Below, piece by piece: positions 1 through 64,000 of a stretch of DNA of 64,000 nucleotides. This DNA is from Symbiobacterium thermophilum IAM 14863 (GTDB lineage: Bacteria > Bacillota > Sulfobacillia > Symbiobacteriales > Symbiobacteriaceae). The stretch lies in assembly GCF_000009905.1 (NCBI RefSeq), contig NC_006177.1, forward strand, positions 2,232,001-2,296,000, read 5' to 3'. The translations under genes and the position numbers were made by a program. Position 1 is the first letter of the stretch; each line of letters begins with the position of its first letter. The notes below the pieces were generated by a model that searched no databases, had not been told where the DNA came from, and saw only the letters and a program-made list of their open reading frames with translations.

Positions 1-234
1 GGAGCGGTGAAGGGGACGATCAACGCCGGCATCGGGGAGGTCATCCTGTGGATCCCCGAAGGCCGGCCGGCCCGCATCCGGGTCGAGACCGGCATCGGGA
101 GCACGAGCGTCGCCCCAGGCTTCCTGTACCGGGACGGGTACTACGTGACGCCGCAGTACGCTGACCAGGAGGACGCCGTAGACCTGGTGGTGACCGGCGG
201 CGTGGGAACCGTCGATCTCAGGATCATGGACTGA
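1..234 (+). CDS. C-terminal part of a LiaF-like membrane-stress protein (partial)
   Basis: The reading frame is open to the left window edge, so this is the end of a longer gene; a GTG at position 7 is probably internal. The visible 77 residues form a beta-rich segment with alternating G-x-G turns (AGIGEV, TGIGST, GGVGTV). This matches the C-terminal beta-helix-like domain of LiaF and cell-wall-active-antibiotic response proteins (DUF2154 type), which sense envelope stress with LiaRS. No membrane segment is visible, as expected for the C-terminal end. A strong hairpin terminator follows 14 bases after the stop, so it closes its operon. Family assignment is by pattern only; the upstream part would decide it. 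Confidence 0.5.
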   Translation, partial: GAVKGTINAGIGEVILWIPEGRPARIRVETGIGSTSVAPGFLYRDGYYVTPQYADQEDAVDLVVTGGVGTVDLRIMD

Positions 235-248
235 GCCGGGTCTGATGT

Positions 249-295
249 GCGCGCAAAGACCCCGCCCCTCTCGCCGGGGCGGGGTCTTTGCGCGC
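249..295. terminator. Strong hairpin terminator
   Basis: A perfect 20-bp inverted repeat (249-268 and 276-295) flanks a 7-base loop. The inner arm contains AAGACCCCGCCCC and its complement, giving a T-rich stretch on either strand. It lies between a plus-strand gene end and a minus-strand gene end and can serve both. Confidence 0.8.
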
Positions 296-417
296 GTCTG
301 GCCCGGCGCGAGTGCTCCGGTCCTGCCGCGCCGTCAGGATGCGGCGTCCGGACCGCCGGCCCCGCGGGCTTCAGCCAGTACAGGGAGGGCTGCCCGGACC
401 TTCCGCACCACGGGCGC

Positions 418-702
418 TCACCGCCGGCCCCGGTAGCCGCCCGGGATCACCCGCAGCCGGGGGGCGGGCCGCATGCGGCCGTGCATGTACCCCACAGCCG
501 CACCGACCAGCGCGCCGAGCACGTGAAGAGAAGCCAGGAGCCCGATCAGGTTCAGCGGCCGGGAGAAGTATCGGACGGCAACCGTGGCATCCAGCAGGCT
601 TCCGTCCACCAGCAGGATCGTCAGCAGGCAGACCTCAAACAGCGGCATGGCCAGGGCAGATCCCAGCGCAGCGCCCACCAGGGCCGTACGGTTCCGTCGC
701 AT
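418..702 (-). CDS. Small membrane protein of unknown function
   Basis: A 94-residue protein with about three hydrophobic stretches (roughly residues 7-32, 48-71) and a basic, arginine-rich C-terminus (MRPAPRLRVIPGGYRGRR). I do not recognise the family. It is the last gene of the minus-strand ctaB-ctaM group, 48 bases after the DUF420 gene, so it may be cotranscribed with oxidase-assembly genes. The stop is followed, past about 120 bases, by the hairpin at 249-295. ATG start; the Shine-Dalgarno site is GGGAGG (GAGGGAGGCACGGGC before the ATG). The hydrophobic pattern and codon use look genuine, but no function can be claimed. Confidence 0.55.
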   Translation of the reverse strand: MRRNRTALVGAALGSALAMPLFEVCLLTILLVDGSLLDATVAVRYFSRPLNLIGLLASLHVLGALVGAAVGYMHGRMRPAPRLRVIPGGYRGRR

Positions 703-750
703 GCCCGTGCCTCCCTCATCTACCGCCCGTACGGCCGCCCGCGGCCGGGC

Positions 751-1179
751 TCAGGATGGGTACGGGAACCGCAGGAGGCCGTAGACGAGCACCCCGGTTG
801 CCGAAACGTACACCCAGATGGGCCACGTCACCCTGCCCAGGCGCCGGTGGGACGGCAGCAGCCCCCGGAGTCCCCGCCAGACCGTGATCAGGACCAGGGG
901 CGTCTGCACCATGGCCAGGGTGAAGTGGCTGATCAGGATCGCCAGGTAGATCGGCCGCAGCCACCCCGGGCCGGAGAACGTGGACAGCCCTCCCAGGAAG
1001 ACCCGGGTGACATACAGGACGAGAAAAAGCGCCGCGAGCGCAGTGGCCGTCAGCATGACCCGCTGATGCCGCTGCGGCTCCCCACGCCGCACCAGGCGTA
1101 TGCCCCAGAGGATAAGGATGCCGCTCACCGAGATGAGGATGGCGTTGACCGTGGGCAGCACGGCCAGGATGCGGTCCAA
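751..1179 (-). CDS. ctaM: DUF420 membrane protein, CtaM/YozB-like
   Basis: A 142-residue integral membrane protein with four hydrophobic helices (about 8-27, 42-62, 76-98 and 119-136) and conserved His (HQR, SHF) and Arg residues. This is the pattern of DUF420. Its characterised members, CtaM of Staphylococcus aureus and YozB of Bacillus subtilis, are needed for maturation of haem-copper oxidases of the aa3 type. It follows ctaB on the same strand and faces the SCO1-ctaCDEFG cluster, which supports that role. The start is TTG at 1177-1179, preceded by a GGGGGGAG ribosome site. Family identity is fairly secure; the assembly role is inferred from orthologues and context. Confidence 0.8.
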   Translation of the reverse strand: MDRILAVLPTVNAILISVSGILILWGIRLVRRGEPQRHQRVMLTATALAALFLVLYVTRVFLGGLSTFSGPGWLRPIYLAILISHFTLAMVQTPLVLITVWRGLRGLLPSHRRLGRVTWPIWVYVSATGVLVYGLLRFPYPS

Positions 1180-1313
1180 TGCAGTTCTCCCCCCTCCCTG
1201 CCGCCGTCACGGGCCGGGGCACCGGCCAGGCCGCCCGGCGCGGGGGAGCCTCCGTCGCCGGGCGTGCAGGCGCGCACCGCGACGGCGCCCGGCCCGGGTT
1301 GCCGCCGGCGCCG

Positions 1314-2210
1314 TCAGGCGCGGGTCACGTCCAGCATCATCGCGAGGAAGATCACGAACAGGTACAACAAAGACCAGCCGTAGGTCCGGTGGGCCCAGTC
1401 CATCTGCGGCGCCCGCTCACGCAGGAGGCCCACTGAGGCGGACACCATGGCGCACCCCAGCACGACCGATGTCCAGAGGTACAGCCGGCCGACCGTCCCG
1501 GTCCAGTAGAGCAGGGCCGCGGAGGGAATCAGGAGCAGCGAGTAGAGCAGGATCTGCCACTTGGTGGCCCGCTCCCCCCTCACCACCGGCAGCATGGGGA
1601 CGCCGGCCCGCTCGTAATCCTCGCTGCGGAAGAGCGCCAGCGCCCAGAAGTGGGGCGGCGTCCAGAGGAAGACCACGAGGAACATGATGACAGCGGCCCA
1701 GTCGAGCCGTCCGGTGACCGCGGCCCAGCCCACCAGCGGGGGCGCCGCGCCCGCTGCGCCGCCTATGACGATGTTATGCACCGTCGAGCGCTTCAACCAC
1801 ATGGTGTAGACCAGCACGTAGAACAGCAGGCCGGCGGTGGCCAGCAGGGCCGTGAGCAGGTTGACGGTGAGCAGAACCAGGAAGCTGAGCGCCCCGGTGA
1901 TCACGCCGAAGCGCAGGGCCTGCTCCGGTGTCAGCCGGCCTGCGGGCAGCGGCCTGCGTCGGGTCCGGGCCATGACCGCGTCGATGTCCCGGTCGTACCA
2001 CATGTTGATGGCGTTCGCCGCCCCGCAGGACAGCGCCAGCCCGATCATGGTGACGACCGTCAGGCCCAGCGGCGGCGGTCCCCCGGCCGCCACCCACATG
2101 GCGGCAAACCCGGTGATGAGGAGCAGGATGACGATGCGCGGCTTGGTGAGCGCCACGTAATCCCGCACCACCTGGCCGCTTTGAAGGCGATCGCGAGCCT
2201 GCGCGAACAT
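1314..2210 (-). CDS. ctaB: Protohaem IX farnesyltransferase (haem O synthase)
   Basis: CtaB/CyoE transfers a farnesyl group from farnesyl diphosphate to haem B, giving haem O for haem-copper oxidases; it is a polytopic UbiA-family enzyme. The sequence shows YVALTKPRIV near the start, the first Asp-rich motif NMWYDRDIDAVMARTRRRP and the later YTMWLKRST and FLWTPPHFWALAL motifs, with about eight to nine membrane segments. I place the start at ATG 2208-2210 (MFAQARDRL, 298 residues), behind AAAGGGGG; an open frame continues 33 codons further upstream without a good ribosome site. It heads the minus-strand half of the oxidase locus, with ctaM 134 bases downstream. Confidence 0.95.
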   Translation of the reverse strand: MFAQARDRLQSGQVVRDYVALTKPRIVILLLITGFAAMWVAAGGPPPLGLTVVTMIGLALSCGAANAINMWYDRDIDAVMARTRRRPLPAGRLTPEQALRFGVITGALSFLVLLTVNLLTALLATAGLLFYVLVYTMWLKRSTVHNIVIGGAAGAAPPLVGWAAVTGRLDWAAVIMFLVVFLWTPPHFWALALFRSEDYERAGVPMLPVVRGERATKWQILLYSLLLIPSAALLYWTGTVGRLYLWTSVVLGCAMVSASVGLLRERAPQMDWAHRTYGWSLLYLFVIFLAMMLDVTRA

Positions 2211-2582
2211 GGGGCCGCCCCCTTTACCTTCAAGATCCCTGCGTGACGCCGCGCGCCGTTCCCGGACACCGGGTCCCGGCCGCGCACGCCGAGTGCCGTT
2301 CCCGGACACCGGTTTCAGGCGGCGCAGGCCCCGCGCCCGGGGCTGGTCCCGCCCCCCCCCCGCATGCGCCCCCCTGCCTGGGCGCAGCTTCAGGACCGCG
2401 CCAGGTCCACGCCCCGTGCCCGGTAGGGAACCGAAATTAGACGGGTTCCGGGCAAAATCCTCCTACTTTTCTCACTTTCATGATGACAATGTTGCCAAAC
2501 TCAGCCCGCCGAGCAGGAATCGTCTGAGTTACCGGATAATAAATGCACATCGCAGCACTTTCCATTTGCGGAGGGGGTCCAC
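2211..2582. other. Divergent intergenic region between ctaB and SCO1
   Basis: The ctaB-proximal half is extremely GC-rich; the half near SCO1 (about 2435-2570) is AT-rich and probably holds the promoters. It contains an 18-base direct repeat (GCCGTTCCCGGACACCGG at 2255-2272 and 2295-2312, exactly 40 bases apart). It also holds a 7-base inverted repeat (AACTCAG at 2498-2504 and CTGAGTT at 2524-2530). I could not assign a convincing -35/-10 pair. No gene is visible. Confidence 0.5.
2255..2312. repeat. Pair of 18-base direct repeats, 40-base spacing
   Basis: GCCGTTCCCGGACACCGG occurs twice, at 2255-2272 and 2295-2312. Each copy contains the small inverted core CCGG-ACA-CCGG. The 40-base offset equals about four DNA turns. 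It could be a pair of regulator sites for ctaB or SCO1, or a simple duplication. Confidence 0.6.
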
Positions 2583-3356
2583 ATGGTTCAGGAAGCCGCA
2601 CTGCCGCGGGGCGTCCGCGTCGGCCTGGCGGTCAGCATCAGCGTCGTCCTCCTGTCGCTGGCCGGCCTTCTCGCGCTGTTCGCGTCGGCCCGTCAGCCCG
2701 CCCTGCCGGTCTTCGGCCAGGTCCCTGACTTCGATTTCGTGGACCAGGAGGGCCGGCCGTTCTCGGATGAGGACCTGGCCGGCCGTGTGCACCTCGTCGG
2801 CTTCATCTACACCTCATGCCCCGACATCTGTCCCGCGATCACGGCGCAGATGCGGGCGCTGCAGACCGAGCTGGCCCGGCTCGGTCTGACCGACCAGGTC
2901 CACCTGGTCTCCATCACGGTGGATCCGGAGTACGACACCCCGGAGCGGCTGGCGGCTTACGCCCGGATGTTCGGCGCCGACACCTCCTCCTGGCACTTCC
3001 TCACCGGCCGCCCGAACCACGTCCGCACCGTGGTGGAGAAGGGCTTCCTGGTGGGGATGGACCGCATCGCGACCGATTACCCGATCCACGCCGGGCACCA
3101 CCAGGGGCACGACCACGGGACGCACGCCCACGGGCCCGACGAAGCCGCCGGCGCGGGCACCACGCACCGGTCGGACGATGCCCTCGGCGCTGACCACGGT
3201 CACGGAACCGCTTCGGCCGTGGACTACCGCGTGGAGCACGGCGGGCGGGTGGCGCTTGTCGACCGGGAGGGCCGGATCCGGGCGTACCACCACGGGAACC
3301 TGCTGGACACCGACGAGGTGATGGCGCAGATCCGCCTGCTTCTCGCCGGGAGGTGA
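2583..3356 (+). CDS. SCO1/SenC/PrrC-family copper chaperone for oxidase assembly
   Basis: SCO proteins are membrane-anchored thioredoxin-fold proteins that deliver copper to the CuA centre of cytochrome oxidase subunit II. One N-terminal membrane anchor (about residues 13-33) is followed by the thioredoxin-like domain with the copper-binding motif TSCPDICP (CxxxC) and the VSITVDPEYDTPE segment. The third ligand should be one of the C-terminal histidines. Unusually, a histidine-rich insertion (HAGHHQGHDHGTHAHG and later HGHG) lies between residues about 165 and 210, perhaps a metal-loading loop. ATG start with GCGGAGGGGG. The stop overlaps the start of the DUF983 gene, so the two are co-translated. 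Confidence 0.9.
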   Translation: MVQEAALPRGVRVGLAVSISVVLLSLAGLLALFASARQPALPVFGQVPDFDFVDQEGRPFSDEDLAGRVHLVGFIYTSCPDICPAITAQMRALQTELARLGLTDQVHLVSITVDPEYDTPERLAAYARMFGADTSSWHFLTGRPNHVRTVVEKGFLVGMDRIATDYPIHAGHHQGHDHGTHAHGPDEAAGAGTTHRSDDALGADHGHGTASAVDYRVEHGGRVALVDREGRIRAYHHGNLLDTDEVMAQIRLLLAGR

Positions 3357-3727
3357 CGGCCGTGTTGGGGCCGATGGCTCGCGGCGCGTGGGACGGGTTC
3401 CGGCTGCGCTGCCCGGCCTGCCGCAGGGGGGCGATGTCCCGGGGGCTCTTCCAGCTGGCCGACCGGTGCCCGGTCTGCGGCGCCCCCTTCGAGCCGGAGG
3501 AGGGCGACTTCGTGGGGGCGATGCTGGTCGCCTACTCCGTCACGGCAGTGCTGGTGGTCATCGGCATCTACGTCACCGCCGCGCTGACCCCCCTGAGCCC
3601 CCGGACCCAGCTGGTCCTGTGGTGCCTGTTCGGAGCGGGATTCCTGATCGGCACCTACCGGAACATGAAGGGAGCCTGGGTGGGGATCCTGCACGCCATG
3701 ACGGGGCTGCGGCGCGGCGGACGCTGA
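3353..3727 (+). CDS. DUF983 zinc-ribbon membrane protein
   Basis: A 124-residue protein with an N-terminal zinc-ribbon-like pair of CxxC motifs (CPAC at about 20-23 and CPVC at about 39-42), an acidic segment EPEEGDF, then two hydrophobic helices. This is the DUF983 layout, a family often found in oxidase gene neighbourhoods. I infer an assembly or metal-handling role from location only. The GTG start at 3353 overlaps the TGA of the SCO1 gene (GTGA). GTG at 3362 or ATG at 3374 are alternatives. The 40-bp repeat array begins 59 bases after its stop. Confidence 0.8.
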   Translation: MTAVLGPMARGAWDGFRLRCPACRRGAMSRGLFQLADRCPVCGAPFEPEEGDFVGAMLVAYSVTAVLVVIGIYVTAALTPLSPRTQLVLWCLFGAGFLIGTYRNMKGAWVGILHAMTGLRRGGR

Positions 3728-3786
3728 CCGTACCGCGCGGCACCGATGCCGTGAGCAGCCGGTGATCGCAGCCGCTCCTCGTCGGC

Positions 3787-4020
3787 GGCCACGGGGTGGC
3801 GATGACCGCTGCCGCGCCACGTCGACGGCCACGGGGTAGCGGTGACCGCTACGGCGACACGAGGGCGGCCACGGCCTGGCGGCGACCGCTGCCGCGCCAC
3901 GTCGACGGCCACGGGGTAGCGGTGAACGCTACGGCGACACGAGGGCGGCCACGGCCTGGCGGTGACCGCTACCGCGCCACGTGGGCGGCCACGGGCTGGG
4001 GGCGACCGCTCCGGGCAGCG
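3787..4020. repeat. Six-copy 40-bp tandem repeat with internal palindromes
   Basis: Units of 40 bases begin with GGCCACGG at 3787, 3827, 3867, 3907, 3947 and 3987; the sixth is degenerate at its end. Units 2 and 4 are nearly identical and differ from units 1, 3 and 5, giving an 80-base higher-order period. Each unit has an inverted core around GCGGTGACCGC; in unit 2 it is the perfect TAGCGGT-G-ACCGCTA. The unit length is not a multiple of three, so it does not encode a peptide repeat. It fills the gap between DUF983 and the ctaC promoter. Confidence 0.9.
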
Positions 4021-4070
4021 CGGGGGCAACGCGCGGCTTTGTTTTGACCGACTGATCTCGCAATACCGGG

Positions 4071-4099
4071 TTGTCAGACTAGTCTTTTTGTACTACAGT
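4071..4099 (+). promoter_or_regulatory. Sigma-A-type promoter for ctaC
   Basis: TTGTCA (4071-4076), a 17-base spacer and TACAGT (4094-4099). The spacer starts with the palindrome GACTAGTC (4077-4084). It lies 71 bases before the ctaC start and immediately after the 40-bp repeat array. Confidence 0.6.
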
Positions 4100-4170
4100 G
4101 ATGGTGGCCTCTCCATTGGCCACCCGAGCTCGGCCTACAACGTGAATCGTAGACGAGGAGCGGATGATCG

Positions 4171-5199
4171 GTGGGTATGTGGATCAGGCAGAGCGGCGTC
4201 CGGACCTGCGCGGCGATCCTGCTGGCCAGCGTGCTGCTGGCGGGATGCAGCACCCTGCCGCAGACGCCCCTGGATCCCAAGGGCCCGGTCGCCCAGATGC
4301 AGACCGGGCTGCTGCTCTACACCCTGTACATCGCCATGGGCATCGGCATCTCGGTGACGGCGGCCCTGCTCTACGTCGTCTTCCGCTTCCGCGCCCGCCC
4401 GGGCCTGACCGGCGTGCCGGTGCAGATCCGCGGCAACCACGTCCTTGAAATCATCTGGACCGTCATCCCGGTCCTCATCCTGGTCTCCGTCGCCTTCCCC
4501 ACGGTGGAGGCCGCCTTCTCCACCGCCGTGCCGCCGGAGGGCGCCATGACCGTACGGGCCACCGGCTACCGCTGGTGGTTCGCCTTCGAGTACCCGGAAC
4601 TGGGCATCGTCACCGCCAACGAGCTGCGCATCCCCGCGGGGCAGCCGATCCGGTTGGAGCTGACCTCCAACGACGTCATCCACTCCTTCTGGGTGCCGAA
4701 GCTCGCCGGCAAGACCGACATGATCCCCGGGCGCGTCAACATCGCCTGGATTCAGGCGGACGAGCCGGGCGTCTACCTGGGCCAGTGCGCCGAGTTCTGC
4801 GGCGACTCCCACGCCAACATGCGCTTCCAGGTCAGGGCCATGCCACCGGAGCAGTTCGACGAGTGGGTGCGGCAGCGGCAGGCCATGGCGCAGGGACCGA
4901 GTGAGCTGTCCGCCGTCGCGGCCCGGGGCCGGGAGCTCTTTGAGTCGAACGTCGGCAACTGCTTCGCCTGCCACGCCGTGGACGGGACGAAGGCCCAGGG
5001 CGTCGTCGGACCCAATCTGACCGACGTCGGGCAGCGCTCCACCCTCGCGGCCGGAATCCTGGAGAACAACTACGAGAATCTGAAGGCGTGGGTGCGGAAC
5101 CCGGCCGACTTCAAGCCGGGCACCACGATGCCCTCCCACGCCAGGCTTTCGGAGCAAGACCTCGACGCCATCGTGCAGTACCTGATGAGCCTGAAGTGA
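4171..5199 (+). CDS. ctaC: Cytochrome c oxidase subunit II with fused cytochrome c (caa3 type)
   Basis: Subunit II receives electrons from cytochrome c and passes them through the binuclear CuA centre to subunit I. A lipoprotein signal ends in LLAGC (Cys26), so the N-terminus is probably lipidated. Two membrane helices follow (about 45-72 and 92-112), then the cupredoxin domain with CuA ligands His171, Cys206, Glu208, Cys210, His214 and Met217 (CAEFCGDSHANM). The C-terminal third is a class I cytochrome c domain with CFACH (264-268) and probable axial Met320 (TTMPSH). This fusion defines caa3 oxidases. I use GTG at 4171, with GAGGAG upstream; ATG at 4177 is possible. Confidence 0.95.
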   Translation: MGMWIRQSGVRTCAAILLASVLLAGCSTLPQTPLDPKGPVAQMQTGLLLYTLYIAMGIGISVTAALLYVVFRFRARPGLTGVPVQIRGNHVLEIIWTVIPVLILVSVAFPTVEAAFSTAVPPEGAMTVRATGYRWWFAFEYPELGIVTANELRIPAGQPIRLELTSNDVIHSFWVPKLAGKTDMIPGRVNIAWIQADEPGVYLGQCAEFCGDSHANMRFQVRAMPPEQFDEWVRQRQAMAQGPSELSAVAARGRELFESNVGNCFACHAVDGTKAQGVVGPNLTDVGQRSTLAAGILENNYENLKAWVRNPADFKPGTTMPSHARLSEQDLDAIVQYLMSLK

Positions 5200-5316
5200 C
5201 GCCTGCCCCGCCGCTGCGGCGGGTCAGACAGCGCGACATCCGGATGCTCGGCCGGCTGCTCCCGGAGACCAAGCCGGAACGAGCGCGAATCCCCGTGAAA
5301 CGGAGGTTCTGACCGC

Positions 5317-7203
5317 ATGGCGACAGCCGCGAAGACGCTGGGCTTCATCCCCCGGCCGACCGCCCAGAGGGGATTCTGGTCGTGGGTGGCGACGGTGGAC
5401 CACAAGCGCATCGGGATCATGTACGGCGTCACCGGCTTCTTCTTCTTCCTGGTGGGCGGCCTGGAGGCCTGGATCATGCGCCTGCAGCTGGCCCGCCCCG
5501 GGCTCGAGGTGGTGACGGCCCGGACGTTCAACGCCCTGTTCACCATGCACGCCACCACCATGATCTTCCTGGGCGTCATGCCCCTCCTGTCGGCCTTCAT
5601 GAACTACTTCCTGCCCCTGATGATCGGCGCCCGGGACGTCGCCTTCCCCCGTCTCAACGCCTTCTCCTACTGGATCTACCTGTTCGGCGCCCTCTTCATC
5701 AACGCCGGCTGGCTGATGGGCACCGCCGGCGGCCACGTGCCGGACATCGGGTGGTTCGGGTACGCCAACCTGACGTCGGTGCAATTCACCAGCGGCCTCG
5801 GCCCCGACTTCTGGACCCTGGGCCTGCTGCTCCTGGGCATCGGCACGCTGGTCTCGGGCTTCAACTTCATCGTGACCATCCTGAACATGCGGGCGCCGGG
5901 CATGACCCTGATGAAGATGCCGGTGTTCGTCTGGACGACCCTGGTCACGTCGGCGATCATCATCTTCGCCTTTCCTTCGGTCACGGTGGCCCTGATCATG
6001 CTGATGTTCGACCGGACCTTCGCCGCCAACTTCTTCGAGGTGCTCAGGGGCGGCAGCGTGGTCTTCTACCAGCACCTGTTCTGGACGTTCGGCCACCCCG
6101 AGGTGTACATCCTCATCCTGCCGGCGATGGGCATCATCTCCGAGGTCATCCCGGTCCACGCCCGCAAGATGCTGTTCGGCTACTCCGTCATGGTCTTCTC
6201 CACGGCGCTCATCGGCTTCATGGGCTTCACCGTGTGGAGCCACCACATGTTCACGGTCGGGATGGGCCCCGTGGTCAACTCGATCTTCTCGCTCACCACC
6301 ATGGCCATCGCCGTGCCGACCGGCGTGAAGATCTTCAACTGGCTCAGCACCATGTGGGGCGGACAGATCCGCTTCACCGCGGCCATGCTCTTCGCCATCG
6401 GCTTCATCGCCAGCTTCACCATCGGCGGCCTCTCGGGCTTCATGCACGCGGCCGCGCCGTCCGACGCCCAGCAGCATGACACCTACTTCGTCGTGGCGCA
6501 CTTCCACTACGTGCTGATCGGCGGGAGCATCTTCGCCATCCTGAGCGGGATCCACCACTGGTTCCCGAAGGTCTTCGGCCGCATGCTGGACGAGCGGCTG
6601 GGCCGCTGGAGTTTCGCGCTCATCTTCACCGGTTTCCACACGTTCGCCTTCCCCTTCCACATCCTCGGCCTGCTGGGCATGCCCCGGCGCATCTACACCT
6701 ACGCCCCGGGCCTGGGCTGGGAGAACTGGAACCTCCTCTCCACGGTCGGCGTGTTCATCCTCGCGGCCGGCGTCCTGGTGCTCATCGCCAACTTCATCGT
6801 GACGATGCGCAAGCCCATGGACGCCCCCGCCGACCCGTGGGACGGCCGCACGCTGGAGTGGACGCTCCCCTCCCCGCCGCCCGCCTACAACTTCGCGCGG
6901 GTGCCCGTGGTGCATCTGCGGGACGCCTTCTGGTTCCACAAGCACCCCGAGGGGAACGAGCGGGCCCTGGAGTACGAGTCGCCGCAGCCGGCCCCCATCC
7001 ACCTGCCCGGCCCCTCCCTGATGCCGATCCTGCTCGCGCTCGGACCCACCGTGGCGGCGGTCGGCATGCTGTTCCTGCGGATGCGCGAGGCCTACGCCGT
7101 ACCGGTGATCGTGGCGGGCTTCGTGATCACGTTGCTGGCGCTGTGGGGCTGGGCCTTCGAGGGCGAGGGCGGCACCCTGGTCGAACCGGAGGGAGCCGAC
7201 TGA
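5317..7203 (+). CDS. ctaD: Cytochrome c oxidase subunit I
   Basis: The catalytic subunit reduces O2 at haem a3-CuB and pumps protons. At 628 residues it has the Bacillus CtaD length. Visible signatures are FTMHATTMIF (low-spin haem histidine), FGHPEVYILILP (CuB His and the cross-linked Tyr), SHHMFTVGM (two CuB histidines) and HDTYFVVAHFHYVL (haem histidines), across about 12 to 14 helices. The extra C-terminal helices seen in CtaD are present. ATG start with ACGGAGG. It lies 117 bases after ctaC; a short GC hairpin in the gap has no T-run. ctaE follows closely, so ctaCDEF is one operon. Confidence 0.97.
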   Translation: MATAAKTLGFIPRPTAQRGFWSWVATVDHKRIGIMYGVTGFFFFLVGGLEAWIMRLQLARPGLEVVTARTFNALFTMHATTMIFLGVMPLLSAFMNYFLPLMIGARDVAFPRLNAFSYWIYLFGALFINAGWLMGTAGGHVPDIGWFGYANLTSVQFTSGLGPDFWTLGLLLLGIGTLVSGFNFIVTILNMRAPGMTLMKMPVFVWTTLVTSAIIIFAFPSVTVALIMLMFDRTFAANFFEVLRGGSVVFYQHLFWTFGHPEVYILILPAMGIISEVIPVHARKMLFGYSVMVFSTALIGFMGFTVWSHHMFTVGMGPVVNSIFSLTTMAIAVPTGVKIFNWLSTMWGGQIRFTAAMLFAIGFIASFTIGGLSGFMHAAAPSDAQQHDTYFVVAHFHYVLIGGSIFAILSGIHHWFPKVFGRMLDERLGRWSFALIFTGFHTFAFPFHILGLLGMPRRIYTYAPGLGWENWNLLSTVGVFILAAGVLVLIANFIVTMRKPMDAPADPWDGRTLEWTLPSPPPAYNFARVPVVHLRDAFWFHKHPEGNERALEYESPQPAPIHLPGPSLMPILLALGPTVAAVGMLFLRMREAYAVPVIVAGFVITLLALWGWAFEGEGGTLVEPEGAD

Positions 7204-7250
7204 GATGGACCGCACCGCAACCCTGACCGAACCGGGGGAGGGGAACTGAC

Positions 7251-7883
7251 ATGGCGCACCACGAGCATGCCCACCGGGCACATCCCGCCTGGGCCCATGA
7301 CGCCCATGCGCACCAGACCAACACCGGCATCGACAACCGGAAGCTGGGTTTCTGGCTGTTCATCGCCTCCGAGTCGATCTTCTTCGCCTGCCTGCTGGTG
7401 GGCTACCTGGTCTTCCGGGGCGGCTACCAGCCCGGCGTGGGGCCCCGGGACCTGTTCAACATCGAGCTCACGACGGTTTCCACCTTCGTCCTGCTCATGT
7501 CGTCGCTGGCCATGGTGCTTGCCGTGAACGCTGCGCAGCGGAACGAGGGCAGGGCGGCCAGGCGCTGGGTGCTGGTGACGGCCCTGATGGGCCTCACCTT
7601 CCTGGGCTTCCAGGCCTACGAGTTCACCCACTTCTACCACGCGGGACTCAGCCTCTCGTCCAGCGTGTTCGGCACCGCATTTTACACGCTGACGGGCTTT
7701 CACGGCGCCCACGTGGCGGTCGGCGTGATCTGGCTGCTCACGTTGCTCTACCACGGCCGCGGCAAGGGACTCACGGTGGACAAGGCGGATGACGTCGAGG
7801 TGGCCGGGCTCTACTGGCACTTCGTCGACATCGTCTGGATCGTGCTCTTCACCGTGGTCTACCTGCTCGAGTTCGTCCAGTAG
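7251..7883 (+). CDS. ctaE: Cytochrome c oxidase subunit III
   Basis: A 210-residue polytopic protein of the CyoC/CoxC family, supporting the stability of subunit I and proton uptake. Family signatures include KLGFWLFIASESIFFACL, GFQAYEFTHF and GFHGAHVAVGVIWLL, with five predicted helices as in bacterial caa3 enzymes rather than seven as in mitochondria. The N-terminal 20 residues are unusually histidine-rich (AHHEHAHRAHPAWAHDAHAH), echoing the His-rich loop in the SCO1 homologue; this could be a copper-handling tail, which is inference. ATG start with GGGGGAGGGG upstream. Thirteen bases separate it from ctaF. Confidence 0.93.
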   Translation: MAHHEHAHRAHPAWAHDAHAHQTNTGIDNRKLGFWLFIASESIFFACLLVGYLVFRGGYQPGVGPRDLFNIELTTVSTFVLLMSSLAMVLAVNAAQRNEGRAARRWVLVTALMGLTFLGFQAYEFTHFYHAGLSLSSSVFGTAFYTLTGFHGAHVAVGVIWLLTLLYHGRGKGLTVDKADDVEVAGLYWHFVDIVWIVLFTVVYLLEFVQ

Positions 7884-7896
7884 GGGAGGTGTGCCC

Positions 7897-8217
7897 GTGA
7901 ACACCGGAGAGTCCGCCGCCCGCCGGGCCAAGGTCACGCCGCTGCCCCGGCCTCACCCTACCCCGGCGACGTTCGTCCGGGTGGGCGTGATCCTGGCTTT
8001 CATCACCGCGGCGGAGTTCCTCATCCTGTACGTCCGGGGCATGTCCGCCCTGGTGGTGACGACCCTGGCCGCGCTCTCCGCCGCCAAGTTCTTCCTGGTG
8101 GCCGCCTACTTCATGCACCTGCGTTTCGACCCGCGCCTCCTCACCGCCATCTTCGCCGTCGGCGTAACCCTGGCAACCCTGATCACGATCGCCGTGCGGT
8201 TCATCAGCCTGGCGTAG
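7897..8217 (+). CDS. ctaF: Cytochrome c oxidase subunit IV (CtaF-like)
   Basis: A 106-residue protein with three hydrophobic helices and the family stretch SAAKFFLVAAYFMHLRFD, matching the prokaryotic subunit IV (COX4_pro) fold. I choose GTG at 7897, seven bases after GGGGAGG; GTG at 7891 is too close. It is the last of the four structural subunits. A GC-rich hairpin stands between it and ctaG, so ctaG may be transcribed partly by read-through. Confidence 0.85.
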   Translation: MNTGESAARRAKVTPLPRPHPTPATFVRVGVILAFITAAEFLILYVRGMSALVVTTLAALSAAKFFLVAAYFMHLRFDPRLLTAIFAVGVTLATLITIAVRFISLA

Positions 8218-8285
8218 GTCGGTCGGCCACCGAGCCCTGGCAGGGCCTCCAACCACCGTAGCCCGGGCGTCGACCCTCAAGCAAC

Positions 8286-8311
8286 CGGGCGGGGCGATCG
8301 CGCCCCGCCCG
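8286..8311. terminator. GC hairpin between ctaF and ctaG
   Basis: Perfect 11-bp arms CGGGCGGGGCG and its complement around the loop ATCG. No T-run follows on the plus strand, so it may be a weak terminator or an mRNA stabiliser. A smaller hairpin (GCCCT-ggc-AGGGC) lies near 8233-8245. Confidence 0.5.
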
Positions 8312-8376
8312 CACGCATGGCTTCACCGAAACCGGGCTGCCCGCCCTGCCCCGCCGCAACCGAAGGAGGTGCACCC

Positions 8377-9210
8377 ATGACCGCCGACTTGTGGGCCCAT
8401 CGGTTCGAGGACCTGTGGTACCCCGATCTCCTGGCATGGACGGTGCTGCTCAACGCCGCCTACCTGCTGCTGGTCAACCTGTGGCGCCGGGCGTTCAACT
8501 GGGGACCGCCGGTGCCCGTCTGGCGGCAGGTTCTCTTCTGCCTGGGCCTCTGGACCGTCTACCTGAGCGAGGGCACCCCCATCCACATCATGTCCGAGCT
8601 GTACCTCTTCAGCGTGCACATGGTCCAGCATACCCTGCTCACCATGGTCATGCCGCCGCTCATCCTGCTCGGCACCCCGGAGTGGGCCCTACGCCCTCTG
8701 CTCAGGCGGCCATGGGCGAAGCGCATCCTGCGGACACTGGTCCACCCCGTGCCGGCGCTGCTACTGTTCAACCTGATCTACTCCATCTGGCACCTGCCCG
8801 TGCTCTACCAGGCGATCCTGCTCTACCACTGGTTCCACGCCGTGCAGCACGCCATCCTGGTGGCCACGGCCCTGCTGATGTGGTGGCCGGTCTGCTCGCC
8901 CACCCGGGAGCTGCCACCCCTCTCCGAGCCGGGTCAGATGGTCTACGTCTTCCTGGCCGGGCTGGCCCAGATCGCCGCGTTTGCCGTCATCACCTTCGCC
9001 GACGTGGTGCTCTACCCGTTCTACGAGGAGGCGCCGCGCGTCTTCGGCATCGATCCCATGTCCGACCAGCAGCTGGCCGGCGTCGTCATGCACCTGGCCA
9101 GCGGCGTGATCTTCGTCTTCGCGTGGATCCTCATCTTCTTCCGCTGGGTCGCCCGGGAAGACCGGGATGCCACGCCCGGCCCCGCTGGCCCTGACCGGGC
9201 TACCGTCTGA
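8377..9210 (+). CDS. ctaG: Cytochrome c oxidase assembly factor CtaG
   Basis: A 277-residue polytopic membrane protein of the caa3_CtaG family. In B. subtilis CtaG is needed for an active caa3 oxidase, probably in copper delivery; it is unrelated to the Cox11-type CtaG of proteobacteria. Conserved segments seen are SVHMVQHTLLTMVMPPL, YSIWHLPVLYQ, WFHAVQHAI and MWWPV, rich in membrane-embedded histidines, over about seven helices. ATG start at 8377, seven bases after GGAGGT. It closes the oxidase cluster; the next sequence is the AT-rich edge of a peptidase pseudogene. Confidence 0.92.
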   Translation: MTADLWAHRFEDLWYPDLLAWTVLLNAAYLLLVNLWRRAFNWGPPVPVWRQVLFCLGLWTVYLSEGTPIHIMSELYLFSVHMVQHTLLTMVMPPLILLGTPEWALRPLLRRPWAKRILRTLVHPVPALLLFNLIYSIWHLPVLYQAILLYHWFHAVQHAILVATALLMWWPVCSPTRELPPLSEPGQMVYVFLAGLAQIAAFAVITFADVVLYPFYEEAPRVFGIDPMSDQQLAGVVMHLASGVIFVFAWILIFFRWVAREDRDATPGPAGPDRATV

Positions 9211-9281
9211 ACCGGCGGGACCCCCGGGAACCGCGACAATCGTATATACTCTTACAATATCGAAATATAATACACAGCAAT

Positions 9282-9871
9282 GCGATCCTGGCCCCCAACA
9301 TCCGGGGCTCCACCGGCTTCGGCCTCGACTACCAGAAGCGCATCCACCGGGACTGGAGCGGCGACGACCTGAAGGACATCGAGAGCTGCAATCGCTACCT
9401 CCGTTCCCTGGACTGGATCGACGCCAACCGCATCGGCGTCCTCGGCGGATCCTACGGCCGATTTGCCACCCTCTCCGCGGCCGCCCGCCTGCCTGACCTG
9501 TGGGCCTGCGCCTGCGACATCTGTGGCCCGTCCAATCTCATCACCATGCTGAAATCGGTGCCGCCTTTCTGGAGGCCGACCATCAAGGCGTCCATTGGGG
9601 ACCCCGACGAAGACCGGGAGTTCCTGATCGAGCACTCACCCATCACCTACGTGCACCAGTTGAAGGTCCCGCTGATGGTGGTGCAGGGGGCCATGGATCC
9701 CCGGGTGCCAAGGCCGAGTCCGACCAGTTGGTGGAGCGGCTCCGCGCCCTGGGCCGGGAGGTGGAGTACCTGGTCTTCGAGGACGAGGGCCACGGCTTCA
9801 CCAAGCGTGCGAACCTGTTGAAAGCCCTCTCCGCCATGGCCGAGTTCCTGATCCGCCACCTGGTGCGATAG
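9282..9871 (+). pseudogene. Truncated, frameshifted copy of the downstream S9 peptidase
   Basis: This segment matches residues about 412-610 of the S9 peptidase encoded at 10038-11870 at high identity, beginning at [13 protein letters not shown] and ending RHLVR. The propeller half is absent and no start codon or ribosome site leads into the frame. Near 9707 one base is missing relative to the intact copy, shifting the frame just after the catalytic Asp motif MDPRV. The nucleophile motif reads GGSYGRFA instead of GGSFGGFA. It therefore looks like a dead partial duplicate. An AT-rich stretch with TATAAT at 9266-9271 marks the left junction. It may be the remnant of a tandem gene pair. Confidence 0.9.
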
Positions 9872-10037
9872 CGCCGGGGCGCCGCGCCGGCGACGGGCGG
9901 CCGTCCTCCTCTTCCCGCCTGGCCCCTCGTACCTGGGTGCGACGGAAAATCGTACCCAAGGCCGATCGTACATATTGAACCATTCCGAAACCGCAGAGCG
10001 TCTTATGGGCAGGCTCCACGAAGGAGGTATGGCATCG

Positions 10038-11870
10038 ATGAACGCACGCCCCCGGTACCGGTTCGAACAGTTCTTCGCGACCCGGCGGATCGTGGCGATG
10101 CAGCCGGCGCCCGACGGCGAGTCGGTTCTGTTCGTCAGCGACATCAGCGGCCAGTTCAACCTCTGGCGGGTCGCCAGCCAGGGGGGCTGGCCCCGGCAGC
10201 TCACCCTTTTCACCGAAGACTCGGTGCGCGAGGCGATCTTCAACAAGGACGGCTCCCGCATCGCCTTCCTGGCCGACCATCACGGGGACGAGCAGTTCCA
10301 GGTCTACCTGATGGATGCGGTGGGCGGCTGGCCCGAGCGGATCACCGACCGGCCGGACGTCCAGTACAGCCTGGGCGGGTTCTCTCCCTGCGGCCGGTAC
10401 CTGGCCTTCGCGGGCAACGCGGCCAACCCGCAGGACGTAGACATCTACATCTACGACCTGGAGACGAAGGAGACCCGGCAGCTCACCCCCGGCGGGGGGC
10501 TCCGGTACGCCTTCTCCTTCTCGCCGGACGGCTCCCGGATTCTGGCGGTCCAGTTCTACGGCAACACCAACCAGGACCTCCTGCTGGTCGACGTGGCCAC
10601 CGGCGAGATCCGCAACCTCACCGCGCACGAGGGGCGGGAGGTCAAGTTCTTCCCCGGTCCCTGGCTGAAGGACGGGTCCGGCTTCTACTTCGCCACCAAC
10701 GATGGGCGGGAGTTCCAGGCCATCGGCTTCTACAGCCTCGCCGAGGACCGATGGTCCTACGTGCTCACGGCCGATTGGGACATCGAGGGCGTGGCCCTCA
10801 GCGCCGACCAGCGGCTCATGGCCTACGTGGTCAACGAGGCCGGCCGGTCCGTGGTGCGCGTGATCGAGCGGGAGAGCGGCCGCCCCGTCGACCTGCCGGC
10901 CCTGCCGTCCGGGGTCATCCTGGACGTGCAGTTCGCCGGGCGGGACACCCGCAACCGGCTCTTCCTCCAGATGGCCACCTACAAGGAGGCCGCCACCATC
11001 TACCTGCTGGACATCGACGCGGGGACCCTCACCCGCATCACCGAGTCCATGCTGGGCAACATCCCTGAGGAGGTCTTCGTGGCCCCCGAGCTGGTCTACA
11101 TCGACGCCTTCGACGGCCTGCGCATCCCGGCCTGGCTCTACCGGCCCCACGGGATCCAGCCGGGGCAGAAGGTGCCGGCGCTGCTCTCCATCCACGGCGG
11201 GCCGGAGGCGCAGGAGCGGCCGGGCTACAACTACGGCGGCTTCTACCAGTACCTGCTCAGCCGGGGCGTCGCCGTGCTCGCCCCCAACATCCGGGGCTCC
11301 ACCGGCTTCGGCATCGACTACCAGAAGCGGATCCACCGGGACTGGGGAGGGGCCGAGCTGAAGGACATCGAGGCGTGCAACCGCTACCTGCGCTCGCTGG
11401 ACTGGATCGACGGCGACCGCATCGGCGTCTGGGGCGGCTCCTTCGGCGGCTTCGCCACCCTCTCCGCCGCCACCCGCCTGCCCGACCTGTGGGCCTGCGC
11501 CTGCGACTTCTGCGGCCCGGCCAACCTGATCACCTTCGTGAACTCGGTGCCGCCGCACTGGAAGCCGATGATGAAGGCCTGGGTCGGCGACGCGGAGGAG
11601 GACCGGGAGTTCCTCATCGAGCGCTCCCCCATCACCTACGTGGACCAGATCAAGGTTCCGCTGATGGTGGTCCAGGGCGCCATGGATCCCCGGGTGGTGA
11701 AGGCCGAATCCGACCAGATGGTGGAGCGGCTCCGCAGCCTGGGCCGCGAGGTCGAGTACCTGGTCTTCGAGGACGAGGGACACGGCTTCACCAAGCGGAC
11801 GAACCAGTTGAAGGGCTACGGCGCCATGGCCGACTTCCTCCTCCGCCACCTGGTGAAGGAGGGCGCGTGA
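10038..11870 (+). CDS. S9-family prolyl oligopeptidase / acylaminoacyl-peptidase-like enzyme
   Basis: A 610-residue serine peptidase with two parts. The N-terminal WD40-like seven-bladed propeller (about residues 1-350) has repeats such as SPDGSRIL and [11 protein letters not shown]. The C-terminal alpha/beta hydrolase holds the catalytic triad Ser468 (GGSFGGFA), Asp550 (AMDPRVV) and His582 (DEGHGFT). No signal peptide is visible, so it is probably cytosolic, trimming short or N-acylated peptides. ATG 10038 lies nine bases after AAGGAGGT; the ATG at 10029 abuts the ribosome site. A degenerate copy of its catalytic half lies just upstream. Substrate specificity cannot be read from the sequence. 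Confidence 0.9.
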
Positions 11871-11904
11871 TCCCACGTGGCGCCCCGCCGCGCAAGCCAG
11901 GCGA

Positions 11905-11944
11905 AAGGCCGGAAGACCATGCATCGCCATGGTCTTCCGGCCTT
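11905..11944. terminator. Bidirectional hairpin terminator
   Basis: Perfect 17-bp arms (AAGGCCGGAAGACCATG and its complement) around a 6-base loop. It lies between the convergent peptidase and YhhN-like genes. Confidence 0.8.
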
Positions 11945-11977
11945 CCCGCGCGTGTTGTCCGGACCCCCTCTCCCTCG

Positions 11978-12646
11978 TTATCCCCCGATGAGCACGCTCA
12001 CCGCGATGAGGTACTGCCCCAGAAAGTAGGCGCTCATCACCCCGAGGTTGGCCCGGGGCAGGGGCCGCACAAACCGGTTCCAGGCCAGGATGGCGTCCGA
12101 AAGGTAGAAAAGCAGCGCCCCCGCCGCCGTGGCGGGCAGCCGCGTGCCGACGGCCGCCGCCACCATGAGCGTGATCGCGGCCAGGTACACGCCGGTGGCC
12201 AGGAGCATGCGGTTTCCGCCCTCCCGGCGCACGCCCGGCCTCATCCGGCGGAAGAAGAGCACCCCTGCGGCGGCCAGCCCCGCCAGCAGCGCGCCATCGA
12301 GGAGACCCCAGCCGGCCCGGCGCACCGCAAATGCGGCGATGTACAGGACGTGCGCACAGAAGAAGGACACCAGCCCCGCCAGGAAGCGGTTTTGCGGCAG
12401 GACCAGGAAGACGTCGCCCGCGACGGAGAAGAGCAGGCCCGCCAGCACCAGATACCCGAAGGCTCCGGCCTCCGGCAGCCCGGTGGCCGCCAGGGCGATA
12501 ATCAGGAGCATCGTCCCCGGCTTGAACACGTACCGCAGCCAGCGAATGCCCCGCCAGATGGCGAACAGATCGCCCATGCCGGCAAGGCCGATGGCCACGG
12601 AAAGCGGCTCGAGCACGTCCTTCACCCCCAGTCCGAATTGTACCAC
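11978..12646 (-). CDS. YhhN/TMEM86-family membrane protein (lysoplasmalogenase-like)
   Basis: A 222-residue protein with about eight hydrophobic helices. It has the YhhN/TMEM86 pattern, including FKPGTMLLI, FSVAGDVFLVLP, FCAHVLYI and FYLSDAILAWNRF, whose conserved Asp residues are thought to be catalytic. Human TMEM86B hydrolyses lysoplasmalogens; bacterial relatives may act on ether lysolipids, but the role here is inference. The first possible start is GTG at 12646, without a clear ribosome site. A GTG seven codons later, behind GGACTGGGG, is equally plausible. It converges on the S9 peptidase and lies downstream of the germination operon on the same strand. Confidence 0.75.
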   Translation of the reverse strand: MVQFGLGVKDVLEPLSVAIGLAGMGDLFAIWRGIRWLRYVFKPGTMLLIIALAATGLPEAGAFGYLVLAGLLFSVAGDVFLVLPQNRFLAGLVSFFCAHVLYIAAFAVRRAGWGLLDGALLAGLAAAGVLFFRRMRPGVRREGGNRMLLATGVYLAAITLMVAAAVGTRLPATAAGALLFYLSDAILAWNRFVRPLPRANLGVMSAYFLGQYLIAVSVLIGG

Positions 12647-12673
12647 ATTGGCGTGCGGATCACACGACCACGG

Positions 12674-13879
12674 TTAATGGACGCGCTCGCGCAGTTCCCG
12701 CTCGGTCGGGTGGACCGGCCCGGTGACGAGCCCGGCCTGATCAACCGTCATCTTCACGGCCACCTCCACCGGGGTGTTCGGCCAGAAGTTTTCGCCCCAC
12801 TTGTCCTCCATCGTCTTGTAGAACCGGGGAAACGCCAGTTGGGCGTGCTTGCCGAAGCCGACGGGATCGGTCACGGCCTCCTGGGTGATGCGGATGAACT
12901 GTGCGATCCGCTCGCGCAGGTCGGACGCCAGCACCTGCTCCAGATGCTCCCGCACCTCCGCGTGCTTGACTTCGGCCATCTCACACTCCGAGCGCATGAT
13001 GTTGACGTTGCTGGTGATCTCGACCTTGAAGGCGATGCCGCCGTCCTGCCAGCGGGGCCGGACGCGCGTCCGGCCGCTGACGACCTGGGCGGAAACCGAC
13101 CCGTTACCCCCGGTCGGGCAGGGTGCGGTGATCGTGAATCCGCTGGGGTTCCCCAGGAACCAGGCGATCACCTGGTAGGCGGCAGGCTCGAGGATCCGCT
13201 GGAGGTAATCGCGGCGAAAGAGGGCCACGCCGCTGAGGGTGACGGCCGTCGGGGGCGAGTTGGCCGTGATGGCCGGGCGGGGCACCACCTGGATGGTCGG
13301 CATCCACACGGAGTGCGTGTCCGATGCTCTGGCCACCAGGACGTCCTTCAGCCGCCACTCCAGCCCGCCCTTGGTCTGGAGGATGCCGGTGAGGTTGAAG
13401 GGCTGCAGGGCGCGCAGTTGCGGCAGGGTCTCCAGCACTTCCTGGGCTCTCCCCTCCACCAGGAACGGGCGCACCGTGAGCCGGATCTCGTGGTTGGTGG
13501 CCAGGACGTCCAGCACGTCGCCGATGCCGTGTTTGCGGGCGTACTCCTCGCCGATGAGCACCACCCGCAGGTGGTGGAAGACAAGCCGTCGGGCCGAGGC
13601 CAGCCGGATCAGGGCCAGCGCGTCGGAGAAATTGTCGGCCTCGCGCGCCACGACCCATATCGGCTCCTGGTCGCCCCCGATGCCGCCGCCCTGCTCGGGT
13701 GACAGAGGTCGCGGCACGTAGAGCGTCACCCGCACCGGCTCCTCTTCCCCCACATCCACGGCGAGCCCCAGCACCAGGCCGATGTCGTTGAGCTCGACGC
13801 GGCTCCAGCAGCCCGAGAGCAGGGCCGACCCGAGCGCCAGGAGCACGGACAGCGCCAGCAGCCGCATCCGCCTACGCAC
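12674..13879 (-). CDS. Ger(x)C-family spore germination lipoprotein
   Basis: A 401-residue lipoprotein whose signal ends in LLSGC, followed by WSRVELNDIG, the hallmark N-terminus of Ger(x)C proteins (GerAC, GerBC, GerKC). It has the N-terminal domain (SARRLVFHHLRVVLIGEEYARKHG, DVLDVL) and the C-terminal domain (ITQEAVTDPVGFGKHAQ). In spores the C subunit sits on the outer face of the inner membrane beside the A and B subunits and is needed for response to nutrient germinants. It overlaps the end of the GerB-type permease gene by 8 bases and is the last gene of the operon. Confidence 0.92.
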   Translation of the reverse strand: MRRRMRLLALSVLLALGSALLSGCWSRVELNDIGLVLGLAVDVGEEEPVRVTLYVPRPLSPEQGGGIGGDQEPIWVVAREADNFSDALALIRLASARRLVFHHLRVVLIGEEYARKHGIGDVLDVLATNHEIRLTVRPFLVEGRAQEVLETLPQLRALQPFNLTGILQTKGGLEWRLKDVLVARASDTHSVWMPTIQVVPRPAITANSPPTAVTLSGVALFRRDYLQRILEPAAYQVIAWFLGNPSGFTITAPCPTGGNGSVSAQVVSGRTRVRPRWQDGGIAFKVEITSNVNIMRSECEMAEVKHAEVREHLEQVLASDLRERIAQFIRITQEAVTDPVGFGKHAQLAFPRFYKTMEDKWGENFWPNTPVEVAVKMTVDQAGLVTGPVHPTERELRERVH

Positions 13880-14972
13880 TCGTCCCCGCCCCCTGTCGCA
13901 TGCGGATCAGGAGCGTGGCCAGGCCCAGCAGAGCCAGCACGGCCAGTTGCCCCGCGATGTGCATCCCGATCCACCACGCCTCCCTGGCGATGGACCGGCG
14001 GTACAGGGCCCCGCCTGCCCACTGCGCCAGGAACACCCCCGCCGCGCCCAGGATCAGCGTGATCCATCCCCGCCGCTGAATCCCCAGCGCCAGGCTGCCC
14101 TCCTCCACCGCCACGTACAGGTGCAGCGTGATGTTGATCAAGCTGCCGCAGAGCCAGAGCACCATGATTCCCGCCTGAATGCGCTCGATGGACTCCGTCA
14201 GCGCGACGATCGCGAACAGCTCGTGTCCCGGATACAGAAGGCGAGACGGCAGGATCGAACCGAACACCAGGCTGATCAGGAGGACCATGATCGCCAGCGC
14301 GAGGTGCGCGCTGCCCACCCCGATCAGCGTCCACTTGTACGGGTTCACCCGGAGGCTCAGGTGGCGCATGAGGCTGAGCACGATGAGGGACTGGCCCGCC
14401 CAGGGCAGGGCGAGCCACGCGCCGCGCAGGACGCCGGAGAACCCCTTCCACAGGAACGGATCGATCTGAAGCAGCCGGATCTCCTTCCCCACGCCGAAGG
14501 GCAGGACGAGGATCACCAGGACGAGCGGCACCAGCACGCCGTAGGCGGTGCGGGCGATAGGCTCCACCCCCTGGAGCACGGTGTAGATCGTGAACAGGGC
14601 AATCATGACCGCCAACACCCAGGCCGGGGTGTCCGGCAGCAGGAGGATCTTGGTGAAGGTCTGCACGTCACTGAGCGACATGGCGTAGATCAGCACGTTG
14701 AACGCGCAGTACAGCAGGACGATGGGGTAGGTTGCCCAGGACCCCAGGGTGCACCGGATCGCCTTCAGGGGATCCCGGTCAGGGAAGCGGCAGGCGATCC
14801 AGACCACCGCCAGGGCAACGACCAGCGCGTACACGCCCAGGATGAGCACGGTGATCCAGGCTTCCTGACCGGCGCTTTCCAGCAGCAACCGGGGAAGCAT
14901 CACGTACTGCATGATGAACTGCGTCACAACCAACACCGAAGCGTAGAGTCCGCCGCTGATCCAGATCTTCAC
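13872..14972 (-). CDS. GerAB-type germination permease
   Basis: A 366-residue protein of the APC superfamily with about ten hydrophobic helices, matching the B subunit of nutrient germinant receptors (GerAB/GerBB/GerKB), which binds the germinant. Start GTG at 14972 (MKIWISGGLYAS) follows GGGAGG by nine bases and overlaps the TGA of the GerA-type gene (GTGA). Residues such as FGVGKEIRLLQIDPFLWKG are typical of the family. The germinant specificity cannot be read from sequence. Confidence 0.9.
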   Translation of the reverse strand: MKIWISGGLYASVLVVTQFIMQYVMLPRLLLESAGQEAWITVLILGVYALVVALAVVWIACRFPDRDPLKAIRCTLGSWATYPIVLLYCAFNVLIYAMSLSDVQTFTKILLLPDTPAWVLAVMIALFTIYTVLQGVEPIARTAYGVLVPLVLVILVLPFGVGKEIRLLQIDPFLWKGFSGVLRGAWLALPWAGQSLIVLSLMRHLSLRVNPYKWTLIGVGSAHLALAIMVLLISLVFGSILPSRLLYPGHELFAIVALTESIERIQAGIMVLWLCGSLINITLHLYVAVEEGSLALGIQRRGWITLILGAAGVFLAQWAGGALYRRSIAREAWWIGMHIAGQLAVLALLGLATLLIRMRQGAGTSA

Positions 14973-16624
14973 CGGGCTTGGCCTCCCTGTGGCTGCGGGG
15001 GACGGGGCCGGTTGTCCGGGCCGCTGCGCGGGTAGTCCACCGCGGGCATGAACCGCGGCCGGCGCCTGATGGCCCACCAGGGGACCCGGATGAACACGTC
15101 GCGCTGATCCGCGAGGGTGGGCGGCACGATGGGCGACAGGTACGGCACGCCGAAGGAACGGAGGGTGTTCAGGTGGACGAACAGCGCCATCAGTCCCACG
15201 ACGATGCCGAAGAAGCCGAACGTGCCGGCCAGGACGATGAGGAAGAAGCGCAGGAGCCGCACGGCCAGCGACATCGCGTACAGCGGGATGATGAACGAGG
15301 AGATCGCGGTCAGCGCCACGACGATCACCATGACCGGCGAGACGAGACCGGCCTGCACGGCCGACTCGCCGATGACCAACGCGCCCACGATGGACACCGC
15401 CTGCCCCACCACCTTGGGCAGCCGCACGCCGGCCTCCCGCAGGGCCTCCATCGTGAGCTCCATCATCAGCGCCTCCATCACGGCCGGGAACGGGACCCCT
15501 TCGCGCGCCGCGATCAGGTTCGTGAGCAGGTTGGTGGGAATCAGCTCCTGATGGAAGGTGGTGATCGCGACGTAGATCGAGGGGCCCAGGAAGGCGATGA
15601 GGAGGTAAAGGTACCGCAGGGCCCGGACGAAGGACGAGATCGGCCAGCGGTGGTAGTAGTCCTCCGGAGACTGCATCTCCGCCACCAGCGTCGAGGGCAT
15701 GAGCAGCACGTTCGGCGAGCCGTCCACCAGCACGGCCACCTTGCCTTCCAGCATCCCCGCGGTGGCCACATCGGGCCGCTCGGTGACCTTCAGGAGCGGG
15801 AAGATCGTGAAGGGATCGTCCTCAATCAGTTCCTCAATATGGCCGCTTTCCAGCACCGCATCCGCCTGGATGCGGCCGATGCGGTTGCGGACCTCCTGGA
15901 CCATCTCCGGCGGCGCAATGCCCATGAGGTAGATGATCACCACACGGGTCTTCGAACGCTCCCCCAGGGTGAACCGCTCGATCCGCAGCCGATCATCCCG
16001 GATGCGACGGCGGATGAGGGCCAGGTTGTCCGACAGGGTCTCGGTGAAGCCATCCTTCGGCCCCCGCACCACCGGTTCGGTGAGCGGCTCGTCGGGCTGA
16101 CGGCCGGGCGGCCCGTCGGTGGGCAGCACCAGTGCGAAGGGCATCCCGTCCACGAAGAGGATGGTGTCGCCGGTCACCAGCGCCTCCAGGGCCTGCCCGA
16201 GGCTGGTCACCGACCGGAGCGTAACGCTGGGGATCATCTGCTGCAGCGTCCTGAGGCAGCCGTCCACGGAGTCGGTGGGCACCGCCTCCCGGTGGCTCTG
16301 GACCGCCAGCGACTCGAGGATCGTCATCACCTGCATCCGTTCCGCCAGGCCGTCCACGCAGAAAAGCGCCGCGGGCACCCGGTTCGCGCCGAGGTACAGG
16401 CTCCGTTCCAGCAGATCCGAGCTGTAGCCCATCAGCGTCCGCACCATTTCCCGGTTCTCCGCCAGCGCAGGGCTGACGGGCATGTTGCCCTTCTCGGCGG
16501 CCAGGGCCAGCTGGACCTCGTCCGGCAGCCAGGCCCCCCCGCAGGCCTCCACCTGCGCCGCCAGGGCGTCGGCCGGCGCCACCTGCCAGCGGCGCAGATA
16601 CTGGATGATCTTCTGGTGGTCCAC
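14969..16624 (-). CDS. GerA-family germinant receptor A subunit
   Basis: A 551-residue protein with a large hydrophilic N-terminal domain (about residues 1-330; FVDGMPFAL, SKTRVVIIYLMGIAPPE, VAVLVDGSPNVLLMPS) and then four to five membrane helices (SSFVRALRYLYLLIAFLG, LAGTFGFFGIVVGLMALF). This is the GerAA/SpoVAF fold. It ends in a proline- and arginine-rich tail. GTG at 16624 (MDHQKIIQYL) is eleven bases after GGGGAGG; GTG at 16636 abuts it. Order A-B-C with overlapping genes is the standard tricistronic receptor operon, expected in the forespore. It marks this organism as an endospore former. Confidence 0.92.
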   Translation of the reverse strand: MDHQKIIQYLRRWQVAPADALAAQVEACGGAWLPDEVQLALAAEKGNMPVSPALAENREMVRTLMGYSSDLLERSLYLGANRVPAALFCVDGLAERMQVMTILESLAVQSHREAVPTDSVDGCLRTLQQMIPSVTLRSVTSLGQALEALVTGDTILFVDGMPFALVLPTDGPPGRQPDEPLTEPVVRGPKDGFTETLSDNLALIRRRIRDDRLRIERFTLGERSKTRVVIIYLMGIAPPEMVQEVRNRIGRIQADAVLESGHIEELIEDDPFTIFPLLKVTERPDVATAGMLEGKVAVLVDGSPNVLLMPSTLVAEMQSPEDYYHRWPISSFVRALRYLYLLIAFLGPSIYVAITTFHQELIPTNLLTNLIAAREGVPFPAVMEALMMELTMEALREAGVRLPKVVGQAVSIVGALVIGESAVQAGLVSPVMVIVVALTAISSFIIPLYAMSLAVRLLRFFLIVLAGTFGFFGIVVGLMALFVHLNTLRSFGVPYLSPIVPPTLADQRDVFIRVPWWAIRRRPRFMPAVDYPRSGPDNRPRPPQPQGGQAR

Positions 16625-16650
16625 CGGCAGTCGCACCTCCCCGCCGCCTG

Positions 16651-16680
16651 TAGTCTTTGAGCCCGGGGAAGTCCGTATGC
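16651..16680 (-). promoter_or_regulatory. Possible sigma-G-type forespore promoter for the ger operon
   Basis: On the minus strand GCATA (16680-16676) fits the sigma-G -35 pattern GHATR. After 18 bases AAGACTA (16657-16651) matches the -10 pattern CATNHTA at four of its six specified positions. It lies 27 bases before the GerA start. Known germination operons are sigma-G dependent; this assignment is a weak pattern match. Confidence 0.35.
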
Positions 16681-16702
16681 GACCGGGACCGCGGACGCGA
16701 AG

Positions 16703-16738
16703 ACGGCGGCTTCCTGCAGCCAAGCAGGAAGCCGCCGT
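16703..16738. terminator. Hairpin terminator of the ABC transporter operon
   Basis: Perfect 15-bp arms (ACGGCGGCTTCCTGC and complement) around the loop AGCCAA, nine bases downstream of the permease stop on the minus strand. It separates that operon from the ger operon promoter. Confidence 0.75.
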
Positions 16739-16746
16739 ACCTGCCC

Positions 16747-17603
16747 TCAGCGCCCGGCGGGAGCCCGAGCGGGGTCGACCCGCCGCACCGTACGCCAGAG
16801 CAGCAGGGCGATCAACCCCAGGGCGATCAGGCAGTACTTCCACCAGATCGCTTCCCGGGCCGCGTCGGTGGTGAGGATGGGCGAGTACAGCCGGGTCATC
16901 GTCTCCAGCGGCTGCCCGGCCGCCGCGGCCAGGCCGAAGGCGGGGTTGGTGTAGGCGAAGATCAGCCCCCAGAGCGGCGGATGCTCGTCGAAGAACACGT
17001 GGTACGTCAGCGCGCCGAACAGCGGGGACAGGAGGGTCCAGGTGGTGACGACGCCGTAGGCGGCGACCACGGCGGTCTGGGTGCGCCGATAGAGGGCGCT
17101 GAAGTAGAGGGAGACGGCTCCCAGCAGCAGCACCGTCACCACGTAGACGACCGCCGAGAGCCCCAGCCGGGAGAGCGAGAACCCGCCGAAGAGGAAGATC
17201 AGCCCGAACACCGGCAGCGAGGCGAACATGAGCAGCAGGGCGAAACCGGTGGCCGCCAGCAGCTTGCCCACCACCACCTGGGCCGCGCTGAGCCGGGTGA
17301 CCAGCAGCAGGTCCAGGGTCTGCCGCTCCCGCTCCCCGGCGATCGCCCCGGCGGCCAGGCCGGGAACGGCCAGGATGAGGAGCACCAGTTGGAACATCGC
17401 GAGGGCCGCGTAGATGACGGCGCCCACCTCGGGCGCGAAGCCCGTGGGCCGGCTGCCCTGCATCGCGGCCGCGAAGATCAGGATCGCCAGCAGCCCCAGG
17501 AGCCCCACGTAGAGCACGATAATCCCCGGGGTCCGCCAGCCCCGCATCCGCACCCGCACCTCCCGGAGGAAAACCGGGTTGCGCACGAAGCCGGTCCATC
17601 CGC

Positions 17604-17607
<4 letters not shown>
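16747..17607 (-). CDS. ABC-2 type transporter permease
   Basis: A 286-residue membrane protein with six hydrophobic helices. Between helices two and three is the AGAIAGERERQTLDLLLVTRLS segment typical of ABC-2 permeases (NatB and GldF-like), which contacts the ATPase. It starts four bases inside the end of the ATPase gene, so the two are translationally coupled and form a half transporter. With the large secreted protein encoded upstream it resembles gliding-type or membrane-remodelling ABC systems, whose substrate is usually unknown. The last gene of its operon; a strong hairpin follows. Confidence 0.88.
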
Positions 17608-18541
<934 letters not shown>

Positions 18542-18542
<1 letters not shown>

Positions 18543-20815
18543 CAGCGCACCCCCTTCACGGCCACCGTGGGCGCCAGGAACTCGGCCTCGACGGACAGGT
18601 CGTACCGGAGCTCCATCACCCCGCCGGGAAGCACGTAGTCCTGCCAGTCGACCAGCGTTGCGCGCTGTCCTGCAAGGAGCTCCCACTCCCCGGTGCGCTG
18701 GTTGCGGACGTACACCGACATCACGGCCTCCCGCACCGGCGCCTGCAGATCCACCGTCACCTCAGCCACCTGCCCGGGATCCAGCACGGGCAGCGACAGG
18801 ACAAACCGATGGCTCCCCGGGGGTGCGTAGTACACGTTCTGGCCGATCAGCTGCACCCGTTCGGAATCCACCGGCCGGCCCAGGACGACGCCCGCGGGCA
18901 GGTCGCCGTCGGCCGGAGCGGGCAGCGGCTGGAAGCCATAGACCAGGTTTGCCCCGGTGACCCGGCGGCCCAGGTCGGGCACCGGCGGTTGTGCCAGGGG
19001 CTCCTCGGTCCAGCCCATCACCAGCACGCCCGAGCCCAGCCGGCCCTGCCCCGACTCCCAGACGTAGGCCCGCAGCTGCTCCCGGCGCGGGTCGGCGTCG
19101 GGGTCAGGAGTGCCGGTCCCGGGCAGCGGGATCGGCCCCTTCCGCCCGGAGTCGACCCTGGCCTTCCTCCCGGCCGTGAAGGGTTCGGACGTCTGGCCGG
19201 GGGCGAGGTCCCCCACCGACACCACGTCGTAGGCGGTGCCCACCTCCACCCCGGACACCGGAACGGGCAGGGTGTTCCGGATCCGGCCGGTCACCAGGAA
19301 CTCGGTCACCTCCACGTCCACCAGCTCCAGGCCGCCCGGGACGGTCACCGGCTGCTCCAGCGCGAAGGCGGTCATGTTGTAGTTGGTCAGCCCCGACAGC
19401 TCGAGGGTGAGCGGATCGCCGGCCACGATGCGGCTCTCCACTCCGCCCACGAACGTGCCGGTGGTCAGCGGCCGAACGAGCCCGGCGCCGGGGAGCGGCA
19501 GGGAGAGCCGGGAGCGCCCCGGCGCGTACAGCCCCACGTACCCGGTCATCACCCCGGTCCGGCTGTCGGGTACCAGCTCGGTGGTGGTCATCACGTGGGT
19601 GATGCCCTCCTGGAACCGGCCCGAGCCCATGCCGTAGACCGCTCCCAGGAAGATGACCGACAGGAGCGGAACGGTGACCCAGCCCCATTCCCGGCGATCC
19701 AGGCGGCGCAGGACCAGGTAGTTGACCGGGCCCACGGCCACCAGATAGCCGCCCAGGACCAGCACCACGGTCCAGACCGAGGGCAGCGCCCAGTCAGGGA
19801 CCTGCTGAATCGCATACTGCACCCGCCAGTCGGTGTCGAAGGCGGGCGGCCGCCCGGCCGACAGCCCCACCAGCCGGTCCAGCAGGGCGGTCTGACCGGC
19901 CCAGCGGGCCACGGGTGCGCCCGCGGGATCGTAGGCCAGGTACACCACCCGTCCCGAGCCCAGCGGAGCCGCGGCGGCAAGCACGGGGGGTTCCCCGCCG
20001 CCGCCCGGCTCCCCGGCCCGCGCCAGGACGGTTCCCCGGGCCAGCGGGCCGGCGCTCACGACCGCCGTGCCCTCCAGCGGCACGCCGGACAGGTCGCCCA
20101 GCGGCGCCAGCGAGACCTCCGCGGACCCGGAGACGTTTACGGGCTTCAGGCTGGCGGGCAGCGGCCCCAGAGTGCGCTCGCCCTCCGGGCCGCCGAACAG
20201 CAGCAGGGTTCCCCCGCGGTCCACCCAGGCCTCCAGGGACTGTACTTGCCGGGCCGTCAGGCTGCCGGTGTCGTAGCCGGCCACCACCAGCAGATCCAGG
20301 CTGTTCAGAAGGCCCGGGCTGTCGGGCAGGGTCTCCGCCGTCAGGGAGACGACGCGCACGTTATCGCCGCCCCGCAGCCCGGACAGCGTGTTCAGGATGT
20401 CGTCGTCGGCGGCGAGCACGCCGACCATCAGGGTGTACCGGGGCTCCCAGCTCAGGTCGGGCGTCTGCACATCGACCAGCTCGCCGTCCGCGTACAGGCT
20501 CACGCTCACGGGCCAGCTGTACTCGTTCGGCAGGCTGACCGCCACCCGCTGCGCTTCGCCTGCGGAAACGCTGTACGGCACGGCATACCGGGTGCCGGAC
20601 ACAGGCCCGAACACGGGCGGCGCCTCGGTCTGCACCACCACCTCGCCGGAGGCGGCCTCCTCGTCGCCCCGCACCTCCACCCACAGGGTGACCCACTCAC
20701 CCTCCTTGAAATGGCCCTGGAACGCAGGGTCGACCGTGAGGCTGACGCCCGCCGCGGCCGCGGGGAAAGCTATCTGGAGCAACAACAGGAACACCCACAG
20801 CCATAGCCTTCGCAC
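18542..20815 (-). CDS. Large secreted/membrane protein with GATase-like fold, ABC-transporter partner
   Basis: A 757-residue protein of no family I can name. An N-terminal signal (LWLWVFLLLLQIAFPAAAA) is followed by a beta-rich domain. Next comes a class I glutamine-amidotransferase-like alpha/beta region (about 130-300: LLNSLDLLVVAGYD, SLEAWVDRGGTLLLFGG) that lacks an evident catalytic Cys. Two central membrane helices follow (about 350-400), then a long beta-rich C-terminal half. GTG at 20815 lies six bases after AGGAGGAG. It heads the operon with the ATPase and permease. GldG-like proteins combine a GATase-like domain with ABC genes, so a similar auxiliary role is my inference. Confidence 0.7.
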
Positions 20816-21133
20816 GTCTTCTCCTCCTAGTTGCATGGTGCGGGACTCGCTGATTCATCAGACGAATGTGCCCTGAGGGTCGTTTCGGGCCCGTCCCCGT
20901 CCGGCCCCGCGGCGCTCGGGGCGGAGGGGTGCCGTTCCCATTGTGTCCCGCCGGCAGGCCTGCCCGCGCAGGGCTGCCCGAGCACGGCGGCAGGAGTGGC
21001 CCGGTTCCAGGTCAAAGTTCCCCGGGAACAGACCGCGCCCCCGGGCCCCGTCATTTTCCGGAGCGTCGGCCCTTTCCGCTGCAGCCGGGCTCCGGGCGAC
21101 GGCCGGGGGCCGCCGAACGGGGGAATCGTTCCG
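20816..21133. other. GC-rich divergent intergenic region with a palindrome
   Basis: It separates the minus-strand ABC operon from the plus-strand EamA genes. The only clear structure is the perfect palindrome GTTCCC-C-GGGAAC at 21017-21029. Frames here remain open, but they lack ribosome sites and any recognisable protein pattern. I see no gene. Confidence 0.4.
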
Positions 21134-22003
21134 TTGCCGCTGATCACGCTGCTCGGCCTGCTCGTCGCCGTACTGGCCGTGGGATGCTCCGCGATCCTCA
21201 TCCGGCTGTCGGACGCGCCCGCCCTCGTGCTCTCCTTCTACCGCCTCGCGATCTCGGTCGCGCTGCTGGCGGTCCCGGCGCTGGCCAGGGAGCGGGAGAC
21301 CCTCCGGCGGCTCACCGGGCGGGACTGGCTGCTCCTCGCCGGCAGCGCCGTGTGCCTGGCGCTGCACTTCTACGTCTGGATCGAAAGCCTGAACTTCACC
21401 ACCGTCGCCAGCTCCACCGTGCTGGTCACCTCGAGCCCCTTCATCGTGCTCGCCCTGGGCTGGCGGCTGCTGGGGGAGCGGACGAACCGGATCGGCCTCG
21501 CCGCGGTGGCCATCGGCGTGGCGGGCGGCGTGATCGTGGGCTGGGGCGACTTCCGGGTAAGCGGATCCGCCCTGTACGGGGACCTGCTGGCTTTCCTGGG
21601 CGCGGTGACGGTGTCGGGCTACACCATCGCCGGCCGGATCGCCCGGCAGAAGATGTCGACGACGCTGTACACCACCGCGGTCTACGCCCTGGCGGCGGCG
21701 CTCCTGTGGCTCATGATGCTGCCCCGTGGGATCCCGCTGGCCCCATACCCGCCGCGGGAATGGGCGCTCTTCGCGGCGCTGGCGGTCATCCCCACCATCC
21801 TCGGCCACAACCTGTTCAACTGGGCGCTTCGGTGGGTCAGCGCCGCGACCGTTTCGATGTGCACCCTGGGCGAACCGGTCATCGCCTCCGCACTGGCCTG
21901 GATCCTGTTCCGGGAGGCGCCCGGATGGGCGACGGTGGTCGGCGGCATCCTGCTGATGGCGGGGATCGCGCTGTTCGTGCGGTACGGGGCGCAGCCGGAC
22001 TGA
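21134..22003 (+). CDS. EamA-family (DMT) transporter, ten-helix
   Basis: A drug/metabolite-transporter protein of about 289 residues with ten hydrophobic helices and the internal duplication of EamA. Typical elements are FYRLAIS, FTTVASSTVLVTSSPF, ALGWRLLGERTN, and in the second half GHNLFNWALRWVSAATVSMCTLGEPVIASALAWILF. Substrate unknown; relatives export amino acids or metabolites. The start is uncertain: the first membrane segment begins just after 21134, where TTG follows GGGGGAATCG. Frames continue upstream without features. A half-size EamA gene follows 40 bases later and is probably cotranscribed. Confidence 0.82.
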   Translation: MPLITLLGLLVAVLAVGCSAILIRLSDAPALVLSFYRLAISVALLAVPALARERETLRRLTGRDWLLLAGSAVCLALHFYVWIESLNFTTVASSTVLVTSSPFIVLALGWRLLGERTNRIGLAAVAIGVAGGVIVGWGDFRVSGSALYGDLLAFLGAVTVSGYTIAGRIARQKMSTTLYTTAVYALAAALLWLMMLPRGIPLAPYPPREWALFAALAVIPTILGHNLFNWALRWVSAATVSMCTLGEPVIASALAWILFREAPGWATVVGGILLMAGIALFVRYGAQPD

Positions 22004-22043
22004 CGAGCCGGCGACTCTCACGTGTCCGGGAGGAAAGCCAACG

Positions 22044-22460
22044 GTGTGGAAACTGTACGCGGTGCTCTCGGCGGTCTTCGCCGCGCTCACGTCGATCCTG
22101 GCCAAGATCGGCATCAAGGGTGTCGATGCAAACCTGGCCACGGCCATCCGGACCACCGTCATCCTCTTCCTCTCGTGGGGCATCGTCTTTGCCATCGGCG
22201 AACACCACGCGATCAGGTCGCTCACCCGCCACAACTGGACCTTCCTCATCCTCTCCGGCCTGGCCACGGGGCTCTCGTGGCTCTTCTACTACAAGGCCAT
22301 CGCCCTGGGCGACGTGTCCAAGGTCGCCCCCATCGACAAGTCCAGCATCGTGCTGACGCTGATCCTCTCCTACCTCATCCTCGGCGAGCCGTTCACGCCC
22401 AAGACGCTGCTGGCCGGGGGGCTCGTCGTGGCCGGCACGTTCCTCCTGCTGGGGAAGTAG
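22044..22460 (+). CDS. Half-size EamA (DMT) membrane protein
   Basis: A 138-residue protein with five hydrophobic helices, equal to one EamA repeat. It begins MWKLYAVLSAVFAALTSILA and contains YKAIALGDVSKVAPIDKSS and LGEPFTPKTLLAGGLVVAG. Such single-repeat members are thought to work as dimers in antiparallel orientation, like EmrE. GTG start with GGAGGAAAG. It follows the full-length EamA gene and ends before a hairpin. Substrate unknown. Confidence 0.85.
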   Translation: MWKLYAVLSAVFAALTSILAKIGIKGVDANLATAIRTTVILFLSWGIVFAIGEHHAIRSLTRHNWTFLILSGLATGLSWLFYYKAIALGDVSKVAPIDKSSIVLTLILSYLILGEPFTPKTLLAGGLVVAGTFLLLGK

Positions 22461-22476
22461 GCCCGCCAGATGGAAA

Positions 22477-22527
22477 CGAAGCCATCGAACCCACCGGAAG
22501 ACCCTCTGCCGGGGTTCGATGGCTTCG
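22477..22527. terminator. Hairpin terminator
   Basis: 16-bp arms CGAAGCCATCGAACCC (22477-22492) and complement (22512-22527), with a second small stem inside the loop. It lies between the EamA pair and the convergent VOC-DinB gene. Confidence 0.65.
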
Positions 22528-22611
22528 CGCGTCCCCAGGTCGTTCAGCCACTACAACGTGGGAAGGGCAGAGCTCGTTGCGGGCGGCACGCGTTCCAGGT
22601 CCGGGAATCGG

Positions 22612-23346
22612 TCAGATTCCGTGCACCCTCCGCGTCATCCAGATCTGCTCCACGTGGCCGGCCGCGTGCGCGCCCAGCATCCATACCATCCGCCGGACCG
22701 TCTGCCGGCTTCCGGCCTCGTTCACCGTGTACCGGTCCAGCGCCCCGGGCACGTGCGCGATGAGCTGGAGCAGGTGGCCGTGCACCGCCCGCAGGAGCGC
22801 CACCGAGGGCTGCACGGGCCGCCGGTCCGAGCAGGGCCCCGCGTCCCACACGTCCGGGTCGTACGCGTTGGGCCGGTAGAGCCGCCCGGGCTCGGCGATG
22901 GCGTAGCGGAGCCCCGCCAGGGCTGCCTCCAGCCTTTCCGGGGCCGAGGCGAAAAGCGCCAGCAGCTGCCCATCGGTCAGGTCGCTCTCCGTCCAGTAGC
23001 TGATGGTGTACCCGTTGGGATCGGCAAGTTCCAGCTTCCGCTCGCCCCATTCCGTTCGGATGCGCGCGGCCCCCGGCAGCCGGCGAGCGGTTTCCTCGAT
23101 ATCCGGAGTGAACACATAGATCACGGCGCCGGGCTTCAGCACCTTGTACGAAGGCGCGGCGTACCGCCCGACATCGCCCGCGTCAGGGCCGGCGAGCAGC
23201 ACATGCCCCACCGGGGTTTCCAGATGTGCCGCGTCGGGGTGAATGGCGACCAACTTACACCCCAGCGTGTCCACGTAGAACGCCAGGCTCTCCGCCAGGT
23301 TGCGGACCGGGATCACCTTTGCCGGTTTCCGGGCCACAGCCGCCAT
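22612..23346 (-). CDS. VOC (glyoxalase-like) and DinB-like fusion protein
   Basis: A protein of about 244 residues in two parts. Residues about 5-115 have the VOC/glyoxalase layout (KVIPVRNLAESLAFYVDTLG, LLAGPDAG, KLELADPNGYTISYW). The rest is a helical region with spaced histidines (LLRAVHGHLLQLIAHV, MLGAHAAGHVEQI), matching DinB/YfiT-like metal-binding bundles. VOC proteins include dioxygenases and antibiotic-binding proteins; DinB-like enzymes include thiol transferases. The joint activity is unknown. The start is unclear: ATG 23346 abuts a GGGAGG site, and a GTG at 23337 would suit it better. Confidence 0.7.
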   Translation of the reverse strand: MAAVARKPAKVIPVRNLAESLAFYVDTLGCKLVAIHPDAAHLETPVGHVLLAGPDAGDVGRYAAPSYKVLKPGAVIYVFTPDIEETARRLPGAARIRTEWGERKLELADPNGYTISYWTESDLTDGQLLALFASAPERLEAALAGLRYAIAEPGRLYRPNAYDPDVWDAGPCSDRRPVQPSVALLRAVHGHLLQLIAHVPGALDRYTVNEAGSRQTVRRMVWMLGAHAAGHVEQIWMTRRVHGI

Positions 23347-23481
23347 CCTCCCGTTTTCCTCATCACCTCCCACCACGCCGTACGGAGGCAAAAGGATACG
23401 CACCCGTGAGGCTCCCGTGCACATGACGCCCCCGAACCCTGCGCCAGGGGATTCCCTGCAGGGCGAAGAAAGCACCGATGG

Positions 23482-23508
23482 TTAAACGAAGCCCCCGTCA
23501 GGCTCGTA
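23482..23508 (+). promoter_or_regulatory. ECF-sigma-type promoter, probably autoregulatory
   Basis: TTAAAC (23482-23487), 17 bases, then CGTA (23505-23508). This resembles ECF promoters (TGAAAC / CGTC-CGTA) and has the same geometry as the candidate at 28490-28516. It lies 25 bases before the start of the ECF-sigma-like gene, as expected for autoregulation. Confidence 0.4.
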
Positions 23509-23533
23509 ACACCTGATGAAGGCAGGTGAGGCC

Positions 23534-24370
23534 ATGACCGACGAGGACCTGATCCGCCAGCTCCAACAGGGCTCTCAGGCGGCGGTGGAACCGCTGGTGC
23601 GCCGGTACCACAGGCCGCTGGTGGCCTACTTCTACCGGCTCTCCCACGACTACCACCTGGCACAGGACCTGGCACAGGAGTGCCTCTTCCGGCTGGTCTC
23701 CCGCGCCGACCAGTACCGGTACCCGCTGCCTCTGAAGCCCTGGATCTACCGGATTGCCGTCAACCTGTGGCGGGACGTGCGCAAGAGCGCCGCCTACCGG
23801 CAGGGGGCCGCGGCCCTGCCCCTCGACCGGGCGGTCGTGCGCGCGGAGGTGCTGGGGCCGCTCATCCTGATGGGGCTGACCGCCTCCGTCCTGCTGCTGG
23901 ATCAGCGGGTGGATGAGCGGTGGGGAGCCTCCCCCCGGGGGCTGCACGGCCTGTTCCTGCAGCGCTGGCTTCTTACCGCCGCCTATTACGTACTGGCGAT
24001 CGGCCTCTTCATCTGGCTCGCCGGCGCCCGGGCCGGGGACGTGAGCGAGGTGCGGGTGTTCGCCTCCTCGCTGGTGACGGGCGCCCTGTTCTCCGGGGCA
24101 TGCCACCTGTTCCACCACCTGAGCGGGTCGCCGGTTGCGGGATGGGCCGCGGGGCTGGCGGTCTACTTCGTGACCCTGGCCATCGCAACGATCTGGTGCC
24201 CCTACGACTCCGTCTACCAGCTCTGGCTCCCCTTCGCCGGCCTGAGCGACGCCACGGCGCAGGAGCTGGCCCTGAGCAAGGGGGTCTATGCGCTGGCGGG
24301 GCTGGCCCTGCTCGGGATGAGCGCCCGGCTGCTCACGGTCCCGGAGCGGCTGATTCGGGGGAACGACTGA
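23534..24370 (+). CDS. Chimera: ECF sigma factor region 2 fused to an ABC-2-like permease segment
   Basis: The first 80 residues are a clear ECF sigma region 2 (DEDLIRQLQQGSQAAVEPLV, YRLSHDYHLAQDLAQECLFRL, LKPWIYRIAVNLWRDVRK). Region 4, needed for -35 recognition, is missing. After the linker (about residue 100) the protein continues as a membrane protein with about five hydrophobic helices. These start with LGPLILMGLTASVLLLDQRVDE, the ABC-2 permease motif that normally follows an exporter ATPase. In SigY-type operons an ECF gene precedes such an ABC transporter, so an in-frame deletion joining first and last genes is the simplest explanation. ATG start with AGGTGAGG. Function, if any, unknown. 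Confidence 0.8.
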   Translation: MTDEDLIRQLQQGSQAAVEPLVRRYHRPLVAYFYRLSHDYHLAQDLAQECLFRLVSRADQYRYPLPLKPWIYRIAVNLWRDVRKSAAYRQGAAALPLDRAVVRAEVLGPLILMGLTASVLLLDQRVDERWGASPRGLHGLFLQRWLLTAAYYVLAIGLFIWLAGARAGDVSEVRVFASSLVTGALFSGACHLFHHLSGSPVAGWAAGLAVYFVTLAIATIWCPYDSVYQLWLPFAGLSDATAQELALSKGVYALAGLALLGMSARLLTVPERLIRGND

Positions 24371-24384
24371 GGTCGCTCGCGCAC

Positions 24385-24412
24385 GGGGCCGCACCCCAAC
24401 GGGTGCGGCCCC
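24385..24412. terminator. Bidirectional hairpin terminator
   Basis: Perfect 12-bp arms GGGGCCGCACCC and complement with loop CAAC, between convergent genes. Confidence 0.7.
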
Positions 24413-24419
24413 CGGCGAT

Positions 24420-25037
24420 TCATGCCGTGTATTCACCCAGCGCGAAGTCGGTGATCCGCCATCCCTCGTCGGTCCGCGCCACCACCAGGGTAACCGGCCG
24501 CTTGGCGGCGTAACCGCCCTTCACCAACTCCACACTCGTCATCTCCACGATCCACCCTTCGACTTCGTAGGCGCCGTCGGCCCGCAGGGTGACGCTCTGG
24601 ATCTCGATGTGATCCGGCCAGGGGCTGGAGACCACCCGCCCCGGCGCGCCGGACGGGTTGTGCTGCCAGCGCTCCAACAGCTCGGGCGAGACCAGGTCGC
24701 CGTACTGCTCCGGCAGGCTCCTGGCCACCACCTCGTCCGGGGCCGACAGGGAGACGGACTTCAGCCTGCGGCCGAACTCCTCGACCACGGCCCGGACGGC
24801 CGACTCGCCGTCGAGCCCCGACTCCTCCTCTGACGGCCGCCCTTCCTCCCGGTCCTCCGCAAGGACGGACTGCCCATCCCGGAAGGGCGCCGCTCCGCCG
24901 CCGTCGGTCGCCACCCGCTCCGCAGCCACGTCCTGCTTCTGCTCCGCCTGCCGCTCCGCGACGGCGCCGGTCGCCGCACACCCCGCCAGGACCACCGTCG
25001 TCAGCGCGGCCACCCAAGCTGCACACCAGCGTCTCAC
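24420..25037 (-). CDS. Predicted lipoprotein of unknown function
   Basis: A 205-residue protein with a lipoprotein signal (WVAALTTVVLAGC), then a charged, low-complexity linker (about 25-85, rich in Glu, Gln and Asp). A C-terminal domain of about 120 residues follows (VRAVVEEFGRRLKSVSL, ITDFALGEYTA). It resembles NTF2-like or DUF4829-like secreted domains with a final LVVARTDEGWRITDF strand, but I cannot name the family. GTG at 25037 follows GCAGGGGGG by about six bases. It stands alone between a convergent gene and a 400-base gap. Confidence 0.7.
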   Translation of the reverse strand: MRRWCAAWVAALTTVVLAGCAATGAVAERQAEQKQDVAAERVATDGGGAAPFRDGQSVLAEDREEGRPSEEESGLDGESAVRAVVEEFGRRLKSVSLSAPDEVVARSLPEQYGDLVSPELLERWQHNPSGAPGRVVSSPWPDHIEIQSVTLRADGAYEVEGWIVEMTSVELVKGGYAAKRPVTLVVARTDEGWRITDFALGEYTA

Positions 25038-25440
25038 GGTGCACCCCCCCTGCAACTTCGACGTTCGACTGGTTGGACGGCGCTGGCAGTCCCATTGTTT
25101 CCCGAAGGGCCCGCCTCCTGCTGGCCTCCCCGTTCCGGTGACCCCATTCGGCCAACCCGTGAACCTGGATCCGGGCGGAGCAGCGGGCCCACCTGATGGA
25201 GATCATCCGGCAGGCCGAGGGGGCAATCCGGCGACGCCTGTGCGAGTCCATCCCGGCGGAGATCGCCTGACGCGTGACCACAGCAATGAAGCGGGGCTGT
25301 CCCCAAGTCGGGACAGCCCCTCCGAAGCTGCCCGGCCCTGGCGGTCAGCCCGCGCCGCGACGAAGGGCGGAGGCCGGCGCCTCCGCCCTCTCCAGCCAAC
25401 CGGCACGGGGCACGATGGCGTCCCGAACGGCACCGGCACC
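25038..25440. other. Gap with a possible gene remnant
   Basis: No full gene is visible between the lipoprotein and leuD. On the plus strand, 25196-25270 encodes a 24-residue peptide (MEIIRQAEGAIRRRLCESIP and four more residues) with gene-like codon choice. The same frame is open only from a TGA 30 bases earlier, so it looks like the tail of a lost gene. A hairpin at 25293-25320 follows it directly, as a terminator would. Confidence 0.4.
25293..25320. terminator. Hairpin terminator in the leuD-lipoprotein gap
   Basis: Perfect 11-bp arms GGGGCTGTCCC and complement with loop CAAGTC. On the minus strand it lies about 120 bases after leuD; on the plus strand it follows the 24-codon remnant. Confidence 0.55.
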
Positions 25441-26052
25441 CTACCGTGCGGGTGTCGTCGGCAGCCACGCCGGGCGCCGGGCTTCGTACGCCGCAATCTC
25501 GTCTTCATATTGCAGCGTCAGGCCGATGTCGTCCAGCCCGTGCAGCATCCGGTGCCTCCGGAACGCGTCGATGGCGAAGTCCACCCGGAAGCCCGCATCG
25601 TCCTCCACCACGCACCGCTCCAGATCGACCGTGAGCCGATACCCCGGCTCCTGCGCCCGCCGCATGAGCTCGGCCACGGCCTCCTCGGGCAGCACCACCG
25701 GCAGGAGGCCGTTCTGGAAACAGTTATTGTAGAAGATATCCGCGAACGACGGCGCGATGATCGCGCGGAAGCCGTAGTCGCTGAGCGCCCACGGGGCATG
25801 CTCCCGGGACGAACCCGAGCCGAAGTTCCGGCCGGCGATCAGGATGGTCGCGCCGGCGTACTGCGGCCGGTTGAGCACGAACTCGGGATTGGGCGAGCCG
25901 TCCGGCAGGTAGCGCCAGTCGTGGAACAGGAACTGGCCGAACCCGGTCCGCTCGATGCGCTTCAGGAACTGCTTGGGGATGATCTGGTCGGTGTCCACGT
26001 TCACCCGGTCCAGCGGCACCGCCAGCCCCGTCTCCCGTGTGAAGGGCCTCAC
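25441..26052 (-). CDS. leuD: 3-Isopropylmalate dehydratase small subunit
   Basis: LeuD supplies the swivelling domain that, with LeuC, isomerises 2-isopropylmalate to 3-isopropylmalate in leucine synthesis. At 203 residues it is the usual length for a bacterial LeuD. Diagnostic stretches are [16 protein letters not shown], the substrate loop [15 protein letters not shown] and [19 protein letters not shown] start at 26052 overlaps the end of leuC. The two subunits are therefore made from one message in 1:1 coupling. Confidence 0.96.
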
Positions 26053-27473
26053 CGGGCCGCACCCCCTTCCGCCAGGAGTTCACGCACGTCGACGAAGTGG
26101 CCGGCGATGGCCGCGGCCGCCGCCATGGCCGGGCTGACCAGGTGCGTCCGGCCGCCCTTGCCCTGCCTGCCCTCGAAGTTGCGGTTGGAGGTAGATGCGC
26201 ACCGTTCCCCGGGGGCCAGGATGTCGGGATTCATCCCGAGGCACATCGAGCAACCGGCCTCCCGCCACTCGAAGCCCGCCTCCCGGAAGATCTGGTCCAG
26301 CCCCTCCGCCTCGGCCTGCGCCTTCACCTGGCCGGAGCCGGGGACGACCATCGCCCGCACCCCGGGGGCGACCTTGCGCCCCTTCACCACCGCCGCGGCG
26401 GCCCGCAGGTCCTCGATGCGCCCGTTGGTGCAGGAGCCGATGAAGACCCGGTCGATGCGGATGTCCTGGATCGGGGTACCGGGCTCCAGGTCCATGTAGG
26501 CCAGGGCCGCCTCCGCCGCCTTGCGCTGGGCGGGGTCGGCGAAGTCCCGGGGATCCGGGATCCGGCCGGTGACCGGCACCACCTGCCCGGGGTTGGTACC
26601 CCACGAGACGACCGGCGCCAGCTGTCCGGCGTCGAACTCCACCACCCGGTCGTAGACGGCGTCGGGGTCTGAGGCCAGCGTGCGCCAGTCGGCCACCGCC
26701 GCCTCCCACAGCTCCCCCTGGGGGGCGTGAGGCCGGCCTTTCAGATAGGCGAAGGTGGTCTCGTCCGGGGCGATCATCCCCGCCCGGGCTCCGGCTTCGA
26801 TGGACATGTTGCAGACGGTCATTCGGCCCTCCATCGACAGCGACCGGATCGCCTCGCCGGTGTACTCGATCACGTACCCGGTGGCGCCGTCGGTGCCGAT
26901 CTGGCCGATGATGCCCAGGATGAGGTCCTTGGCCGTCGTCCCGGGCGGCAGCTTCCCGTTCACCCGGATCTCCATCACCTTCGGCTTGTGCTGCCAGAGA
27001 CACTGCGTGGCGAGGACGTGCTCTACCTCGCTGGTGCCGATGCCGAAGGCCAGGGCGCCGAAGGCGCCGTGGGTGGCGGTGTGGCTGTCGCCGCAGACGA
27101 TGGTCAGCCCCGGCTGGGTGAGGCCCAGCTCCGGGCCGATGACGTGCACGATGCCCTGAAACGGGCTGTACAGGTCAAAGAGCCTGACCCCGAACTCGCT
27201 GCAGTTCCGCTCCAGGGCGGCCATCTGCCGCGCGGCGATCTCGTCGGTCAGGGGAAGCGACCGGTCGGTGGTGGGCACGTTGTGGTCCATGGTGGCGATG
27301 GTCAGGTCCGGCCGCCGGACCCTCCGCCCCGCCATGCGCAGCCCCTCGAAGGCCTGGGGAGAGGTCACCTCGTGCACCAGGTGCAGATCGATGTACAGCA
27401 GGTCCGGCTTCCCGGGCTCCCGGCGCACCACGTGCCGCTCCCAGATCTTGTCCAGCAAGGTCCGTCCGCTCAT
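26049..27473 (-). CDS. leuC: 3-Isopropylmalate dehydratase large subunit
   Basis: A 474-residue aconitase-superfamily enzyme. It has MDHNVPTT, the substrate-site [20 protein letters not shown], and the three [4Fe-4S] cysteines in VCNMS/GSCTNGR and GCSMCLGMN, followed by [12 protein letters not shown]. Length and motifs fit the longer, proteobacterial-type LeuC of about 470 residues. Start ATG 27473 is behind AAGGGGTGATC; the frame is open 18 codons further. It is divergent from a LysR-type gene, which probably regulates it. No T-box or leucine leader is visible in the short upstream region. Confidence 0.96.
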
Positions 27474-27494
27474 GCCGATCACCCCTTGCCCCAT

Positions 27495-27524
27495 ATATAA
27501 CCGGAGCTTGCACCAGAACTCCAA
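27495..27524 (-). promoter_or_regulatory. Candidate leuCD promoter
   Basis: On the minus strand TTGGAG (27524-27519), 18 bases, then TTATAT (27500-27495), about 22 bases before the leuC start. Spacing and -10 are reasonable; the -35 is moderate. Confidence 0.45.
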
Positions 27525-27545
27525 CATATGATAACTATGATGATG

Positions 27546-27560
27546 ATAGGTTTAACCTAT
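27546..27560. promoter_or_regulatory. Inverted repeat, probable LysR-type operator
   Basis: ATAGGTT-T-AACCTAT is a perfect 7-1-7 palindrome and contains the T-N11-A pattern bound by LysR-type regulators. It lies just before the regulator ribosome site and about 75 bases from the leuC start. Confidence 0.6.
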
Positions 27561-27572
27561 GGGGGTGCTCGT

Positions 27573-28469
27573 GTGGAACTGCACCACCTGCGCTACTTCG
27601 TCGCCGTCGCCCGGCACCGCAACTTCACCCGGGCCGCCCAGGAGCACATGGTCGCCCAGCCTTCGCTCAGCCAGCAGATCCGCCGGCTGGAAGAGGAGCT
27701 GGGCGTGCTGCTCTTCGACCGCAGCCGGACGCCCGTGCGGCTCACAGACGCCGGCGAGGCGCTCCTGCCCCATGCGGAGGCGATCCTGCGGCAAGTGGAG
27801 GCAGCCGGGGCGGCCGTGGAAGAGCGGATCGGCCTGCGCAGTGGACGGCTGGTGCTGGGCAGCCTGCCCGTGACCGGCTCGCGCCTGCTTCCCCGGGCGA
27901 TCACCGCCTACCGGCAGCGGTATCCGGGGGTGCAGATCACCTTGCGGGAGGAGCCGACCCAGCGGCTGACCGAGCTGGCCCTGGCGGACGAGACGGACCT
28001 GACGCTGACCACGCTGCCGGTGGGCAGCGACGAGCTGGACTGGCAGCCGCTCCTCACCGAGCCGATCCTGCTGGCGTTGCCGCCGGACCACCCCCTCGCG
28101 GCGGACGGGCCGCCGCACCCCGCCATTCCGCTGTCCGCCGTGGCCGGGGAGCCCTTTCTGATCATGAAGCCCGGCTACGGCTTCCGTGACCTGGTCCTGG
28201 CCGCGTGCCAAGCCGCCGGCTTTTCACCGCAGATCGCCTTTGAATCGGCGCAGATCGAGACGCTGCAGGCGATGGTCGCCGCCGGGCTGGGGGTGACGCT
28301 GGTGCCTCAGATGGCCGCAGACCGCAGCCTTCGGCCGTCGCCGGTCTTCGTCCCCCTCGCCGGCGCACCGCTGACACGCACCCTGGCGCTGGCCTGGCGG
28401 CGGGACCGCCCGCTGCCCCGCTCCGCCCAGGCCTTCCTCAAACTTGCATCAGAACTTTGGCCTTATTAG
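27573..28469 (+). CDS. LysR-type transcriptional regulator
   Basis: A 298-residue regulator. The N-terminal winged helix-turn-helix reads ELHHLRYFVAVARHRNFTRAAQEHM and PSLSQQIRRLEEELG, nearly the consensus. Residues about 90-298 are the periplasmic-binding-protein-like effector domain. GTG at 27573 lies six bases after GGGGGT; an in-frame ATG at 27528 would place the palindrome inside the gene. Divergent to leuC, so it most likely controls leuCD and itself; the effector would be a leucine-pathway intermediate by analogy, which is inference. Confidence 0.9.
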   Translation: MELHHLRYFVAVARHRNFTRAAQEHMVAQPSLSQQIRRLEEELGVLLFDRSRTPVRLTDAGEALLPHAEAILRQVEAAGAAVEERIGLRSGRLVLGSLPVTGSRLLPRAITAYRQRYPGVQITLREEPTQRLTELALADETDLTLTTLPVGSDELDWQPLLTEPILLALPPDHPLAADGPPHPAIPLSAVAGEPFLIMKPGYGFRDLVLAACQAAGFSPQIAFESAQIETLQAMVAAGLGVTLVPQMAADRSLRPSPVFVPLAGAPLTRTLALAWRRDRPLPRSAQAFLKLASELWPY

Positions 28470-28489
28470 CCGAATTTCCAACGAATACC

Positions 28490-28516
28490 TGAAACCTGGA
28501 CGGCCTCTCGTTCGTC
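28490..28516 (+). promoter_or_regulatory. ECF-sigma-type promoter candidate
   Basis: TGAAAC (28490-28495), 17 bases, CGTC (28513-28516), close to SigW-type promoters. It lies 35 bases before a small two-helix membrane protein gene, a common kind of ECF-sigma target. Confidence 0.4.
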
Positions 28517-28551
28517 TCTACAAGTGAAAGCGCCCCGGGGGAGGCGAGGAC

Positions 28552-28824
28552 ATGAGCAAGAGCTACCAGCGTTGGATGCTGATCTGCACCGATTGCGCGT
28601 ACATCATCGCCGCCGCTCTGGCGGTGTGGGCCGTCCCCCTGCTGTATCAGTTAGGGCCGCTGGCCGTGCTGCCCTACGTGGGCATCGCGGGGATGGTCTG
28701 GTCGGCGGTGACCGCGGCCGGCCTCGCCGTCATCTGGTTCCGGCACGAGCGACCGGATTCCCGGTTCCGGGTCCGGCTCACGGCGTGGGTGCGGCGGCCT
28801 GCATGGCGCGAAAGCGAGGCGTGA
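28552..28824 (+). CDS. Small two-helix membrane protein
   Basis: A 90-residue protein of unknown family with two hydrophobic helices (about 11-34 and 39-64) and a basic C-terminal tail (RFRVRLTAWVRRPAWRES). ATG start behind GGGGGAGGCGAGG. The upstream ECF-type promoter candidate suggests membrane-stress expression. It ends before a strong hairpin, so it is probably transcribed alone. Confidence 0.65.
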   Translation: MSKSYQRWMLICTDCAYIIAAALAVWAVPLLYQLGPLAVLPYVGIAGMVWSAVTAAGLAVIWFRHERPDSRFRVRLTAWVRRPAWRESEA

Positions 28825-28859
28825 TTTACTATTCTGTACTAGATGGTGTATGATAGAGC

Positions 28860-28890
28860 AAGACCCCGGCCTGAGGGTGGCCGGGGTCTT
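28860..28890. terminator. Hairpin terminator
   Basis: Perfect 12-bp arms AAGACCCCGGCC and complement, 7-base loop, followed by TCGCTAAAT. A TATGAT hexamer just upstream (28849-28854) might be a -10 element, which would put the hairpin at the 5' end of the next message. Confidence 0.7.
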
Positions 28891-28922
28891 TCGCTAAATA
28901 CGGCAGGGGAGGGGTATGCGCG

Positions 28923-29573
28923 ATGCAACGCCATCTCGTGCTGAGGTTGCTCTGGTACTACGTGGGGCTGGTGATCACGGGCCTGGGGTACGCGCTGGTG
29001 ATCGCCCAGGGGCTGGGCGCCAGCCCCTGGGATATCCTCCATCTCGGACTCACCGGTCAGACCGGAATCCCGCTGGGGCGGGTGGTGCAGATAACGGGCG
29101 CGTTCGTCATCCTGGTGGACGTGTTGCTCGGCATGCGCCCCAACCTGGGCATGGTCCTCAACATGCTCTCCCTCGGACCGATCACCCAGTTCCTGCTGGA
29201 AAGGCTGGCCGCTCCTGCGACCCTCCCCGGCCGCTGGCTGATGCTGGTTGCGGGCATCGTGGTCTCGGGCATCGGCACCGCCTTCTACGCCAGCGCCGAC
29301 CTGGGCGCCGGCCCCCGGGACTCCCTGATGATCGGGCTCACGCGCAAGCTGGGGCTGCCCGTCGCGATCGTGAAGAACGGGCTCGACGTGATGGTCTCGC
29401 TGATCGGCTGGTGGCTGGGCGGTCCTCTGGGCGCGGGCACGGTGGCGGTGGCTGTAGGCCTCGGCCCCTCCGTGCAGCTGGGCTTCCACCTGGCCAGCCT
29501 GCTGGCCCGGCTGCGGCCGCTGCACGGCATCGTGCGGCCGGTGCCCCTGCGGTCGGCGACGGCTCGGCAGTGA
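28923..29573 (+). CDS. YczE-family membrane protein
   Basis: A 216-residue protein with five hydrophobic helices and an internal similarity between its halves: GLGYALVIAQGLGASPWDIL and GIGTAFYASADLGAGPRDSL. This repeat is characteristic of the YczE/YyaS family. B. subtilis YczE influences surfactin synthetase and is otherwise unexplained. ATG start with GGGGAGGGG. A hairpin lies upstream; about 245 bases without a gene follow. Confidence 0.85.
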   Translation: MQRHLVLRLLWYYVGLVITGLGYALVIAQGLGASPWDILHLGLTGQTGIPLGRVVQITGAFVILVDVLLGMRPNLGMVLNMLSLGPITQFLLERLAAPATLPGRWLMLVAGIVVSGIGTAFYASADLGAGPRDSLMIGLTRKLGLPVAIVKNGLDVMVSLIGWWLGGPLGAGTVAVAVGLGPSVQLGFHLASLLARLRPLHGIVRPVPLRSATARQ

Positions 29574-29819
29574 GGCCGCGGCTCGCCCAGGCGGGGCCGG
29601 CCGGCGGCGGCCGGGTGCGCCAAGAATCTTCCTGTGCGCGATGCCGCCGCGTCGCGGACAATCTTGGTGTGTGGCGAAGTCACCCGCCGCGCACCACCTC
29701 CTGCGCTCGAGGCTCATCCTGACCGGCGGTATATGGTAGAATTGTTGCCAGGTGCTCATATCAGGACCCCTACTGCAGGCACCGATCGTCCAGCGCTCAA
29801 CACTCGACAGAGGATGTGA

Positions 29820-30812
29820 TTGTGGATGAACCCCTGGCTGATATTCGCCATCTGCGCCGCCGTGATCATCGTCGCGGGACGGGCCATCTCCAACGCATCA
29901 GACGAGCTGGCGGAGCGGACCGGGCTCGGTCGGGCGTTTATCGGCTCGCTCCTCCTCGCCGGCGCCACCTCCCTTCCGGAGGTCGCGGCCTCCGGCTCCG
30001 CGGCGTTCATGGGATCGGGCAACCTGGCCCTGGGCAACGTGTTCGGCAGCAACATCTTTAACATGATCCTGCTGGTCGTCGGCCAGATCTTTGCCACGCG
30101 CCACATCCTATCCAACGTATCGCCCACGCACATCACCACCGCGGCGACCGGCATGCTGCTGAGCGGCATTGCCGCGCTCAGCATCCTCGCACCGCAGCCC
30201 TATGCATTCCTCGGCGCCGGCCTCGACACGTGGCTGATCGCGGTGCTCTACATTGTCATCATGCGCATGCTGCCCGGAGCCGAACAGGAGCCCGAGGTGG
30301 CAGCGGCCACCCAGGCCCGGGATGCCGAACCCACCACCTCCCTGACCGTCCTCTGGCTGAAGTTTGCGGCCTCCGCCGCGGCCATCCTGGTGGCGGGCTG
30401 GTTCCTGAGCAAGGCCGCAGACGAGATCGCGGTCATCACCGGTCTCGGCCAGACCTTCATCGGCAGCACCCTGCTCGCCGCCTCCACCTCCCTGCCCGAA
30501 CTCACGGTGTCCATCTTCACCGCCCGCATGGGCGCCTATGACCTGCTGGTGGGCAACGTCCTGGGCAGCAACATCTTCAACATGGTCATCCTGATCGTCA
30601 GCGACCTGCTCCAGCCCGGCAGCACCCCCATCCTCTCCACCGGCACCACGGGCCAGGCGGTCTCCGCCCTGGTGGGGCTGGTGCTCTCCGGCATCGTGAT
30701 CGTATCGCTGACCCTGCCCCGGCGGGAGGGCAAGTTCAAGTTCTCGTGGGACATGTGGCTGATCCTGGCCGTCTACCTGGTCGGCCTCCGCATGATCTAC
30801 CAGGCAGGCTGA
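29820..30812 (+). CDS. Sodium/calcium exchanger family antiporter
   Basis: A 330-residue CaCA-superfamily protein with two homologous halves of about five helices. The alpha-repeat signatures are FIGSLLLAGATSLPEVAAS with GNVFGSNIFNMILL, and FIGSTLLAASTSLPELTVS with GNVLGSNIFNMVIL; these carry the ion-binding Glu/Asn residues. It should exchange Ca2+ for Na+ or H+ across the membrane, as in the YrbG-like group. TTG at 29820 is six bases after GAGG; ATG at 29826 is the alternative. It is a single gene with its own terminator. Confidence 0.92.
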   Translation: MWMNPWLIFAICAAVIIVAGRAISNASDELAERTGLGRAFIGSLLLAGATSLPEVAASGSAAFMGSGNLALGNVFGSNIFNMILLVVGQIFATRHILSNVSPTHITTAATGMLLSGIAALSILAPQPYAFLGAGLDTWLIAVLYIVIMRMLPGAEQEPEVAAATQARDAEPTTSLTVLWLKFAASAAAILVAGWFLSKAADEIAVITGLGQTFIGSTLLAASTSLPELTVSIFTARMGAYDLLVGNVLGSNIFNMVILIVSDLLQPGSTPILSTGTTGQAVSALVGLVLSGIVIVSLTLPRREGKFKFSWDMWLILAVYLVGLRMIYQAG

Positions 30813-30827
30813 CCACCAGAGCAGCAG

Positions 30828-30854
30828 ACCCCCGGCCCATGGCGGGCCGGGGGT
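30828..30854 (+). terminator. Rho-independent terminator
   Basis: Perfect 11-bp arms ACCCCCGGCCC and complement with a 5-base loop, followed by TTCGTTTCG, 15 bases after the antiporter stop. Confidence 0.8.
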
Positions 30855-31189
30855 TTCGTTTCGCATATGGATCAGAACGGCGGACCGCGTACGGATCAGC
30901 GGAGCGAACGGCGTCCGGGAGCGCAGTGCGGAGTGCGTGTCGGTCGGATACGCTCAAAGCCCCCCGGACCCGGCCTCATCGGCGCGCGTCCAGCCACGCG
31001 TGCAGCAGCCGTGCCTTCTCGGTCCTGCCCAGTGCGCGGTACGCCCTGTACTCGTACTCCAGGCCGCTTCGTTCAGGCTCCGCAGGCAGACGGCGCGGGC
31101 GCAGCGAGCACGCCCGTCTGCCGAGGAGCCCATATCTCTTCAGGGGCGGCCTGGGCGCCGAGCCCCGCTGCCCAGGGCATCTTAACGCG
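30855..31189. other. Gap with a possible gene remnant on the minus strand
   Basis: No complete gene is visible. On the minus strand, about 31074-30976 encodes GLEYEYRAYRALGRTEKARL followed by LHAWLDARR and a stop, with convincing codon use but no start or ribosome site, so it may be the tail of a decayed gene. The left part has short GGATCAG-type direct repeats. A weak hairpin (CCTGGGC and complement, 31150-31176) may end the transketolase message. Confidence 0.4.
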
Positions 31190-33217
31190 CTACCCCTCGA
31201 GCCACTCCACCACCCGCGCCGCGACCTGCGCCGGGGTGAACCCGAACTTCTCCGCCAGGACGCCGGCGGGGGCGGAGGCACCGAAATCCTCGTGGCCGAT
31301 GGCCAGGCCGTCCCGGCCGATGATCCGGTACCAGCCGTCGGTCCGGCCCGCCTCGATGGCGGCCAGCCGGCCCACCAGGACCTGCTCCTGATACTCCCGG
31401 GGCTGGCGCAGGAAGAGCTCCACCGAGGGCATCGAGACCACCCGGACGGCGATCCCCCGCTCGGCCAGAAGCTTCTGCGCCTCGACGGCCAGCCCCACCT
31501 CCGAGCCGGTGGCGATCAGCGTCGCGACCGGGTTCGCGGCGTCAGAGACCACGTAGCCGCCCTTCCACACGTCACGGATCGCAAAGCCCGCCGGCCGCTC
31601 CAGATGCGGCACGTTCTGCCGGGTGAGGGCCAGGATCGTCGGCTCCTTCGCCTCCATGAGGGCGTAGGCCCAGGCCATGGCCGTCTCCAGGCCGTCGGCA
31701 GGCCGGAACACGGTGACGTGCGGGATCATCCGCAGCGACCAGAGGTGCTCCACCGGCTGGTGCGTCGGGCCGTCCTCGCCCAGGAAGAAGGAGTCGTGGG
31801 TGAAGACGAAGATCGACGGCACCTGCATCAGCGCCGCCAGGCGGATCGGCGGGCGCATGTAGTCGGAGAAGACCAGGAAGGTCGCGCCGTAGGCCCGGAA
31901 GCCGCCGTAGAGCACCACTCCGTTGACGATGGAGCCCATCGCGTGCTCCCGCACGCCGAAATGGAAGTTGCGCCCGGACCAGGAGAAGTCGTACTCATCG
32001 ATCCGGCACGCCGGGCCGACGTCGCCGCCGCCCTTGATGGTGGTCAGGTTGGACTCCGCCAGGTCGGCCGAGCCGCCCACCAGGCTGGGGACCAGGGCCG
32101 CCGCCCGCTGGATGACCATCTCGGAGTACTTGCGGGTGGCCAGCGGCTTCTCGCTCCTCGCCGCCTCCACCAGCTGGGCGTCCAGATCGGCGGGGACCAT
32201 GAGGTTCTTGTGCTGGTCCCAGAGCTGCGCCTTCTCGGGGTTGGCCTGCCGCCAGGCGTCAAACTGCTCCTGCCAGCGGCGGGCCTCCGCCTGCTTCTCC
32301 GCCTTCAGTTCCGCGAAGAACTGCCGCACCTCGTCGGGCACGTAGAAGGCGGGCTCCTGCGGCCAGCCCAGGGCCTCCTTGGTCAGCCGGGTCTCCTCCG
32401 GCCCCAGCGGCGCCCCGTGGGCGACGGCCTTGCCGGCCTTGTTGGGCGAGCCGTGGCCGAGGACCGTCCGGCAGATGATCAGCGAGGGCTTGTCGGTGAC
32501 CGCCCGCGCCCGCTCGATGGCCGCCGCGATCGCCAGGTGGTCGTGGCCGTCGCACCGGTCGACGTGCCAGCCGTAGGACTCGAACCGCTTCGCCACGTCC
32601 TCCGAGAAAGCGATGTCGGTGTTGCCCTCGATGGAGATCTCGTTGTCGTCGTACAGGAAGATCAGCCGGCCGAGCTTCCACTGGCCCGCCAGCGCGGCGG
32701 CCTCGGCCACGACCCCTTCCATCAGGTCGCCGTCCCCGCAGATGCCGTAGATGTAGTGGTCAACGGGCCGGAAGTCGTCGGTGTTCACCCGGGCGGCCAG
32801 CATCTCGGCGGCCGCCGCCATCCCCACCGCGTGGGCGATGCCCTGGCCCAGGGGACCGGTCGTCACTTCCACGCCGGGGGTGTGGCCGTACTCGGGGTGA
32901 CCGGGCGTCCGGCTGCCCCACTGCCGGAAGGACTGGATCTGCTCCATGTCCAGGTCGTAGCCGGACAGGTGCAGCAGGGAGTACAGCAACATGGAGCCGT
33001 GACCGTTGGAGAGGATGAAGCGGTCGCGATTGGGCCACTCCGGATTCTCCGGGTCGAAGCGCAGGAACTGGGTCCAAAGCACGAAGGCCATGTCGGCGCA
33101 TCCCATCGGAGCCCCGGGGTGACCGGACTTGGCCTTCTCCACCGCGTCCACCGCGAGCATCTTGATGGTGTTGACAACGTTCTGGCGCAATTGCGGGTTC
33201 AGACTGGCAACTCGCAC
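31190..33217 (-). CDS. tkt: Transketolase
   Basis: A 675-residue thiamine-diphosphate enzyme that moves two-carbon units between sugar phosphates in the pentose phosphate pathway. Motifs in order: [49 protein letters not shown], the ThDP motif GDGDLMEGV ending near LIFLYDDN, then [28 protein letters not shown] and [23 protein letters not shown]. Length is typical. GTG start at 33217 lies about eleven bases after AAGGAGG. No other pentose-phosphate gene is adjacent; it appears monocistronic. Confidence 0.97.
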
Positions 33218-33289
33218 GGTGAAGAAAACCTCCTTACCTGGACGGTCGATCCATCTACCTTCATTACCTTACCACCAAACCGCGTACGA

Positions 33290-33312
33290 GGGGAAGCCGG
33301 TTTAGCTTCCCC
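33290..33312 (-). terminator. Hairpin after the TPM-domain gene
   Basis: 8-bp arms GGGGAAGC and complement with a 7-base loop, directly downstream of the TPM-domain gene and upstream of tkt. No clear T-run, so strength is uncertain. Confidence 0.5.
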
Positions 33313-33329
33313 CGTAGGATGCGCGATCG

Positions 33330-35888
33330 CTACTTCCACCTTCCGCCGCCGCCGGAACCGCGGCCACCGCCGCCGAAGCGGCCGCCGCCGCCGGAGCCCC
33401 GGGGACCGCCGCCGAAGCCTCCTCCGCCGCCCGAGCCGCGACCGCCGGGACCGGGCCTGAAGTGCCCGCGGGGTTCGCTGGCGCGCCGCATGGCCTGCGC
33501 CGCGGCCGCCGCCATCGCCATCTGCCGGCGCCGCTCCTCGGCCTTGTGGCGCTGGTAGGCCGCCACCAAGGCCCGGGCGCTGCGCAGCGCGGACTCCGCT
33601 TCCGCCACGGCCTGGTCGTACCGGCCGGCAGCCATCGCCTGCTCACCGGCGTCCAGAGCCCGCTGCAGGGCCGCGGCCGCGCCCGGGTTGAACCGGCTGT
33701 GGACCAGCGCGGCGGTTGCCTCGGCCCGGGCCTGCCGGAGGCGCGCCCGCGCCTCTCCCGCCCTCCGGGCCAGTTCCGCGACGGCCTGGCGCAGGCCGCC
33801 CGCCAGCTCCAGCGCGGCGGCGGCCTCCCGGCCCGCCCGGCTCACGGCCAGAGGCCGCTCTTCCAGCAGGCGGCGCGCACGGTCCAGCGCCACCTCGATC
33901 CGATCGGCCCGCTCGGCGGCGTCCCGGGGCAGGGCGAGCCCCTCGCGGGAGACCAGCTCCCTCGCCGCCGCCCACTCCCGCTCGGCCCGGGTGAGCTTCT
34001 CCCGCGCCGCCTCCCCCGCGGCGGCCAGCCGGTCGGGAAGGGTCGTCAGCAGCGCCGCCCGCTCCCGCAGGGCCGCCAGCTCCGCCAGCCGTTCGTTCAG
34101 CAGCCGGTAAGCCTGCAGGTGCCGCTGCACCTCCGGCCGCACAAAACGCTCCGCCTCCGCCAGGTCCGCCTGCGCCCGCCGCTCCAGGTCCGCCAAGGCC
34201 GCGGGCAGGTCGCGGACATCTGCCCAGTCCTCCGGGGCGTAGCGGGCGGCCAGCTGATCCAGCACGTTCCGGGCCGGCCCCTGCTGCGCGGCCAGCCAAC
34301 CGGCCCCCTCCACCAGGGCCTGCCGCTTCCCGGGATACTGTTCCACGGCCTCCCGGTACCGGGCGAGGATCGCCCGGGCCTCGTCCAGCGCCGCCTGACC
34401 GCCGGCCAGCGCTTGCTCGGCGCCGTCCACCTCTCCCCGGGCCATCCGCTCCCCAGCCCGGGCCTGCTCCTGCAACGCCCGCTCCAGCGCCTGGACCGGG
34501 TCCTCCTCCACAAACCGCAATCCGAGCCCCACCCGGGCCTGCTCGATCTCCGCCCGGGCCTGATCGGCGTCCCGCCGCTGGGCCGCGCAGGCCTCCCGCA
34601 GCCCGCTGAGCCGGGTCAGGTCCGCACCGATCGCCGCGAAGGTCTCCCCCGCCTCCCGCATGATCCGCAGCGCCCGAACCGGGTCCTTGCCCCGGGCGGC
34701 CTCGGCCGCCTGCTGCAGCCGGGCGGCCGCGTCCATCCGTTCCCGCAGGGCCGGAAACTCCCAGCCGGTCTGGTCCTGCAGATCGGCCAGGGTCCGCTCG
34801 GCCGCCTCCCGCCTGGCCCCGGTCTCGCCGACCGCGCCGTCCCAGCCGAGGATCGCCGCCGAGACGGGCGCGTAGGCCTCCTGGGCCTCCCGGTTGGCGG
34901 CCGCGGCCTGCTGGAAGGCCCTGTACACCTCGTCCAGGGCCCGGGTGCCGGCGCCGAAGCGCCAGCGGCGTGCCAGCCTGGCGGCTTCGGCCAGCTTCTC
35001 ACTGCCGGCCCGGTAAGCGTCGAAGGCCCGGTCGGATGCGGCGGCGGCCGCCGTCACGTGGCCGCGGGTCTCCTCCCCGTCGTAGTTGCGGGCCAGCGGC
35101 AGGTCCTGCTCGTGCATCTTCACCAGGTCCGACACGAAGCTGTTCCGGAGCTCCAGGCACTTGCGGTGTGTCCGACGGTACTGCAGGAAGAGCGCCAGCT
35201 CCACCACGGCCGCGATCAGCGCGGCCAGCCCGGCAAGCACGGCTCCGATGCGGCCCGGTGCGGACGTGCGGGCAGCGGCGCCGCCCGCACCGGGCTGCGC
35301 CACGCCGGAGCCGCGGGGGCCGGGCGAAGGCCGCCCCGCGCCGGAACCGCCGGTGGCGGGCAAGGGCTGGGCCGCGGGCGCCGCGGCCAGCGATTCGATC
35401 CGGTCCGCGGCCGCCACGATGGCACCGGCGATGTCGCCCTCCGCCGCCGGCGGCACAAAGGCGTCCATGATCTGTTCCACCGAACGCTCAAATGCGCGCC
35501 CCGTCGCCTCCCGGAAGGCGGACTGCACGGCGCCGTCCCTCCAGACCCGGAAGTCGACCAGCCCCTCCTCCATCGCGATGGTGATCAGTACGGCATCCCG
35601 GGGCACGTCGGCCAGCAGTTCATCAGCCATCGCCTGGAACCGGGCCTCGGCATCGACCGGTTCCGCCCCGGCGAACGCCTCCTCCAGGATGATCACCCGG
35701 AAGCCGAAGCGGCGGCCCGTCAGGTCGTTCTCCAGCCGCTCCAGCTCGGCGGCGGAGAAGATCCCGGCCCGGTCGTCCACCACGCCGCCGGAACTCGTGG
35801 CCGCCACCGCCGGCGCCGCGACCCACAGCAGTGCTGCCAGCAGGGACAGGATCAGGGCGGGAACGGAACGCACAGATCGCTTCACCAT
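33330..35888 (-). CDS. TPM-domain membrane protein with long coiled coil and glycine-rich tail
   Basis: An 852-residue protein. It has a signal peptide (LILSLLAALLWVAAPAVAA), a TPM_phosphatase domain (about 35-165: VVDDRAGIFSAAELERLEND, FRVWRDGAVQSAF) and a Gly/Pro linker. One membrane helix follows (about 212-232), then over 500 residues of Ala/Arg/Glu-rich helix with coiled-coil character. The last 50 residues are a repetitive Gly-rich tail (RGSGGGGGFGGGPRGSGGGG). Related TPM proteins (YgcG, Rv2345-like) have the same plan. The TPM domain faces outward and the coiled coil the cytosol; function unknown. ATG start with GAGGAGGCG. Divergent from the hflX leader. Confidence 0.85.
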   Translation of the reverse strand: MVKRSVRSVPALILSLLAALLWVAAPAVAATSSGGVVDDRAGIFSAAELERLENDLTGRRFGFRVIILEEAFAGAEPVDAEARFQAMADELLADVPRDAVLITIAMEEGLVDFRVWRDGAVQSAFREATGRAFERSVEQIMDAFVPPAAEGDIAGAIVAAADRIESLAAAPAAQPLPATGGSGAGRPSPGPRGSGVAQPGAGGAAARTSAPGRIGAVLAGLAALIAAVVELALFLQYRRTHRKCLELRNSFVSDLVKMHEQDLPLARNYDGEETRGHVTAAAAASDRAFDAYRAGSEKLAEAARLARRWRFGAGTRALDEVYRAFQQAAAANREAQEAYAPVSAAILGWDGAVGETGARREAAERTLADLQDQTGWEFPALRERMDAAARLQQAAEAARGKDPVRALRIMREAGETFAAIGADLTRLSGLREACAAQRRDADQARAEIEQARVGLGLRFVEEDPVQALERALQEQARAGERMARGEVDGAEQALAGGQAALDEARAILARYREAVEQYPGKRQALVEGAGWLAAQQGPARNVLDQLAARYAPEDWADVRDLPAALADLERRAQADLAEAERFVRPEVQRHLQAYRLLNERLAELAALRERAALLTTLPDRLAAAGEAAREKLTRAEREWAAARELVSREGLALPRDAAERADRIEVALDRARRLLEERPLAVSRAGREAAAALELAGGLRQAVAELARRAGEARARLRQARAEATAALVHSRFNPGAAAALQRALDAGEQAMAAGRYDQAVAEAESALRSARALVAAYQRHKAEERRRQMAMAAAAAQAMRRASEPRGHFRPGPGGRGSGGGGGFGGGPRGSGGGGRFGGGGRGSGGGGRWK

Positions 35889-35999
35889 GCGGTCGCCTCC
35901 TCATCCCGAAGTCATTCGCCGGGTGCCGCCGACGCACCTGCGCGTCTAAGAGAGTTTGCAGAGCGCGCAGAAGGTTCGGCGGCCCGGGCGCCGGTTGCG

Positions 36000-36029
36000 T
36001 TGACTTCCCTTCGGGCCGGGAGGTACAAT
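36000..36029 (+). promoter_or_regulatory. Promoter of the hflX leader
   Basis: TTGACT (36000-36005), an 18-base spacer, TACAAT (36024-36029). Transcription would begin about 25 bases before the leader-peptide start codon. Confidence 0.7.
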
Positions 36030-36059
36030 AGACGCAGTCTTCACGGAGGAGGGACAGTC

Positions 36060-36131
36060 ATGATCGGGATCGAGAAGCGCCTGCCCGGCGTGATCCGCAT
36101 GCACAAGCCCTCTCCGGCGTGCCCTCGGTAG
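36060..36131 (+). CDS. 23-residue leader peptide upstream of hflX
   Basis: ATG at 36060 follows a strong GGAGGAGGG ribosome site at 9-base spacing. The peptide reads MIGIEKRLPGVIRMHKPSPA and ends CPR. It lies between a good promoter and an intrinsic terminator 27 bases after its stop, the layout of ribosome-mediated attenuators. Its C-terminus is rich in proline and basic residues, which could slow ribosomes. In Listeria and Bacillus, antibiotic-responsive genes, including hflX-type ribosome-rescue genes, are known to sit behind leader ORF plus terminator. I infer the same logic here: inhibited ribosomes stall on the leader and block terminator formation. Confidence 0.75.
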   Translation: MIGIEKRLPGVIRMHKPSPACPR

Positions 36132-36157
36132 CGGTGCCTGGTCACGGAAGGCAACGC

Positions 36158-36189
36158 GGCCGCGGCCCTGGTGGGGCTGCGGCCTTTTT
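36158..36189 (+). terminator. Intrinsic terminator/attenuator before hflX
   Basis: An 11-bp stem (GGCCGCGGCCC with GGGCTGCGGCC, one G-T pair), a 5-base loop and TTTTT at 36185-36189. It stands 92 bases before the hflX start, downstream of the leader peptide, with no gene ending before it on this strand, so its only target is hflX itself. Confidence 0.85.
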
Positions 36190-36281
36190 GTGTGGCTGAG
36201 GCCGCTGCCCCGGCCCGGGTCGGCCCGACCGGGGAAGGCCCCGGAGAGCTGAACCGAAACAACGACAAGGAGTGGCCATTC

Positions 36282-37565
36282 ATGAACGAAACGGAACTGC
36301 GCAACCGACAGGCCACGGCCTTCTTGGTGGGGCTGGAGCTGCCGTCGGCTTACCGGGACGGGTGGAGCGCCGCCGAGTCCCTGGATGAGCTGGAACGGCT
36401 GGTCGACACGGCCGGCGCGACGGTGGTCGGCCGGGAGGTGCAGAGCCGGCCCGCGCCCGACGTGGCCACCTACATCGGACGGGGCAAGGCCGAGGAGATC
36501 GAGCTTCTGCGGCGGGAACTGGACTTCGACTTCGTCATCTTCGACGACGAGCTCACCCCGGTGCAGCAGCGCAACCTGGAGAAGATCATCGAGTGCCAGG
36601 TGCTGGACCGCACCGCGGTGATCCTGGACATCTTCGCGCTCCGCGCCCGGACCCGCGAGGCCAAGCTCCAGGTGGAGCTGGCGCAGCTGGGCTACCGGCT
36701 GCCGCGCCTCACCGGCAAGGGCGTCGAGCTGTCCCGGCAGGCGGGCTCCGCGGGGACCGTCTTCAACCGCGGCCCCGGCGAGACCAAGCTGGAGGTCGAC
36801 CGGCGGCGCATCCGGGACCGGATGGCGGCGCTCCGGCGGGAGCTGGAGGAGATCAAGGCGCACCGGGAGCGGCTGCGGGCCGAACGCAGGGAGTCGGCGG
36901 TGCCGGTGGTGGCGCTCACCGGTTACACGAACGCCGGCAAGTCGACCCTGCACCGGGTCCTCGCGGGCTCCGACGTGCTGGCGGAGGACCGGCTGTTCGC
37001 CACCCTGGACGCCACGACGCGCCGGGTGCAGCCGGCCGAAGGCGAGCCCTACCTGCTGGTGGACACCGTCGGCTTCATCCACAACCTCCCGCACCACCTG
37101 GTGGCGGCCTTCCGCTCCACCCTGGAAGAGGTGAACCAGGCGGACCTGCTGCTGCACGTCGTCGACGCCTCCCACCCCAAGCGGGCCGAACAGATGGCCA
37201 CCGTGCACCGGGTGCTGGAGGAGCTGGGGGCGGGCGACAAGCCGACCCTCGTGGTCTACAATAAGATCGACCGGGTCGACCCGGCCGAGCTGGACCACCT
37301 GATGCGCCAGACCCCCGGTGCCGTGGCCGTGGCCGCGGCGCTGGGCCGGAACCTGGACAGACTGCAGGCGGCGATCCAGCAGGCCCTGCATGAGCGGCGG
37401 GAAGTGCTGGAGGTCGTCATCCCCTACGCCCGGTCCGCCTGGCTGTCGTGGGTGCACGAGCGGGGACGGGTGCTGACCGAGGAGCACCGGGAGGACGGAA
37501 CCTACGTCACGGTGGAGTTGGAGAGGGGGCTCGCGGCCCGGCTGCGGGCGGCCCTGGACGAGTAG
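36282..37565 (+). CDS. hflX: GTPase HflX (ribosome-splitting rescue factor)
   Basis: A 427-residue GTPase. The N-terminal HflX domain has PDVATYIGRGKAEEIELL and the conserved RGPGETKLEVDRRRI. A coiled coil follows (RDRMAALRRELEEIKAHRER). The G domain has G1 GYTNAGKST, G3 DTVGFI and G4 NKID. HflX binds the 50S subunit and splits stalled 70S ribosomes after heat or antibiotic stress. ATG at 36282 lies nine bases after AAGGAG; the frame is open upstream to 36171 without a ribosome site. The leader peptide and terminator upstream suggest induction by translation inhibitors. An S-component transporter gene follows 39 bases later. Confidence 0.96.
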   Translation: MNETELRNRQATAFLVGLELPSAYRDGWSAAESLDELERLVDTAGATVVGREVQSRPAPDVATYIGRGKAEEIELLRRELDFDFVIFDDELTPVQQRNLEKIIECQVLDRTAVILDIFALRARTREAKLQVELAQLGYRLPRLTGKGVELSRQAGSAGTVFNRGPGETKLEVDRRRIRDRMAALRRELEEIKAHRERLRAERRESAVPVVALTGYTNAGKSTLHRVLAGSDVLAEDRLFATLDATTRRVQPAEGEPYLLVDTVGFIHNLPHHLVAAFRSTLEEVNQADLLLHVVDASHPKRAEQMATVHRVLEELGAGDKPTLVVYNKIDRVDPAELDHLMRQTPGAVAVAAALGRNLDRLQAAIQQALHERREVLEVVIPYARSAWLSWVHERGRVLTEEHREDGTYVTVELERGLAARLRAALDE

Positions 37566-37604
37566 ATACGGCATCGAATCCAGCCAGAATCGAGGCGACC
37601 CCCC

Positions 37605-38144
37605 ATGAACCGGCGTCCGCACCAGATCACGCTCTCCGCCGTATTCCTGGCCCTGGCGCTGATCCTGCCCTTCTTCACCGGCCAGATCCCCCAGTTTGGG
37701 CAGATGCTCCTGCCCATGCACCTCCCGGTCCTGATCTGCGGCTTCGTCTGCGGCTGGCGCGAGGGGCTGCTGGTGGGCTTCCTGGCCCCGCTGCTGCGCA
37801 GCGCGGCCTTCGGCATGCCGCCGCTGTACCCCACCGCCGTGGCAATGGCCTTCGAGCTCGCGACCTACGGGACGGTGACGGGGCTCCTGCAGGCGCGCCT
37901 TCCCCGCAGCACGGCCTCGCTGCTGGCGTCCCTGGTGGCCGCGATGCTCGCGGGGCGGATCGCCTGGGCGGCCGCGACCTTCGCGCTGACCGGGGCGCTC
38001 ACGCTGGAGCTCTTCCTTGCGGCCGCCTTCCTCAACGCCTGGCCGGGGATCGTGCTGCAGCTCCTCCTGGTGCCGCCGGTCGTGGCGGGCATCGCGCGCC
38101 TGGTGCAGGAGGAGCCGGCCATGCGGGGTTCCCCCCGCAGATGA
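37605..38144 (+). CDS. ECF transporter S component
   Basis: A 179-residue membrane protein with five to six hydrophobic helices. The opening TLSAVFLALALILPFF and LPMHLPVLICGFVCGWREGLLVGFLAPLLRS fit energy-coupling-factor S components, which bind a vitamin or precursor and work with a shared EcfAAT module. The substrate is unclear. There is no riboswitch in the 39-base gap after hflX, so it may be cotranscribed with it. The ribosome site is weak (CGAGGCGACC). The EcfA/T genes are not in this window. Confidence 0.8.
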   Translation: MNRRPHQITLSAVFLALALILPFFTGQIPQFGQMLLPMHLPVLICGFVCGWREGLLVGFLAPLLRSAAFGMPPLYPTAVAMAFELATYGTVTGLLQARLPRSTASLLASLVAAMLAGRIAWAAATFALTGALTLELFLAAAFLNAWPGIVLQLLLVPPVVAGIARLVQEEPAMRGSPRR

Positions 38145-38169
38145 CGCCGGATGACGCCGGCGGCGAATC

Positions 38170-38234
38170 GGGCCGGCCTCGCGCCGGCCCGGAACCGGCA
38201 CACAGCTCGACCCGGGGCCTTGCGGCCCCGGGTC
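38170..38234. terminator. Two adjacent hairpins between convergent genes
   Basis: Stem one is GGGCCGGC (38170-38177) with its complement (38183-38190). Stem two has perfect 11-bp arms GACCCGGGGCC (38209-38219) and complement (38224-38234), loop TTGC. They lie between the S-component gene and the minus-strand esterase. Confidence 0.6.
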
Positions 38235-38293
38235 TGCGTCTCAACCTGCCGCCTGTTCGTACCACGGGGCCCTGCCCCCTTTCCGCCGGGCCG

Positions 38294-39232
38294 CTACTCA
38301 CGGGCGGCGAAGGCCAGGCGGAGGTGGGCCGCCGCATCCTCCAAGGCCTGCCTGCCGGCGGGCATGGCGCCCAGCAGCGTGCAGAAGCCGTGGATCTGGC
38401 CGAGGTACCGCTTGACGGTGACGGCGCTGCCGGCCTCGATCAGCTTGCGGGCGTACGCCTCCCCCTCGTCCCGCAGCGGGTCGTACTCGGCGGTGATCAC
38501 GAAGGCCGGGGGCAGGCCGGACACGTCGGCCGCCTGCAGGGGCGAGGCCCGCCAGTCCCTGCCATCCGCCTCGCTCCGGATGTAATGGTCCCAGAACCAC
38601 TGCATCATGGCCGTGGTCAGGAAGTAGTCGTTCCCGTTTTCCCGGTAGGACGGGGTATCGAAGTTGTGATCGGTCACCGGGTAGATTAGCACCTGGTAGG
38701 CCAGGTCCGGATAGCCCTTGTCCCGGGCCATGAGTGAGACCACCGCCGCCAGGTTGCCGCCGGCGCTGTCACCGGCCACCGCGATGCGCCGCGGGTCGCC
38801 GCCGATGGTCCGGGCATTCTCGGCCACCCACACGGTCGCGGCGTAGCAGTCCTCCGCCGCCGCCGGGAACTTGTGCTCCGGCGCCAGCCGGTAGTCCACC
38901 GACACCACCACGGCCCCGGCCCTGTTGGCCAGCAGGGCGCAGGTGGCGTGCACGGTGTCGGGGCTGCCGAGCACCCAGCCGCCCCCGTGGAAGTAGAGCA
39001 GCACCGGGAACGGCCCCTCCCCCGCCGGCGTGTAAATGCGGACGGGAATCTTCCCTGCGGGCCCCGGCACGGTCCGGTCCACCACACCGGCCACCGGCTC
39101 GGCATCGCCGCCGAACGCCGCCATCTGCTCGGTCATCTTCCGGGCATCCGCGGGGGACAGCTCGTTGAGCGCCGGGCCACCGGCTTCGGCGAGCTGCTTC
39201 AGGAAGGCCTCCGCTTCTCTGGCCAGCGGCAT
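38294..39232 (-). CDS. Alpha/beta hydrolase, hormone-sensitive-lipase-type esterase
   Basis: A 312-residue carboxylesterase of family IV. It shows the oxyanion motif HGGG (82-85, YFHGGGWVLGS), VDYRLAPEHKFPAA, the nucleophile Ser156 in GDSAGG, Asp251 in EYDPLRDEG and His281 in GQIHGF. These form the complete triad. Such enzymes cleave short-chain acyl esters and are usually cytosolic; no signal peptide is visible. ATG start with GGGGAGGAG. It is a single gene facing away from the phosphatase-GNAT gene. Confidence 0.94.
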   Translation of the reverse strand: MPLAREAEAFLKQLAEAGGPALNELSPADARKMTEQMAAFGGDAEPVAGVVDRTVPGPAGKIPVRIYTPAGEGPFPVLLYFHGGGWVLGSPDTVHATCALLANRAGAVVVSVDYRLAPEHKFPAAAEDCYAATVWVAENARTIGGDPRRIAVAGDSAGGNLAAVVSLMARDKGYPDLAYQVLIYPVTDHNFDTPSYRENGNDYFLTTAMMQWFWDHYIRSEADGRDWRASPLQAADVSGLPPAFVITAEYDPLRDEGEAYARKLIEAGSAVTVKRYLGQIHGFCTLLGAMPAGRQALEDAAAHLRLAFAARE

Positions 39233-39337
39233 GAATCTCCTCCCCTTTCTGTCCTGACGTGGGGCGTGGCTTCGGACACGCCCGGTAGATGGATATTCAC
39301 TGGAAGGAGTGGCAATTCGTGGGCGAATCCGCCGACT

Positions 39338-39366
39338 TTGACCGCCCCGGTGTTCGGGTTTATACT
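39338..39366 (+). promoter_or_regulatory. Sigma-A-type promoter
   Basis: TTGACC (39338-39343), a 17-base spacer, TATACT (39361-39366), 35 bases before the GTG start of the phosphatase-GNAT gene. Confidence 0.75.
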
Positions 39367-39401
39367 CGAATTGTGCAACCCCGTGAGGAAGGAGCGTCCG
39401 C

Positions 39402-40307
39402 GTGAAGACCTACATCGCCCTTGTGCGCCACGGTGTGACCGACTGGAACTACGACGGCCGCGCCCAGGGACAGGTGGATATTCCCCTGAACGCCGAGGGG
39501 GAGCGACAGGCCGGGGCGGTCGCTGCGCGGCTGGCGACGGAGCGCTGGGACGCCGTGTACAGCAGCGACCTGGCCCGCGCCCGTGCCACGGCCGAGGCCA
39601 TCTGCCGCCTGACCGGCCATGCCCTGATCACGGACGAACGGCTCCGGGAGCGAAGCATGGGCCCGGCGGAAGGCATGACCGCCGTCGAGCGGGAGGCCCT
39701 GTGGCCCGGGGTGGCCCTGAGCGACATCCCCGGCGTCGAGTCCGACGCAGCGCTGGGCCTGCGGGCGGAAGCCGTTCTCACGGAAATCGCCCGCCGCCAC
39801 CCCGGCCAGCGGATCGTCGTCGTCTCCCACGGGGCCCTGCTCAACCGCTTCCTGCAGCAGACGGTGGGAACGAAGCCGGTGAACTTCCGCAACACCGGCA
39901 TCAGCCCGGTGGTCTGGGACGGCCAGGGGTTCCGGCCCGCGGGGCAGCACGACTACCGGCACCTCCTGGTCGACGGGGTGGAGTACGACGGCGTCCGGAC
40001 CCGCCTGGCCCACCACGTCCAGCGGGAAGGGCTGCCCGGCGTGGCGCTGCCGCCGGAGAAGGCGGCGCTCATGGTGCGCAACGCCTCGGCCGTCGACGCC
40101 GCCTGGGTGGACGACCGGCTGGTGGGCTACGTCCGCGCCTTCACCGACCGGGTCCGGTACGGCTACATCGACCTCCTCTACACCGCCCCCGGCTACGAAC
40201 GGGTGGGGGCGGTGCTGCAACGGCGGATCGCGGAGCGGTATCCCGAGGTCCGGTTCGAGCTGATCGCCGGCGGGGCCGGCGAGACGGGCGAGGCCACCGG
40301 CGCCTGA
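39402..40307 (+). CDS. Histidine phosphatase domain fused to a GNAT-like domain
   Basis: A 301-residue protein. Residues 1-190 are a phosphoglycerate-mutase-like histidine phosphatase: the phospho-histidine motif ALVRHGVTDWN, YSSDLARARATAEAI, RERSMGPAEGM and the second catalytic His in VVVSHGALLNRFL. From about residue 205 the protein continues with a GNAT-type acetyltransferase pattern (VDDRLVGYVRAFTD, YIDLLYTAPGYERVGAVLQR). The acetyl-CoA loop is poorly conserved. Phosphatases of this group (CobC/PhoE-like) act on small phosphoesters; the substrate is unknown. GTG start at 39402 is seven bases after AAGGAG. Confidence 0.85.
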   Translation: MKTYIALVRHGVTDWNYDGRAQGQVDIPLNAEGERQAGAVAARLATERWDAVYSSDLARARATAEAICRLTGHALITDERLRERSMGPAEGMTAVEREALWPGVALSDIPGVESDAALGLRAEAVLTEIARRHPGQRIVVVSHGALLNRFLQQTVGTKPVNFRNTGISPVVWDGQGFRPAGQHDYRHLLVDGVEYDGVRTRLAHHVQREGLPGVALPPEKAALMVRNASAVDAAWVDDRLVGYVRAFTDRVRYGYIDLLYTAPGYERVGAVLQRRIAERYPEVRFELIAGGAGETGEATGA

Positions 40308-40390
40308 TCGAAGGAGCCTCAGAACCTCCGGGCGCGCACCGGCGTCTAACAGCCGGAGCTTGTGCACCGGAGCCTGCAGAGCGTAAGCAA

Positions 40391-40416
40391 AGAACCCCGG
40401 AGCGCTCCGGGGTTCT
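40391..40416. terminator. Palindromic hairpin terminator
   Basis: AGAACCCCGGAGC (40391-40403) and its exact complement (40404-40416), 84 bases after the phosphatase-GNAT stop. It separates this gene from the PBP gene. Confidence 0.65.
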
Positions 40417-40550
40417 GCGCGTCCCGGGCGGCCGGCAGCCGGCTGCTCCTGGCGCCGCGACCCAGGGGCGAGAGAGATTGCCACGCGGGAACCCTTCACG
40501 GCTCGGTTACAATAATCGACATGCAATTTAACGTTAAGGAGGTGGAGCCC

Positions 40551-43094
40551 ATGCCGCGTGCCTCCAACGCACGGCAGAGACGGCCGAGAAAGACCAGGCT
40601 CTGGCTGCGCCGGGCGGTCCAGGGCGTAACCCTGCTGGTCGCCGCCTGGCTGCTCTACTGCGCAGGCTCCGCCGTATACCTCTTCTCGTCCCTGCCCGCC
40701 GCCGGGCTTCATCCCGGCCGGCCGTCGATGGTCTACGCCTTCGACGGCAGCGAGATCGGACCGCTCACCGGCGACGTCTACCGGGTGCCGGTGGACCTCG
40801 GCGAGCTGCCCGAGTACCTCCCCCGGGCCTTCGTCGCCTCGGAGGACAGGCGCTTCTACCAGCACCCCGGCGTCGACCTGCGGGGTATCGCCCGGGCCCT
40901 GCTGACCAACCTCCGGGCGCGCAGCATCATCGAGGGCGGCAGCACCATCACCCAGCAGGTGGTGAAGAACACCTTCCTCACCCCGCGCCAGACCCTGACC
41001 CGCAAGGTGCAGGAGGCCGTGCTGGCCCTGCTGCTGGAGACCCGGTACGAGAAGGACGAGATCCTGAGCCTGTACCTGAACCAGCTCTACATGGGCCACG
41101 GCACCTATGGCGTCGGCGCCGCCGCCCAGATTTACTTCAACAAAGACGCAAGGGATCTGACCCTCGGCGAGGCGGCGACGCTGGCGGGCATCGCCCCCGC
41201 CCCGGAAAGCTTCAGCCCGCTGCGGGACCCCGAGGCCGCCCGGGAGCGGCGGGACCTGGTGCTGGACCGGATGGTCGCGGCCGGATATCTGACGCCCGAG
41301 GAGGCGGACGCCGAGAAGGCCCGGCCGCTCAACGTGGTGCAGGGCGAACTGGAGCTGAACAACCCCTTTCCCTGGTACATGGACGAGGTCCGGGCGGAGC
41401 TGTTGGAACGGTACGGACTGGATCCCCAGGTCGTGGCGCTGATGGGGCTGGAGATCCACACCGGCCTGGACCCGGCGATGCAGCAGGCGGCCGAGGAGCG
41501 GCTGGCGGCCCGCATCTTCCCGGCCCACACCCCCGACGGCGTGGAGGCGGCCTTCGCGGCGGTGGACCCCCGCTCGGGCGAGGTGCGGGCCCTGGTGGGC
41601 GGCCGCGAGTACCCCCCCGGCGGCGGCCTGAACCGGGCCACCCGGGGCCGCATCTCCCCGGGCTCCACCCTGAAGCCGGTCCTCGTCTACGCGCCGGCCA
41701 TCGAGTACGAGGGGCTGACGCCGGACAGCATCGTCGTGGACGAACCGTTGGACATCAACGGCTGGCAGCCGCAGAACTGGGACTTCCGGTTCCGGGGCGA
41801 GGTGACGCTGCGGGAGGCGGCCCGCCTCTCGCTGAACATCCCGGCCGTCCAGCTCCTGGACCGGGTCGGGGTCGAGCGGGCCAAGGCGTTCGCGGAGCGG
41901 CTGGGCATCCGCTTCGCCGAGGCCGACCGCGACCTGACCCTGGCACTGGGGGCCATGGCCGACGGGGTGAGCCCCCTGGAGATGGCGGGGGCGTACCAGG
42001 CGTTCGCCAACGGCGGGACCTACCGGGAACCCCACACCATCACCCGCGTGATGGCGACCGGCGCCGAGCTGAAGGGACGGTCCGCGGCCGTGCGGCGGGC
42101 CATGCGCCCTGAAACCGCGCACGCAGTCACCGACATCCTGCAGACGGTGGTCACGCAGGGAACCGGCACCGGCGCCCTGATCGGCCGGCCGATGGCGGGC
42201 AAGACCGGCTCCGTGGAACTGCCGCCGGACCCGGCCTTCGAGGGGCTCTCCGGCAACAGCGCGGCCTGGTTCGTCGGCTACACGCCCGACGTGGTGGCCT
42301 GCGTCTGGGTCGGCTATGACCGGGTGGATCCGGAGCACTACCTGCCCCCGGACGTGAACGGCTCCACCTACCCCACCCTGCTGTGGCGGCAGGTGGTGGG
42401 CGCAGCGCTGGCGGGCAGGCCGGTGCTGGACTTCCCCGGCCCCGGCGGCGGCCCGCCCGTGGTGGTGCAGATGCCGGCGCCGCCCGCCGGGCCGGAGGAG
42501 CCGGCCGGGCCAGCGGAACCGACCCCGCCCGCCCTGCCGCGCATCGCCGGGCTGACCGCCGCGCCCGGGCCGCAGCCCGGCTCGGTGAACCTGGCGTGGC
42601 AGGCCGAGGGCGGCGATGTCCCGACGGAGAACCTCCGGTTCCTGGTCCTGCGGGGGACCGACGCCGACGTGCCGGCGGACGACGCGCACACCCTCGCCAC
42701 CGTGGCCTCTTCCCCCTACCTGGACGTGCTGACGCAGCCGGGCACTTACTACTACCGGGTCGCCGCCGTCGATGCAGCGACGGGGACCGTCGGCGAGCCC
42801 TCGGCGCCGGTTGCCGTGGAGGTCACGCTGGAGGAGCCCGGCGGCCAGGGCCCCGGCGACGGCGCTGAGCCGGGCGACGAACGGGAGCCCGACGACGGCG
42901 GTGGGCCCGGCGACGACGGGGGGCCGGCGCTGCCGGGCGAGGACGGTGAACCTGTCGGGGGCGGACCCGCGGACCCGGGGAACGGTGGCCGCCCCGCCGA
43001 GGGTGAACCTGACGCACCGGAGCGGGACGACGGTCACCCTGCGCAGGGTGAACCCGACGAACCGGAGGGTGGCAGCCCACCCGCCGAAGGATAG
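40551..43094 (+). CDS. Class A penicillin-binding protein (bifunctional) with FN3-like domain and acidic tail
   Basis: An 847-residue peptidoglycan synthase. One membrane anchor (about 23-45) is followed by the GT51 glycosyltransferase (ASEDRRFYQHPGVD, EGGSTITQQVVKN, LYLNQLYMGHGTYG) and the transpeptidase with SPGSTLKP (Ser372, Lys375), SLN and MAGKTGS. After about residue 660 come a fibronectin-III-like domain (IAGLTAAPGPQPGSVNLAWQ, GTYYYRVAAVD) and a Pro/Gly/Asp/Glu-rich tail of about 85 residues. FN3-like C-termini occur in B. subtilis PBP1-type enzymes. ATG 40551 has TTAAGGAGGT at good spacing. A TACAAT at 40508-40513 may be its -10. The tail overlaps the convergent gene by 61 bases. Confidence 0.93.
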   Translation: MPRASNARQRRPRKTRLWLRRAVQGVTLLVAAWLLYCAGSAVYLFSSLPAAGLHPGRPSMVYAFDGSEIGPLTGDVYRVPVDLGELPEYLPRAFVASEDRRFYQHPGVDLRGIARALLTNLRARSIIEGGSTITQQVVKNTFLTPRQTLTRKVQEAVLALLLETRYEKDEILSLYLNQLYMGHGTYGVGAAAQIYFNKDARDLTLGEAATLAGIAPAPESFSPLRDPEAARERRDLVLDRMVAAGYLTPEEADAEKARPLNVVQGELELNNPFPWYMDEVRAELLERYGLDPQVVALMGLEIHTGLDPAMQQAAEERLAARIFPAHTPDGVEAAFAAVDPRSGEVRALVGGREYPPGGGLNRATRGRISPGSTLKPVLVYAPAIEYEGLTPDSIVVDEPLDINGWQPQNWDFRFRGEVTLREAARLSLNIPAVQLLDRVGVERAKAFAERLGIRFAEADRDLTLALGAMADGVSPLEMAGAYQAFANGGTYREPHTITRVMATGAELKGRSAAVRRAMRPETAHAVTDILQTVVTQGTGTGALIGRPMAGKTGSVELPPDPAFEGLSGNSAAWFVGYTPDVVACVWVGYDRVDPEHYLPPDVNGSTYPTLLWRQVVGAALAGRPVLDFPGPGGGPPVVVQMPAPPAGPEEPAGPAEPTPPALPRIAGLTAAPGPQPGSVNLAWQAEGGDVPTENLRFLVLRGTDADVPADDAHTLATVASSPYLDVLTQPGTYYYRVAAVDAATGTVGEPSAPVAVEVTLEEPGGQGPGDGAEPGDEREPDDGGGPGDDGGPALPGEDGEPVGGGPADPGNGGRPAEGEPDAPERDDGHPAQGEPDEPEGGSPPAEG

Positions 43095-43552
43095 GCCCAG
43101 CCCCGCGGATGACGGCTTGCCGCTGACCCTGCAACCCCACCCGGGCGGGGCGGAGGCGCCGGGCGACCCAGCCTGCCGCTTGCTCCCTCCGCCTTCCACA
43201 GGATGAACTCCACCACGGAATCCAGCCCCAGTTCAGTCAGGGCGTACGGGTCCACGGCGGGAACCACCCAGGGCGCCTCGGTCAGGTCGACCACCGCTTT
43301 GCGCCTTCCGTCCGCTTCCTCCCGGATGCAGACACGGACAGTGCCCGCTCCCCCGGCCGGCGCCTCGTGCACCGGGCCTTCGCCGGCCGCGCGTGCGATG
43401 AGCTCGTTCACGTCGAGCGTCACCCTGTCCGCCTCCGCCTGATCCACCGCCGGCCTGTCGGCCGGAGGCGACAGGCCATCCGGCAGCCGGGGCACCCCCG
43501 CGATCGCCGCCATGGCGACGAGCAGCCCCACCCCGAGCCACCGCTTCCGCAC
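43034..43552 (-). CDS. Predicted secreted/anchored protein of unknown function
   Basis: A 172-residue protein. It opens with an N-terminal signal or anchor (LGVGLLVAMAAIAGVP). An ordinary-looking domain follows (residues about 40-120: DRVTLDVNELIARAAGEGPV, GTVRVCIREEADGRRKAVVD, ALTELGLDSVVEFILW). The C-terminal 45 residues are low-complexity Pro/Gly/Ser. That last part is encoded antisense to the PBP acidic tail, a 61-base convergent overlap. GTG 43552 lies nine bases after GGGAGAG; GTG 43561 abuts it. No family recognised. A promoter with TTGACG and TAGAAC lies 43-72 bases upstream. Confidence 0.6.
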   Translation of the reverse strand: MRKRWLGVGLLVAMAAIAGVPRLPDGLSPPADRPAVDQAEADRVTLDVNELIARAAGEGPVHEAPAGGAGTVRVCIREEADGRRKAVVDLTEAPWVVPAVDPYALTELGLDSVVEFILWKAEGASGRLGRPAPPPRPGGVAGSAASRHPRGWAYPSAGGLPPSGSSGSPCAG

Positions 43553-43594
43553 GCCACCCACCTCTCCCTTGCATTTGGTACGGCAAGTGCGTCT

Positions 43595-43624
43595 GTTCTA
43601 TCGTTCCGGCAGATCCGCCGTCAA
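43595..43624 (-). promoter_or_regulatory. Promoter candidate
   Basis: On the minus strand TTGACG (43624-43619), 18 bases, TAGAAC (43600-43595). It drives the 172-residue protein gene that starts at 43552 and overlaps the stop of the 38-residue ORF. Confidence 0.5.
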
Positions 43625-43737
43625 ACCGCGCCGCGGCGGTTGGCGCATCTGGACGACCCCGCGGCGGACAGGCCGAAGGGGGCTGCCGCCCGCAGCAGGA
43701 CGCATGCGAGCAGGATGCCGAGCCGGCCCCGGCGCAT
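43621..43737 (-). CDS. Possible 38-residue signal-peptide-like protein
   Basis: ATG at 43737 has a strong GGGGGG ribosome site four bases upstream. The peptide begins MRRGRLGILLACVLLRAAAP, a basic start plus hydrophobic core like a signal or lipoprotein leader with Cys12, and ends with a Cys/Arg-rich segment. It precedes the secreted-protein gene on the same strand. It could be a small exported peptide, a truncated gene or chance; size and lack of family make it uncertain. Confidence 0.35.
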   Translation of the reverse strand: MRRGRLGILLACVLLRAAAPFGLSAAGSSRCANRRGAV

Positions 43738-43846
43738 CGTGCCCCCCTTCCCGGCCCGTTGTCGAAGAATTTGGGTCTTTGAAAGGTACACCCCTTCCTA
43801 GTTGTGCACGGTTCCGCCGGGGCATCCCCGACCGGCGCGTAACGCG

Positions 43847-43872
43847 AAAAAGGCCGCCGCCGGTGCGGCGCC
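43847..43872 (-). terminator. Rho-independent terminator of the tRNA transcript
   Basis: On the minus strand a GC stem (GGCGCCGC against GCGGCGGCC with one bulge) runs into TTTTT (43851-43847). Confidence 0.65.
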
Positions 43873-43922
43873 TCCTGATGTCCCCGTGTCTCGGGCCTGA
43901 TGGGCCGGACGGCAATGCGCAA

Positions 43923-43945
43923 GGCGCGGTGCCCTGCACCGCGCC
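43923..43945. terminator. Perfect hairpin downstream of tRNA-Cys
   Basis: 10-bp arms GGCGCGGTGC and complement around a 3-base loop, 41 bases after the tRNA-Cys CCA end; a first terminator or processing hairpin. Confidence 0.5.
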
Positions 43946-43985
43946 GCCCCGGCCTCTGCGACAGGCCGGTTCCCTGCCTTCCGTT

Positions 43986-44060
43986 TGGAGGTGGGTGTGG
44001 GATTCGAACCCACGGATAACGGTTTTGCAGACCGCCGCGTTACCCCTTCGCCAACCCACC
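43986..44060 (-). tRNA. tRNA-Cys (GCA anticodon)
   Basis: On the minus strand the acceptor arms GGTGGGT and ACCCACC pair perfectly. The anticodon loop CTGCAAA gives GCA. The T loop GTTCGAATC is standard. The discriminator is T and CCA is encoded. Five bases separate it from tRNA-Ile, so both come from one transcript. Confidence 0.95.
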
Positions 44061-44065
44061 GGATC

Positions 44066-44142
44066 TGGTGCGAGGGCCGGGATTCGAACCCGGGACCTCT
44101 CGGTTATCAGCCGAGTGCTCTGGCCCACTGAGCTACCCTCGC
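44066..44142 (-). tRNA. tRNA-Ile (GAT anticodon)
   Basis: On the minus strand GCGAGGG pairs with CCCTCGC. The D arm starts TAGCTCAG. The anticodon stem CTCGG/CCGAG holds the loop CTGATAA (anticodon GAT). The T loop is GTTCGAATC, the discriminator A, and CCA is encoded. It is the first tRNA of the pair. Confidence 0.96.
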
Positions 44143-44190
44143 AGTTCGGCCCCGCCTGTGCGGCGGGGCCGATCCCATTCGCAGGTATTT

Positions 44191-44219
44191 ATGATACCCG
44201 ATGTGCCGTCACATTACAA
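44191..44219 (-). promoter_or_regulatory. Promoter of the tRNA-Ile/tRNA-Cys unit, with a leader hairpin
   Basis: On the minus strand TTGTAA (44219-44214), 17 bases, TATCAT (44196-44191). Between start point and tRNA-Ile lies a perfect 10-bp hairpin (CGGCCCCGCC and complement, 44147-44171). That hairpin ends four bases before the mature 5' end, perhaps a processing signal. Confidence 0.65.
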
Positions 44220-44249
44220 CCCAGGAATTTTCGCCAGCAATAACTTTCA

Positions 44250-44915
44250 CTAGCCGGACACGGACTGGTGCTGCGGGCGCTGGCGCGGCCGGAGCGAGAG
44301 CGACACGCCGGCATACAGCAGCAGGATGCCGGCCGTCTGCGTGAAGGCGAAGATCTGGGAGAACTCCAGCAGGCCGGCCGAGGCGCCGCCGCTGGCGAAC
44401 ATGAACACGCCGCCCGCGATAAGCAGGGCAAACGGCGCCCTCGTGCGCACGAACGACATGATGGCGGTCACCAGGATGAGCATGGCGCCGCAGATGTTCT
44501 GCAGCAGGAAAGGCAGCTTGATGGCCCCCGTCGGCGCAGAGCGGAAGGCCTCGCTGGACAGAACGGCAGGACCCATGCCGCCGGTGAGCAGGGTCGCCGC
44601 CACCACCCAGGCGGTGGTCACGGCCGCCGTGACCAGGGCGCCCTTGCCGAACTTCTGCGAGATCAGGTACGCGCTGCCGACGCTGAGAAACGCGACGCAG
44701 CTGCTGGCCGAAGACCAGTAGAGCCACCAGAGCACCGCCGGCACCTGGCCGGTGAGCTCGTAGACCAGTTCCGGCAGGGCGGCGCAGGCGATGAGGATGA
44801 GGCCGACCCCGTACCACAGGGAATGCGGCCGCGGCTTGTTCCGGTAGTGCATCAGGAGCCGCCCGCCCAGCAGCAGCGACAGCACGACCAGGACCGAGTT
44901 GGCGATGGTCATCAT
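44250..44915 (-). CDS. Seven-helix membrane protein of unknown function
   Basis: A 221-residue protein with about seven hydrophobic helices and few charged loops. It begins MMTIANSVLVVLSLLLGGRLLMHYRNKPRPHSLWYGVG and includes WWLYWSSASSCVAFLSVGSAYLI. The fold resembles sensor or sugar-transporter-like seven-helix membrane domains, but I cannot name it. ATG 44915 is eight bases after GAGAGGGGAG. It has its own consensus promoter at 44965-44993 and ends just before the tRNA promoter. Confidence 0.75.
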   Translation of the reverse strand: MMTIANSVLVVLSLLLGGRLLMHYRNKPRPHSLWYGVGLILIACAALPELVYELTGQVPAVLWWLYWSSASSCVAFLSVGSAYLISQKFGKGALVTAAVTTAWVVAATLLTGGMGPAVLSSEAFRSAPTGAIKLPFLLQNICGAMLILVTAIMSFVRTRAPFALLIAGGVFMFASGGASAGLLEFSQIFAFTQTAGILLLYAGVSLSLRPRQRPQHQSVSG

Positions 44916-44964
44916 CTGCAGGACTCCCCTCTCCCCACAGGCATTTCTGATCCTTATGCTTTGG

Positions 44965-44993
44965 ATGTTAGCTTGCCGCGAGGGCGGTGTCAA
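44965..44993 (-). promoter_or_regulatory. Consensus sigma-A promoter
   Basis: On the minus strand a perfect TTGACA (44993-44988), 17 bases, TAACAT (44970-44965), 50 bases before the membrane protein start. Confidence 0.8.
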
Positions 44994-45088
44994 ACCGGCC
45001 CTGCCGGTATTTCGACCGGACGCGCCCGCCCGGGAGACTAGGGCCGCCACCCGAGGGCGGCCGCCCGAGGACCCGGGTGCGCATGAAA

Positions 45089-45117
45089 CAGGCCCCGACC
45101 GTTGCGGTCGGGGCCTG
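45089..45117 (-). terminator. Hairpin terminator after the class B PBP gene
   Basis: Perfect 12-bp arms CAGGCCCCGACC and complement, loop GTTGC, 23 bases after the PBP stop; on the minus strand TTTCAT follows. Confidence 0.75.
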
Positions 45118-45139
45118 GCGGTTTCCGCCCATCAGCTGC

Positions 45140-46987
45140 TCAGTCGGCCTTGTTGATGCGGGCCGGGCCCTTGTCCTCGATCCCGAAGTACGCGGCGAAG
45201 ACCGCCCGGGCCGACGGGGCCACCCACGAGCCGTGGGCGCCGCCCTCGACGAAGACCGCCACCGCGATCTGGGGATCGTCGATGGGGGCGAAGGCGACCG
45301 TGATCGCGTCCGCGTACGCCTTGCCCGTCTCGGCCGAACCGGTCTTGACGGCCACCGGGATCGGGAAGTCCTGGAACACCCAGTAGGCCGTGCCCAGCGG
45401 GTGCGCGCCGCCCTTGCGCATGCCCTCGAAGACCTGCCGCCAGGCCTCCTCAGGCGCCTCCACGGTGCCCGCCACCACCGGCTCGTGCCGCCGGACCACC
45501 TCGCCGGTGCTGCTGCGGATCTCCTCCACCAGGTAAGGCTCGTACCGCACGCCCCGGTTGGCGATGGTGGAGGCGTACACGGCCAGCTGCAGCGGCGTGA
45601 CCAGCACGTCGCCCTGGCCGATGGCCACCGAGTAGACGTGGCCGGGCTGCCACCGGTCGCCGTAGGACGCCTGGGTGGGCAGCAGGCCGGGGTCCTCGAA
45701 CGGCAGGTCAATGCCGGTCCTCTGGCCGAAGCCGAACTGCGTCAGGTACTCGGCCAGGCCGTCGATGCCCAGCCGGTGGCCGATCTCGTAGAAGTACGGG
45801 TTGCACGACTGCGCCAGGGCCATGTCCAGGGCCAGGTGCCCCTGGTCCACGGGGTACCAGTTCTTCCGGGTGGGGTCCCGGAAGTACGTGGTGTTGCAGT
45901 GCACCGTCTCGTACGGGCCGATCACGCCGGTGCTCACGCCGGCGAGTCCGACGCCCATCTTGTAGGTGCTGCCCGGCGCAAAGCCCTGGATCGACCAGTT
46001 GATGAGCGGCGAGCCGGGGATGTTCACGCTCTCGTTGTACTCCTGCGCCGAGAGCCCCACCGTCATCGCCTTGATGAAGAGGTTCGGATCGTAGCTGGGC
46101 ACCTGGGCCATGGCCAGCACGGCGCCGGTCTTCACGTCCAGCGCGATCAGGGACGCCCGGATCGGCTGGGCCTCCGGATCGTTCTGCGCCTTGATCCACT
46201 CCACGTTGCCGGCCAGGGCCTGCTCCGCCGCCCGCTGCAGGTCCAGGTCCAGGGTCAGGGTGAGATCGTACCCCGGCTCCGGGTCGACCTCCTCCACCAG
46301 CCCCAGCGGCCGGCCCGCGGGGTCAACCGCCTTCACCCGCTTGCCGGTGCGCCCCTGCAGCACGGCCTCGTAGGCCAGCTCGATGCCGTCCTTGCCGACC
46401 ACCGAGTCCGGGTGATAGCCCTTGAACTGCTCGCTCTCCAGCTGCTCCTCGGAGATGGGCTGGACGTAGCCGATCACGTTGCCGGCCACCTTGCCGTTGG
46501 GGTAACGGCGCACCGACTGGGTGACGATGGTGACCCCGGGGAACTCGTGCTGCCGCTCGATGAACTCGGCCACGGTCTCATGGGAGAGCCCTGACCGGAT
46601 CACCAGGTCCTCGGCCTGGCGGCCCCACTTCTGATGCAGCCGCACCCGCTCGGTCACATACTCGCTGATCCCCTCGGCCAGGACGGGGTCGCCCTCGGCC
46701 AGCAGCTTGCTCAGCTCCGGCAGGATCGCCGCCACGTGGTCGGGATCCTGGTCGTACAGGAGCGCGGCATAGACCGGCTCGCTGGTCGCCAGCGGCCGGC
46801 CGTCCCGATCGTAGATGGCGCCCCGCGGCCCGAAGCTGGGCAGCTCGATGTAGTTCTGGGCGATGGCCCGGCTTGTCCAGACCGCCGCCTCCACCACCGT
46901 CAGACGGTAGAGCCGGGTGCCCATCACGCCGATCGCCAGGACCACGGCGCCCAGCAGGATGAGCACGCGCTTCTGCTCGCTCCGCAC
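45140..46987 (-). CDS. Class B penicillin-binding protein, transpeptidase (PBP2/MrdA-like)
   Basis: A 615-residue DD-transpeptidase. One membrane anchor (about 6-28) is followed by a dimerisation domain with GPRGAIYDRDGRPLA, then RRYPNGKVAGNVIGYV and the transpeptidase domain: active-site Ser340 and Lys343 (GSTYKM), SCN and VAVKTGSAE. The dimerisation domain has the short form typical of elongation-type PBP2 in Firmicutes. GTG 46987 is eight bases after GGGGAGG; GTG 46993 is only two bases away. Cotranscription with the LysM-M23 peptidase upstream (21-base gap) points to a cell-wall remodelling operon. Confidence 0.94.
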   Translation of the reverse strand: MRSEQKRVLILLGAVVLAIGVMGTRLYRLTVVEAAVWTSRAIAQNYIELPSFGPRGAIYDRDGRPLATSEPVYAALLYDQDPDHVAAILPELSKLLAEGDPVLAEGISEYVTERVRLHQKWGRQAEDLVIRSGLSHETVAEFIERQHEFPGVTIVTQSVRRYPNGKVAGNVIGYVQPISEEQLESEQFKGYHPDSVVGKDGIELAYEAVLQGRTGKRVKAVDPAGRPLGLVEEVDPEPGYDLTLTLDLDLQRAAEQALAGNVEWIKAQNDPEAQPIRASLIALDVKTGAVLAMAQVPSYDPNLFIKAMTVGLSAQEYNESVNIPGSPLINWSIQGFAPGSTYKMGVGLAGVSTGVIGPYETVHCNTTYFRDPTRKNWYPVDQGHLALDMALAQSCNPYFYEIGHRLGIDGLAEYLTQFGFGQRTGIDLPFEDPGLLPTQASYGDRWQPGHVYSVAIGQGDVLVTPLQLAVYASTIANRGVRYEPYLVEEIRSSTGEVVRRHEPVVAGTVEAPEEAWRQVFEGMRKGGAHPLGTAYWVFQDFPIPVAVKTGSAETGKAYADAITVAFAPIDDPQIAVAVFVEGGAHGSWVAPSARAVFAAYFGIEDKGPARINKAD

Positions 46988-47008
46988 CTCCACCGCCTCC
47001 CCGCTGTA

Positions 47009-48034
47009 CTAGGGCAGCCACCCCCACGGATCCACCGGCTCGCCCCAGACGAGGACGGTGAAGTGAAGGTGCGGCCCGGTGGAATTGCCCGTGCTGCCGG
47101 AGTAACCGATGATCTCGCCCGTCTCCACCCACTCGCCGACGGAGACGGCGACCTGGCTCAGGTGCGCGTACATGGTCATGATCCCGTCGCCATGGTCCAC
47201 CTTGACCGCGTAGCCATATCCGCCCAGCCAGCCGGCGGTGGTCACGGTGCCCGACGCCACCGCCGCCACCGGGGTGCCCGTGGGCGCGTCGAGGTCGATG
47301 CCGTCGTGCAGGTGCCAGACGCCGGTGACGGGGTGGACCCGCCAGCCGAACCAGTCGGTGACGCCGCCCCAGACCGGCCAGATGTCGAAGGTGCCGGTGG
47401 CCGCAGGGGTGCGGGAGCCGCCGCGGCTGGCCACCATGGTGCGCCGCGACGGCGGCGTGCCGCCGGGCACGAACAGGAGGTCGCCCGGCTGCAGGGCGTC
47501 GGCGTTCACGTCGGGGTTGGCGGCCACGATCGCGTCGAAGTCGGCGTCGAACGCGTCGGCCACGCCCCACATCGTATCGCCCTCGACCACGGTGTAGACC
47601 AGGGCGTCCATGGTCGGGATCAGAAGCTCCTGCCCGATGTGCAGGATGTCATCCGCGTACATGTCGTTGATGTAAAGCAGGGTCTCGGTGGACACGCCGT
47701 ACCGATGGGCAATGTCCTCAATCGTGTCGCCCTCGACCACGGTGTAGGTGATCACCTTGGGCTTGGACTGCTCTTCCTCCTGTTCCGGTTGGGCCTGCGC
47801 CGCGGCGGCCGGAGCCGCCTTCTGCAGGGCGACGGCCTCGGCGCCCACCGGCAGGGCGGGACCGTAGAACCCCTCGGGGATCGCCCCTGCGGTTGCATCG
47901 TCAGGCCCGGCCTGATTCGGCGCCGTGGCGGGCGCCGAGTGCGGGCGGGCGGCCACGCCGACGCCGCTGACCACCAGCGCGGCCAGGGCGGTGGCGAATA
48001 CACGCCGACGTAATGCAGAGGTAGGGAGGTGCAA
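47009..48034 (-). CDS. LysM and M23 peptidase: cell-wall endopeptidase
   Basis: A 341-residue secreted protein. It has a signal sequence (VFATALAALVVSGVGVAA), an Ala/Gln/Glu-rich linker and two LysM repeats (each opening YTVVEGDT, about 95-190). The C-terminal M23 (LytM-type) zinc peptidase has HLHDGIDLDAP, the MYAHLSQ strand and PHLHF. All LytM metal ligands appear present, so it should cleave peptidoglycan cross-bridges; the LysM repeats bind the wall. I choose TTG 48034, eight bases after AAGGAGG. That ribosome site is part of a small inverted repeat (AAGGAG/CTCCTT). PBP2 follows in the same operon. Confidence 0.9.
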   Translation of the reverse strand: MHLPTSALRRRVFATALAALVVSGVGVAARPHSAPATAPNQAGPDDATAGAIPEGFYGPALPVGAEAVALQKAAPAAAAQAQPEQEEEQSKPKVITYTVVEGDTIEDIAHRYGVSTETLLYINDMYADDILHIGQELLIPTMDALVYTVVEGDTMWGVADAFDADFDAIVAANPDVNADALQPGDLLFVPGGTPPSRRTMVASRGGSRTPAATGTFDIWPVWGGVTDWFGWRVHPVTGVWHLHDGIDLDAPTGTPVAAVASGTVTTAGWLGGYGYAVKVDHGDGIMTMYAHLSQVAVSVGEWVETGEIIGYSGSTGNSTGPHLHFTVLVWGEPVDPWGWLP

Positions 48035-48086
48035 GAAGGAGCCCTCCTTAGACCGGTCATCTCGCGAGCATCCCGCTCGCGGACAC

Positions 48087-48106
48087 ACGGTTTACATTAT
48101 AACCGT
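48087..48106 (-). promoter_or_regulatory. Inverted repeat covering a perfect -10 (TATAAT)
   Basis: ACGGTT-N8-AACCGT spans 48087-48106, and the minus-strand TATAAT lies inside it (48101-48096). A 7-bp hairpin follows in the leader (48063-48081). No consensus -35 is visible, which suits an activator- or repressor-controlled promoter for the LysM-M23/PBP2 operon. Confidence 0.5.
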
Positions 48107-48148
48107 TGACGTAGCCGCGCGGTATGGTCTCTGCAACCCATCTCCATC

Positions 48149-48784
48149 CTATTGCCGATGGATCGGCTGCAGGTCGGGCCCCACCAGCGCGGTGCCAACC
48201 GGCTCGACGGCGATCCGGCCCGCAGACGCCTCCGCCAGCTCCGCTGTCACGCGGTCGCGGTCGGTCTCCAGCACCCGGAAGACGATCACGACCTCCTGGC
48301 CGAAGTCGGTCTGCAGGGTCAGCGCCCCGTGCTGCTGCAGCAGGTACTGCACCCTGCCCAGCAGCGCATAGTCCACCCGCACCCGCAGGTCCACGGCGGG
48401 GAGCGCCTCGGCCACGCCGGCCGCCTCCACGCCCGCCGCGGCCGCCTGGGAATAGGCGCGCACCAGCCCGCCGGCCCCCAGCAGGATCCCGCCGAAGTAG
48501 CGGGTGACCACGATGGCGGTGTCGGACAGCCCCTGCTTCTCCAGGACCTCGAAGATGGGGCGCCCGGCCGTTCCGCTGGGCTCGCCGTCGTCGGACATGC
48601 GCTGGACGGCGCCGGCGGTGAAGGCGAAGCAGTTGTGCGTCGCGTCCGAATGGGCCGCGCGGATCTCGTTGATAAAGGCCCATGCCGCCTCCTCCGAGGC
48701 GACCGGGGCCACGTGGGCGATGAAGCGCGACTTCTTGATGACGATCTCAGCCTGACCGCGGCCGGCCACCGTGCGATACGACAC
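48149..48784 (-). CDS. YigZ/IMPACT-family protein
   Basis: A 211-residue protein with the UPF0029 N-terminal domain: KKSRFIAHVAPV, THNCFAF, SDDGEPSGTAGRPI and VVTRYFGGILLGAGGLVRAYS, all hallmarks. A C-terminal DUF1949 domain follows. The fold resembles ribosomal protein S5 domain 2. Eukaryotic IMPACT regulates Gcn2; the bacterial role is unclear, perhaps linked to translation or nucleic acids. GTG 48784 is behind GAGGGGTGAACGG. It is divergent from the next gene. Confidence 0.93.
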   Translation of the reverse strand: MSYRTVAGRGQAEIVIKKSRFIAHVAPVASEEAAWAFINEIRAAHSDATHNCFAFTAGAVQRMSDDGEPSGTAGRPIFEVLEKQGLSDTAIVVTRYFGGILLGAGGLVRAYSQAAAAGVEAAGVAEALPAVDLRVRVDYALLGRVQYLLQQHGALTLQTDFGQEVVIVFRVLETDRDRVTAELAEASAGRIAVEPVGTALVGPDLQPIHRQ

Positions 48785-48882
48785 CCGTTCACCCCTCGCG
48801 TTGAGAGTGGACAGGGTACAATTCGAGGAGTGTCCCCCGCACACCTGCCTCAGACTAAAGAAGCAATGGAATCAAAGAAGCC

Positions 48883-49446
48883 ATGGGATCACCTGCGGAG
48901 GGATGGCCTTTGCCGGATGCACACGACGGAATCGATCTTTTCCGGGGCGGACAGCTCCTGCGGAACGCCGCCGAGGCGTACGGCCGCGCGCTCACCCCCG
49001 AGGAGTACTGGTGGCTGGGCGTCGGGCTGGCCGCCGCGACGCTGGCGGAGCTGGGCGGCCGGGAGTATGCGGCCCGACGCATCCAGCAGCTGCTGGGACG
49101 GCTGGGCGGCCCCGGCGACCCGGAGGAGTGGTTCGAGCAGTTCCACAACGAGCTGGCCGCCCTGGACGCCGAGGGACTCCTCTGGCCCCTCTACCAGCGG
49201 GACGAACGGGGGAAGATGGCGCGCACCGACGCCGTGGTGGCCGCCGGTTTCGACGCGGACGCCGGCTGGGCCCTGGCGCTCGCCCACCTGGCCATCGCCC
49301 GGGCGGTGCTCGAGGAGCGGCAGGAGGCCATCCCCACGCTGGCCGAGGTCATCGCGGACCTCATCGAGGGCGCCCCCGCGGCGGAGCACCTGCCGCGCGT
49401 GCAGGCCGCGCTGGGGATGCAGCCGGAGGGCGCGGAAGAGCCGTGA
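48883..49446 (+). CDS. Alpha-helical cytosolic protein of unknown function
   Basis: A 187-residue, acidic, Ala/Leu-rich protein with no membrane segment. It is mostly helical, with segments such as LTPEEYWWLGVGLAAATLAE, GREYAARRIQQLLGRLG, WALALAHLAIARAVLEERQE and AEVIADLIEGAPAAEHL. No family recognised. ATG 48883 has only a weak AGAAG site. It stands alone between a divergent and a convergent gene, and its stop lies inside the hairpin shared with the GGDEF gene. Confidence 0.6.
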   Translation: MGSPAEGWPLPDAHDGIDLFRGGQLLRNAAEAYGRALTPEEYWWLGVGLAAATLAELGGREYAARRIQQLLGRLGGPGDPEEWFEQFHNELAALDAEGLLWPLYQRDERGKMARTDAVVAAGFDADAGWALALAHLAIARAVLEERQEAIPTLAEVIADLIEGAPAAEHLPRVQAALGMQPEGAEEP

Positions 49447-49470
49447 CGCCTCAGGGATGCGTCACGGCTC
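49438..49470. terminator. Bidirectional hairpin overlapping both stop codons
   Basis: Perfect 12-bp arms GAGCCGTGACGC and complement with a 9-base loop. The plus-strand stop (49444-49446) lies in the left arm and the minus-strand stop region touches the right arm. Confidence 0.7.
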
Positions 49471-50944
49471 AGGCGTACTTGCAGGCGTACATGCGCTCGT
49501 CGGCGCGGTCCAGGAGCTGCTGGAACTCCGACTGCTGGGCGGTGTCGACGCCGATGTCCAGGATCAGGCGGGGCTCGCCCTCCCCCTGCTGCGCGTTCCA
49601 CTCCGCCACCCGCTCCTGGATCCGGGCGGCGATCCTCTCCGCCTCGGCCCGGGTGGTGTTGGCGAGCACCACCAGGAACTCATCACCGCCGTACCGCACC
49701 ACCAGGTCCCCGGTGCGCACGCTGCCGCAGATCAGCTCCGCGCACTGCCGCAGGACCCGGTCGCCCGTCAGGTGCCCCCAGCGGTCGTTGACCTCCTTGA
49801 ACTTGCGCAGGTCGATCAGCAGCACCGAGACCTCGCGCACTTCCCGCATCGCGTGCTGCGACCACTCGTTGAGGTAGTGCCGGTTGTAGACGCCGGTCAG
49901 CGCGTCCCGGCGGGCCAGCCGCTCCTCCAGCTGTGCGCGGGAGATGGCATCGGAGACGTGGGCGGCCATGAGTTCCAGGAGGTGCAGGTCGCCGATGGTG
50001 TACTGATCCACGCCCGGCCGGTCCACCCGCAGCACGCCGTAGAGCCGGCCGTCGGCGATCAGCGGCACCACCAGGATCGACTCATCCTCGTGCGGCGTGC
50101 CGGGCACGTGGGCGGCGCGGGGATCCCGGGCCGCGTCGTTGGTGAGGATGGACTGGCCGTGCTTGGCCACCCACCCGGACAGCCCCACGCCGACCTCGAT
50201 GGTCGTGTTCATGACCGCCTCCTTCTCCTCAGGCGACAGGGGCGGCTCACTGTACAGGAAGTGCGGGCGGAGCACCTGGGCCTCCTCGTCGAGGAGCAGC
50301 ACCACGCCCGTCCGGCTGTTCGTCGCGCGCACGATGTGGCGCACGGCCGCCTCCACCACGTCCTGCACCCCGTGCGCCTTCAGCACCGGCAGCAGCTCCA
50401 TCAGCCGCCGCAGGTGGTCGGTCTGGATCGCCTGCTCGCGGAAGCGCAGGTAGATGGCCCGGATAACCCCGATCACGCCGCTGAGCCCGGAGACCAGGAA
50501 CAGCAGGGCGGAAGCATCGGCCCCCAGGAACCAGGCGCCGGCCAGGGCCACCGCCAGGATCCATACGTGCGCCATCAGGAACCACTTGCGGAACCGGGCT
50601 GCGACCACCGCCGAGAGCAGGAGGAGCAGCAGCGGGCCGAACGGCGAGTCAGGATCGGACCAGAACAGGATCACCGCCAGCCCGTCCAGAGCCAGGAAAG
50701 CCCACGGCAGCCAGGGAACGGTCACGTACACGCGCCAGAAGGCGCTGAACGTGAGCACGAAGCCCAGCGCAGCGCCGATTCCGGGTCCCCACCAGGCCAG
50801 GGACCACATGGGCGGCCGCCGGGTCAGAAGCCAGCCGGCGAAGGCAGAGGCGACAGCGAACGCCGAAAGCGCGGCCATAAACACCCGCCCGCTCCAGTGC
50901 AGGCCGGTGACCGCGCCGACGTCGTTCGGTTGTCTGTGCCCCAT
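49469..50944 (-). CDS. Membrane GAF-GGDEF diguanylate cyclase
   Basis: A 491-residue signalling enzyme. Six or so N-terminal membrane helices (about 20-165) are followed by a GAF domain (about 185-330) and a C-terminal GGDEF domain that makes c-di-GMP from two GTP. The active-site GGDEF (419-423, in RYGGDEFLVVL) is intact. Five residues before it the inhibitory I-site RTGD (410-413) is intact, so product feedback is expected. ATG 50944 is behind GGGGGTG. Two HD-GYP phosphodiesterase genes lie 7-9 kb away. Confidence 0.93.
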   Translation of the reverse strand: MGHRQPNDVGAVTGLHWSGRVFMAALSAFAVASAFAGWLLTRRPPMWSLAWWGPGIGAALGFVLTFSAFWRVYVTVPWLPWAFLALDGLAVILFWSDPDSPFGPLLLLLLSAVVAARFRKWFLMAHVWILAVALAGAWFLGADASALLFLVSGLSGVIGVIRAIYLRFREQAIQTDHLRRLMELLPVLKAHGVQDVVEAAVRHIVRATNSRTGVVLLLDEEAQVLRPHFLYSEPPLSPEEKEAVMNTTIEVGVGLSGWVAKHGQSILTNDAARDPRAAHVPGTPHEDESILVVPLIADGRLYGVLRVDRPGVDQYTIGDLHLLELMAAHVSDAISRAQLEERLARRDALTGVYNRHYLNEWSQHAMREVREVSVLLIDLRKFKEVNDRWGHLTGDRVLRQCAELICGSVRTGDLVVRYGGDEFLVVLANTTRAEAERIAARIQERVAEWNAQQGEGEPRLILDIGVDTAQQSEFQQLLDRADERMYACKYA

Positions 50945-51069
50945 GCCGGCACCCCCGATTCCGCGATCGAACTTCCTGCGGGGGATTCGCCGCTCCTGCG
51001 CATTTTTCCTGCTGGCGAACAGGGGGCGAACGGTCAAAGCCCGGCCGCGCGGCCGGGCTGAGGCAACGG

Positions 51070-51291
51070 TCAGGAATTGTCGTCGCGATCAGGGTTGCCG
51101 GAGCTGAACGGCCCGGGCGGAATGTCGTCCCTGAGCAGGGGCACGACCTTGCCGGCCCGCCCGCTCCGCTGCGTCAGGCGGGGGGTGGTACGGATCCGTC
51201 CGTTCACGAGCTGCTCCAGCCGGTGCACCCGGTAGATCAGGTAGAGCAGGGCAGCGAACTGAAGCAGAAGTAGCAGCCGCAGCGTCTCCAC
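51070..51291 (-). CDS. Small single-pass membrane protein
   Basis: A 73-residue protein. It has a short N-terminus, one helix (LRLLLLLQFAALLYLIYRV, about 4-22), a basic segment (RTTPRLTQRSGRAGK) and an acidic end. GTG at 51291 lies nine bases after GGGGAGG. It is 56 bases downstream of the zinc-ribbon gene in the feo direction. Such short TM proteins near feoB exist (FeoB-associated proteins), but this one lacks the Cys motif, so the link is only positional. Confidence 0.5.
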   Translation of the reverse strand: METLRLLLLLQFAALLYLIYRVHRLEQLVNGRIRTTPRLTQRSGRAGKVVPLLRDDIPPGPFSSGNPDRDDNS

Positions 51292-51347
51292 AGCCACATG
51301 CCTCCCCGCGCCGGATTTCCTGGTCCCCTTCTGTATTCTATAGACGC

Positions 51348-51554
51348 TCAGGCGCCGCCTTTCGTTCGCCCGCCTTCCGCGATGGGGCGCAACGGCCGTG
51401 CCAGGGCGTCGAGCAGGCAGCGGGTGCACTGGCCCGAGCATCCCGCGGGCGCCGGCAGCGCCTGTCCGCAGCGGAGGCACCGGCCTTCGGCGGGCCCATT
51501 CTCGAACCCGCAGCGGGGGCACGGGCGCCGGACGTCGCAGCGGGCCGTGGCCAT
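51348..51554 (-). CDS. Small cysteine-rich (double zinc-ribbon-like) protein next to feoB
   Basis: A 68-residue protein with eight cysteines: C6, the pairs CPRC (12-15) and CLRC (26-29), then C39, C43 and C46 in CSGQCTRC. No membrane segment. ATG 51554 is behind GGGGAGAG, 16 bases after the feoB stop. Small Cys-rich proteins (FeoC or FeoB-associated) often follow feoB and may sense iron or oxygen. This one has a zinc-ribbon rather than an Fe-S winged-helix layout, so the role is inference. Confidence 0.65.
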   Translation of the reverse strand: MATARCDVRRPCPRCGFENGPAEGRCLRCGQALPAPAGCSGQCTRCLLDALARPLRPIAEGGRTKGGA

Positions 51555-51570
51555 GGTGATCTCTCCCCTC

Positions 51571-53415
51571 TTACCAGACGAGGATCCGGTTGAAGAGCCC
51601 GCCCAGGAAGATGGCGAGGAAGATGTCCGCCACCCAGATGGCGGCTCCCTGCCGCTTCCCCCGTTCCTTGAACATGATCATGATCGACGCGATGCACGGC
51701 GTGAACAGGGTGATGGTCAGCACGGCCACCATCACCTGATGCGGGTTGAGCGCCAGGTCGAACAGCCCGGCTGCGCCGAAGTCCCGCCGGACGAAGCCCA
51801 TGATGAACGCCTGCGCCGCCTCCCGCGGCAGCCCCAGCCACCCCTCGGTGATCGGCGCCAGCCCGTTGGCCAGCGCAGCCAGGAGGCCGGTCTGCTCCAT
51901 GACGGAGATCAGCAGCGCCCCGATGACGAAGAAAATCCATGCCTCAGAAACGAAGCCCTTGGTCTTCAGAAAGGTCTTCTGCAGCACGTTCTTGATGCGG
52001 GGGAGCCGGAGCGGCGGCAGGTCGATCAGCAGGTCCGACGACTCGCCTGGCAGCAGCCGGTTCAGGACCACGCCGGCGAGGCCGTAGACCAGCAGCAGGA
52101 CGGCGACGAAGGTGAACAGGTAGGCCGGACCCAGCGGCGCCAGCATGACGGTGATCACCGCCAGCTGGGCCGAACAGGGGATGGCCAGCGAAAGCAGGAA
52201 CGTGGCGATGGTCCGCTCCCGCTGCGTGCCCATGAGCCGGGTCGTCACGGTCGCCATCGTGACGCAGCCGAACCCGAGGATGGTGGGGATGATGGCCCGG
52301 CCGTTCAGGCCGACGAAGTTCATCAGCCGGTCGACCAGCACGGCAATCCGGGGCAGGTAGCCCGAGTCCTCCGCCAGGGCCAGGAACAGGTAAAACCCCA
52401 ATACCAGCGGCAAGAGGAGCCCCACCAGGTAGGCCACGGTCATCGTGAGCAGGCCGAACTCGCCCACCAGGATCTGGCCGAGGAACGAGTCCACGGGGAC
52501 GACCCGGCCGACCAGGCCGGTCATCCAGGGCACGTAGTACTCGCCCATCCAGACCCCTTCGGTGACCTCCACCACGTCCTGGGCGACCCATACGCCCAGC
52601 ACCTGGTACATCAGCAGGAGGAAGAGGGCCAGGAACGCCAGCCCCCCGACGGGATGGAGCATCCAGCGGCTCAACCGCGTGGCCAGGGAAGCGCCGGCCT
52701 GGGTCTCGGAGACAACCCGCTCGGCGATCTCGTCCGCCCGGCGCCGGCGGGCCCGGTACATCTCCTCCCGCAGGCCGGGTCCAGGCCGGCCGATGCGCTC
52801 GCAGGTCTGCGGGTCGTCCTCCAGCCAGAGCACGCCGTCGACCTGCGGCAGGTCCTCAGGGAGCCGGCTCGCCACCTCCGGCGTGGGCCGGCCGCGGCGT
52901 GCCCGCCGGATCGCCTCCTTCAACTCGGCGATCCCCTCGCCCCTCACGGCCACCGTCGGGATCACCTCGACGCCCAGCTCCTCCGCGAGCCGGGCCACGT
53001 CGATCTGCAGCCCGTTCGCCCGGGCCTCGTCCATCAGGTTCAGGGCCACCACCGCGGGGAAGCCCATGTCGAGGATCTGCTGGGTCAGGAACAGGTCCCG
53101 GTCCAGGTGGGCGGCGTCCACGACGTTGACGACGATGTCGGCCTCGAGAATCATGTCCCGGGCGACCCGCTCCTCCTCGTTGAAGGCGGAGACGCCGTAC
53201 ACGCCCGGGGTGTCGTAGATGCCGAGATCGTCCATGCGGCCGGACGCGATGTCCACCGTGGTTCCGGGGTAGTTGGAGACCTCCACATAAATGCCCGTTA
53301 GGGCATGAAAAATCGCGGACTTGCCCACGTTGGGGTTGCCGACCAGCACCACCTTGGGCGCATGGCCGGGCAGCGCGACGCTGGGGCTTGGGCCGTGGCA
53401 GGGTGCCTGGGCCAT
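51571..53415 (-). CDS. feoB: Ferrous iron transport protein B
   Basis: A 614-residue Fe2+ transporter with an N-terminal G protein: G1 GNPNVGKS, PGTTVD, G3 DTPGVYG, G4 NLMDEA. A short linker follows, then membrane helices with two Gate motifs around FGCVTMATVTTR and LAIPCSAQLAVITV, and FTPCIASIMIM near the end. The GTPase-linked spacer and the membrane part are compact compared with the about 770 residues of E. coli FeoB. ATG start with GGAGGG. It follows feoA by three bases. The promoter region has a Fur-box-like site, fitting iron repression. Confidence 0.96.
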   Translation of the reverse strand: MAQAPCHGPSPSVALPGHAPKVVLVGNPNVGKSAIFHALTGIYVEVSNYPGTTVDIASGRMDDLGIYDTPGVYGVSAFNEEERVARDMILEADIVVNVVDAAHLDRDLFLTQQILDMGFPAVVALNLMDEARANGLQIDVARLAEELGVEVIPTVAVRGEGIAELKEAIRRARRGRPTPEVASRLPEDLPQVDGVLWLEDDPQTCERIGRPGPGLREEMYRARRRRADEIAERVVSETQAGASLATRLSRWMLHPVGGLAFLALFLLLMYQVLGVWVAQDVVEVTEGVWMGEYYVPWMTGLVGRVVPVDSFLGQILVGEFGLLTMTVAYLVGLLLPLVLGFYLFLALAEDSGYLPRIAVLVDRLMNFVGLNGRAIIPTILGFGCVTMATVTTRLMGTQRERTIATFLLSLAIPCSAQLAVITVMLAPLGPAYLFTFVAVLLLVYGLAGVVLNRLLPGESSDLLIDLPPLRLPRIKNVLQKTFLKTKGFVSEAWIFFVIGALLISVMEQTGLLAALANGLAPITEGWLGLPREAAQAFIMGFVRRDFGAAGLFDLALNPHQVMVAVLTITLFTPCIASIMIMFKERGKRQGAAIWVADIFLAIFLGGLFNRILVW

Positions 53416-53418
53416 CGC

Positions 53419-53643
53419 TTATCCCTCCACTAACTCGACTGTAATGCGATGCGCCAGGCTGCGACCCAGGGCCATCTCCTGCTTTCCCTTCCGCACCACC
53501 ACGGGGCCGCCGGGAAGCACCGTCTGGCAGGACGCGCGGCTGCCCTCGGCGATGCCGAACCGGATGGCAGCCAGCCGGGCGGCGGGGTCGTCGATGCTGC
53601 GAATGAGGAACGTCTGTCCGGGCTTCGTCTGATCCAGCGTCAT
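53419..53643 (-). CDS. feoA: Ferrous iron transport protein A
   Basis: A 74-residue SH3-like protein of the FeoA family: MTLDQTKPGQTFLIRSIDD, a middle AAIRFGIAEGSRASC loop (the family usually has LRELGI..G) and a C-terminal SLAHRITVEL strand. FeoA stimulates FeoB. ATG 53643 is behind GGAGGGG; GTG 53649 lies within the ribosome site. It heads the feoA-feoB-small-gene operon. Confidence 0.92.
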   Translation of the reverse strand: MTLDQTKPGQTFLIRSIDDPAARLAAIRFGIAEGSRASCQTVLPGGPVVVRKGKQEMALGRSLAHRITVELVEG

Positions 53644-53660
53644 GGGCACCCCTCCGCAAA

Positions 53661-53675
53661 TGAGAATCGTTATCG
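53661..53675 (-). promoter_or_regulatory. Fur-box-like operator upstream of feoA
   Basis: TGAGAAT-C-GTTATCG matches the 7-1-7 Fur box (TGATAAT-N-ATTATCA) at 11 of 14 defined positions. It lies between the feoA promoter and its ribosome site. Confidence 0.6.
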
Positions 53676-53684
53676 TCCGCCCCT

Positions 53685-53714
53685 ATTGTCGCAGGTTCAC
53701 ACCTGGACATTCAA
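53685..53714 (-). promoter_or_regulatory. feoA promoter candidate with an inverted repeat in the spacer
   Basis: On the minus strand TTGAAT (53714-53709), 18 bases, GACAAT (53690-53685). The spacer contains CAGGT-TCAC-ACCTG (53692-53705, plus-strand reading), a possible second operator. Confidence 0.5.
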
Positions 53715-53934
53715 GACTCCGAGAGGAGCATTTCCGGCTAGGCTCATCGGGTACAGGCTGTAGATCGCCGGCACCCGGTCTATTCCACCCCGGCCAAAGA
53801 GCGCCAACCGCCCGACAGACGGCGGTCGGCAGGGTCCGGCCCGTGCAGTCGCCAATAGTACTTTTGTGCCTCCCGCACATTTCGTTTATTGGACTACAAT
53901 GTTGAGACGAATGCTTCGTCAGGGGGGGAGAGGC

Positions 53935-55773
53935 GTGCCGGTCGGCGAAGCGCTGGTTCTGCCCGCGGTTGCGCTGGGCGTGGGCTTCCACCTGGCGGTC
54001 AGCTGGGCCCTGCTCTGGCGGTACTACCAGGCCCAGGAGCGCTCTCTGCTCATCTGGGGCCTGGGCTGGCTGGTGCTGACCATCCACGTGCTCGGCATGT
54101 TCCTGACGGAGATGGGCGTCCCGGGCGCCTCGCTGCTGCGGGACATCGCCTTCGCGGCGGCCGCGCTGGCCTTCCTGGGCGGCCAGGCGGAGCGCAGCGG
54201 CCGCCGGGCCGACGGCCTGCGTCGCATGGCCCTGGTCTGCATGCTCGGCCTCAGCGCCGCCTTCGTCCTGGGCGTGGTCCTGAGCGACCCGGTCGGCGTC
54301 ACCGCGACCGGCGTGGTGGTCATCGCCCTGGGCGCCTGCGCCTGGCTGGCCTACCCGACCGCCGCCGAAGGGCGCAGCCTCCCGCAGTGGCTGCTCTTCA
54401 GCGGCTTTTGCACCGGTGCCCTGCGGGCGGCCGTCGCAGCCCTGCCCATGCCCACGCTGAACCTGGAGATCGTCACCCACGCCCTCTTCTCCCTTCTCTT
54501 CTCCGCCGCCGTCACGTGGCAGTCGTGGGAGCACGAGCGGGCCGTCCGGCTCTTCTCCCGCACTCTGGAGCGGCTCAACCGGCCGCTGGGCCTGCAGGCC
54601 GCCCTGGATGAGGCCCTGCGGCTCGTGGCGGAGATGCTGAACGTCAAGGAGGGCTGGATCCTCCTGCGCACCGAGGGGCGGGGCGGCGCAGAGGGCGCCT
54701 GGACCATCGGCGCCGCCTACGGCTTCCCCGAGTGGGCGCAGGCGGGGGTGCAGGCGCAGCATTTCCCCATCGACCGCTGCCTGTGCCTCCGGCACCTCAC
54801 GGGCCCGACCCTGGTGACGCAGGTGCGGGACCTGGCCTGCGTCCGGGCCACCGCGGAGGTGGGCCACCCCAGCGGCCGCCACATCACCATCCCCCTGGGG
54901 CAGGGCGGCAAGGTGGCCGGCATCATGGTGCTGATGATCCCGCCTTCCCGCTACCTGAGCCCGAGCGACCGGGAGATCCTGACCGCCCTTGGGGAGCAGA
55001 TCGGCCTGGCCATTGACCGGGCCCGGCTCTACGACCAGCTGGCGGAAAAGGAGCGGCTGCGGGGGAGGCTGCTGGCGCGCCTCATCACTGCGCAGGAGGA
55101 CGAGCGCCGGCGGATTGCCCGGGAACTGCACGACGAGATCGGACAGGCGCTGACGGCGCTGGTGGTGACGCTGGACTTCCTGGTGCGCCACCCGCTGAGT
55201 GAGGAGATGCTGCGGCAGCGGCTCGTCGCGGTCAAGGAGATGGCCGAGACCGGGCTCACCGAGGTGCGGCGCGTGATCCACGAGATGCGGCCCACCGCGC
55301 TGGACGATCTGGGCCTGGAGGCGGCGATCCGCTGGCTGGTGCGCCGATACGAGGACGCCGGCCTGAAGATCGACGTGCAGATCGAGGGGCTCGAGGAGCG
55401 GCTGCCGGACTACATCGAGATCACGGTCTTCCGCCTCATTCAGGAGGCGTGCACCAACACGGTCAAACACGCCGCCGCCAGTCACATCCGCATTGCCCTC
55501 CGTCACCGGGGCAACTGGCTGACCGTCGAGGTGACGGACGACGGCAAGGGGTTCGACATCAAGCGGCGCGGCGAGGGCGTCGGCCTGACCGGCATCCGGG
55601 AGCGGGTGAGCCTGGCCGGCGGCAAGCTGACGATCGAATCCGGCCCCGACAGCGGAACTCGGGTGTACGCGGAACTGCCCGTGGAAGGAGCGATGCAGCG
55701 TGGCGATACGGGTGCTGATCTGCGACGACCACATGATGGTGCGCGAGGGCGTGCGCATGGTGCTGCAATCTGA
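53935..55773 (+). CDS. NarL-type sensor histidine kinase with GAF domain
   Basis: A 612-residue sensor with about seven N-terminal membrane helices (roughly 8-205), a GAF domain (about 235-385) holding clustered cysteines (CLCLRH, DLACV), then HisKA_3. The phosphorylated His399 lies in ARELHDEIGQALTAL. The HATPase has QEACTNTVKHAAA, DDGKGFD and GVGLTGIRERV. GTG 53935 is five bases after GGGGGAG. Its 3' end overlaps the response regulator by 74 bases, so its last 25 residues are encoded out of frame within that gene. LiaS/DegS-like architecture; the signal is unknown, and the GAF cysteines might bind a cofactor. Confidence 0.9.
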   Translation: MPVGEALVLPAVALGVGFHLAVSWALLWRYYQAQERSLLIWGLGWLVLTIHVLGMFLTEMGVPGASLLRDIAFAAAALAFLGGQAERSGRRADGLRRMALVCMLGLSAAFVLGVVLSDPVGVTATGVVVIALGACAWLAYPTAAEGRSLPQWLLFSGFCTGALRAAVAALPMPTLNLEIVTHALFSLLFSAAVTWQSWEHERAVRLFSRTLERLNRPLGLQAALDEALRLVAEMLNVKEGWILLRTEGRGGAEGAWTIGAAYGFPEWAQAGVQAQHFPIDRCLCLRHLTGPTLVTQVRDLACVRATAEVGHPSGRHITIPLGQGGKVAGIMVLMIPPSRYLSPSDREILTALGEQIGLAIDRARLYDQLAEKERLRGRLLARLITAQEDERRRIARELHDEIGQALTALVVTLDFLVRHPLSEEMLRQRLVAVKEMAETGLTEVRRVIHEMRPTALDDLGLEAAIRWLVRRYEDAGLKIDVQIEGLEERLPDYIEITVFRLIQEACTNTVKHAAASHIRIALRHRGNWLTVEVTDDGKGFDIKRRGEGVGLTGIRERVSLAGGKLTIESGPDSGTRVYAELPVEGAMQRGDTGADLRRPHDGARGRAHGAAI

Positions 55774-56353
55774 GCCGGACCTGGAGCTGGTCGGCGAGGC
55801 CGGCCGCGGCGAGGAAGCGGTGGAGCTCACCAAGGCGCTGAAGCCCGACGTGGTCATCATGGACATCTCGCTGCCCGACATGAGCGGCATCGAGGCGACC
55901 AGGCTGATCAAGGAGGCCGTCCCGGAGACCCGGGTCATCGGGCTGACGATGCACGAGGAAGAGCCCTTCGTGCTGGAGTTTCTGCGCGCGGGGGCGGACG
56001 CGTACATCGTCAAGCGATCTGCGGCGGCCGACCTGGTGGGTGCGATCCGCGCCGTGATGGAGGGCCAGGCCGTGCTGGACCCGGCCGTCACCCGGGCCGT
56101 GGTCGAGGGCTATGTCTCCCGGCCGGGCCGGGCCGTCGGCCAGCCGGAGGAGCCCTGCCCGCTCACGCCCCGGGAGCGGGAGATCCTGGTGCTCATCGCC
56201 GAGGGGCTCACCAACGCCGAGATCGCCCGCCGGCTGTACATCAGCGAGAAGACCGTGCAGACGCACCGGTCCAACATGCTGGACAAGCTGGGCATCCATG
56301 ACCGCACCGAGCTGGTGCGGTACGCCATCCGGCAGGGCCTGGTGGAGCCGTAG
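55700..56353 (+). CDS. NarL/DegU-type response regulator
   Basis: A 217-residue regulator. The receiver domain has acidic pocket DD (9-10), phospho-acceptor Asp55 (VVIMDISLPD) and Lys of VKRSA. A LuxR-type helix-turn-helix occupies about 150-217 (LTPREREILVLIAEGLTNAE, KTVQTHRSNMLDKLGI). GTG start at 55700 is nine bases after AAGGAG, inside the 3' end of the kinase gene, so kinase and regulator are translationally coupled. Targets unknown. Confidence 0.95.
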   Translation: MAIRVLICDDHMMVREGVRMVLQSEPDLELVGEAGRGEEAVELTKALKPDVVIMDISLPDMSGIEATRLIKEAVPETRVIGLTMHEEEPFVLEFLRAGADAYIVKRSAAADLVGAIRAVMEGQAVLDPAVTRAVVEGYVSRPGRAVGQPEEPCPLTPREREILVLIAEGLTNAEIARRLYISEKTVQTHRSNMLDKLGIHDRTELVRYAIRQGLVEP

Positions 56354-56367
56354 TCCCGGCCTGCGGA

Positions 56368-56396
56368 TTGACAGAACCCGGGGCCTGTCTTAGAAT
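56368..56396 (+). promoter_or_regulatory. Consensus sigma-A promoter for the DedA gene
   Basis: A perfect TTGACA (56368-56373), 17 bases, TAGAAT (56391-56396), 38 bases before the DedA start. Confidence 0.85.
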
Positions 56397-56433
56397 TCAC
56401 TTGCACAATCGGTTCCACAGATAGGAGTCGCAC

Positions 56434-57036
56434 ATGGACTGGACCACCAGGATCATGGAGGCGTTCGGGTACCCCGGCATCGTCCTCGTCGTCCTCATCG
56501 AAAACCTGTTTCCGCCCATACCGTCGGAGATCGTGCTGCCCTTCGCCGGCTTCATGACGACGCAGGGCAGCCTTACGTTGTTCGGCGTCGTGCTGGCGGC
56601 GACGGTCGGCTCGGTGCTGGGGGCGGTGGCGCTCTACGGCGTCGGCCTTTGGTTCGGGCGCGACCGCATCTACTGGATCGTGCGCCGGTACGGCCGCTGG
56701 CTGACCGTCACGGAGGCGGACGTGCAGCGCACGGAGGACTGGTTCGAGCGCTACGGCATGTGGACCGTCTTCTTCTGCCGCATGGTGCCGATCATGCGCA
56801 GCCTCATCTCGATCCCGGCCGGCCTGGTGCGCATGAACATGGGGCTGTTCGTCGTCTACACGGCCATCGGTTCGGCCGTCTGGAACCTGGTGCTGGTCGG
56901 ACTGGGGGCGGCGCTGGGCGCCACCTGGGACCGGGTGTCCCACTGGGTCAGCATCTACCAGGACGTGGTGATCGCCGTCCTGCTCCTGGGCGCGGCCGCC
57001 TTCCTCCTCTACCGGCTGCTGCGCAGGCGGAAGTAG
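56434..57036 (+). CDS. DedA-family membrane protein
   Basis: A 200-residue VTT-domain protein with re-entrant and transmembrane helices. It has ENLFPPIPSEIVLPFAGF near the start and the basic signature FFCRMVPIMRSLISIPAGLVRM. Family members flip undecaprenyl phosphate (UptA/PopT) or phospholipids and support envelope homeostasis. ATG with AGATAGGAG. It has its own promoter and terminator, so it is monocistronic. Which lipid it handles is not readable. Confidence 0.93.
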   Translation: MDWTTRIMEAFGYPGIVLVVLIENLFPPIPSEIVLPFAGFMTTQGSLTLFGVVLAATVGSVLGAVALYGVGLWFGRDRIYWIVRRYGRWLTVTEADVQRTEDWFERYGMWTVFFCRMVPIMRSLISIPAGLVRMNMGLFVVYTAIGSAVWNLVLVGLGAALGATWDRVSHWVSIYQDVVIAVLLLGAAAFLLYRLLRRRK

Positions 57037-57062
57037 GGCGGAGAAGACGTCCCCCAATGCCC

Positions 57063-57097
57063 GGAGCCGGTGCCGCGCATGCGGCACCGGCTCCTTT
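57063..57097 (+). terminator. Rho-independent terminator
   Basis: Perfect 14-bp arms GGAGCCGGTGCCGC and complement, loop GCAT, then TTT. It ends the DedA message and also faces the convergent small gene. Confidence 0.85.
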
Positions 57098-57115
57098 CGT
57101 GTTGCCCTCTGCGCT

Positions 57116-57340
57116 TCAGCGCCTGCGGCGGGACGGCCCCGACCGCAGAACCAGCTCGACGCTGCCGTCTTCGCCCACTTCCGGTGTGTAGCGGTTCCCC
57201 TCGGAATCGCTCACCTGGAGCCGCTCGATGTACCAGGGCCCCCGGCTCTCGACCAGGGCCTGGAGCTTGCTCACCACGTCCTCCCGGCTGATGGCGAGCG
57301 TCTTGCCGCCTCCATGCTCCATGATCGACCAAACGTCCAC
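57116..57340 (-). CDS. Small soluble protein of unknown function
   Basis: A 74-residue protein beginning MDVWSIMEHGGGKTLAISRE, continuing VSKLQALVESRGPWYIERLQ and ending in a basic RSGPSRRRR tail. It looks like a compact alpha/beta domain; no family recognised. GTG 57340 is five bases after GGGGGAG. It stands alone between DedA and a divergent DUF2325 gene. Confidence 0.6.
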   Translation of the reverse strand: MDVWSIMEHGGGKTLAISREDVVSKLQALVESRGPWYIERLQVSDSEGNRYTPEVGEDGSVELVLRSGPSRRRR

Positions 57341-57599
57341 CGGAACTCCCCCTTTCCCCACAGATCCGGCCCGGCCTGTTGGAGCGCGCTCCCCCCGGCC
57401 GGCCTGCGGTATACACGCGCTGCGGCTGGGCGCCGACGCGGGACCGGCTGCGGCACCGGTCGCGCCGTCGGCGCGAACCCTCCGCACCGCAGTGCGACGG
57501 ATGACCTTCCTATCTTACACCAGTTGCGGTGGCAGGCACAACCCTGAGCCGCACCGCACCCACGTCGGGAGACGTCTCAACGATTAGGAGGTGTGGGCA

Positions 57600-57914
57600 G
57601 TGGTCCTCGTCATCGGCGGCGATCACCTGGGCTCCATCGACGAACACCTGCGCCGGCTCGGCTACCGGTCCGTGAAGCACGTCACGGGGCGGAGCGAGCG
57701 GCGCGTCGAGATCCCGTCCGGCACGGAGCTGGTCGTCGTGCTGATCGATTACGTCAACCACAACCTCGCCAGGTGGGTCAAACAGCAGGCCAAGGCGCGG
57801 GGGCTGCCGATCATCTTCTCCCGCCGCTCCTGGAGTTCCATCTGCGCCTCGCTCCGGAACTGCGAGGACTGCCCGCACCGCAAGGGCTGTCTGGACTCCT
57901 CCGCCGCCTCATGA
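57600..57914 (+). CDS. DUF2325 protein
   Basis: A 104-residue Rossmann-like protein opening VVLVIGGDHLGSIDEHLRRL, with VLIDYVNHNLARWVKQQAKA, LPIIFSRRSW and a C-terminal cysteine cluster CEDCPHRKGC. These are the marks of DUF2325, a family common in Firmicutes with no established function. The Cys cluster may bind a metal. GTG 57600 is eight bases after AGGAGG; GTG 57591 abuts it. Followed by a strong terminator. Confidence 0.85.
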   Translation: MVLVIGGDHLGSIDEHLRRLGYRSVKHVTGRSERRVEIPSGTELVVVLIDYVNHNLARWVKQQAKARGLPIIFSRRSWSSICASLRNCEDCPHRKGCLDSSAAS

Positions 57915-57923
57915 CGCGATCGA

Positions 57924-57955
57924 GGCCGCCATCCGGGATCGGGTGGCGGCCTTTT
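57924..57955 (+). terminator. Rho-independent terminator
   Basis: An 11-bp stem (GGCCGCCATCC with GGGTGGCGGCC, one G-T pair), a 6-base loop and TTTT, 10 bases after the DUF2325 stop. Confidence 0.85.
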
Positions 57956-57978
57956 CGTCTGTCCGGCCAACGGGTTCC

Positions 57979-58914
57979 TCAGGCGGTCCCCTGCCGCTGC
58001 ACGTGCTCGACGGCGTTCATGAACGTCTGCAGGACCTTGGGGTCGAACATCTCCCGCATCGGCCCCGCCATCGTGGCCAGCGCCTCCGTGGGGTGGATCC
58101 CCTCCCGGTAGACGCGGTCGGCGGTGAGGGCGTCGTACACGTCGGCTACCGTGCAGATGCGGGCGTAGAGATGGATCTGTTCGCCGGCCAGCCCCATCGG
58201 GTATCCCCTGCCGTCCCAGCGCTCGTGGTGCTGAAGCGCCACCAGCGCCACCTCGGGCGGCAGGTCCGGCTGCTCCCTGAGCAACACCCAGCCCAGGGTC
58301 GTGTGCCGCTTCATGACCTCGAGCTCCTCGGGCGTCAGCCTGTCGGGCTTGTTGAGGATCGCCGTCGGAATGCCGACCTTGCCCAGGTCGTGGAGCAGCG
58401 CGCCCATCGCCAGGTCGACCAGGGCGCTGCCCTGCAGCCCCATCGCCCGGCCGATCATGGTGGAGAGGAGACACACTTCCACCGAATGCAGCAATGTGTA
58501 CTCATCGGCCTGCCTGAGCTCCTGCAGGGGCAGCGCCGCGGCCGGGTGGGTGAGGACCTCGCGCACGACGCCCACCACCGCCCGGCGGATACCGCTGGTG
58601 TCCAGCTCCAGCTCCGGCAGACGCACGGTGGCGGTGGCCTGCTCCATCGTCCGTCGCAGGCCGTCCGTGAACTGCCTGAGCTCCTGGGTCACCTCGCGCC
58701 GGAGACGCAGAGAAAGCTCCGGCGCCGGCTTGGGCGGCGACGTGTCCGGCACGTAAACCGCCTCGACGCCGTGCTGCCTGAGCTGCCAGATGTAGTTGCG
58801 GTTGAGTCGCACTCCGGTCGAAAGCAGGACTCGGCCGTCCTCGCTCAGCACGTCCCTCGCCAGAAGATCACCGGGCTGCAGCTCGGCTACCGGTACCCGT
58901 CGGACCTTCGCCAC
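57979..58914 (-). CDS. HD-GYP domain c-di-GMP phosphodiesterase
   Basis: A 311-residue protein. An N-terminal DUF3391-like segment (about 1-55) and a helical linker precede the HD-GYP domain. That domain holds HSVEVC, the catalytic HDLGKVGIP, KRHTTLGWVLL and HHERWDGRGYP, which is fully conserved. It should hydrolyse c-di-GMP to pGpG or GMP. GTG start behind GGGGAGG. It follows a paralogous HD-GYP gene by 26 bases, likely cotranscribed. Confidence 0.94.
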   Translation of the reverse strand: MAKVRRVPVAELQPGDLLARDVLSEDGRVLLSTGVRLNRNYIWQLRQHGVEAVYVPDTSPPKPAPELSLRLRREVTQELRQFTDGLRRTMEQATATVRLPELELDTSGIRRAVVGVVREVLTHPAAALPLQELRQADEYTLLHSVEVCLLSTMIGRAMGLQGSALVDLAMGALLHDLGKVGIPTAILNKPDRLTPEELEVMKRHTTLGWVLLREQPDLPPEVALVALQHHERWDGRGYPMGLAGEQIHLYARICTVADVYDALTADRVYREGIHPTEALATMAGPMREMFDPKVLQTFMNAVEHVQRQGTA

Positions 58915-58940
58915 AGTGCGTTCCTCCCCGGGGCGGGCGG

Positions 58941-60077
58941 CTAAACAGCCATCTCCCTCATGTACTGATCAGCGTCTTCGTGGACTTCGCGGATGATCTC
59001 CACGTGCCGCTCCCGGAACAGATCGATCTCATAGGGCTGCGGCGTGGGGGACCCGTCGGGCTCCAGCAGCACCCGTACCCGGGGCCGGTCGGCCCGTCCG
59101 CGCTCAGCGGCCACCACCACGGCCTTCCGCCCGCCGGTCAGCTCCACCATCGAGCCCACCGGCCAGGGCGCGATGCAGTTGAGGAACGCGAGCAGGAAGT
59201 GGGGATCGAAGAATCCGTGCATGGGGCCCGACAGCGATTCCAGCGCCATGGCGGGGCTGAGCCCCTTCCGGTAGATGCGGTCCGACGTCATCGCGTCGTA
59301 GCAGTCGACGATGGCGCACACCCGGGCATACCGGTAGATCTGGTTGTCGCGCAGGTTGTGCGGGTACCCGCCCCCGGCCCAGCGCTCGTGGTGCTGAAGC
59401 GCGACCACGGCCGCGGTGGGCGGGATCTCGGGCTGGTTCTTCAGGAGCTCCCAGCCCAGCACCGTGTGCCGCTTCATGATCTCCGCCTCTTCGGGCGTGA
59501 GCCGGTCGGGTTTGTTGAGGATCTCCGGCGGGATCGCCACCTTGCCGATGTCGTGCAGGAGCGTTCCCAGGGCGAGATCCCGCAGGTCGTCCAGTGAAAA
59601 CCCCAGCTCGATGCCGAGCAGGGTGGACAGGATGCAGACATTGACGGAGTGGCTGAGCGTGTACTGGTCGGCAGACCGGATGTCCACCAGGCTGACGGCC
59701 ACCTTGGGGTTGCTGAGCAGTTCCGCGATGATCTGGTCGATCGTCTGCTTCAGGCCGTCGGTGCGGATGGTGGGCGAGAAGTGGCGAAGGCCGGCGTGGG
59801 TCGCCTCGGCGAGGGCCGCCCGCACCTCCTCCATCGTCCTCTGCATCTGGTCCTTCAACTGGATCCGGGTCTCATCGGATACGACGTCCAGCGGCTCGAC
59901 GTCAGGCGCCAGCTCGTTGACGATGTACACGGTGGTGATGCCGTACGAAAGCAAGGGCCCGATGAAGGACTCCCTCAGCACCGTTCCCGCTTGCAGCAAC
60001 ACCTGGCCATTCGCAGAAAAGATCGTCTTCCCCAGTCTCATGCCGGCGCGGATGTCGGTCGTCGGGACCCGGTACAA
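58941..60077 (-). CDS. HD-GYP domain protein with altered GYP motif
   Basis: A 378-residue paralogue of the next gene. Its N-terminal 130 residues form the same kind of regulatory segment, followed by an HD-GYP domain (HSVNVC, LLHDIGKVAIP, KRHTVLGWELL) and a C-terminal extension of about 70 residues that resembles a small beta domain. The second motif reads HHERWAGGGYP: the Asp found in its partner (WDGRGYP) is Ala here. That may change metal binding or partner contacts. TTG 60077 is eight bases after CGGAGG. First gene of the pair. Confidence 0.9.
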   Translation of the reverse strand: MYRVPTTDIRAGMRLGKTIFSANGQVLLQAGTVLRESFIGPLLSYGITTVYIVNELAPDVEPLDVVSDETRIQLKDQMQRTMEEVRAALAEATHAGLRHFSPTIRTDGLKQTIDQIIAELLSNPKVAVSLVDIRSADQYTLSHSVNVCILSTLLGIELGFSLDDLRDLALGTLLHDIGKVAIPPEILNKPDRLTPEEAEIMKRHTVLGWELLKNQPEIPPTAAVVALQHHERWAGGGYPHNLRDNQIYRYARVCAIVDCYDAMTSDRIYRKGLSPAMALESLSGPMHGFFDPHFLLAFLNCIAPWPVGSMVELTGGRKAVVVAAERGRADRPRVRVLLEPDGSPTPQPYEIDLFRERHVEIIREVHEDADQYMREMAV

Positions 60078-60293
60078 AGTGTACACCTCCGGGTTGGAAG
60101 GACAGATGAGCGCCGCATCGCGGAGGATGCACGGTCCGCCTCCCCTGTTACGCACACACCAAAGGTACAAACATTAATGTATGGGTTATACACAATAGCG
60201 ACCTAATCCTTCTCCAACCCGGACCTTCATCGATTGGTTTTCCGTTTTTTGATATGTTGACTCCCTATAACTGTAAGTTCCCGCCGCCCTCTC

Positions 60294-60887
60294 TCAAAGG
60301 GCCGGCGCAAGCGCCGCCAGCCGCCCGACGCAGTCCATCCAGCCGTCCCGGTGGTTTTCCGCCACCCCGGGGGCCGCAAACCCCTCGTGTCGCAGGATCA
60401 GCTCGGTCCCGCCGTCGACCTCCCGCAGGAACAGCGAGACCACCGTCTCCTCCCCGGCGGGGTCGCCCTCCCAGGCGAAGGTGAAGACGAGTCGCTCCGG
60501 CGGGACGATCTCCCGGTACGTCCCCACGCACACCAGGTCGCCCCAGCCCAACCGCATCGACAGCCGGTAACGGCCGCCCACCCGCAAGTCCACCTCCGCC
60601 CGGGCCTCCGGCCCCTACCAGCGCACCAGCAAGTCCACCTCCGCCCGGGCCTCCGGCCCCTACCAGCGCACCAGCAAGTCCACCTCCGCCCGGGCCTCCG
60701 GCCCCTACCAGCACACCAGCAAGTCCACCTCCGCCCGGGCCTCCGGCCCCTACCAGCGCACCAGCAAGTCCACCTCCGCCCGGGCCTCCGGTCCCCACCA
60801 GCGCACCAGCAGGTCCGGCTCCGTCCAGTCGGCGAACACCCGCTCCCGGGGCGCCTTCAGGCGCATCTGAACCGGTTCCATCTCCAT
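60294..60887 (-). pseudogene. SRPBCC/AHSA1 gene interrupted by a 45-bp repeat with amber codons
   Basis: Starting at ATG 60887 (behind GGGGGATGG) the frame reads MEMEPVQMRLKAPRERVFAD, a typical AHSA1 start, to DLLVRWWGPEARAEVDLLVRW and then TAG at 60752. The same frame continues through four copies of the 45-base unit, each with the same TAG (60752, 60707, 60662, 60617). It then resumes a normal AHSA1 body (DLRVGGRYRLSMRLGWGDLV to the final LAALAPAL). Removing the four extra units gives a 137-residue protein of family length. It is the third gene of the arsR operon. Restart at GTG 60593 could make a 99-residue fragment. Confidence 0.85.
60586..60810. repeat. Five-copy 45-bp tandem repeat inside the SRPBCC gene
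   Basis: Units start at 60586, 60631, 60676, 60721 and 60766. Units 1-4 are identical except one base in unit 3 (GCAC for GCGC). Unit 5, nearest the gene start, has CCCCACC where the others have CCCTACC. That one change turns a Trp codon into TAG on the minus strand. A diverged sixth half-unit (AGGTCCGG) precedes them. Confidence 0.95.
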
Positions 60888-60928
60888 CGTTCCATCCCCC
60901 TCCTGCAGCGTGCATGCACGGCAAGCGG

Positions 60929-61759
60929 CTACGCCGGCCGCCCCATCTCCAGGGCCAGGGCCACCAGCCAGTCGTGCCAGCCCAGGTGGTTGTCGATGGA
61001 CTCCCAGCCCAGCCCCTCCTCCCGCACGGTCACCCGCGTGCGCCCGTCGGGCAGCGGATCGATCCGCCACGTGACCGTCGTGGCCGGCTGGTCCGCCGCG
61101 AACACGCAGACCAGCAGCCGCCCCTCCTCCCGCCGCAGCTCCGGACCCAGGGCAACCCCGAGCCACCGGTCCCTCAACACCGGGTCCACCAGGGCGGCCC
61201 ACACCCGCTCCGGGGGCGCGTCGATCTCCACGGACCGCTCCACCACGGCTCCGAAGGGCGGCCGGAAGGCGAAACGCGGCAGCGCCGCGGCCCGCTCCAC
61301 CCAGCCCTGCAGCAGCCGGAGCCAGAGGACCCAGACGCACTGCCAGGTCTGCTCCGGCCAGCGGGCCGGCAGCGCGTCCTCCGGGATGCCCCGGTGATGG
61401 ACGGTGACCCGGGTGCACCCGGCCCCGGCGTGGCCCACCCCCGTTCCCGACCCGACTGTGCGTCCCTCCCGGGTCAGCTGGTCCGATGAGCCGCCCTCTC
61501 CGGTCACCGGATCCAGCACGATCTCGACCACCGATACCCACCCCCCGAGCGGCCACTCGAACCGGAAGCCCCGATCGCCGTTCTCCAGCAGCCGGCCGCC
61601 GAGGGATCCCGTAGGCACACTTTCCCCGCGAAGGCGATAGACCGAGTCGCTGACCTCGGCCGCGGCGCCGCTCCAGACGGCGAGCTCCGCCGGGTCCGTC
61701 AGCGCCCGCCGCACGCGCTCAGGAGCCGCGGCGATCTGTCGGGATGCCCGAACCTCCAT
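60929..61759 (-). CDS. Two-domain SRPBCC (AHSA1-like) protein
   Basis: A 276-residue protein with two START/Bet v1-like domains in tandem. Each opens with the family pattern: IAAAPERVRRALTDPAELAVW at residue about 9 and IDAPPERVWAALVDPVLRDRW at about 178. Each ends in a long helix (WVERAAALPRF, WLVALALEMGRP). Such proteins bind hydrophobic ligands and often sit beside ArsR-type repressors, as here. ATG 61759 is seven bases after GGGGGAG. It overlaps the arsR 3' end by 41 bases. Ligand unknown. Confidence 0.85.
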   Translation of the reverse strand: MEVRASRQIAAAPERVRRALTDPAELAVWSGAAAEVSDSVYRLRGESVPTGSLGGRLLENGDRGFRFEWPLGGWVSVVEIVLDPVTGEGGSSDQLTREGRTVGSGTGVGHAGAGCTRVTVHHRGIPEDALPARWPEQTWQCVWVLWLRLLQGWVERAAALPRFAFRPPFGAVVERSVEIDAPPERVWAALVDPVLRDRWLGVALGPELRREEGRLLVCVFAADQPATTVTWRIDPLPDGRTRVTVREEGLGWESIDNHLGWHDWLVALALEMGRPA

Positions 61760-62093
61760 CTGTCTGCTCCCCCTCTCCTCGCCAGTCTTCGGACTCCACC
61801 AGCCGCTTCAGGCCGGCCAGGCGGTCGTCCCAGAACCGCTGATAGTGCGACAGCCAGCCCTCCCACAGCTCCCGAAGCGGTTCCGGCTCGAGCCGGTAGA
61901 TCCGCCTCCTTCCCTCCCGCCGCTCCCGCACGAGCCCGGCCTCCCGCAGGACGGCCAGGTGCTGGGACACGGCCGGGCGGGAGATGTCGGGAAAATGCCT
62001 GGCAATTTCTCCCGCCGCCAGGTCGCTTTGCGCCAGCAGGTCCAGGATGCGGCGGCGGGTCGGGTCGGCCAGGGCCTGCAGCACCCGCTCCAT
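61719..62093 (-). CDS. ArsR-family transcriptional repressor
   Basis: A 124-residue winged-helix regulator: MERVLQALADPTRRRILDLL, AAGEIARHFPDISRPAVSQH, LAVLREAGLVRERREGRRRIYRL. No metal-binding Cys motif is present; it belongs to the subgroup paired with SRPBCC proteins (SdpR-like). I choose ATG 62093, a few bases after GGGGGTGAGG; ATG 62108 has no ribosome site. Palindromes covering the start region of its own promoter suggest autoregulation of the arsR-SRPBCC-SRPBCC operon. Confidence 0.93.
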   Translation of the reverse strand: MERVLQALADPTRRRILDLLAQSDLAAGEIARHFPDISRPAVSQHLAVLREAGLVRERREGRRRIYRLEPEPLRELWEGWLSHYQRFWDDRLAGLKRLVESEDWRGEGEQTDGGSGIPTDRRGS

Positions 62094-62110
62094 CCGCCTC
62101 ACCCCCATAT

Positions 62111-62131
62111 GTAAGTCGATACTTACGTATC
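62111..62131 (-). promoter_or_regulatory. Overlapping palindromes, probable ArsR operator
   Basis: GTAAGT-CGAT-ACTTAC (62111-62126) is a perfect 6-4-6 inverted repeat. Overlapping it, GATAC-TTAC-GTATC (62118-62131) is a perfect 5-4-5 repeat. Both lie just downstream of the arsR -10 element, ideal for repression. Confidence 0.65.
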
Positions 62132-62133
62132 AG

Positions 62134-62162
62134 AGTGTATAAGACACCGAATCCTCTGTCAA
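62134..62162 (-). promoter_or_regulatory. Consensus promoter of the arsR operon
   Basis: On the minus strand a perfect TTGACA (62162-62157), 17 bases, TACACT (62139-62134), about 40 bases before the arsR start. Confidence 0.8.
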
Positions 62163-63060
62163 CATGCATTCGCGTCAACACGTTGGGCAAGGGCAGGCGT
62201 GAGACCGGGGCCGGGGTGATACCCCGCAGGCACGACGGGAACGAATGTGCACTTTCTTCGAGTCCTTGCGCAGCGGGCGTTTCCGGGCGCGCGGGACGGG
62301 AAAAGCCCAGGAGGCGCGGGCTTCACGAAAGTGCACATTCGCATCAACGGCGGGGTTCATGGCCCCTGCGTGAACGTGTTCGAGGACCGCGCTTCGATCG
62401 GGGTCGTGCCGCGGCAACGAATGTGCACGTTCTTCGTGTCCTTGTGCAACAAGCGTTTCCGGGCTCGCGGGACGGGAAGAGCCCATGGGGCGCGGGCTTC
62501 ACGAAAGTGCACATTCGCATCAACGGCGGGGTTCAGGACCCCTGGGTGAAGGTGTTCGGGGCCCGAGCTTTGGCCGGGGGCGTGCCGCAGCAACGAATGT
62601 GCACTTTCTTCGAGTCCTTGCGCAGCGGGCGTTTCCGGGCGCGCGGGGCGGGAAAAGCCCAGGAGGCGCGGGATTCACGAAAGTGCACATTCGCGTCAAC
62701 GGCGGGGTTCATGGCCCCTGCGTGAACGTGTCGAGGACCGCGCTTCGATCGGGGTCGTGCCGCGGCAACGAATGTGCACTTTCGTCGAGTCCTTACGCAG
62801 CAAGCGTGTCCGGGCTCGCGGGGCGGGAGAAGCCCATGGGGCGCGGGCTTCACGAAAGTGCACATTCGCATCAACGGCGGGGTTCACGGCCCCCGCGGGA
62901 ACGTATTCGAGGACCGAGCTTCGGTCCGGGTCGTGCCGCAGCAACGAATGTGCACTTTCTTCGGATCCTTGCGCAGCAAGCGTGTCCAGGCTCGCGGGAC
63001 GGGAAAAGCCCATGGGGCGCGGGTTTCACGAAAGTGCACATTCGCATCAACGGCAGGGCG
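62163..63060. repeat. Five-copy 176-bp tandem array with alternating inverted GTGCAC motifs
   Basis: The motif CGAATGTGCACTTTC recurs with its GTGCAC core at 62247, 62423, 62599, 62774 and 62950. Its exact inverse GAAAGTGCACATTCG recurs with core at 62331, 62507, 62683, 62858 and 63034. The step from direct to inverted motif is always 84 bases; the step to the next unit is 91 or 92. A diverged half-unit (ATGCATTCGCGTCAAC) precedes the first copy. No ribosome site or protein-like pattern supports coding. It fills the gap between the arsR promoter and the Nudix gene. Confidence 0.95.
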
Positions 63061-63215
63061 GGAAAAGCCGGAATCAGGTATCCGCGCAGCGTGCACGAGG
63101 GAAATGCACGAAACCGGCGCCGAGCCCGCGCGGCCCCGGCCGCCCCTTGCAAACCGGCGTTCCGTGGGGTAGTCCTAGATAGAGAGGATCACAGTCGCGG
63201 CAAGGGGGCAGCCCG

Positions 63216-63659
63216 TTGAACCAGGCAGTACCACAGATCGACGTGGTCGGCGCGGTCATCGAAAACGAATCGGGCGAGGTGCTCTGCGCCCGCCGGGCTC
63301 CCGGATCGGCCCGGGGCGGTCTCTGGGAGTTCCCCGGCGGAAAAATTGAACCCGGCGAGCGCCCCGAAGAGGCGCTGCGCCGGGAGATTCGCGAAGAATT
63401 GGGGTGCGACATCGTCGTCGGCGAGCCAGTCGCGGAGGCCACGCACCGCTACCCGGAGGTGGTGGTGCGGCTGCTGACATTCCGGGCGCGCCTCGTCCGC
63501 GGCCGGCCCGTATCCCGGGAGCACGCGGAGCTGCGCTGGGTGCCCGTCGCCGCACTGGGCCGGCTCGACTGGGCCCCCGCCGATCTGCCGACGGTCGCCC
63601 GGCTCCAGGCCGAAGCCGGAGCCCCGGGCGAGGGCCGCCCCGTCAGCCCAGGTGAATGA
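63216..63659 (+). CDS. mutT: Nudix hydrolase, MutT-like (8-oxo-dGTP diphosphatase)
   Basis: A 147-residue Nudix protein opening QIDVVGAVIENESGEVLCAR, with the complete Nudix box from Gly42 to Gly63 (GKIEPGE, then REIREELG). LWEFPGGKIEPGE is characteristic of MutT/NudG enzymes that remove oxidised nucleotides from the pool. TTG start at 63216, behind AAGGGGG. The last 17 bases overlap the convergent Nudix gene. The gene symbol rests on motif resemblance only; CTP or dGTP analogues cannot be told apart by eye. Confidence 0.85.
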   Translation: MNQAVPQIDVVGAVIENESGEVLCARRAPGSARGGLWEFPGGKIEPGERPEEALRREIREELGCDIVVGEPVAEATHRYPEVVVRLLTFRARLVRGRPVSREHAELRWVPVAALGRLDWAPADLPTVARLQAEAGAPGEGRPVSPGE

Positions 63660-64000
63660 GCCCCAGGTGGACGGCGCCGCCGTCCTCCCAGAGCGCGTCC
63701 CGAAGCTCCTCTGGGTAGACCGGCTCCGAGAGCGCGGCCACCTCGGCCCGGGTGAACCAGCGGCACTCCCGCACCGGCCCGTCCGGGTCCTGGATGCGCC
63801 AGCCCTGCCAGGGCCGGTCGGCCGGACCGGCCGGCTCGGCCGCCCGCCCGGCGAGTGCGGCGCCGGACGGATGGCCGGTGGGCGCCGCCGCCCGGAAGAC
63901 GATCTCGACCACGTGCTCCGACCGGCGCGCGGAACGGAACTCCTGCACGTAGGCTAACGGTCCCACCTCTGCGGCGACCCCGGCCTCCTCCGCCGCCTCC
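63643..64000 (-). CDS. Second Nudix hydrolase (5' part beyond the window)
   Basis: The frame is open to the right edge. There the minus strand reads EAAEEAGVAAEVGPLAYVQE, which is the end of a Nudix box (REAAEEAG) and the following strand. The C-terminal part has EHVVEIVFRA and CRWFTRAEVAALSEPVYPEE, the usual Nudix ending. It is convergent with, and overlaps by 17 bases, the MutT-like gene. ADP-ribose or nucleotide substrates are possible; the start lies outside the window. Confidence 0.8.
   Translation of the reverse strand, partial: EAAEEAGVAAEVGPLAYVQEFRSARRSEHVVEIVFRAAAPTGHPSGAALAGRAAEPAGPADRPWQGWRIQDPDGPVRECRWFTRAEVAALSEPVYPEELRDALWEDGGAVHLGLIHLG

Follow-up and report, generated by a model that had tools for sequence, protein, structure and literature searches.

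A conserved leader ORF and terminator suggest ribosome-mediated attenuation of the only hflX gene in Symbiobacterium

In Listeria, the rli80 leader stands ahead of hflXr (lmo0762) and carries an RLR motif, and its induction by stalled ribosomes has been shown (PMC6310831). The element uORFC-6-1, described mainly from Bacillales, places an upstream ORF and RNA structure before hflX and has a conserved Arg-Leu(-Arg) (PMC8632094). In ErmDL, one of the ErmD/ErmK-type leaders, the motif lies at Arg6-Leu7-Arg8, and RLR is needed for stalling with telithromycin and dispensable for stalling with erythromycin (PMC8298421). At the protein level, a longer loop has been reported to set HflXr apart from canonical HflX (PMC12493154).

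Judged from its sequence, the leader ahead of hflX in Symbiobacterium most likely resembles the rli80-hflXr attenuator, with which it shares a short leader ORF, an intrinsic terminator and an HflX-type target, and RLR is present in two of the copies analyzed here. The two differ in leader length (14 amino acids in rli80, 20–24 here) and in RNA sequence, and the Symbiobacterium leader has a hairpin, P2, while the S. thermophilum copy is without RLR. Moreover, rli80 controls a second, specialized HflX in a low-GC genome, whereas the target here is the only HflX copy, and induction by stalled ribosomes, demonstrated for rli80, is proposed for Symbiobacterium. The likeness to uORFC-6-1 was drawn from the description of that element. 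With ErmD/ErmK-type leaders, which have Arg-Leu(-Arg) at codons 6–8, the Symbiobacteriaceae leaders share this candidate stall site, here at codons 7–9; the targets differ, being rRNA methyltransferases there and hflX and ABC-2 permeases here. This kind of control is known but the lineage is new; the RNA is distinct, a paralogous copy stands ahead of exporter genes, and the target has an unexpected HflXr-like loop.

The locus was analyzed within a stretch of 64,000 nucleotides of Symbiobacterium thermophilum IAM 14863 (NC_006177.1, positions 2,232,001 to 2,296,000; hereafter the window), and its features are listed in Table 1. The promoter agrees with the consensus at 10 of 12 bases, and promoter-like sites in the 4.5 kb region number two against a shuffle mean of 0.1; from this promoter, the transcript is predicted to start at about 36036. 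The terminator stem (36158–36184; local MFE −26.7 kcal/mol) has 12 pairs, 10 of them G-C, followed by TTTTT at 36185–36189, and begins 26 nt after the leader stop. A preliminary description of the locus had reported the promoter, the 23-codon ORF with its ribosome site, a GC stem with TTTTT and 92 bases from terminator to hflX, all of which we recovered, the last as 92 nt between the T tract and the ATG at 36282; its stem of 11 pairs and stop-to-stem spacing of 27 nt needed small corrections. Because the upstream gene is divergent, the terminator serves this leader-hflX transcript alone. That gene (33333–35888, minus strand) encodes an 852-aa protein with weak matches to a TPM domain and an EzrA-like coiled coil. 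Right behind the terminator T run, GTGTG at 36190–36194 is kept in the genus and is GTGT in L013, a conservation that exceeds the need of termination.

Table 1. Positions in the window of the hflX leader elements and of hflX
Feature	Position	Strand	Remark
Sigma-70-type promoter, TTGACT-18-TACAAT	36000..36029	+	Promoters at the matching position of the five hflX leaders
Leader Shine-Dalgarno, GGAGGAGGG	36045..36053	+	
Leader ORF, 23 codons and stop, peptide MIGIEKRLPGVIRMHKPSPACPR	36060..36131	+	Conserved Arg-Leu codons 7-8 at 36078-36083
CCCTCTCCGG, codons 17-20, 3' side of P1	36108..36117	+	CCCTCTCNGG in 6/6 copies, with rare Ser codon TCT
GCCCTCGGT, candidate antiterminator 5' strand, pairing with 36159-36166	36121..36129	+	From the nascent-RNA fold
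Hairpin P2, between stop codon and terminator	36131..36157	+	Variable sequence, re-paired in relatives
Intrinsic terminator, 12-bp stem and TTTTT	36158..36189	+	
hflX Shine-Dalgarno, AAGGAG	36267..36272	+	
hflX, GTPase HflX, 427 aa	36282..37565	+	Loop SRQAGSAGTVFNRGPGET of HflXr length

A search for conserved leaders in relatives, which the preliminary description had proposed, found the unit ahead of hflX in every one of the five family genomes examined, S. thermophilum included. The HflX search behind this comparison covered 154 class genomes, in some of which weak matches were other GTPases. Within the genus, the leaders read MFWIKMRLFGEIHMHKPSPARPR (L004/L010) and MIWIAGRLRSLVPVHTPSPARPR (L011); in other genera, they read VIWIKLRLIRAQLHSLPSPVRPR (L013, GTG start) and MLFNYARSITTSIPSQDRPR (L012). 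Across the family, conservation extends to the promoter, the ORF, the small hairpin and the terminator; the unit is absent from the sister family (L014, L015), and the remaining class loci examined had no comparable leader ORF. A covariance model that started at about codon 16 and ran to the terminator found one further, sixth copy (L092; E = 4.2e-8) in G126, the genome of L013, with promoter, Shine-Dalgarno, leader MFFRFIRLRLTTNMHGKPSQVRAA and stop, hairpin and terminator in this order, followed by two ABC2_membrane_6 permeases. At the sequence level, an ORF with a Shine-Dalgarno and predicted translation between promoter and terminator is conserved in the six copies, and its lengths differ by multiples of three. 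The unit was found solely ahead of hflX or exporter permeases, and in the same orientation. A 399-genome phylum sample yielded no convincing further copy, plasmid records gave no match, and Rfam, at gathering and relaxed thresholds, gave no relevant match; of the further covariance-model matches in family, order and phylum, those inspected (L083–L086, L088–L090, L093, L094 and L099–L105) were rejected, being ordinary terminators, unrelated short ORFs or a T-box.

In G126, an ATPase gene whose best family is DrrA (below the DrrA cut-off) lies 60 bases downstream of hflX and is followed by two ABC-2 permeases, the first of which was recognized from its 47% identity with the permease that follows the sixth copy. 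These arrangements suggest that in this one relative a drug-exporter operon may be switched on together with hflX. The two permeases under the second attenuator (L117; G126:C142, 10509–12100) have no ATPase gene seen directly adjoining, while the homologous pair beside hflX in L116 does.

The entire 256-nt leader folds no better than shuffles (z −0.89), so single-sequence folding energy proves nothing and comparative evidence carries the weight. In a structure-aware alignment of the six copies, whose structure was partly derived from the same sequences and is thus somewhat favored, 87.6% of cells were paired versus 33–43% with partners slid. Pairs changed on both sides numbered 8 compared with 3.8 in shuffles, one of 500 shuffles reaching 8. 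The terminator was paired in all copies (6/6, 100%), and in P2, 6 of 8 pairs had double changes. A further helix, P1, can form between 36044–36053, the leader Shine-Dalgarno, and codons 17–19; its strength showed no clear excess over random synonymous codons. A putative RNA-polymerase pause at 36126/36127 (GG at −11/−10, C at −1, G at +1, P1 about 11 nt upstream), whose features all five hflX leaders retain, is a fitting candidate element of the leader. Separately, CUCUCCGG (36110–36117) is perfectly complementary to CCGGAGAG (36241–36248), just before hflX, a pairing potential kept in L004 and L011, and in L013 with one G-U; we rejected it as an antiterminator, since CCGGAGAG is located past the terminator and pairing with it cannot prevent terminator formation.

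Within the leader ORF, two stretches stand out. Near the start, Arg7 is present in all six copies and Leu8 in five; the N-terminal half is otherwise variable, like most of the peptide. Near the end, CCC TCT CNG G is kept in 6/6 copies and CCT CGG TA in 5/5 hflX leaders, so that the rare codons TCT and CCT are retained in six and five copies, respectively. In nearby genes TCT makes up 1.9% of Ser and CCT 2.9% of Pro codons, S. thermophilum hflX uses neither, and degenerate codons of hflX common to S. thermophilum and relatives amount to only 52–69%. Such retention suggests that the RNA is constrained, whether or not the peptide is too, and the C-terminal leader codons look conserved as RNA. We find Arg7-Leu8 more plausible as a stall site than the C-terminus.

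The preliminary description had also suggested folding the leader in search of an alternative antiterminator. In the nascent transcript before the terminator 3' arm is made, GCC-CU-CGGU (36121–36129) is predicted to pair with GCCG-C-GGC (36159–36166), enclosing P2. This candidate recurs when the five hflX leaders are folded locally and is weakest in L012; its strength is not above chance, random synonymous codons giving equal or stronger pairing, in an RNA so GC-rich that fold predictions discriminate poorly. With a ribosome placed at the stop in the folds, the pairing became weaker in just four of the six copies.

Taken together, we consider it fairly probable that hflX is under a ribosome-mediated transcription attenuator, whose inducers would be drugs, or other causes, arresting the ribosome near the beginning of the leader. 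Comparison between species suggests that leader and terminator form a switch that turns hflX on when ribosomes stall, and the attenuator proposed in the preliminary description is well supported by the conserved unit, the early Arg-Leu and the paralogous copy ahead of exporter permeases. Without stress, a ribosome would get to the stop codon and cover 36121–36129, leaving the terminator 5' arm (from 36158) free, so that the terminator would form and hflX would stay off. Under a macrolide-like drug, ribosomes would stall at about Arg7-Leu8 and leave the leader end naked, which together with P2 would pair with the terminator 5' arm and allow RNA polymerase to read through; the HflX made would then split stalled ribosomes. 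P1, through pairing of the leader Shine-Dalgarno with CCCUCUC, would probably limit re-initiation or pause the polymerase, keeping ribosome and polymerase in step.

A response to stalled ribosomes is the most likely function of the leader, and a response to drugs acting at the peptidyl-transferase centre or tunnel is probable. Sensing of drugs is a good inference from these sequences; the proposed specificity for drugs is tentative, given that the antiterminator is not above chance and that S. thermophilum has RLP. On the other hand, RLR is dispensable for erythromycin stalling in ErmDL, so RLP does not exclude a response. The strongest competing explanation, which we regard as unlikely, is a general attenuator reading translation status, in which anything that keeps ribosomes from the leader stop, such as initiation failure, starvation or heat, would open hflX largely irrespective of the peptide sequence. 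It agrees with the general role of HflX on stalled ribosomes, with the candidate antiterminator folding also when no ribosome is on the leader, and with RLR at codons 7–9 occurring in L011 and L092 (two of six copies) and not in S. thermophilum, L004, L012 and L013. However, the persistence of Arg7 and Leu8 amid varying neighbors and the position of the sixth copy before exporter permeases argue against it.

The preliminary description had instead placed the stall on the Pro/basic-rich peptide ending in KPSPACPR; a stall on this C-terminal stretch, or on RPR-stop, is a mechanism that we judge quite improbable. Pro-Ser is fixed at seven residues from the leader end in all six copies, RPR-stop is present in four of the five hflX leaders, and RPR matches the +X+ macrolide motif; nevertheless, the motif is CPR in S. 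thermophilum, L092 ends in RAA, and the retained rare codons would be needless for the peptide. A ribosome there would also come no closer than about 15 nt to the terminator stem and would cover the candidate antiterminator, leaving the terminator free. Given that a ribosome at the stop covers the antiterminator and one at codons 7–8 does not, an early stall would switch hflX on and a C-terminal stall would keep it off, opposite to the earlier proposal. That the unit is a separate, self-terminating small gene, for an sRNA or a protein of 23 aa, and hflX is transcribed from another promoter, is very improbable: promoter, ORF and terminator would make a complete small gene in themselves, but the peptide is mostly variable, the unit keeps its orientation before hflX or exporter permeases, and the interval from terminator to hflX is free of promoter-like sites in S. 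thermophilum and four relatives.

The target of the proposed attenuator is HflX by TIGR03156 (473 bits, cut-off 217) and is single copy in the S. thermophilum genome (3,566,135 bases searched). Its loop reaching the peptidyl-transferase centre is shared by L004 and L011, while the other class members examined, leader-bearing L012 included, have the canonical loop (as SRLGGGIGTRGPGET), and L013 has one residue more than canonical. Aligned with QSGKGGLSNRGSGE of Listeria HflXr and RQKGGIGLRGPGE of E. coli, the Symbiobacterium loop has three residues more than E. coli and the class-canonical form, and one more than Listeria HflXr. It resembles Lmo0762 in the lengthened loop ending NRGxGE; unlike Lmo0762, Symbiobacterium HflX falls among the proteins of its family and order (100/99), the others of which have a canonical or nearly canonical loop, and not with Listeria HflXr, a long branch in this tree. 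Neither descent from the HflXr branch, in a tree with this long branch, nor a second HflX copy in the genome was found. By this phylogeny, the sole HflX of the genus is vertically inherited, its HflXr-length loop notwithstanding. The simplest history, given that L012 combines the leader with a canonical loop, puts the attenuator before the change in the loop. A tentative scenario, possible though short of probable, is that in Symbiobacteriaceae a single housekeeping HflX became an inducible resistance factor without duplication: the drug-sensing attenuator would have come first, in one genus also on exporter permeases as a small regulon, and the loop would have lengthened later in Symbiobacterium, converging on the HflXr type.

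If this is true, leader-peptide drug sensing of ribosome-rescue genes extends to a deep, high-GC Firmicute lineage, the regulatory step preceded the protein change, so that the succession of steps by which an HflXr-type resistance factor arose becomes testable, and the exporter genes of G126 are candidates in the same response. Two further genes lie downstream in the window. A LipP1-type esterase (38297–39232, minus strand) scores 313 bits with a chloramphenicol hydrolase model, below its cut-off of 500. Only 39 bases after hflX, 37605–38144 encodes the substrate component of an ECF-type transporter, weakly ThiT-like, which may share the hflX transcript.
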